Below are positions 1 to 23,529 of a stretch of DNA of 23,529 nt, in pieces. The notes beneath the pieces were generated by a model. The model had not been told where the DNA came from, did no database searches, and worked only from the letters and a program-made list of their open reading frames with translations. Numbering within the stretch: position 1 is the first letter of the stretch; every line of letters begins with the position of its first letter. Both the position numbers and the translations under genes were made by a program. Source of the DNA: a virus. The stretch covers positions 1 to 23,529 of the IMG/VR virus record IMGVR_UViG_3300043803_001496. One strand, 5' to 3'.

Positions 1-202
1 TGGCCGCCTGCCGAGCGGCCAGCACCATCGGCATACCGATCGCAGTCCCGCCCATCACCATCTCGGTGCCGATGCGGCGCATGAACGCCGCCGTGGCCCG
101 CAGCCGCGCCTGCACGCGGTTCATCGCCTGTTGAAAGCGACCGTCCTGCGCCCAGATTTCGACGAACGCGCCGCCAGCACGAATTGCGCCGCTGAGTGCC
201 AT
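1..202 (-). CDS. Tape measure protein, N-terminal part (cut by window edge)
   Basis: Sixty-seven residues are visible, beginning MALSGAIRAGGAFVEIWAQD, and the frame stays open to position 1, so the gene continues outside the window. It reads on with QQAMNRVQARLRATAAFMRRIGT-type helix and then a Gly/Met-rich hydrophobic stretch (MVMGGTAIGMPMVLAA), the usual opening of tape measure proteins, which set tail length inside the tube. The ATG at 202 lies three bases after the stop of the frameshifted chaperone extension, so translation is probably coupled; no strong Shine-Dalgarno is visible. The assignment rests mainly on position directly after a tail assembly chaperone pair, plus the helical, hydrophobic start. 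The total length and C-terminal domains are unknown. Confidence 0.75.
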   Translation of the reverse strand, partial: MALSGAIRAGGAFVEIWAQDGRFQQAMNRVQARLRATAAFMRRIGTEMVMGGTAIGMPMVLAARQAA

Positions 203-205
203 GGG

Positions 206-517
206 CTACTGCTTTTTCTTAAATCCGATGGATTGCAGTACGTCAGCGGTCGCCACGGGCGGCGCGGGGTCGTCGAGAAACGGATGAAAGTGCGCCATCG
301 TGGGTGGGTCGGATTTCGCGTCGGTGTGACACGCCGCGAGGGCTGCGATGAGCGACGCAGTGTGGTTCCACTGCTCGTTCACGCGACCCCATGCCATTAT
401 GTCGAGCTCGCGGAGGGTGTATTCCCAGGGATCGACTCCGCAGATGCCGGCGAGTTCGTAGCAGTACTCAAGCGCGTCAATTCGCTCGTGATCTGCTCCA
501 GGTCGATTTCCGCCAGC
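206..517 (-). CDS. Tail assembly chaperone, frameshifted C-terminal extension (T part)
   Basis: This is the -1 frame relative to the upstream chaperone ORF and runs 103 residues from the candidate slip site to the TAG at 206. It has protein-like composition (ERIDALEYCYELAGICGVDP, then WEYTLRELDIMAWGRVNEQW) that matches the helical T domain of lambda GT-type chaperones. It has no convincing start codon or ribosome binding site of its own. By analogy with lambda G/GT, occasional -1 slippage in the upstream gene would make a roughly 234-residue fusion which helps load the tail tube onto the tape measure. The 5' boundary given is the residue after the proposed slip heptamer at 517-523. The slip could also occur slightly further downstream, because both frames are open over a long overlap. 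Confidence 0.65.
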   Translation of the reverse strand, partial: AGGNRPGADHERIDALEYCYELAGICGVDPWEYTLRELDIMAWGRVNEQWNHTASLIAALAACHTDAKSDPPTMAHFHPFLDDPAPPVATADVLQSIGFKKKQ

Positions 518-912
518 TTTTGGCGAGCGACGGCTACGGCGTCTTCCCGCATCTTTGCTGCCGCCTGCCGCATCTTTGCCAGAAGCTCCCGCAGCATCGT
601 CCGGCGCGGCTCGCGGAAAAAATCGGCCACCTCCTCGATCAGCGCGTCGCTCGCCGCCTCGATCGTCGAGTCGTCCATCGCGACGAGCAGGTCGTCGGCG
701 ATCATCTTGCGTTCGACGATCTGCGGCCGCAGAAGCGAAGCCATGACGTCGGCGAACGCGACCTGGTCGGAAAGGAACTCTTGGACGCTTTCCTTTCCGT
801 CGAAGATTTCGTCGAGGCGGACGCCCGTGTCGGCATGAACGCGCTTGATGGTCAGTACGTTGACGGCGATTTTCCACTCAACGCCGTTTGTGTCCTTGAA
901 CGAGCGCATCAC
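397..912 (-). CDS. Tail assembly chaperone (G-like)
   Basis: A 171-residue protein opening (M)MRSFKDTNGVEWKIAVNV, a typical beginning for siphovirus tail assembly chaperones. A helical, acidic middle follows, then a Ser/Ala/Thr-rich, probably disordered end (STATNSPASAESIPGNTPS). The start may be GTG at 912 or ATG at 909; a GGAG lies 6 or 9 bases upstream respectively, and the GTGATG overlaps the stop of the third tube-like gene, so the two are coupled. The family acts between tube subunit and tape measure during tail assembly and is not part of the finished virion. Position between tube genes and tape measure, together with the -1 overlapping frame, supports the call better than sequence alone. 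Confidence 0.75.
   Translation of the reverse strand: MMRSFKDTNGVEWKIAVNVLTIKRVHADTGVRLDEIFDGKESVQEFLSDQVAFADVMASLLRPQIVERKMIADDLLVAMDDSTIEAASDALIEEVADFFREPRRTMLRELLAKMRQAAAKMREDAVAVARQKLAEIDLEQITSELTRLSTATNSPASAESIPGNTPSASST
517..523 (-). promoter_or_regulatory. Candidate -1 ribosomal slippery site
   Basis: On the minus strand this reads C CAA AAG in the chaperone frame. Re-pairing in the -1 frame reads AAA in place of AAG, which suits tRNA-Lys, while the P-site Gln codon pairs less well, so this is not a perfect X-XXY-YYZ heptamer. It is the best shift-prone string I could find in the overlap between the G-like and T-like frames. Confidence 0.4.
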
Positions 913-1262
913 TGTTTGCTCCAGGCCCGGAATTCCATGTCCCAGCTCACGACGCCGTCAACGGGACTTTTCATCTTGATGTCGGTCGCGACTACCTTCA
1001 TCGACAGGCCGCCGACGGAGATGGTGAACGGCTGCGGCGGGTGCTGTGCGTACTTCGGCCAGACCGCGTCGTACACCTCTTTGTGCAGTGCGGTGAGCCG
1101 CACCGCGATGTCGCGTGACAGCACGAGCGTCGTTTCCCACGGGTCGTCGAACGAGGTGACGTCGTGGGTCTTCGATGAAATGTCTACGTCGATCTCGCGC
1201 ACGCCCGTCGTCACGCCGGCAACGCTCACCGTCTGGTTGCGGCCGAGGGTCAGGGTGGGCAT
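909..1262 (-). CDS. Tail tube-like structural protein, paralogue C
   Basis: Third of three consecutive genes for 115-117-residue proteins sharing an N-terminus (MPTLTLGRNQTVSVAG here), a central DVTSFDD segment and a C-terminal PVDGVVSWDMEFR pattern. The size, beta-rich composition and place just before the chaperone and tape measure fit a small tail tube or tube-associated protein. This copy is distinctive in having an Arg/His/Trp-containing middle (SRDIAVRLTAL, then VYDAVWPKYAQHP), unlike the smoother beta pattern of A and B. ATG start with AGGA eight bases upstream; its stop overlaps the start of the chaperone gene. I cannot say which of the three forms the tube itself. Confidence 0.65.
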   Translation of the reverse strand: MPTLTLGRNQTVSVAGVTTGVREIDVDISSKTHDVTSFDDPWETTLVLSRDIAVRLTALHKEVYDAVWPKYAQHPPQPFTISVGGLSMKVVATDIKMKSPVDGVVSWDMEFRAWSKQ

Positions 1263-1280
1263 CTGTGTGTCCTATGCGAT

Positions 1281-1628
1281 CTAGGACGGCCGCACCGAGT
1301 ACGACACGCTGAACTCGTCCACCCCCTTCGGGGTCGTCGTCCGCTTGACGTCAGTCACTTCGGCCACGATCTCCATGTCATCACCGTCGAGGTTTCCGAC
1401 AACAAACGCTCCGCTCATGCCGACGGTGGCGGTCGTCGCGGTGCAATTCACTTCAAACGAAATCTCGACGAGGCCGATCATCGTCTCCATCTGCGTCAGC
1501 GCCGTGCTCTTGAAGACCGTGACGTCCTGCTCATTGCCCTGCACGGTGAGCGAGACGCTGCGAATGTTGTCGTTCAAGACGCCGGGCGCAGTCGTGACCT
1601 GGTCGCGGCCGATGATGTACGTTGGCAA
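1281..1628 (-). CDS. Tail tube-like structural protein, paralogue B
   Basis: A 115-residue protein opening MPTYIIGRDQVTTAPGV, with SLTVQGNEQDVTVFKS near residues 26-41 and PKGVDEFSVSYSVR at the end, in register with paralogues A and C. The start codon is TTG; an ideal AAGGAGG seven bases upstream settles it. Composition is Val/Thr-rich and beta-like with no membrane segment or signal, as expected of a virion protein assembled in the cytoplasm. It follows A by 12 bases and precedes C by 18 bases, so all three should be made from one message. The role as tube or tube-decorating subunit is inferred from order and size. Confidence 0.65.
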   Translation of the reverse strand: MPTYIIGRDQVTTAPGVLNDNIRSVSLTVQGNEQDVTVFKSTALTQMETMIGLVEISFEVNCTATTATVGMSGAFVVGNLDGDDMEIVAEVTDVKRTTTPKGVDEFSVSYSVRPS

Positions 1629-1640
1629 GGCGTGTCCTCC

Positions 1641-1991
1641 TTAGACGGCGACGGGGTTCGCGAGCGCGGTGCCGGGCGTCATCGTGAGCTTGTAGGTCAC
1701 AACGCCGTCCTGCGGCTCGTCACGGTTTGCCTGCACGACGATGACGTCGCCGGTGAATCCACTCGAGGCGACCGACACCGTCCCTCCGACCGAGTAGGTC
1801 GTGTCGGCCTCGGCGAGGATCGTGCATTCGAGCGTGACCTTTTGCAGGCCCGCCTTCGTGTACTTCAGCGGCAGGGTGCCTTCGCGCGTCGTGACGTCGA
1901 GCTGCTCGCCCGACCGCGTGATCGTCAGGTCGCTGACGTTCTCGATCCCGCCGGTGATCGTGTAGTCCTTGCCCAGCGAATAGCTCGCCAT
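1641..1991 (-). CDS. Tail tube-like structural protein, paralogue A
   Basis: A 116-residue beta-rich protein starting MASYSLGKDYTITGGIENVS, followed by a DLTITRSGEQLDVTTREG stretch and ending in an EPQDGVVTYKLTMTPG-type strand. It is the first of three tandem paralogues. ATG start with GAGGT five bases upstream. A 65-base gap with a -10-like box and a palindrome precedes it, so the tube block may have its own promoter. Within a siphovirus tail operon the abundant subunit at this position, before chaperone and tape measure, is normally the tail tube protein; A is my first choice for that role because it follows the promoter candidate, but the evidence is indirect. Confidence 0.65.
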   Translation of the reverse strand: MASYSLGKDYTITGGIENVSDLTITRSGEQLDVTTREGTLPLKYTKAGLQKVTLECTILAEADTTYSVGGTVSVASSGFTGDVIVVQANRDEPQDGVVTYKLTMTPGTALANPVAV

Positions 1992-2012
1992 GCTGTACCT
2001 CGGCTACGGGGG

Positions 2013-2034
2013 CTAGCGTCTGGACGCTAGTATA
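2013..2034 (-). promoter_or_regulatory. Candidate promoter -10 with downstream palindrome
   Basis: On the minus strand TATACT (2034-2029) resembles a sigma70 -10 box. It is followed at once by CTAGCGTC-CA-GACGCTAG, a perfect 8-bp inverted repeat at 2013-2030 that would cover the start point. No good -35 is visible 16-18 bases upstream. The pair could be promoter plus operator for the tube genes, or an RNA hairpin in their leader. Confidence 0.35.
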
Positions 2035-2056
2035 CCACCCTAGCGAGGGGGCGTGG

Positions 2057-2809
2057 TCAGAGTCCGCCGCGACGAAATCGATCGCGGAATTCGGGGGCGA
2101 TCCGGCCGGATGCGACGGCTCGCTCGATCGCCGGGAGCATATACGGACGCTCCGGGTACCTCATGTTCTGCCGCAGGTTGGTCGGAGCCCAGCGGCCCAT
2201 ATTTCGCGGCGACCGCCCCTCTCGCTGCCAGAGGATGATCCCGCGCGTGTACCGCGGGTACCGCGGAATCCAGGCCCACCCCTGCATTCGCTGGTAGCCG
2301 CCAAACTCGTGCAACGCGGCCAGCCAGTTGCCGCCGTCCAGGGTCTGACCGATTACCACGCTCTCGGTGCTTGAGTCATACGCATACGTGATGCCTCGCC
2401 GAAAAATCCCGGTGTGCGTGTGCGGAGGCGTCCCCGGTGCGCTGGGCGGTCGAGCCCCAATCTCGTACAAGCGCTCCGCGAGCCTGCCCCGCGTTCGCCG
2501 TGACGTCCCCGGGGCCGCCATCAGCGCCCGCAGCGGCACCCCTGGATTCTCTTGCATGATCCGAAGGCGAGGCCGCGCGAGGCCCATTCGCCGGATCGAT
2601 CGCCTAGCGATCTGCATTACGACGCTACCGGCGTGGTACAGCGCCCAATACTTGGCATCGCTCATCGCATTGCGAACGGCAGCGCGGTCGAAAAAATAAT
2701 CGACGTTGATCCGCATCGGAATCCCGGGTACCCCGAGTCCGATGGACCCACCGCTCATCGGCAGGAGCTGCCCCGTCGGGACGAGATTGCCGAGCGGTAT
2801 CAGCGCCAT
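2057..2809 (-). CDS. Virion morphogenesis / HK97 gp10-like tail completion protein
   Basis: A 250-residue basic protein. The start is the ATG at 2809, which overlaps the previous stop as TGATG and has AAGGTGA just upstream; the much longer open frame is ignored. The middle contains FRRGITYAYD, then TESVVIGQTLDGGNWLAALH followed by EFGGYQRM, and the end contains RPYMLPAIERAV. The LHEFGG motif and the C-terminal RPY..PA pattern are typical of the phage virion morphogenesis (Mu gpG-like) and HK97 gp10-like families that finish the tail or the head-tail joint. The Arg-rich segment around residues 100-115 is notable. It lies between a tail-completion candidate and the tube genes, in agreement. Confidence 0.6.
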   Translation of the reverse strand: MALIPLGNLVPTGQLLPMSGGSIGLGVPGIPMRINVDYFFDRAAVRNAMSDAKYWALYHAGSVVMQIARRSIRRMGLARPRLRIMQENPGVPLRALMAAPGTSRRTRGRLAERLYEIGARPPSAPGTPPHTHTGIFRRGITYAYDSSTESVVIGQTLDGGNWLAALHEFGGYQRMQGWAWIPRYPRYTRGIILWQREGRSPRNMGRWAPTNLRQNMRYPERPYMLPAIERAVASGRIAPEFRDRFRRGGL

Positions 2810-3267
2810 CAGCTCACCTTGTCGAGCGGAACGGTGTAGGCGACCTCGATCTGCGACAGGAAGACGCTCCTCTCCTCGAGCGTCGCCGCGTCGAACGGCA
2901 TGACCTGCGTCAGCTCGCGGTACTCGACCCCGGGCGGGACGTCGCCCAGCGTGAAGAGGTCCGACCGCAGGCCGTCCATCAGCTCTTGGTTCAGATCCTC
3001 GAGCTGCTCGATGTCGCTTTCGGAGGCGACGCTTTTGGCGAGCACCACGCCGAAGGTCAGGTCGAAGAAGTCCGCGCCACGAGGGGCCGGTTGATTCCCG
3101 ACGGCCACCGGGCCTGGTGACACGCTGACCGAGAGGGAGCCGATCTGGTCGAGCCGGTAGTCTGGCCGGCGACGGTAGGTCGCCGTGACCGATTCGATCG
3201 CGCCGGCGAACTCGTGTGCGGTGATCGCTGACGCCAGGGCGATACCGATCCTGCGCTGCACGTTCAT
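2809..3267 (-). CDS. Probable tail terminator / connector protein
   Basis: A 152-residue protein beginning MNVQRRIGIALASAITAHEF and containing ATYRRRPDYRLDQIGSLSVS, a beta-rich middle and an acidic helical stretch (SESDIEQLEDLNQELMDGL). The size, a mixed alpha/beta pattern and the position next to a morphogenesis protein fit head-tail connector or tail terminator proteins, which cap the tube end. I do not recognise a named family. The ATG overlaps the preceding stop by four bases (ATGA), and its own stop overlaps the next start, so it is translationally coupled on both sides. Confidence 0.45.
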   Translation of the reverse strand: MNVQRRIGIALASAITAHEFAGAIESVTATYRRRPDYRLDQIGSLSVSVSPGPVAVGNQPAPRGADFFDLTFGVVLAKSVASESDIEQLEDLNQELMDGLRSDLFTLGDVPPGVEYRELTQVMPFDAATLEERSVFLSQIEVAYTVPLDKVS

Positions 3268-3617
3268 GCTTCCTCCGCTGCGGCCACCATGGCCGCGTAT
3301 TGCGCGGAGAGCTCCGCGCGGCGCTGCCCGTACCCAAGCATTGTCGTCGTCAGCTCTGCGAGCGTGAGCTGGCGCGGCACGCCGTCGGCGTCGATGATCG
3401 CCGGCACGGCCAGCCCCAGGCCCGCGGCTTCCTTCGCGAGCACGAACGCGCCCGTGAGCAGCGTGACGTCCTCCTGACGCAGGCCCAGGCGGAAGCCGAG
3501 CACCGGCACGGTGTAGCCGGCCTCGAGCTGCTCGGCGAACCAGGCTTCCGCGGCAGCTTTTGCCGATCGCCTGTCGAGTTCAGCCGCCTTCGTCGGATTG
3601 AGCCTCATCCTGCTCAC
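3264..3617 (-). CDS. DUF4376-like tail-fibre-associated protein
   Basis: A 117-residue helical protein. I place the start at the GTG at 3617 because GGAGG lies nine bases upstream; an ATG at 3608 is the alternative. It contains KAAELDRRSAKAAAEAWFAE, then LGLRQEDVTLLTGAFVLAKE, and ends with GVPRQLTLAELTTTMLGYGQ and a Gln/Arg/Ala helix. This resembles DUF4376 domains, found in small proteins next to phage tail fibres and thought to help fibre assembly. It overlaps the end of the preceding 94-residue gene by 38 bases and hands over by ATGA to the next gene. The family match is by eye only. Confidence 0.5.
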   Translation of the reverse strand: MSRMRLNPTKAAELDRRSAKAAAEAWFAEQLEAGYTVPVLGFRLGLRQEDVTLLTGAFVLAKEAAGLGLAVPAIIDADGVPRQLTLAELTTTMLGYGQRRAELSAQYAAMVAAAEEA

Positions 3618-3864
3618 GCTGTTTCGCCTCCATGTAGCCTGCATAGCCAAGACCATAGCCATCTGGCTCCGAGAAATCACAGTCCCACGCCTCGCGGTAC
3701 TGCTGGTCGGGCAGTTCAGAATCGTCCACGTAGACGTATGGGAGTCCAGCGGGAACGTCCTTCCTAGCTATGTCGTCCAGTGACAGCGGGCAGTTGGCCG
3801 CTGGGAAAATAACCCACACTCCTGTGTCGGGAGGCGGCGCTGCATGAACAATTACGGTAGCCAT
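3580..3864 (-). CDS. Unrecognised small protein downstream of tail fibre (assembly candidate)
   Basis: A 94-residue acidic protein starting MATVIVHAAPPPDTGVWVIF at the ATG at 3864, seven bases after the fibre stop. It has an aromatic, acidic centre (VYVDDSELPDQQYREAWDCD) and a charged Gln/Glu tail. Small acidic proteins placed immediately after a fibre gene often act in fibre folding or attachment, which is the likely role here. I cannot name a family. The DNA here is less G+C rich than in the head genes and is similar to the adjoining 3' part of the fibre gene, suggesting the two have travelled together. Confidence 0.55.
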   Translation of the reverse strand: MATVIVHAAPPPDTGVWVIFPAANCPLSLDDIARKDVPAGLPYVYVDDSELPDQQYREAWDCDFSEPDGYGLGYAGYMEAKQREQDEAQSDEGG

Positions 3865-3871
3865 AATTCGC

Positions 3872-6214
3872 CTAACTGACTGCGATAAACGAGCAGTCCC
3901 CCATCGCGTCGGATGCGGCAGGGACGCCTTGCCCGCCGGCCACCACAATGTTGATGTCTTGCCACGTTGCCCTGCCAGACACGACGTTTCTGGTTCCCAT
4001 GCGCATCGTTGTGTTCGTGAACGTGTCCGCAGAGTTACTGACGTTTCCAAGGTACGCGGTCGTGTGCGGAATGCTGGTTGTGAAATTGACCCGATACCTA
4101 CCGGCAGCGCTGCGGTATGTGATGCTGCTCACATTCCCGCCATTGAACAGCACAGGGGACGTAGCGGCGTTGAACTTACACCACGCTCGCACGAAGAATC
4201 CCGGCGTGCTGTTGTGCGTGATCGCGCCGTCGCTGGCGATCGACATTCGCACGTTATTCGCGATGACGAAGTCGATCTGCGTTTCCGCGCCGACCGTAAA
4301 TGAGGTGGTGTTGTAGACGCCGGGCCGCCCCCACGCCGCGCCTAGCCTGACGGTCGTTGCCGTCCCTTCCGCGTTATAGACAGAGTAACCATAGTCCTCC
4401 GTCGAATACTGCACGCGGAGTCCCGAGCCGCCTCGCACATAGAATCCAGCATTAGCCGGATTTACCCAAAACGTCGCGTCGTTTGAGTCGATAAAGATCG
4501 GCGCGTACATTGCCGTATCATTCTGCCACGACCCGTCGTCGTTGCACCACGACCCCCACCCGCCCGCCTGCGTGAGAAAGCCGATGCGGTTGCTGTTGCA
4601 ATGGAGGATTCGTTCACCCTCGTTACTGTCCCGCATCGCTATCGTCGAGAAAGTCGCCGTGTCGCTTTTGCCCACGTAGAGGTACTCGCCAAACACTTGC
4701 AGCGAGTCTATGTTCATGCTCGCCAAGCGACTCGTGCCGTTGGGGTCGCAGTAGTACGCAGCGTTTTGACTGTCGTAATAGATCGGCGCATACATCGCAG
4801 CGCCAGACGTTATGGCCCCTCCCGTATAAAACTGCTTGTCTCCGTAAACGCGAATGTAGGTGGAGTCGGTCATCCATATGCCGCCGCCGTAAGTCTCGCT
4901 GTACCAACCGGAGTTGCCGTTGGAGCGGAAGAAATTACTGGAGTAGACCGCGCCAGTGGTGGTGATGTTGCTTGACGTTGACGCACCACGCGAGCACACG
5001 GTCGATAGCGTCTCGCTGCTCGCCGTTCCTGTGATGTTGATTCCCCAAGTACCGCTCGCGCCACCGCCGGTCCGAGTCGGCGCGTAGGAGTTGTAGTTCG
5101 CGCTCGACAGGATCACGTAGGAGTTTGCCCCAAGACTCCAACCACCGACCTTCAGTTGGTTGTCAGTGTCGAGGCCGAAGTTTACGGCGTAAGCGCCCGG
5201 CCGATGGAATGACATTACGGCTGCGCCGCCGCCCTGCGACCGAATCTGCGGACCCGCGTGGCCCGCGTATGAGACGGTCGCCGTGCTTAGTGAGTAGCCC
5301 AATCCGATCGAAGTGCCTGTCAGTTCGCCGCTGACGTTGATTCCCCACGTACCGCTCGCGCCACCGCCGGTCAGGGTCGGCGCGTAGGAGTTGACCGTGC
5401 TGCTATCGACGATCTTGCGCCACGCCTGCCAGGTTCCGCTGCGTCGCTGGCGGAACCATAGCCCCGCGTCGCCGCTGGTGGGCGTGTAGAACTGCGCGAC
5501 CCAGTTGCCGTCGCCGGCGTGGTCGTAGTCCCATCGGTGACCGTACAGAGCGCCGTCGGGGAGGTTCGCGGCGTTGGAGGCTACGTGCCAGTAGCCTTCA
5601 ACCGGCACGTTCATATCGGCGTTGGGGTATGAGCCGTCCACGCGGAAGTAGTTGCCGGCCGCCACGCCGCCGAGCTGTGCCGCGCTGCCGCTGATCGAGA
5701 TCCCCCAGGTGCCGCTCGCGCCGGATCCGCCAGACGTCACTGCGTCGGTGATGCCGTAGCCGGCGAGCGTGGTCGGGTTCGTGCCGGCGGTGACTCGCCC
5801 TTTTGCGTCCACGGTCACCGAGCGATACGTGCCGGCGGTGACGCCGCTGTTTGACAGCGTGGCCGCGAACGAGCCGGTGCCGCTGCCGGTGACGTCTCCG
5901 GTGAGCGTCACGCCGCTCGAGGTCGCCATAGCACCGAGGGCCAGCACCGACCGCTGCGCGGCCGCATCGGCTGCGGCGATGATCGACCTGCCTTGCGAGG
6001 TGCAGGTGATCTCCTCGGCAGGGCCGGCCCCGGCGGAACTCCTCCCGAGCACGCGGTCGGTCGCCGACACTCGAGGCCGGATCGCGGTGACGCCCGAGCC
6101 GGTCCCGACATAGATCACCGAGTCGGCAGTGTTGGCCGCGAGCTCGCCGGCCGACAGGCTCGACGGCACTACTCCAGCCGTGCCAGAACGCTTGACCTTG
6201 ATGATGCTCGGCAT
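3872..6214 (-). CDS. Tail fibre protein with pyocin-knob-like region
   Basis: A 780-residue protein. Residues 1-30 (MPSIIKVKRSGTAGVVPSSL) resemble the N-terminus of the upstream fibre and probably attach to the same tail part. A Gly/Ser/Thr-rich beta shaft follows. At about 200-275 an EGYWHVASNAANLPDGALYG segment leading to WFRQRRSGTWQAWRKIV is pyocin-knob-like, a receptor-binding-associated module. Two copies of NSYAPT.TGGGASGTWGIN lie 100 residues apart, and YAPI..DS.NA segments recur further on. The C-terminal third is richer in Asn, Cys and aromatics, as in receptor-binding tips, and is less G+C rich at DNA level, suggesting exchange. Start and upstream stop overlap as TGATG. Adsorption to the host surface is the expected role. 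Confidence 0.85.
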   Translation of the reverse strand: MPSIIKVKRSGTAGVVPSSLSAGELAANTADSVIYVGTGSGVTAIRPRVSATDRVLGRSSAGAGPAEEITCTSQGRSIIAAADAAAQRSVLALGAMATSSGVTLTGDVTGSGTGSFAATLSNSGVTAGTYRSVTVDAKGRVTAGTNPTTLAGYGITDAVTSGGSGASGTWGISISGSAAQLGGVAAGNYFRVDGSYPNADMNVPVEGYWHVASNAANLPDGALYGHRWDYDHAGDGNWVAQFYTPTSGDAGLWFRQRRSGTWQAWRKIVDSSTVNSYAPTLTGGGASGTWGINVSGELTGTSIGLGYSLSTATVSYAGHAGPQIRSQGGGAAVMSFHRPGAYAVNFGLDTDNQLKVGGWSLGANSYVILSSANYNSYAPTRTGGGASGTWGINITGTASSETLSTVCSRGASTSSNITTTGAVYSSNFFRSNGNSGWYSETYGGGIWMTDSTYIRVYGDKQFYTGGAITSGAAMYAPIYYDSQNAAYYCDPNGTSRLASMNIDSLQVFGEYLYVGKSDTATFSTIAMRDSNEGERILHCNSNRIGFLTQAGGWGSWCNDDGSWQNDTAMYAPIFIDSNDATFWVNPANAGFYVRGGSGLRVQYSTEDYGYSVYNAEGTATTVRLGAAWGRPGVYNTTSFTVGAETQIDFVIANNVRMSIASDGAITHNSTPGFFVRAWCKFNAATSPVLFNGGNVSSITYRSAAGRYRVNFTTSIPHTTAYLGNVSNSADTFTNTTMRMGTRNVVSGRATWQDINIVVAGGQGVPAASDAMGDCSFIAVS
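5041..5092 (-). repeat. Repeat copy 1 in fibre gene (partner at 5341-5392)
   Basis: This 52-bp segment matches 5341-5392 at all but three positions, with the copies exactly 300 bp apart. It encodes NSYAPTRTGGGASGTWGIN and keeps frame, so it is a 100-residue fibre repeat. A more distant third version of the GASGTWGI part lies near 5699-5739. Confidence 0.9.
5341..5392 (-). repeat. Repeat copy 2 in fibre gene (partner at 5041-5092)
   Basis: Second copy of the 52-bp in-frame repeat, encoding NSYAPTLTGGGASGTWGIN. The near-identity at DNA level means the duplication is recent or kept similar by gene conversion. Confidence 0.9.
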
Positions 6215-7266
6215 CAGCTAAAAGTCCCGCCGTCAATCGTGACGCCGTCGATGGTGCCGCCGGTGATGGACACGTTGCTGGACGCCTGCAGGGCCATGCT
6301 GCCGAGGCCAAGGTTGGTCCGAGCCGTCGGGACGTCGGCCAGGTCGGACAGGTTGCTGGCCTTCGCGAGCTTGCCGCCAAGCGAGGTGCTGATGGTCGTG
6401 GCGAACGACGAGTCGTTGCCGAGGGCCGCCGCCAGCTCGTTCAGCGTGTTCAGCGCCTCGGGGGCCGAAGCGACGAGAGATGACACGGCGCCATCGACAT
6501 ACGCCGTGGTCGCGAGCTGCGTCGAGTTGTTGAGCGCCGCCGGGGTCGGGGCGGTCGGAATCCCCGTCAGGGCAGGGGAGGCGAGCGGCGCGTATGTGGC
6601 AGCGGCCGACGACTGCGACAGGTAGGTCGCCGCTGCCGAAGACTGCGTGAGGTACGTGGAGCTGGCGTTCGCCTGTGTCAGGTATGTGCTCGAGGCCGTC
6701 GCCACCGTCAGGTACGTGGCGCTGATGTCGGGGATATCCGCCGCCGCCAGGGCGCGGAAGGTCGGTGCCGCGGCGGACCCGGTGGACGGGCCGGCGAACA
6801 CGACATTCGCCGACTGCGTCGCGAGTGCCGCTGAGAGCGTCCCCGAAGTGGTGACGGGCGAGCCGGTGACCGTGAATATCGACGGGAGTGATAGCGCGAC
6901 GCTGGTGACGCTGCCGGCACCAAGCGACGCGATGCGGCTACGCACCCACGCGGTCGTTGCGACCTTCGTCGAGTCCTCTTCCGCCGCCGGCGTGGTGGCA
7001 GTCGCCGAGCCGCCGAGGCTCACGGCGCCGCTGAATGTCGTGTCGCGGGAGATGGTCTGCGACGTCGCGCCGGCCAGCGTCGGGTATGCCCCGGGGCCGG
7101 CGATCGCGACGACCGCCGTGGCCGATCCGCCTTGGCCTCCGGTGCCGATCCCCGCGTAGAGCGTAGCCCCGCCGGTCGTGCCTTCCGCGAGGGCGAGCTC
7201 CGCATTGGCGAGCGTCGTCGGCGCCGTCGATCCGCTCGAGCGCTTGATTCTGATTGTCGTGGGCAT
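6214..7266 (-). CDS. Tail fibre / fibre-shaft protein with 10-residue repeats
   Basis: A 350-residue low-complexity, Ala/Ser/Thr-rich protein starting MPTTIRIKRSSGSTAPTTLA, similar in its first 30 residues to the next fibre. ATTAWV (about 104-109) and ATTAYVD (about 252-258), then PEALNTLNELAAALGNDSSF and a TNLGLGSMAL motif near the end, are common in phage tail fibres. Residues 182-225 hold about four and a half copies of a 10-residue repeat with core (S/A)TYLTQ(S/A), likely a trimeric coiled or beta shaft. It ends in ITGGTIDGVTIDGGTFS, beta-prism-like. Probably the tail-proximal fibre, with the 780-residue protein attached distally, or an alternative fibre. Starts ten bases after the preceding stop. 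Confidence 0.8.
   Translation of the reverse strand: MPTTIRIKRSSGSTAPTTLANAELALAEGTTGGATLYAGIGTGGQGGSATAVVAIAGPGAYPTLAGATSQTISRDTTFSGAVSLGGSATATTPAAEEDSTKVATTAWVRSRIASLGAGSVTSVALSLPSIFTVTGSPVTTSGTLSAALATQSANVVFAGPSTGSAAAPTFRALAAADIPDISATYLTVATASSTYLTQANASSTYLTQSSAAATYLSQSSAAATYAPLASPALTGIPTAPTPAALNNSTQLATTAYVDGAVSSLVASAPEALNTLNELAAALGNDSSFATTISTSLGGKLAKASNLSDLADVPTARTNLGLGSMALQASSNVSITGGTIDGVTIDGGTFS
6592..6723 (-). repeat. 30-bp coding repeats in fibre gene
   Basis: About four and a half imperfect 30-bp units encode the (S/A)TYL(T/S)Q(S/A)(S/N)A(A/S) decapeptide. Being in frame with whole-codon length, they can change fibre length by slippage without breaking the gene. Confidence 0.8.
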
Positions 7267-7276
7267 CGTTTAGCTC

Positions 7277-7666
7277 CTAGAAAGCGCCGCCATCGAGAAC
7301 GTCCTGCGAATCGTTACGCCAGAATCCCGTGAGGTACACCAGTGCGTCGCCGTGCTGCGGGTCGTCGATCGCGACGTCCGCGGCACCTGCTAGCGTCGAG
7401 AGCCCGCCGCCCCCGCCGCCGCCCGTCGTCTGCGTGAACGGCCTCCAGGTCGTCAGGTCGTTCGCGAGCTGCCACATCGTGAGGTCGGACGCCACATACA
7501 CCACCATCCCGGCCTCGCGGCGCGGCAGCGGGATCGCGTCGCGCTCGGCCACGGTGGCGACGCTGCGCAGGCCGCCGCGACCGTAACGCGCCTCGTGCGA
7601 CGGATGCGAGTCTGTCGTGTCGAGCGGCACGACCGGCGCGATCACATTCGTGCCGACGATTTGCAT
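7277..7666 (-). CDS. Unrecognised structural protein upstream of fibres
   Basis: A 129-residue protein. Residues 1-20 read MQIVGTNVIAPVVPLDTTDS. The middle has VAERDAIPLPRREAGMVVYV followed by SDLTMWQLANDLTTWRPF, a pattern common in small fibre-associated or baseplate-adjacent phage proteins that describes a repeated aromatic beta unit. A Gly7 linker follows at about residues 82-88, then LSTLAGAADVAIDDPQHGDA and a short tail. The glycine linker suggests two modules. The ATG overlaps the preceding stop as TAATG. I do not know its function; linking the connector region to fibres is a guess from position. Confidence 0.55.
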   Translation of the reverse strand: MQIVGTNVIAPVVPLDTTDSHPSHEARYGRGGLRSVATVAERDAIPLPRREAGMVVYVASDLTMWQLANDLTTWRPFTQTTGGGGGGGLSTLAGAADVAIDDPQHGDALVYLTGFWRNDSQDVLDGGAF

Positions 7667-8364
7667 TACGCGACCTCAAGCTGCACCGTTCCAGTAACCG
7701 GGTAGATCGATCGATAGATCGTGTAGAGCGTCGGCGGCTGGCCCTCAAACACGGCGGACCTGGCCGAGCTCTGGAATGCCGTCGTGACGAGTCCATTGAC
7801 CCGGAACACTGGCGGCGTCGCCACCCAGGCGGATGGCAGGACGACGTAGATGTACGCGGCGTCGCACGCGATCGACCGTGAGATCGCCCGGCCGGCCGCG
7901 AGCTCGGCGGTCAGGCCGGCGGCGATCTGTGCGTCGGTGATTGCGGTCGCGCGGCTCGAGCCGGTGAAACGCACCAGGTAGGCCGGCGGCGTGGCCGGCG
8001 TCGAAGCCTTCGCGATCGTGTGGACCCGTCGCACCTTTTGCGCTCGGTCGCCCCAGGCCCACGGGGCGCTGGCGCCCTCCGGCGTGAACACTTCGTAGGT
8101 GCGAGTCGCGCCGTCCTCGGTCACGAGGATCGTGTCACCGCGCTGCGGATCCTGCGGCAGCTCCGACCGGCCGACGAAAAAGTCTCGTGTTTCAAACCGC
8201 ACGAGCTGGCCCGATGCGTCCATCCGCTCCCACCTTCCGACGACGAGGGTCGCCGCGCAGAAACGCGGCAGGCCGCCCGTCGGGCGGTACTCGACCTGCG
8301 TCGCCAGGTGCTGGCGGCGCTGCTGCTCAAACCACGCTTCGCCGGCAGCGATGAGGTCGCCCAC
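7666..8364 (-). CDS. Unrecognised virion protein, head-tail or fibre region
   Basis: A 232-residue protein with a GTG start at 8364 supported by GGAG six bases upstream. Residues 1-20 (VGDLIAAGEAWFEQQRRQHL) and the next 90 residues, with FETRDFFVGRSELPQDPQRG and then DTILVTEDGATRTYEVFTPE, resemble head-tail joining proteins of siphoviruses, in which a short helix precedes a beta barrel. Residues 120-232 form a second, beta-rich module (YLVRFTGSSRATAITDAQIA onward) not usual in that family. A joining protein fused to an extra domain is my best reading, from position after the decoration protein. The gene follows a 73-base gap with a strong hairpin. Confidence 0.45.
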   Translation of the reverse strand: MGDLIAAGEAWFEQQRRQHLATQVEYRPTGGLPRFCAATLVVGRWERMDASGQLVRFETRDFFVGRSELPQDPQRGDTILVTEDGATRTYEVFTPEGASAPWAWGDRAQKVRRVHTIAKASTPATPPAYLVRFTGSSRATAITDAQIAAGLTAELAAGRAISRSIACDAAYIYVVLPSAWVATPPVFRVNGLVTTAFQSSARSAVFEGQPPTLYTIYRSIYPVTGTVQLEVA

Positions 8365-8382
8365 GAGCAGCTCCTAGTGGCC

Positions 8383-8412
8383 GGGGGGGCGGCGCTTGGG
8401 CGCTGCCCCCCC
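8383..8412 (-). other. GC hairpin between decoration and connector genes
   Basis: A 12-bp stem of seven G-C pairs plus five more, with one mismatch and a 6-base loop, lies between the stop at 8438 and the GTG at 8364. There is no T-run after it on the minus strand, so it is not a standard intrinsic terminator. It may attenuate or stabilise the message. A separate 14-bp palindrome CCGTGACGTCACGG sits at 8418-8431. Confidence 0.6.
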
Positions 8413-8437
8413 CAGTGCCGTGACGTCACGGGCCGTA

Positions 8438-8791
8438 TCAGCGACCCAGGAGAACCATCACCTCGGCGGCTGCATCGGCGGCGTCGGCCACGACCACGCC
8501 GAGCGGCGGGTACGTCGTCGGCGACTGCCCGCCGCTGTTGGCCGAGCTCGTCACCTTGCCGGTCGAGGTGTTGAGGTACACGGCCGTGCCGGCGGTGAGC
8601 GCCGTTCCAGACGTCGTTGCCTTATCGCACGCGAAGACACCCTCGACGCACAGCGCGCCCAGCGTGTTAGCGGCGATCGGGCGATCGGCAATGCCGACGA
8701 GTCCGGTGCCGATCGCGACCATTTGGCCGACGGCAACGGCCGAGCTCGGCGTGTGGTCAATCTTCCCTGCCGATGAAACGTAGCGAGCCAA
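8438..8791 (-). CDS. DUF2190 capsid decoration-like protein
   Basis: A 117-residue protein starting MARYVSSAGKIDHTPSSAVA with VGQMVAIGTGLVGIADRPIA, then ALCVEGVFACDK and GTAVYLNTSTGKVT, ending in ADAADAAAEVMVLLGR. This is the DUF2190 pattern, small beta proteins next to phage capsid genes that are thought to decorate the head surface (some are mislabelled RecA/RadA in databases). The start codon is TTG at 8791, fitted by AGGTGAT just upstream; no better in-frame start exists near. It follows the capsid gene by 87 bases, as expected for a decoration or stabilising protein needed in amounts like the capsid. Confidence 0.8.
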   Translation of the reverse strand: MARYVSSAGKIDHTPSSAVAVGQMVAIGTGLVGIADRPIAANTLGALCVEGVFACDKATTSGTALTAGTAVYLNTSTGKVTSSANSGGQSPTTYPPLGVVVADAADAAAEVMVLLGR

Positions 8792-8827
8792 GGATCACCT
8801 ACCTTTCCGTTGTTTAGAGACTCGAGG

Positions 8828-8861
8828 CCCGGCCGGCGGTCCATCGTGACCGCCGGCCGGG
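8828..8861 (-). other. Perfect 13-bp hairpin between capsid and decoration genes
   Basis: Thirteen G-C-rich pairs (CCCGGCCGGCGGT with its complement) enclose an 8-base loop in the gap after the capsid stop. No T-run follows on the minus strand. Likely partial attenuation or 3'-end protection that adjusts the ratio of capsid to downstream transcripts. Confidence 0.65.
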
Positions 8862-8878
8862 ATCACGCTGATTCACTG

Positions 8879-10711
8879 TCAGGCCGTCGCCATCCGATAG
8901 CACGCCCGCGACTCGCCCTTCGCCACGCCCCAATCGTGGTACCCGCGGACCGCGATGCCGAGCGTGTCGAAGTCGGCTTCCGCCTGCTCGACCGTCGGGG
9001 TGCGCTGCCCGTTAAGGAACACGACCTCCATCGCGTTGAGCTCGCTCGGGCTGGCGGCGAGCCACCAGGTGGTGGCGCTCGACAGGTAGAAGGAGCTCAC
9101 GATCTGGTAGCGGCCGGCGAGCACGTTGTTCGCCGTGGTGACCGTCGAACCGCCGATGAGCAGACCGCTCTGCATCAGCTTCGCCGCGGACAGCTCCAGC
9201 TCCTTCGGCACGAGCAGCACGCTCGGCGCGACCGCCAGAGGGTTGCCATCCGGGTCGGTCAACTTGGCATACGCGGTTGCCGCCGCCTCGAGCGATTCGA
9301 GCGACAGCGCGTTGCCGGCGGCGGCGGTCTTCTTGGCGAAGTAGCTCGCGTTCGACGACTCGAACTCGCTCCAGAAAACCTTGTTGAGCTTCGTCGCGGC
9401 GCCGCGGCCCAGGCGGGCCGGCACGACCGAGAGCGCGCCCAGGTCATCGTTGATCAGGTCGGTCCTCGTGATGCTCGAGAGTCGGCCGTATGTCTTCGCG
9501 CCGAAGCTCCTCGTCTCGTCGCTGGCGTCGGCGGATTTGAGCGTTCCGCCGTTGCCGACCTCCTCGAACTCGAAGCCGCCGTTGACGCGGATGCCGGTCA
9601 CGAGCTTGAAGTCCGAGACGGACCGGATCAGCGAGATGCGGTCCCACACCGACTCGACGGCGCTGAACCCCTGGAGCAGGAACTTGTTGTAGGTCGCCGA
9701 CAGCACGTTCGCGATCGCGTGGGTAGCGAACGCCGCCTTCAGCACCTGACGCAGGTTCGAGCTGTTGAGCCGGTAGCCCTCGCCGTCGTACCCGTTGGCA
9801 CGCGCGGCCTGCACGATGACCTCGGCGACCGACCCGTGGCGACGCTTGCTCGCGGCCTCCAAGGTCCGCTCGTCGAAGTGCCGCTCGACGTCCTGCAGGC
9901 CGGCGGCGAGGCAGAGCGACGCCGTGACCGTCCGCTCGTCGGTGGCCGCGGGCGCCGCCACATGGATCGCCGGCGCGGCGGGCCGCTCCGCGCGAATGTT
10001 CGCGAGGATGTCGCCGCGGATCTTCTCGAGCACCTTGGCCGCGACCGTGTCGGCGTCGATCAGCGACGCGCCGTCGCTGCCGGCGGTGACGGGGATCACG
10101 CCCACGGCGCCCGTCGCCGTGGCTTCCGAGGCGACGACGTCCTCGGGCTTGTCATGGGCTTGCGCCATGGGTTCACACTCCGTATTCGCCTCCGCGGCGA
10201 TAGCGGCGGACGTATGTGGGTCCGCTCCAAACAGGACGATCGACACCTCACGCAGCGAGCTGGCTCGCACGACAGAGATCGGGCCAGAAAACTCGCGGCC
10301 GTTTACCGTCACTTGCTCGCCGGCCGCGATGTTTTCGATGCGGCCGACGTTCGCTCCGATGCTCGCTTGGAACTGCCAGCCGGCACGCGCGAGGTCGAGC
10401 ACCTTCTGCACTTCGGGCGAGCCGCCGATGACCTCGCCTTCGACGATGAGCTCGGTGCCTGTGTTCGTGACGCTGGAAGCCTGGCCGACGGCATGATCGA
10501 CGTCGTACTCGTGGCCGAGCATGACGGCGACGGGGCCGGCGTCCTGCAGGCCGGCCAGATCGACCACGAGGGGATTGCGCGACCACGCCTGGCGAATCGC
10601 GGCGCCGGTGTAGCCGACCAGGCGAAACGTCGGCCGGCTGGCGGACTCGCCGTCGGCGGAAATCGGCGGGCAGGTGATCGTCGCCTCGGAGGCGAGCCGA
10701 AGGTCATGCAT
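8879..10711 (-). CDS. Prohead protease - major capsid protein fusion
   Basis: A 610-residue protein. Residues 30-170 are an HK97/S78-type prohead serine protease: VAVMLGHEYDVDHAVGQ carries the catalytic His at about 67, GWQFQASIGANVGRIE the Ser at about 117, and LREVSIVLFGADPHTSA closes the domain. A low-complexity, acidic and Ala-rich linker or scaffold-like stretch covers about 175-260. The rest is the capsid, with FEFEEVGNGGTL, KTYGRLSSITRTDLINDDLG and AAKLMQSGLLIGGS, resembling Mu gpT-like major head proteins. The fusion suggests self-cleavage to release mature capsid. ATG overlaps the portal stop by eight bases. Separate protease and capsid genes are more usual. Confidence 0.88.
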   Translation of the reverse strand: MHDLRLASEATITCPPISADGESASRPTFRLVGYTGAAIRQAWSRNPLVVDLAGLQDAGPVAVMLGHEYDVDHAVGQASSVTNTGTELIVEGEVIGGSPEVQKVLDLARAGWQFQASIGANVGRIENIAAGEQVTVNGREFSGPISVVRASSLREVSIVLFGADPHTSAAIAAEANTECEPMAQAHDKPEDVVASEATATGAVGVIPVTAGSDGASLIDADTVAAKVLEKIRGDILANIRAERPAAPAIHVAAPAATDERTVTASLCLAAGLQDVERHFDERTLEAASKRRHGSVAEVIVQAARANGYDGEGYRLNSSNLRQVLKAAFATHAIANVLSATYNKFLLQGFSAVESVWDRISLIRSVSDFKLVTGIRVNGGFEFEEVGNGGTLKSADASDETRSFGAKTYGRLSSITRTDLINDDLGALSVVPARLGRGAATKLNKVFWSEFESSNASYFAKKTAAAGNALSLESLEAAATAYAKLTDPDGNPLAVAPSVLLVPKELELSAAKLMQSGLLIGGSTVTTANNVLAGRYQIVSSFYLSSATTWWLAASPSELNAMEVVFLNGQRTPTVEQAEADFDTLGIAVRGYHDWGVAKGESRACYRMATA

Positions 10712-12131
10712 TGGTGTCGGCCTCCTGCGGTGACGGCTGCGGCGGTGCAGGCTGCAGGTCGATGCCGAGCTCGGCCGCGAAAGCCTGCTCCGCGGCCCGC
10801 TGCCGAAGCACCTGCCTCCAATCGCGTCCGCGGCGAGCGCACACCTCGGACAGGCTCGTCGTATGGGCCTGGAGGGAAATCTGCTCGGCAGTCGCCTCCT
10901 TGACCGGATCTACGTGTTCGTGGCCGTCCCAGGCCCACCGCCACGACCACTGGTCGCGAGGAGGGAGGCCGTCGGGTATTTGCCCGTCGATCAGCGCTGC
11001 CTCGTCGAGCCACCTTGAGAGCACCGGGTCGAGCACCACGCGCTCGAGCTCGGCACGCTCGGCGGCCAGGTGCTTGCGGTAGACGAGGTAGTCGCCGCGC
11101 ATCGTCGAGTAGTTCGCACCCGATGCGTCCATCGTGGCGACGATGTACGGCAGGTTGATCGCGCGAGCGATCTGCATGAGGATGCGACGCTCAAACGCCG
11201 AAAACGACTCCGTCGGCTGCTCGGCCTTGAGCTGATACGGTTCCCAGTTTTCCGGCGCGATCGTCATCATGCCGCGAGTGATCGGCATGGTTTCCCACGC
11301 ATCGATCGACGGCGCAGCGACGGCCTCCGGCGGAAGGGTGGTCTTGAGCACGGCGGCGAACGCGGCGGCGGTTTCGGCCGCCGTGACGACCGCGTATTGA
11401 TATCGCCGCAGCATGGCGAACAGCTCGAGGGCCGGCACGACCTCCCCGACTCCGCGAGACTGACCCGCCCGGGTCGCGTGGTACCAGTGCAGGACGGACA
11501 GGGCGTCGATCCAGCGGCCCGCCATCGTCGCGCCGAGGTTCGTCGATCCCGGGTGGTGGTCGAGCAGGTAGTACTGCGCTGGGTTGCCGTCGGCGTCGTA
11601 GCGGATTCCGTCCACCGCGCCGGCTAGGTCGATTCGCACGACCGGGTCGGCGACCATTTCAGCCTCGACGAGCCGGAGGTCGAGCTGCACCCCGCGGAGG
11701 GCCGAGTTGTTCGTCACGATCGCGAACGACTCGCCGTCGATTGCCTTCGCGATACTCATCGTCCGCAGCTTGGCGGCGAGCGCGGTTGCCTGCCCCCATT
11801 CGTAGACGTTGTCCTCGACGATGCTCACGAGCTCTTGGTCGGCGTCGGGTCCGCAGTCGAGCAGGAGCCGGGGGCCGGTGCCGACGAGGTCGGTGGCCCT
11901 CGTGTTCGTCATGCCGGCGAGGTAGCCGTTGTTCGCGGCCTCGTACCTGGCTCGCGAGCGAAGACGCTGCCGCACCGCCGGCGTCAGGGCCGAGTCCGCC
12001 GAGAGGGTGTCGGCCGCCTGCCAGTGCCTGCGGTTCAATTCCGACGTCTGCGCGGCATCGTAGCGCGCGGAGACTTCGCGCCTGGCGGTGCCAGACCTGG
12101 ACGGACCCAGGATGCGAGAGAGCAGGCCCAT
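10704..12131 (-). CDS. Portal protein, lambda type
   Basis: A 475-residue protein starting MGLLSRILGPSRSGTARREV, with the ATG at 12131 overlapping the preceding stop as TAATG. The N-terminus has YEAANNGYLAGMTNTRATDL, then VGTGPRLLLD, the signature opening of lambda-type portals. The middle includes DAWETMPITRGMMTIAPENW and EPYQLKAEQPTESFSAFERR, and later LPYIVATMDASGANYSTMRG and WRWAWDGHEHVDPVKEA, all classic for this family. Twelve copies would form the ring through which DNA enters the head. Length fits the family (about 480-550). It lies directly before the protease-capsid fusion as in lambda-like head operons. Confidence 0.93.
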   Translation of the reverse strand: MGLLSRILGPSRSGTARREVSARYDAAQTSELNRRHWQAADTLSADSALTPAVRQRLRSRARYEAANNGYLAGMTNTRATDLVGTGPRLLLDCGPDADQELVSIVEDNVYEWGQATALAAKLRTMSIAKAIDGESFAIVTNNSALRGVQLDLRLVEAEMVADPVVRIDLAGAVDGIRYDADGNPAQYYLLDHHPGSTNLGATMAGRWIDALSVLHWYHATRAGQSRGVGEVVPALELFAMLRRYQYAVVTAAETAAAFAAVLKTTLPPEAVAAPSIDAWETMPITRGMMTIAPENWEPYQLKAEQPTESFSAFERRILMQIARAINLPYIVATMDASGANYSTMRGDYLVYRKHLAAERAELERVVLDPVLSRWLDEAALIDGQIPDGLPPRDQWSWRWAWDGHEHVDPVKEATAEQISLQAHTTSLSEVCARRGRDWRQVLRQRAAEQAFAAELGIDLQPAPPQPSPQEADTNA

Positions 12132-12337
12132 TAGCCCATGGCCCCCGGGGACTCGATGCGGGCCATTCGGAGGCACGACAGCGGGTTCGTCGTCGCGCGG
12201 GCCTGCATCACGAACCGCGCGGCCTCGACCTGGCGGTCGAGCTCGTGCTGCTCTACCTCGCCGGCGTCGGTACGCGCACGACGCGGCTGCGCGAGGTTCG
12301 CAGCCACCGCATCAATGACGTCGTCGTTCGTCGGCAC
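12131..12337 (-). CDS. Small unrecognised protein before portal
   Basis: A 68-residue protein with a GTG start (VPTNDDVIDAVAANLAQPRR) and GGAG seven bases upstream. It is largely helical, with EVEQHELDRQVEAARFVMQA in the middle. The position immediately before the portal is where lambda-like phages place the small gpW head-completion protein, and the size is similar, but I see no convincing gpW motif, so this is only suggestive. Its TAA overlaps the portal ATG, giving coupled translation. The 320-base gap upstream holds the plus-strand small RNA candidate. Confidence 0.6.
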   Translation of the reverse strand: MPTNDDVIDAVAANLAQPRRARTDAGEVEQHELDRQVEAARFVMQARATTNPLSCLRMARIESPGAMG

Positions 12338-12558
12338 CGTGTCGCTCCAAGCGGGCGACTACAGTGTACCAAACTTCACCACCCGCGAGGGGGGCTACAA
12401 GAACTCGACGATAGTGCCGTCCAGGTCGTCGTCGTCGTCCTCGTCGAACACGGCGGCGACCCCCGAGGGCGTCGCTCATTGTATCCGAGGTTTGGGCGAC
12501 CCCCGGCGGGGTCGGCCGCGCGGTTTATCGGTCCGCCGCCTGCCCGCCGGGGGTCGCT

Positions 12559-12586
12559 TTGCCGTCCATCGGCACCGTGTTATGAT
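12559..12586 (+). promoter_or_regulatory. Sigma70-like promoter facing against the late operon
   Basis: TTGCCG at 12559-12564 and TATGAT at 12581-12586 with a 16-base spacer give a good plus-strand promoter. The expected start is near 12593. No plus-strand gene follows; only a terminator hairpin does. Confidence 0.5.
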
Positions 12587-12592
12587 CAAGGC

Positions 12593-12646
12593 ACGTTGCC
12601 ACCTCAACCCCGTGGGCCGCTGTAATCGGCCCGCGGGGTTTTTTCG
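12593..12646 (+). ncRNA. Candidate small RNA, antisense to the late transcript
   Basis: A transcript from the promoter at 12559-12586 would be about 50 nt long and end at the intrinsic terminator at 12606-12646. The unpaired 5' part reads GCACGUUGCCACCUCAA in RNA and includes ACCUC, which is complementary to Shine-Dalgarno-like sequences. The RNA is wholly complementary to the minus-strand message between the 47-residue gene and the portal group, so it could act in cis on head gene expression or in trans. No ORF fits within it. Confidence 0.4.
12606..12646 (+). terminator. Strong intrinsic terminator
   Basis: A 14-bp stem (12606-12619 with 12627-12640, one G-U pair) with a 7-base loop is followed by T residues; six Ts run from 12639 to 12644. 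The polarity is plus-strand only, because the minus-strand reading has As before the stem and no T-run after. Confidence 0.75.
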
Positions 12647-12657
12647 TTCACGCACGA

Positions 12658-12801
12658 TCACCTCGCGCTCATTGCTAGGCCCACGTTCGCGAGCGCGTAG
12701 CCCAACCACGCGATCGCCATGCCGCCGTCGCCTTTGCTCCACTGGTCAAACGCTACCACCGCGTAGACCATGCCCACGCACAGGATCAGCACGCTACTCA
12801 T
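12658..12801 (-). CDS. Small membrane protein with two hydrophobic segments
   Basis: A 47-residue ORF starting MSSVLILCVGMVYAVVAFDQ and ending GYALANVGLAMSAR. Two hydrophobic stretches, about residues 3-18 and 28-44, are separated by a polar DQWSKGDGG turn, so a helical hairpin in the inner membrane is likely. The start ATG at 12801 overlaps the upstream stop by eight bases and has an excellent GAGGAGG nine bases before it, which makes the gene credible despite its size. No family recognised. A holin-like role can be imagined from size and topology, but the position between terminase and portal is not usual for lysis genes. Confidence 0.7.
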   Translation of the reverse strand: MSSVLILCVGMVYAVVAFDQWSKGDGGMAIAWLGYALANVGLAMSAR

Positions 12802-13225
12802 CGTCTTCATCCTCCTCGGATTGGCTCGCCTGGTCGAGCAGCTCCAGGCCGAGGTGAACGCGGTCCGCCGTATACTCGAGGCACGACCTCAGAATGTCGG
12901 CTCGCATTGCCACTTCACCGTCGCCGGCGAGCAGCCACTGGTAGTACAGCGATTCCAACTTGCAACCGCCCTCGGGCTGCGCCCCCTCTGGGCCGCCGAG
13001 GTCTACGCGGACGTAGGGCTCGCAGCGGTCACCCAGGCGCATACACGCGATGATGCGTATGTGCTCGTGGGCGCGCGAATAGCGGCATACGTGCCACCGC
13101 TGCCAGAACTTCACCCACACCTCGAGCCTCGCGGCGTCGTCGTCTGCCGCACGACTGCGCCGCTCGGCACTGTCGTACTCGCGCTGAAAGCGGACTGCCT
13201 CCTCAAACCGCCGCGGCTCGCTCAT
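12794..13225 (-). CDS. Unrecognised protein after large terminase
   Basis: A 143-residue protein starting MSEPRRFEEAVRFQREYDSA at an ATG that overlaps the terminase stop (ATGA). It has an Arg/Glu/Asp-rich helical N-terminus, a middle with VWVKFWQRWHVCRYSRAHEH, a CRLGDRCEP-like region with several Cys and His, and a strongly acidic tail (QSEEDEDDE). Cys and His are spread rather than arranged as a clear zinc finger. It lies where small head-completion or connector genes occur, but I cannot assign a role. Translation is coupled both to the terminase gene before and to the 47-residue gene after. Confidence 0.65.
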   Translation of the reverse strand: MSEPRRFEEAVRFQREYDSAERRSRAADDDAARLEVWVKFWQRWHVCRYSRAHEHIRIIACMRLGDRCEPYVRVDLGGPEGAQPEGGCKLESLYYQWLLAGDGEVAMRADILRSCLEYTADRVHLGLELLDQASQSEEDEDDE

Positions 13226-15333
13226 CCCAATCCTCCCTGGCGACGCATAAGCTCGGCCCGTCGCGCGGCCATTTCTTCTCGTGAGATCGTGCGACGCTGC
13301 GGAGGTGGTCGCAGCTCGGCGCCCGTGGCCGATATGCCGGTGAATGAAGCGCCGGCCGCGGCGCCGACGATGCAGTCGAGCCAGTGGTTGTCGCGTCCAG
13401 GCACAAGCCGCCATTCATCGACGACGCGCTCTTTGCTCTCGACCCTCACAGGCACCTCGCTCGACAGTTGCTCGGCGAGCATCTGGTGCGAGCCGGCGTG
13501 GATCGTCAGGGACTGCGGGTCGCCGAGCGGCGTGCGGATTCTGCTCGAGACGAACGTCTTCCACGAGTTCGTGTCGAAGAGGAGGTGGCGCAGTCTGCCG
13601 ATCGTGCTGGTGCGCCAGTTGAACCCGACCCGCTCGCCCTTATCGGGTCGCTTGTCACTGAGCGTCGAGCTGGACGCACCGACGAACCGGCCGTGCGTCG
13701 GCATGATGCGCGGCCCCCACGAGCTGCGCCGACAGAAGTCCCTCACCGTGCCTTGGGTCTGCGCCCAGTTGGCGTCCACAAGCGCTTGCGAAATCCGCAG
13801 CTCCGCGGCGTCGTCCTCGCGAATGTAGACGCGGTCGAGCAGCTCCGCGGCCACGGCCTCAAGGCCGGCGAGGATCCCGGCCTCCACGCCCGCCACGCCG
13901 GCGGCCTTCGCGAGCGTCTTTCTCGCGTCTCGCAAAGTGAAATAGGTGCGTTTTTGGTCGGGGTACGTGCCATACGCGACGATGTGGCCGCGCATCTCGT
14001 GTCCCCAGGCAAGCACCGCCCAGTAGAGGAGTTTTTCCTGTACGTCGATCATCGCCGTGAGCGTGTTCAATCCGCGAGGCACGACCCACCGCGGAACCTC
14101 GATAACGTGCGAGCGGACGTCTTCCGTCGAGATCGACCGCGTCGCCGCCTCGTCGCGGAGCGGTTGTTGCTGGAACTCGCTCGCGAATACGTCCTCGCCG
14201 TCGTCGATCAGCGCGTTGTATGCGTGCTGGATCGCGCTGTGCTCCCTCTCCGGGTCGAAGCACGAGGCCCACGAGACTTGGCACCCGGCGTCCATCTGCT
14301 CCCTGTTCGCCAGGTAGTAGTCCGTCGCGGTTGCGTGGGCGCGTGCTTGGTCGCCGACGATATCCGGTGCGAATGAGCAGCGAAGCTCGCGGTACTTGTC
14401 GAGCCACATTGTTTCGTGGACTTCGGACCACTGACGCACCATCGGAATCCGCTCGCCCTGCCACGCCGGGTAGCGGGCCGTGTCAAGCAATTGATCGACC
14501 ATATCGTCGTGCTCGATCACCGTCGCATTGACGACGCACGCGATGGACGTCTGGTGACCGGCGAGCTTGAGCACGCTCTTTGTCAGAATCTCAAGCCGCG
14601 TCTCGCACTGCATCGGACTACGCGCGCTCTCGCGAGTCTGCGGGTCGTCCACGAGCACAAAATCCGGCCGGAGCTGCCGGCCGTCGGGCGACTTCCACCG
14701 CAGGCCGAGGATTGAGCCGCCGAGCCCCTTCGACATTACGATCGAGCCGGCCGCCCGCGAGCCGGCGACCGTCGGGAACACGATCGTGTCCTTTTTCCAC
14801 CCGATGTGGGTCCGCTGCCCGTTGACCGTCTGCGAGCTGCATCGCTGCGGCTTGCCCTCGAGCGCGCGTACCGGGACACACACCTCGGGGAAGTCGGCCA
14901 GGAGCAGGTCGTTGTCCGAGAGCTCCGTCTTGATCGATGTGATCGCCTTGTCGGCGAGGCTCGCTTCGGCCGCGAAAATCGCGCCGAACTTGCGATGCCC
15001 GTAGATGACCGCCCATATCAGCGACAGCTCGGAGATCGTCGATTTCGCGAAGCCCCGATACACCGCGTTGGTGAATCGCCCGCCGCGGAGCACGCAGTCC
15101 TGAATGCGTCCAATCACGCGGCGGTGGTCGTCGGAGAACGGCGATAGTCCGGTCGAGTTGGGGAAGTACTCGACCAGAAACGCAAGTAGGTCACGCTCGC
15201 ACCTGTCGCGACGAGCCTGGTCGCCGACGCCCGGTATGGCGCCGACGTCCGCCCCGCGGGCAGTGGTTGCGCGGCCCCGAGCGACAGTGCCGGCGCGGCG
15301 CCGCTCCAGCCTTTCTCGTGCCTGGTCGTTCAC
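13222..15333 (-). CDS. terL: Terminase large subunit
   Basis: A 703-residue protein. I use the GTG at 15333 because it overlaps the upstream stop as GTGA and has AAGGA nine bases before it; an in-frame ATG at 15357 is the alternative with a weaker site. Residues about 92-100 hold YRGFAKST, a variant Walker A of packaging ATPases, and about 223-232 hold PDFVLVDDPQ, Walker B. The C-terminal nuclease half includes LTAMIDVQEKLLYWAV with a likely metal-binding Asp near 430, and a late DNHWLDCIVGAAAG motif typical of large, GpA-like terminases. It packages DNA into the prohead through the portal. No small terminase is recognisable nearby. Confidence 0.93.
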   Translation of the reverse strand: MNDQARERLERRRAGTVARGRATTARGADVGAIPGVGDQARRDRCERDLLAFLVEYFPNSTGLSPFSDDHRRVIGRIQDCVLRGGRFTNAVYRGFAKSTISELSLIWAVIYGHRKFGAIFAAEASLADKAITSIKTELSDNDLLLADFPEVCVPVRALEGKPQRCSSQTVNGQRTHIGWKKDTIVFPTVAGSRAAGSIVMSKGLGGSILGLRWKSPDGRQLRPDFVLVDDPQTRESARSPMQCETRLEILTKSVLKLAGHQTSIACVVNATVIEHDDMVDQLLDTARYPAWQGERIPMVRQWSEVHETMWLDKYRELRCSFAPDIVGDQARAHATATDYYLANREQMDAGCQVSWASCFDPEREHSAIQHAYNALIDDGEDVFASEFQQQPLRDEAATRSISTEDVRSHVIEVPRWVVPRGLNTLTAMIDVQEKLLYWAVLAWGHEMRGHIVAYGTYPDQKRTYFTLRDARKTLAKAAGVAGVEAGILAGLEAVAAELLDRVYIREDDAAELRISQALVDANWAQTQGTVRDFCRRSSWGPRIMPTHGRFVGASSSTLSDKRPDKGERVGFNWRTSTIGRLRHLLFDTNSWKTFVSSRIRTPLGDPQSLTIHAGSHQMLAEQLSSEVPVRVESKERVVDEWRLVPGRDNHWLDCIVGAAAGASFTGISATGAELRPPPQRRTISREEMAARRAELMRRQGGLG

Positions 15334-15725
15334 GGCATTCCGTCCTTGCCGACCCATCCGTCGGCGACTGGGTCATGCTGCTCTGCGTACTCGCCCATGC
15401 CGTTGTGCAGCACGACCTGCCGCGCCACCTCGACCATGTGCGCGAGCGGGATGATCAGTAGCGGTTCCTCGCGATTCTTTCGCGTGTAGATGCACCACGG
15501 CCGGCCGGCGGCGTCGCGTCGCGCTTGGGTGACCCACTGCCATAGCGACGGGCGTTCGACACGCTTTACCTCGATGTGTAGGTCTGAATCGGACAGGCGG
15601 ACGTCGGGCGATTCGGGTCCGCCGGCGTATTGGACGCCGCGGCGAGCAGGCCCAAACAACGGCGTCACCTCGGCGGCGCATTCGCGCTCGCCGGCCTTTC
15701 CTTTTTCGCGGCTCATTCTCCCCAT
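15330..15725 (-). CDS. PDDEXK-type nuclease (Holliday-junction-resolvase-like)
   Basis: A 131-residue protein from the ATG at 15725; MSREKGKAGERECAAEVTPL begins at a second ATG at 15716, which has GGGGAG very close to it. The GERE glutamate, SPDVRLSDSDLHIEVKRVER with Asp and E-V-K, and a following TQARRDAAGRPWCIYTRKNR form the PDDEXK nuclease core seen in archaeal-type Hjc and phage resolvases. The likely task is cutting branched DNA before packaging, which fits its place just upstream of the large terminase. A VRR-NUC-like nuclease is an alternative. The stop overlaps the terminase GTG. Confidence 0.7.
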   Translation of the reverse strand: MGRMSREKGKAGERECAAEVTPLFGPARRGVQYAGGPESPDVRLSDSDLHIEVKRVERPSLWQWVTQARRDAAGRPWCIYTRKNREEPLLIIPLAHMVEVARQVVLHNGMGEYAEQHDPVADGWVGKDGMP

Positions 15726-15729
15726 GCGA

Positions 15730-16290
15730 TCACCATGCGTGGTTGTTAGCGCGGCGCTTTCGCGCAATGACCTGCGTGCCGCAGTGAAGTTGCACGACCT
15801 GCAGACGATACGCCGATAAGAATGCGTCTATTCCGATCGATGGCGCGAGCTGACCGACCTTGTGGTTGGGATGGGTCCACTGGTAGTCATCGAACACGAT
15901 GAATCCGCCGACCCGCACAAGGGGCCAGGCCAGCACCGCGTCACGCAGCACCGCCGAGGCGTCGTGGTCCGCGTCGATGTACACGCCGTCGTATGACTCG
16001 CGATCCAGGGTCGGCAGAATGTCCTGCGTGCGGCCTTTGCGCTTGACGACCCTGCCTTCCATCGTGGACGCCCACGCATCGAACGCCGCCTCGACCTCCG
16101 CGTCGCCCCATGTGTCGATGCAGGTGATCGTCCCGTCGGAGCCCAGGAGGTGCTCGGCCACCCACGAGGCGCTGCCGCCTGAGTAGCTCCCGGCCTCGAG
16201 CCAGTTGACGGGCCGGCTGCGCGGTAATGCCGGCGCGAGAATGGCCTGCCATACCGCGGTGTTTTGCCGGTGCCAGGTCGTGTTCGTCAT
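15730..16290 (-). CDS. Class I SAM-dependent methyltransferase
   Basis: A 186-residue protein with a Rossmann-type methyltransferase pattern: NWLEAGSYSGGSASWVAEHL (motif I, SAM binding, about residues 29-48), ITCIDTWGD at the second strand, SYDGVYIDADHDASAVLRDA (motif IV-like, about 98-117), and VGGFIVFDDYQW. These features match the Methyltransf_24 group, whose members modify small molecules or sugars, rather than DNA adenine or cytosine methyltransferases; no DPPY or PC motif is visible. The substrate is unknown. Start ATG overlaps the preceding stop as ATGA, so it is made with the replication protein. It may modify a virion, glycan or host molecule. Confidence 0.82.
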   Translation of the reverse strand: MTNTTWHRQNTAVWQAILAPALPRSRPVNWLEAGSYSGGSASWVAEHLLGSDGTITCIDTWGDAEVEAAFDAWASTMEGRVVKRKGRTQDILPTLDRESYDGVYIDADHDASAVLRDAVLAWPLVRVGGFIVFDDYQWTHPNHKVGQLAPSIGIDAFLSAYRLQVVQLHCGTQVIARKRRANNHAW

Positions 16291-17180
16291 GCCTCACCCC
16301 CGAGCGATAGAGATGCCGCGAGAGCCGTCACGACGCCGCCGGCACCGTCTCGCCTCCACGCCTCGTACTCGCGGTCCGTCATGCTCCTGCCGGCGTCCGA
16401 TCGGTAAAACCGCCGGCGCGTCGGATCGACGGGGGGCGGGCCTGCGGGGCGATTGCCGGCCTCCCGGTTCGTCCCGCCCTTGTCCTGGCAGCGCTGCAGC
16501 CACCCCACGAGGAACCGCCGCCAGTTGCGACGCCCGCACCGCTGGGGGTTCGCCCGCAGCCACGAGGTGGCCTTCGCGAGCTCCTGGTCGAGGACCGCGC
16601 CCGGGTAGGCGTCACGCCACTCCGAACGATCTGCGTCGCTGATGCCCTCCCACCCGGCTTCCGCAGACCACGACACGACAGGCTTCGCCCGCGAGCCAGA
16701 CGGCGAAGCCGGCTTGCTCGTGGGAACCGGCGCAGCCGGTTGAATGTCTTCTCCTTCTGGAGTTGACGTTGGAGTTGGAGTTGACGTTGGATGGCATATT
16801 TTTGCTGTGCGTTTGCGATGCGTTTGCGATGCGTTTGCGATGCGTGACGCATCGCCAGACCATCTCCTGGTCGCCGCAGACTGCGCAGCCTGCGACCGGC
16901 GGCTTTTAAGCTCAAGGCACCTCGCCCGGTGTTCCTCGAGCTTCGGGTTCTGCCGCCCGACGTCTGCGTTGACGGGGAACTTCGGCTCGACGATTGCCCA
17001 GCACTTGGAGACGCCAGGCGACAGTCGCTCCAGGCCGTCGAGCTCGACGGGCAGCGCCCCGCGGTCCCACTGCAGCATTAACAGCACGAGGTAATGGCCG
17101 CGCTCCTCGGCGGTCCACCCGATCGTGGCGGTCAGAAAGTCCCGCACGTACAGCGGCATATAGACGTCTACGCGGTCCAT
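16287..17180 (-). CDS. DUF1376 replication-initiation-like protein
   Basis: A 297-residue protein. Residues 7-75, with MPLYVRDFLTATIGWTAEER then GHYLVLLMLQWDRGALPVEL, are a clear DUF1376 domain, found in phage replisome organiser proteins. A basic linker SQAAQSAATRRWSGDAS follows at about 95-112, then a Thr/Pro-rich section (TSTPTPTSTPEG), and a C-terminal region with RANPQRCGRRNWRRFLVGWL that resembles the DNA- or helicase-contact parts of such proteins. ATG at 17180 with GGAG eight bases upstream. The linker coding sequence contains iteron-like repeats and a palindrome, so the origin may lie inside the gene, as in lambda O. Confidence 0.8.
   Translation of the reverse strand: MDRVDVYMPLYVRDFLTATIGWTAEERGHYLVLLMLQWDRGALPVELDGLERLSPGVSKCWAIVEPKFPVNADVGRQNPKLEEHRARCLELKSRRSQAAQSAATRRWSGDASRIANASQTHRKRTAKICHPTSTPTPTSTPEGEDIQPAAPVPTSKPASPSGSRAKPVVSWSAEAGWEGISDADRSEWRDAYPGAVLDQELAKATSWLRANPQRCGRRNWRRFLVGWLQRCQDKGGTNREAGNRPAGPPPVDPTRRRFYRSDAGRSMTDREYEAWRRDGAGGVVTALAASLSLGGEA
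16756..16855. other. Candidate replication origin inside the DUF1376 gene
   Basis: Three perfect tandem copies of TGCGTTTGCGA (16808-16840, 11 bp each, one helical turn) run into a 19-bp palindrome GCGATGCGTGACGCATCGC (16837-16855). To the left lie a short AT-rich stretch at 16793-16803 and a block of 6-bp GGAGTT/GACGTT repeats (16759-16790). The 11-bp unit is not a multiple of three, so it is not a peptide repeat; it is a DNA-level signal. Iterons, AT-rich segment and initiator gene together match lambda-type origins. Confidence 0.55.
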
Positions 17181-17198
17181 TCGCGAACTCCATTTCGC

Positions 17199-17384
17199 CT
17201 AGTGCGGACGCTGAAACCAATCCCTACAAAACTCTTCAAAAGACTTCGGCCCGAAATCGCGGACCCAGCTCACATATGCGATGACGCACTGTTCCATTTG
17301 CTCATCGCGGTTTTGCTCGTCCTGCTTGCGCCGCGCTGCGATCTCCTCGCGGTGCTGGCGCTCTCTCCATGTTTCCTGGTGCAA
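17199..17384 (-). CDS. Small unrecognised helical protein
   Basis: About 61 residues from a TTG at 17384, which has GGAG six bases upstream (TTGGAGCAAGCGTTG); the frame can also start at the TTG at 17396 directly after the previous stop, giving 65 residues. The sequence is charged and helical (ETWRERQHREEIAARRKQDE), followed by VIAYVSWVRDFGPKSFEEFC and a short DWFQRPH end. Nothing in it identifies a family. It lies between the winged-helix candidate and the DUF1376 gene and may be an accessory of replication; that is only from position. Confidence 0.55.
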   Translation of the reverse strand: MHQETWRERQHREEIAARRKQDEQNRDEQMEQCVIAYVSWVRDFGPKSFEEFCRDWFQRPH

Positions 17385-17396
17385 CGCTTGCTCCAA

Positions 17397-17741
17397 CTAC
17401 TTCGCCGCCCATAGCCTCGCGCCGCTGGTGCCGTGTCCCTTCCGCCGTGGCGCGTAGCCCACGGCGACGATCGCGCCGCGGCGGGCGAGCGTGCCGAAGA
17501 CGCTGCCGAATGCCCGCTGGTCGTGCGGCTTGATGCCACGCGACACGCACAGATCGACGAGCGACTCGCCGGTCATCGGCACCGCCGAGGCCCGCAGCGT
17601 GTCGAGGATCACGCCGCAGGCTGCGTCGTGGTCAAACGCCGACACGCGAGCCGCTTTCGCGGCACACGACTCGGCTGCGGCGCGGCCCGCCGCCGCAAAC
17701 AGTGGCAGCGCGACCTCCGGCTCGGGGAAGTAGTCGCTCAC
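17397..17741 (-). CDS. Winged-helix-like small protein
   Basis: A 114-residue protein from a GTG at 17741 that overlaps the preceding stop as GTGA and has GGGGGGAT close upstream. The first part (VSDYFPEPEVALPLFAAAGR) is Ala-rich. The rest, CGVILDTLRASAVPMTGESL then GSVFGTLARRGAIVAVGYAP and a Lys/Arg-Gly wing, reads as a winged helix: helix, helix, recognition helix, then a two-strand wing. DNA or replisome binding is likely; regulation is also possible. Such proteins are common next to phage replication genes. The family assignment is by pattern only. Confidence 0.6.
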   Translation of the reverse strand: MSDYFPEPEVALPLFAAAGRAAAESCAAKAARVSAFDHDAACGVILDTLRASAVPMTGESLVDLCVSRGIKPHDQRAFGSVFGTLARRGAIVAVGYAPRRKGHGTSGARLWAAK

Positions 17742-17953
17742 GATCCCCCCTGCAACGAGTTGAGTTTCGTGTCGAGGTCTACGTTGACGTCGCGCAGGGC
17801 CGCCGCGAGTCGCCGCCAGTGCTGCACCGCAGACGACAGCTCGTCGATCTCCACCTGCTTCCTCCGCACCTCGGCCTCGAGTTCTTGCAGCTCGCGGCGC
17901 AGACGAGCAGCGTCGCCGGGTGCCGCCAGGATTCCTCGCATCCATGCGATCAC
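17738..17953 (-). CDS. Small coiled-coil protein
   Basis: A 71-residue protein starting MIAWMRGILAAPGDAARLRR. Residues 16-48, with LRRELQELEAEVRRKQVEID, show heptad spacing of Leu/Val/Ile and should form a coiled coil; the rest is helical. The ATG overlaps the stop of the preceding gene as ATGA, and its own stop overlaps the next GTG. The short hydrophobic start (MIAWMRGILAA) could touch a membrane or be the core of a short helix. Function unknown. Confidence 0.6.
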   Translation of the reverse strand: MIAWMRGILAAPGDAARLRRELQELEAEVRRKQVEIDELSSAVQHWRRLAAALRDVNVDLDTKLNSLQGGS

Positions 17954-18225
17954 GACGCCGCCTCCCGTGATTCCTGTGCCTTTCCCCGGTATGTCGCCGC
18001 CTGCACCAAAAGGGCCGCCGCGAGCGTTTCGGCCATTGCCGCAGCCTGGTCAAACGCATCCGCCTGCGTATCGTGCCAGCGCTGGCGTTCTTCTGGCAGG
18101 TAAAGGGCGACGCCGCGCTTCACCAGCGTGACGCCACCGACCTCAACGTCTTCGGCGGTCGCGATGTGAAATCGGATGCCGGTGTCGTCGAAATTGTGAA
18201 AGTGCTCCGCTCGGTACAGCTTCAT
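17950..18225 (-). CDS. Unrecognised small protein of the replication block
   Basis: A 91-residue protein starting MKLYRAEHFHNFDDTGIRFH with GAGG six bases upstream of the ATG. The first half looks beta-rich (HIATAEDVEVGGVTLVKRGV), the second a long Ala/Gln helix (AFDQAAAMAETLAAALLVQA). It sits twelve bases after the SSB-like gene and overlaps the next by ATGA. No motif of a known family is visible; expression with the recombination genes is all that can be said. Confidence 0.6.
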   Translation of the reverse strand: MKLYRAEHFHNFDDTGIRFHIATAEDVEVGGVTLVKRGVALYLPEERQRWHDTQADAFDQAAAMAETLAAALLVQAATYRGKAQESREAAS

Positions 18226-18237
18226 TGGTCGCCTCGC

Positions 18238-18726
18238 TCAAAATGGGACGTCGTCAGGGTCTTGCCTCGCCGCGAAATCGGCCTTCGACTTCGCCGCCTG
18301 ACTCCGAGGACGGGCCGGCGGCGTGTCGAACGGAGCAGCCGGCAGCGGAGTCTGCGCCGGCAAGTACTCGACGATCGCGCAGTACTCCCGGCCGCTCTTC
18401 GCGACGCGGCGCTTCACCTTGACCGTGACGCGGCGACCGACGAGCTGGGCCGGATCCCACGGCGTGCCGTCGGGCGGCTGCACGCCCGCCGCCGAGCAGA
18501 GCGAAAGCACGACGTCCTTGAGGTGCGCCGGCAGAATCTCCTCGATCTCCGCGTACCCAAGCGCCTGCAATCGCATCTTCAGCGACACGCCTTCCTGGTT
18601 TCGCGCGCATGACTTGAACGAGAACTTCCCTTGTTCTGCGGACACGATCTCGCAGGTGTAGGTGCCGTCGGGCATCTGCTCGTCTTGCAGCTTTCCAGAC
18701 CAAAGCTCGGCGAAATTGAGCGTCAC
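18238..18726 (-). CDS. Single-stranded-DNA-binding protein, DUF669-like
   Basis: A 162-residue protein from the GTG at 18726, which overlaps the previous stop as GTGA and has GGAG nine bases upstream. It starts VTLNFAELWSGKLQDEQMPD with GTYTCEIVSAEQGKFSFKSC, the opening typical of DUF669/phage SSB proteins, and has LVGRRVTVKVKRRVAKSGRE, an OB-fold-like strand set. The C-terminus is a disordered linker ending DPDDVPF, the acidic tip with terminal Phe by which bacterial SSBs recruit partners. The gene lies two genes after a Sak4-like ATPase, and such annealases are known to work with an SSB. It probably coats ssDNA in phage recombination and replication. Confidence 0.8.
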   Translation of the reverse strand: MTLNFAELWSGKLQDEQMPDGTYTCEIVSAEQGKFSFKSCARNQEGVSLKMRLQALGYAEIEEILPAHLKDVVLSLCSAAGVQPPDGTPWDPAQLVGRRVTVKVKRRVAKSGREYCAIVEYLPAQTPLPAAPFDTPPARPRSQAAKSKADFAARQDPDDVPF

Positions 18727-18908
18727 GATCGAATCTCCGGTGGTGATGTTGGTCCGATGTCGCCAGTTGCTCGAGCCGCCAGCACCGCCGATATGCGGAG
18801 CACGACGACCGCGGCGTTCTCCTCGCCGCTCTCCCAATCCTCTATGAGTCCCTTGATCTGCCGGATCGTTTCGACGGCATCCATGCCAGCCGACTCGCGA
18901 TCTTTCAC
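18723..18908 (-). CDS. Small unrecognised protein between ATPase and SSB genes
   Basis: A 61-residue ORF with a GTG start at 18908 that overlaps the ATPase stop as GTGA; an ATG at 18884 would give 53 residues. The sequence MDAVETIRQIKGLIEDWESG followed by ENAAVVVLRISAVLAARATG is helical, without recognisable motif. Its overlap at both ends with well-supported genes is the main reason to accept it. It may be a partner of one of its neighbours. Confidence 0.55.
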   Translation of the reverse strand: MKDRESAGMDAVETIRQIKGLIEDWESGEENAAVVVLRISAVLAARATGDIGPTSPPEIRS

Positions 18909-19789
18909 GCTGTTACCCCGAGGGTGTCCGCCTTCGCCTTTGCCTCATCGCGGAGAGAGGCGGCGACCTCCGCGTCGAGCTTGCCGGTCGTCTCTAGCTC
19001 TGCGATGCGAGCCTTCGCCTTCTCGACGACGGTTGCGTCGGTCGCGCTGCGGATGAACTCGCGAACGCGCGTGACGAGCCCGGCGTCGCCGGCAAGCCAC
19101 TCCGCAAGCCGCCGGCCGGTCGCCGGGGTGATCGGTTTGGGATCGCCGTAGAAGACGCCGGTGCGATCCTTACTCGCGACGGCGAAGTGGCCGTCGTGGC
19201 TGATGTCGAGCACGACGTCAAACTCAAACTCGAGGCCGTCGCGGGCAATCGCCTTCATGCCCAGCTTCACGACCTTTTTCCGTCCCGGCCCGTCGTCTAC
19301 CTGCGCCGTCTCCGTCTTGCTCCTCGCGGTGGCGATGATGTGCGCGCGGCTCGACAGCATCCGCTCGACGAACTTGCGGTGTCGTGGCGTCACCTCCGAC
19401 CAGGCCGACCAGGTATTGCCTCGGTACCGCGACCTCGCGAGTTCGTCGGTTAATTCCAGGCACCCGCCTTTCCCGTCCCATTCGTGCGACGTACTGTCGA
19501 TGATGACGCAATCGGCGCCGGCCGCCTCGGCCGCATCGATCGCCTCGCAGTACCGCTCGGGCGTGTAGTCCGGGTCGAATTCGATGACTTGAAAATCTGG
19601 AATCCCGGGAATCCCTTCGTACTTGTCGGACGACGAGTGCTCGGTGTCGATCAGCACGATGTTCTTGCAGCCCATCCCGCCGGCGAGCAGGAGCGCGCCG
19701 AATGTCTTGCCGCCGCCGCTTGGCGACGTCAGGAGCACCCGCGCTTTCGCCGATCGCCTGCTTGCGGCGCGTACTTTGAAATTACTCAC
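18905..19789 (-). CDS. RecA-like AAA ATPase, Sak4-type recombinase
   Basis: A 294-residue protein. The start is the GTG at 19789 (VSNFKVRAAS), eight bases inside the previous gene, with GGAGGAGG six bases upstream. LLTSPSGGGKTFGALLLAGG at about 19-38 is Walker A, IVLIDTEHSSSDKY at about 44-57 a second conserved strand, and GADCVIIDSTSHEWDGKGGC at about 91-110 Walker B with a catalytic-type residue after it. This is the phage nucleotide-binding (AAA_24) pattern shared with Sak4, a short RecA-like protein that anneals single strands. A coiled C-terminus with Lys/Ala/Glu follows. Likely role: homologous pairing in phage DNA recombination, with the SSB-like protein made from the same message. Confidence 0.85.
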   Translation of the reverse strand: MSNFKVRAASRRSAKARVLLTSPSGGGKTFGALLLAGGMGCKNIVLIDTEHSSSDKYEGIPGIPDFQVIEFDPDYTPERYCEAIDAAEAAGADCVIIDSTSHEWDGKGGCLELTDELARSRYRGNTWSAWSEVTPRHRKFVERMLSSRAHIIATARSKTETAQVDDGPGRKKVVKLGMKAIARDGLEFEFDVVLDISHDGHFAVASKDRTGVFYGDPKPITPATGRRLAEWLAGDAGLVTRVREFIRSATDATVVEKAKARIAELETTGKLDAEVAASLRDEAKAKADTLGVTA

Positions 19790-20030
19790 CTGCGTCCTCC
19801 TCCTGGTTCCATCTCGTGCGGATCCACTGCTCCGCTGGCAGCATCGCTTCAATGGCTGCGGCACGCGCCGCAGCCCCGAGCGTTGATCTGTAGGTGCCTA
19901 CACCCATCGGCTCGAGCGAGCGGACAAACGCCGCGAGCGCGTTGAACCCGCGAACGATGGTCGCCTTCTCCCGCGCGCGGGTCTGGCGTCGCTCGTCAGG
20001 CGTCGCCGGCCTCGGCCTCTTCAATGGCAT
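19782..20030 (-). CDS. Unrecognised small protein downstream of csrA
   Basis: An 82-residue basic protein, MPLKRPRPATPDERRQTRAR onward, with FNALAAFVRSLEPMGVGTYR and a C-terminal Trp/Gln/Glu tail. The ATG at 20030 has a strong GGAGAGG eight bases upstream that lies inside the csrA coding region, so the gene overlaps the end of csrA by 35 bases. The GGA of this site is also what CsrA proteins bind, although I see no clear hairpin around it. The function is unknown; the overlap suggests it is coregulated with csrA. Confidence 0.65.
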   Translation of the reverse strand: MPLKRPRPATPDERRQTRAREKATIVRGFNALAAFVRSLEPMGVGTYRSTLGAAARAAAIEAMLPAEQWIRTRWNQEEDAGE

Positions 20031-20193
20031 CGTCGTGGTACCTCTCCATGATTTCGGTCCGCAGGATGCGGACAGTTGCCGGGGCGACGATGCCGATTCG
20101 CACCTTGTCGCCGATGATGCTGACCACCGCGACCTCGATGTCGAGGTCTGGAAAGGTGATCGTCTGACCGCTCTTGCGTCCGAGCACGAGCAT
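19996..20193 (-). CDS. csrA: Carbon storage regulator CsrA
   Basis: A 65-residue protein that aligns over its length with CsrA/RsmA: MLVLGRKSGQTITFPDLDIE begins with the conserved M-L-x-L-x-R-K, GDKVRIGIVAPATV is the strand-turn core, and ILRTEIMERY carries the conserved Arg near position 45. CsrA dimers bind GGA in RNA loops and mostly block ribosome binding. In this phage it lies second in the early operon, so it may redirect host translation or time phage genes. There is no ordinary Shine-Dalgarno just before the ATG; the only GGAG upstream is in a hairpin loop, suggesting autoregulation. The C-terminal tail beyond residue 55 is acidic. Confidence 0.92.
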   Translation of the reverse strand: MLVLGRKSGQTITFPDLDIEVAVVSIIGDKVRIGIVAPATVRILRTEIMERYHDDAIEEAEAGDA

Positions 20194-20205
20194 GAGAAAG
20201 CCGCA

Positions 20206-20225
20206 GCGCCGCCTCCGTGCGGCGC
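20206..20225 (-). promoter_or_regulatory. CsrA-type hairpin in csrA leader
   Basis: On the minus strand GCGCCGC-ACGGAG-GCGGCGC forms a 7-bp stem with a 6-base loop containing A-N-GGA, the canonical CsrA target. It lies in the 39-base gap between the upstream gene stop and the csrA ATG, 12 bases before the start codon. No other Shine-Dalgarno is present. Confidence 0.6.
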
Positions 20226-20232
20226 CCGCGAC

Positions 20233-20721
20233 CTAGCCCTCCGTGGTGCAGTCAACTGCCGCGGCATCCTCACCGCGAGCCTCCGTGCGTCGGCGACGCA
20301 TCTCCCTCATCGCCGCCAGGTGCCTGCCATCCGTGAGCAGGTTGTCGATGCGGTCCGCGAGCTGGTCGAGCTTCCCCTGCAGCTCACGCACCGCGTCGTA
20401 GAGCGCCTCGCGGTCACCGATCGCGATCCTCTGGTCGATCGCCATGCGGTCGATGACCGCGAGGTCGTAGCGAGCCTCGGCGGACGCCAATCGGTACGCG
20501 CGTCCCACCATCGTCTCGCAGTGTCGTGCTACGAGCGTGCATACGCCGGCCCACCGCCGCGAAATAGGCTCTCCGACACGATCTGCACTCTCCAACGCGA
20601 GAAAGTCCGCCGACGTCGCCGCTCGGACGGCGTCCACGACTTGCGGATCTGGCGCGCCTGCTCGCGTATCTCGCAGGGCGTAGGCATCGCTTTCGGCGCT
20701 TGGCTCATGTGGTCGCTCCAT
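20233..20721 (-). CDS. Unrecognised helical protein, first gene of the early operon
   Basis: A 162-residue protein starting MERPHEPSAESDAYALRDTR at the ATG at 20721. The middle is helical and Ala/Arg-rich; residues 100-140, IGDREALYDAVRELQGKLDQ with LADRIDNLLTDGRHLAAMRE, have coiled-coil-like spacing, and the C-terminus (RRRRTEARGEDAAAVDCTTEG) is charged. A moderate AGAGGG lies about eight bases upstream. A longer reading back to 20841 exists, but it would run through the divergent control region and is rejected. Being first after the inverted-repeat control region it is likely an early gene; I cannot identify it. Confidence 0.6.
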   Translation of the reverse strand: MERPHEPSAESDAYALRDTRAGAPDPQVVDAVRAATSADFLALESADRVGEPISRRWAGVCTLVARHCETMVGRAYRLASAEARYDLAVIDRMAIDQRIAIGDREALYDAVRELQGKLDQLADRIDNLLTDGRHLAAMREMRRRRTEARGEDAAAVDCTTEG

Positions 20722-20769
20722 GACTCGTGGCCCTCTGTCTCCCGCGGCATCCGTCCACGGGCGTGCATG

Positions 20770-20823
20770 GTTTTGGCATGGACGCAAACGGCGGTCAAGA
20801 GTAATTTGCGTGCGTGCCAAAAC
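20770..20823. promoter_or_regulatory. Nested inverted repeat in divergent early control region
   Basis: GTTTTGGCA (20770-20778) pairs with TGCCAAAAC (20815-20823), and inside it ACGCAAA (20782-20788) pairs with TTTGCGT (20805-20811), around a 16-base centre. The region separates the minus-strand early operon from the plus-strand GP88 gene. A minus-strand TTGACC at 20794-20799 could be a -35 box. Operators for a dimeric regulator on both sides are likely. Confidence 0.6.
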
Positions 20824-20864
20824 AGGCCATTTAGCCCGCAAAACGCAATTCGTGAGGTGTCGCG

Positions 20865-21611
20865 GTGAACTACAAGTCCCTCGCGGAAAAGACGTCGGAC
20901 CTCGAGTCCCACGAGCAGCTCGCCGACGACGAGTCGCCGTTTTCCACGAACCGCGTCACCGGGTACTCGATCAATTACCCGATCGCCGAAACGTGCGCGC
21001 CGACGAGCGTGTGCGTCGAAACCTGCTATTTCGGTCGCGGACCGAGCACCTGGACGGGAGCGATCAAGAAGCAGTGGCGCGTTTATCGCTCGACGGTGGC
21101 CGACCCGGCCGGGTTCGCCGCTCGCGTGTGCGTGTGGGCGGCTCGCCACCGCATCGAATTCGTGAGGTGGAACGGGGGCGGCGACCTGTTCCCCGAGTCA
21201 GTGGCCGCGATCAACCGCGCCGCCGAGCTGCAGCCGCTCTTGCTCCACTGGGTCGTGACGCGGCTACCCGACCTCGCGACGTCGATACGCCCGGCGGCGA
21301 ACGTCTACGTGCATTTCTCGATCGACCGATCGTCGTGGAAGCGAGCCGCGGGGATGCTGGGCTACGGCGGCCAGTGGTTCTGGTCGTACCAGGGCGCGCC
21401 CGGTGAAGAGGTGCCGGCCGGCCTCGCGCCGGTGACGTTCTTCGACGGGTACGACCCGGGCGGTGCAGAGCTCGGGACGGACCACTGCCCGCTCAACGCG
21501 GCAGACGACATTACCGGCGTCTGCGGGCGCTGCCGGCGGTGCTTCGACGGGACGGCGGTCGAGCGTGGCAGGCAGCTCCTGCCGATGCTCGAGGCGAACC
21601 TGGCGAACTAG
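20865..21611 (+). CDS. GP88-family phage protein with clustered cysteines
   Basis: A 248-residue protein starting at a GTG (VNYKSLAEKT) with GAGGTG shortly upstream. VTGYSINYPIAETCAPTSVC followed by VETCYFGRG places three Cys at about 44, 50 and 54, and a second Cys group, VCGRCRRCFDG, lies near the C-terminus. This matches the phage GP88 family, whose Cys pattern suggests iron-sulfur or metal binding, with some likeness to radical SAM folds; its biochemical role is not established. It also has FVRWNGGGDLFPESVAAINR and VVTRLPDLA in the middle, as in that family. The gene is divergent from the early operon, and its stop shares CTAG with that of the XRE gene. Confidence 0.75.
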   Translation: MNYKSLAEKTSDLESHEQLADDESPFSTNRVTGYSINYPIAETCAPTSVCVETCYFGRGPSTWTGAIKKQWRVYRSTVADPAGFAARVCVWAARHRIEFVRWNGGGDLFPESVAAINRAAELQPLLLHWVVTRLPDLATSIRPAANVYVHFSIDRSSWKRAAGMLGYGGQWFWSYQGAPGEEVPAGLAPVTFFDGYDPGGAELGTDHCPLNAADDITGVCGRCRRCFDGTAVERGRQLLPMLEANLAN

Positions 21612-21886
21612 GCGCTCGTGCGGTGCTCGGCCGCGTGGCCGGCCGCGAGCTGGTTGAGCGTCACGCCGAGGGCGTCGGCGATCGCGGCCGCGGTCGTGAG
21701 CTTGGGGTCTTGGGCGCCGGCCACGATCCGGTAGAGCGTCGAGAGGTTGACGCCGGAAGCCTCGGACAGGGTGTCCAGCGTCATCCCCCGGCGTGTGGCG
21801 AGCGCCACGATCGTGCGCCCTATCGCAGATACGGGGCGGGTGCGGGGCCGACCGCCGGCGTGCTTGGACTTCGGTGGGCGTGGCAT
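21608..21886 (-). CDS. XRE-family helix-turn-helix repressor
   Basis: A 92-residue protein with a basic start (MPRPPKSKHAGGRPRTRPVS) and an XRE helix-turn-helix at about 35-80: MTLDTLSEASGVNLSTLYRI followed by KLTTAAAIADALGVTLNQLA. This is the fold of phage CI and Cro regulators. ATG at 21886 with AAGGGA seven bases upstream. It is convergent with GP88, sharing the CTAG stop overlap, and divergent from the HExxH gene; an imperfect inverted repeat at 21911-21936 lies just upstream and could be its operator. There is no C-terminal oligomerisation or peptidase domain, so it is a short repressor. A role in the lysogeny decision is likely. Confidence 0.85.
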   Translation of the reverse strand: MPRPPKSKHAGGRPRTRPVSAIGRTIVALATRRGMTLDTLSEASGVNLSTLYRIVAGAQDPKLTTAAAIADALGVTLNQLAAGHAAEHRTSA

Positions 21887-21910
21887 CGAATAATCCCTTG
21901 CGTCTGTGCC

Positions 21911-21936
21911 ATCCCCCGACTACCCTGTCGAGGGAT
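21911..21936. promoter_or_regulatory. Imperfect inverted repeat upstream of XRE gene
   Basis: ATCCCCCGAC and GTCGAGGGAT pair at nine of ten positions around a 6-base centre. It lies between the XRE start and the tRNA fragment. It may be the repressor operator, or part of the attachment site flank brought from the host tRNA gene. Confidence 0.45.
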
Positions 21937-21939
21937 CAC

Positions 21940-21996
21940 TACACCCGGCAGGGCTCGAACCTGCAACCTTCGGTTCCGTAGACCGACGCTCTACCG
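21940..21996 (-). other. Partial tRNA-Arg(ACG), probable phage attachment site
   Basis: On the minus strand this holds the 3' part of a tRNA: D-stem 3' strand GAGC, anticodon stem TCGGT/ACCGA with loop CTACGGA (anticodon ACG), a 5-base variable region, T arm GCAGG-TTCGAGC-CCTGC and acceptor strand CGGGTGT plus A. The 5' acceptor strand and 5' D-stem are missing, so it is not a working tRNA. Tyrosine integrases often recombine in the 3' half of tRNA genes, and an integrase lies about 430 bp away, so an att core of about 55 bp is the best reading. Confidence 0.75.
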
Positions 21997-22012
21997 AAGT
22001 CAGGTGGGACGC

Positions 22013-22282
22013 ATGGCCGCGAAAAACGAGGTGGTGATTGGCGGGCAGCGGTGGCGGGTGCGGTTCTGCAAGCTGCGGGGCGCGTATGGCGAATGCGACT
22101 ACGACAAGCGCGAGATCCGGTTGTCCCGGGAGCTGGCCGGTCGCGACCTCATGGACACGATCCTCCACGAGGTGTTTCACGCGCGGTGGCCGGATATCGC
22201 GGAGGAGAGCGTTCTTGAGTTTGCGGCAAGCATGACCGCAGCGTTGGAGCGGTACGGGTTCCGCCAGGTGCGGGATCCGTAG
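22013..22282 (+). CDS. Small HExxH zinc-metallopeptidase-like protein
   Basis: An 89-residue protein. MAAKNEVVIGGQRWRVRFCK and GECDYDKREIRLSREL are beta-strand-like, followed by MDTILHEVFHARWPDIAEES, where HEVFH at about 52-56 is the zinc-binding HExxH and the following Glu residues (64-65) could supply the third ligand or base. This resembles small phage SprT- or ImmA-like metallopeptidases. The ATG at 22013 has AGGTGG upstream and directly follows the tRNA fragment. ImmA-type peptidases cleave XRE repressors to induce elements; the divergent XRE gene makes that attractive, but the protein is shorter than ImmA and the function is inferred. Confidence 0.7.
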   Translation: MAAKNEVVIGGQRWRVRFCKLRGAYGECDYDKREIRLSRELAGRDLMDTILHEVFHARWPDIAEESVLEFAASMTAALERYGFRQVRDP

Positions 22283-22311
22283 CGGAAATGCCGGTTGTTC
22301 CGGGGGGGTGT

Positions 22312-22368
22312 AAAAATTTTTGACTGAAAGTACACATCGCCCTTGTACCGCCAAGGAGGAGGTACACA
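22312..22368 (+). promoter_or_regulatory. Integrase leader: A5T5 tract, direct repeats and orphan ribosome site
   Basis: The 141-base gap before the integrase has AAAAATTTTT at 22312-22321, TTGACT at 22320-22325 (a possible -35, with only a poor -10 after it), and GTACACA twice (22330-22336 and 22362-22368), 32 bp apart. AAGGAGGAGG at 22353-22362 looks like a perfect ribosome site but has no start codon within range. These may be promoter, regulator or integrase-arm sites. Confidence 0.4.
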
Positions 22369-22423
22369 CCCGTAAGGGCGTCGCTCGCCAGGCTGGCAGC
22401 GTCGCTCGACAGAGCTGGTTGAG

Positions 22424-23311
22424 ATGGTCGCGGTTTCTCCTTCGCTCGCGGACTACGTCGGCACCTACGCGCTCTATCGCGACGTCCGCGCCGCGACCGT
22501 TCGCCAGTACGAGCTGGCCGTCGCCGCGCTCGACCGCTGGGCCGGCCGCCGCGTGACGGTTGCCGAGCTCACGCCCGAGCTCGTGTCGAGGTGGCTCCGC
22601 GATTACGCGGCCGAGGTGTCGCCGGCGACCGCCGCGAGCAAGAGGAGCCAGGTGCTCGTGCTCTGGCGCAGTGCCGCAGACGACGGCCTGGTCGCGGCCC
22701 CGACTCGCCGGGTGCGGCCGGTGAAGCAGATCCCGCGGGCGACCGAGGCGTGGACGCTCGAGGAGGTGGAGCGACTGCTAGTCGCCTGCCGCGATCTGCC
22801 GCGGACGCATCGGTGCGGCCTGCCGCGGCCGACTTGGTGGGATCTTGCGATCCGCATAGCGTGGGACACCGGACTCCGGTGGTCGGACCAGATCGCGCTG
22901 CGGTCTGACGACGCACGCCGGGGCAGGTTCACGGTCGTGCAGTCGAAGACCCGTCGGCCGGTGAGCTGCGGACTGTCGGACACGACGCTGGCGGTGCTCG
23001 AGGACACGCTGCGGTCGTGTCCCCGGCCGCTCGCGACGCCGTGGCCGGCGACGCAGGAGGCATTCCTGCAACAGTTCCGCCGGCTCGTGGCGGCGGCCAG
23101 GATTCGGCCTGGTACGTGGAAGTTTCTTCGACGGGGCAGTGCGACGGACGTCGAGCTGCAGGTCCGAGGAGACGCCAGCACGCATCTAGGACACGCTCCA
23201 GGCTCGAGGGTCGCGGACACCAATTACCTCGCGCACGAGCTTCTGGCGGCCTCCAGGGCTCGCCCACGGCCACTGTCCAGGGGGGTGGTGGCGCGCACGG
23301 ATTCGATGTAG
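22424..23311 (+). CDS. Tyrosine recombinase / phage integrase
   Basis: A 295-residue protein. Residues 10-90 form a SAM-like N-terminal DNA-binding domain (YVGTYALYRDVRAATVRQYE). The catalytic domain has IAWDTGLRWSDQIAL with Arg about 152, a Lys near 175 (VVQSKTRRP), TWKFLRRGSATDVE with Arg 236-237, STHLGHAPGS with His at about 254 and 257, and the Tyr nucleophile near 268 (ADTNYLAHEL). The box II His is replaced by Lys 233, an accepted variant. It would integrate the phage at the tRNA-Arg-type site nearby. The ATG at 22424 has only a weak GGTTGAG upstream, so expression may be low. The C-terminus is Arg-rich and short. Confidence 0.9.
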   Translation: MVAVSPSLADYVGTYALYRDVRAATVRQYELAVAALDRWAGRRVTVAELTPELVSRWLRDYAAEVSPATAASKRSQVLVLWRSAADDGLVAAPTRRVRPVKQIPRATEAWTLEEVERLLVACRDLPRTHRCGLPRPTWWDLAIRIAWDTGLRWSDQIALRSDDARRGRFTVVQSKTRRPVSCGLSDTTLAVLEDTLRSCPRPLATPWPATQEAFLQQFRRLVAAARIRPGTWKFLRRGSATDVELQVRGDASTHLGHAPGSRVADTNYLAHELLAASRARPRPLSRGVVARTDSM

Positions 23312-23529
23312 GTGTGGAGTTCGTAGCCGGAGGCGAGGGCCGAAAAACGGCGGAAGGAACCGCCCCCCGGGGGTGGGGTAGGGGGGGTGGCCCCCCCACC
23401 AGTGGCCCCCTCGCAACGGGGGTTATAGACCCCCTAAAATGGGGGTGCGCAGAGCCCCCCGATGGGGGGGTGTGCATTCCCCCTTTGTTGGGGGTTATGC
23501 GATCCCCCCTGTTAGGTGGTCCGTTGCAG
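23312..23529. repeat. Array of alternating G and C runs
   Basis: After the integrase stop, 23363-23509 holds about fourteen runs of 4-7 G or C, such as C6 23363, G7 23381, C7 23391, G5 23418, C5 23430, G5 23441, C6 23455, G7 23464, C5 23479, G5 23490 and C6 23504. Each run can pair with the next (C5-TAAAAT-G5, C6-GAT-G7, C5-TTTGTT-G5, G5-TTATAGA-C5). GGGGGTTAT occurs twice (23418 and 23490). No gene is seen here; the remainder to 23529 shows nothing else I can name. Confidence 0.75.

Follow-up and report, generated by a model that had tools for sequence, protein, structure and literature searches.

A candidate small-RNA transcription unit in the variable terminase-gpW interval of a phage that very probably infects planctomycetes

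Inside the minus-strand late operon of a virus record, a plus-strand promoter-like site is followed closely by a terminator-like hairpin, which raises the question of whether a small-RNA gene is carried there and, if so, on which messages such an RNA would act. The window, that is, the whole stretch of DNA analysed, is a 23.5-kb IMG/VR virus record, and its minus strand carries a lambda-type head module. Most of the 12 bacterial-genome records that hold relatives of its terminase belong to Planctomycetota or to a group within it, suggesting that the phage host is very probably a planctomycete. The gene between terminase and portal is presumably gpW, a name that we took from gene order, size and conservation and not from a family match. 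The minus-strand genes around the locus are the following.

8879-10711, minus strand: capsid gene
10704-12176, minus strand: lambda-family portal protein gene (PF05136, phrog_21)
12131-12337, minus strand: gpW-like gene in the head-tail joining position between terL and portal, assigned by position and conservation in relatives
12658-12810, minus strand: small membrane-protein cargo gene (50 aa, Shine-Dalgarno sequence GAGGAGG), its stop codon 12 nt past the terminator described below
12794-13225, minus strand: gene of unknown product
13222-15357, minus strand: terminase large subunit gene (terL, GpA nuclease family; PF20454, phrog_15/38)

Opposite these genes, the components of a short transcription unit that an earlier note on this DNA had described were recovered, with the coordinates below.

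12559-12586, plus strand: sigma-70-like promoter (TTGCCG, 16-nt spacer, TGnTATGAT as extended -10), identified by consensus match only
12593-12645, plus strand: predicted RNA of about 53 nt, with an unpaired 13-nt 5' tail (ACGUUGCCACCUC) and the terminator hairpin; its start is placed 7 nt after the -10
12606-12646, plus strand: intrinsic terminator with a perfect 14-bp stem, the 7-nt loop CUGUAAU and T6

The plus strand reads TTGCCG-16-TGTTATGAT, with TTGCCG at 12559-12564, TATGAT at 12581-12586 and TG before the -10; nine of the 12 hexamer positions match the sigma-70 consensus, and the spacer of 16 nt falls within the usual 16-18 nt. The stem of the hairpin (12606-12619 with 12627-12640) comprises 14 pairs, 11 of them G-C, around a loop of 7, and is followed at once by T6, in keeping with the G+C-rich stem, short loop and immediate U-run of Rho-independent terminators. 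Since this T-run follows the stem on the plus side only, the polarity of the terminator is plus, as had been claimed. For RNA 12593-12645 the predicted folding energy is -29.6 kcal/mol (z = -5.3 relative to shuffled sequences), and the 13-nt free tail of this RNA contains the ACCUC string to which the earlier note had drawn attention; no Rfam family scores above the gathering threshold at the candidate RNA. No plus-strand gene is served by the unit. The gap in the minus-strand operon does exist and is narrower than had been stated, the membrane-protein gene ending at 12658 and a micro-ORF starting at 12451; nor is it the only large gap, the gene list holding another of 534 bp at 3338-3871. An 88-codon minus-strand ORF (12476-12742) that crosses the hairpin was set aside for its poor third-position G+C, as judged by eye. 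Transcription by the sigma-70 RNA polymerase of the host would begin near position 12593 of the plus strand, the predicted start lying 13 nt before the stem, and would end after the hairpin at about 12645, giving an RNA of about 53 nt with a 13-nt free 5' tail. From these signals, such a plus-strand RNA is plausible.

The promoter match alone means little, since promoter-like sites occur in the window at background frequency (2 found against 1.5 expected; for TGnTAYnAT, 1 against 0.86). The pairing of promoter and terminator is a different matter. Among 5192 windows simulated with a first-order Markov model, 16 had a promoter followed by a terminator at 0-100 nt, and in two of these TG preceded the -10; a perfect stem of at least 14 pairs was likewise seen in 16 of the 5192, and a smaller simulation (n = 60) contained no promoter-terminator pair. 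These rates are optimistic in that the feature was chosen after the fact; because such pairs are rare in simulated windows, pure chance is unlikely even when the post-hoc choice is allowed for. The same figures bear on the possibility that the hairpin is a plus-strand terminator and nothing else, the promoter match being coincidental. It would then stop stray antisense transcription into the terL-side genes, or would be the leftover 3' end of a plus-strand gene on a recombined fragment. The background frequency of promoter-like sites suits this explanation, which has to account for an extended -10, for a start predicted so close before the stem and for the rarity of such pairs in simulation; moreover, no remnant of a plus-strand gene was recognised between promoter and hairpin. 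It is rather unlikely.

Under the earlier note's reading, promoter and stem should recur in related phages. The unit is present letter for letter in L003, a contig 99.97% identical to the window and thus not an independent copy. When 60 distinct terL-portal intervals were scanned for hairpins and promoters, a plus-type promoter-terminator pair was found in the window and L003 only, being absent from L004 and from about 58 other distinct intervals of relatives, and the RNA sequence itself matched in related phages only in the near-identical contig. L004 shares 95% identity with the window over 6 kb, and 99% in the portal; in the same slot it carries a small coding gene (MDGDIVTRLRRW...LLKQQ; MDGDIVTRLRRWTHAVDAAPASEVMDAAADEIDRLRRLLKQQ...) in place of the RNA unit. 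The last bases of the membrane-protein gene supply the Shine-Dalgarno sequence of that small gene, GAGGTGAT. Homologues of the membrane-protein gene, 65-72% identical, occur in L114-L116, and four further contigs with this gene lack the promoter-terminator unit. Across relatives the terL-portal interval ranges from about 250 to 4271 bp and holds differing cargo. Beyond the near-identical contig, no homologue of the module was returned by blastn against phages and plasmids, by pattern scans of IMG/VR and 84,980 genomes, or by a covariance model of sequence plus structure run on 65 sources and 199 genomes; blastn against 392 Planctomycetota genomes also found none. Two weak genome hits of the covariance model (30-32 bits, against 92 for the window) were not accepted as homologues, and a 32-nt match in the Planctomycetota genome L118 reads as a piece of coding sequence and was discounted as a chance match.

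Absence from relatives, the lack of homologues and an interval that varies with other cargo give the unit the look of a lineage-specific insert, or cargo, in a variable slot. The sole second copy is the 99.97%-identical contig, and so provides no evidence of purifying selection. What is observed is a set of sequence signals, a stable hairpin, a promoter-terminator pairing that is not random, restriction to one lineage and other cargo in the slot of a close relative; transcription of the unit and all of its function we infer. The most likely reading of these real signals appears to be a short lineage-specific phage RNA gene, and we put at roughly 45% the probability that the variable terminase-gpW slot of this planctomycete phage holds, as cargo, a self-contained small-RNA transcription unit. 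The lack of conservation of the hairpin unit in relatives would also suit the terminator-only explanation, and the exchange of the block for an unrelated gene in L004 means that it may be a recombinational remnant. If the unit is transcribed, it would represent a phage small RNA in Planctomycetota, of which a limited literature search found no example, and a case in which a non-coding cargo gene and coding cargo replace each other at a single site.

Two repeats were noted in the same interval. Positions 12563-12580, in the spacer region of the candidate promoter, share 16 of 18 bases with 12325-12342 at the start of gpW, possibly a mark left by the recombination through which the block arrived. 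In addition, GCGACCCCCG occurs in three exact copies within 102 bp (12456-12557) and nowhere else in the window in exact form; next to the candidate promoter, two of them form an inverted repeat of 15 bp without mismatch (12496-12510/12543-12557), and two of the three are retained in L004.

Alternatively, the hairpin could serve the minus-strand mRNA, by stabilising the 3' end of the membrane-protein cistron or guiding its processing, with the plus-strand signals incidental. It does form in the minus-strand RNA (-32.4 kcal/mol in a 68-nt context), 17 nt past the stop codon of that cistron. The U-run, however, lies on the plus side and no minus-strand U-tract follows the stem, so that it is no minus-strand terminator, and no similar hairpin was found there in relatives; we consider this reading very unlikely.

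Whether the candidate RNA would act in cis on the head genes depends on where the head-gene message begins, and here two further features of the minus strand are relevant.

12363-12379, minus strand: promoter- or operator-like element GTGAAGTTTGGTACACT (consensus GTGAACAnTGGTACACT) upstream of gpW
12395-12451, minus strand: acidic micro-ORF VFDEDDDDDLDGTIVEFL just upstream of gpW, with TACAAT before it (12483-12478) and a hairpin-forming leader

Lambda OOP (77 nt) is a short phage RNA with its own promoter that opposes an operon and has an intrinsic terminator at its end, and the candidate is alike in these respects. By analogy, the RNA would pair with read-through mRNA of the terminase operon, in the stretch separating the membrane-protein gene from the head genes, and lead to its cleavage, or its promoter would interfere with oncoming polymerase; either way head-gene expression from terL-side transcripts would be lowered. 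The RNA is exactly antisense to an intercistronic region of the minus-strand operon, and an opposing message is the target of the antisense phage RNAs OOP and sar (PMC12197685). Nevertheless, the candidate RNA, flanked by the membrane-protein stop codon (12658) and the beginning of the micro-ORF (12451), overlaps no coding sequence, start codon or Shine-Dalgarno sequence; both strands of the overlap form the same strong hairpin, for which slower pairing is expected. Moreover, the earlier note's proposal of action on the head-gene message runs up against the conserved promoter-like element of the gpW-portal-capsid operon (12379-12363), which lies about 220 bp downstream of the RNA locus on the minus strand and would bypass the RNA. 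A gpW mRNA with the predicted start at about 12356 would have no complement of 12593-12645, and only read-through from the terL side would have one. Two traits of the OOP/sar type are absent from the candidate, namely conservation among related phages and an overlap with the coding sequence or ribosome-binding site of the regulated gene. OOP is antisense to cII and general in lambdoid phages; the candidate, in contrast, overlaps no gene and lacks conservation among relatives. The small RNA sar of P22 (68/69 nt) likewise opposes a phage operon, but it prevents initiation of translation by pairing with ant mRNA, whereas the candidate covers no ribosome-binding site. Cis control of the head genes is thus doubtful and disfavoured, and the OOP-like mechanism as a whole is quite unlikely.

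If the RNA has a function, the likeliest would be base-pairing in trans of its tail, through the anti-Shine-Dalgarno-like ACCUC, with purine-rich ribosome-binding sites. Against 26 phage start regions, several of them with guessed start positions, the tail gave a mean duplex energy slightly better than that of shuffled tails (equalled in 0.75% of shuffles), which fits its anti-Shine-Dalgarno-like composition. No individual target among the 26 was significant after correction, the best being equalled in 7.5% of shuffles. The ribosome-binding site of the integrase gene (-18 kcal/mol) was dropped as a target when its significance was lost on correction, and the ORF start used for it is probably wrong, the integrase profile matching only from position 178. 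A trans role of the tail is possible. The more specific proposal is highly improbable, namely that the tail of a 53-nt RNA mimics the 16S anti-Shine-Dalgarno sequence and, by masking the ribosome-binding sites of numerous phage or host messages, represses them together, as interchangeable non-coding cargo in a planctomycete phage.

The earlier note knew of no such system described, yet phage-encoded RNAs of about 50-80 nt that act in cis or in trans are an established class, including OOP, sar, DicF, VpdS and AsxR (PMC12197685). In size and in possible trans base-pairing the candidate resembles DicF (53 nt), VpdS (~50 nt) and AsxR/EcOnc02 (~54 nt); these have demonstrated targets in proteobacterial hosts, whereas the candidate has no confidently predicted target and no Rfam match. 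A precedent for lineage-specific phage antisense RNAs is PAK_P4as15, which is missing from a related phage (PMC12197685); unlike the candidate, it is ~550 nt long, associated with the endolysin gene and experimentally detected.

The gpW-upstream element is a better lead than the candidate RNA. In aligned gpW upstream regions (L003-L100), GTGAACAnTGGTACACT is present in 51 of 52 distinct relatives, among which gpW identity falls to about 52%, and gpW starts about 30-55 nt downstream of it. Every locus with TGGTACACT has exactly one copy, and 66 of the 82 loci with an exact TGAACANTGGTACACT (two of them bacterial-genome loci from another search) encode gpW just downstream. From sequence and position, the element resembles a promoter of the extended -10 type with an overlapping dyad, GTGAAC-N4-GTACAC. 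The near-invariance of GTGAACAnTGGTACACT ahead of the head operon across such divergent planctomycete phages (51 of 52) suggests shared late-gene control. Acidic micro-ORFs, most ending in [VI]EFL, occupy the same place as that of the window in 22 of the 52 relatives.

The general dyad GTGWAC-N4-GTWCAC is found in most of the longer related phage records (L126-L143, G397-G413), with up to four sites each, against 0-1 per record, and almost none overall, for the reversed control pattern. Some sites carry TTGAC 16 nt upstream of TACAnT (L130, L132, L141), and one (L132:2347) lies between integrase and a small gene. The dyad is possibly the operator of a shared phage regulator. Host LexA was considered as the binding protein and rejected, one exact site being found in five host-side genomes; a scan of 392 genomes returned only scattered sites and no phylum-wide host box, which makes a phylum-wide SOS box unlikely, while the true host may differ.

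Two minor observations concern other structures. In a more distant relative (L019, just upstream of the gpW position, and L020:1-60), a sense-strand hairpin with T7, preceded by a promoter-like stretch, stands directly before the ribosome-binding site of a small pre-portal gene (GGGGGTCGCGTCGTGACAGACGCGGCCCCCTTTTTTT); attenuation or insulation of the head genes is a possible role. In the window itself, the minus strand at 21940-22000 has an Rfam tRNA match of 33.3 bits, above gathering and not called by ARAGORN, about 0.4 kb from the integrase gene, which is possibly a tRNA fragment linked to an attachment site.
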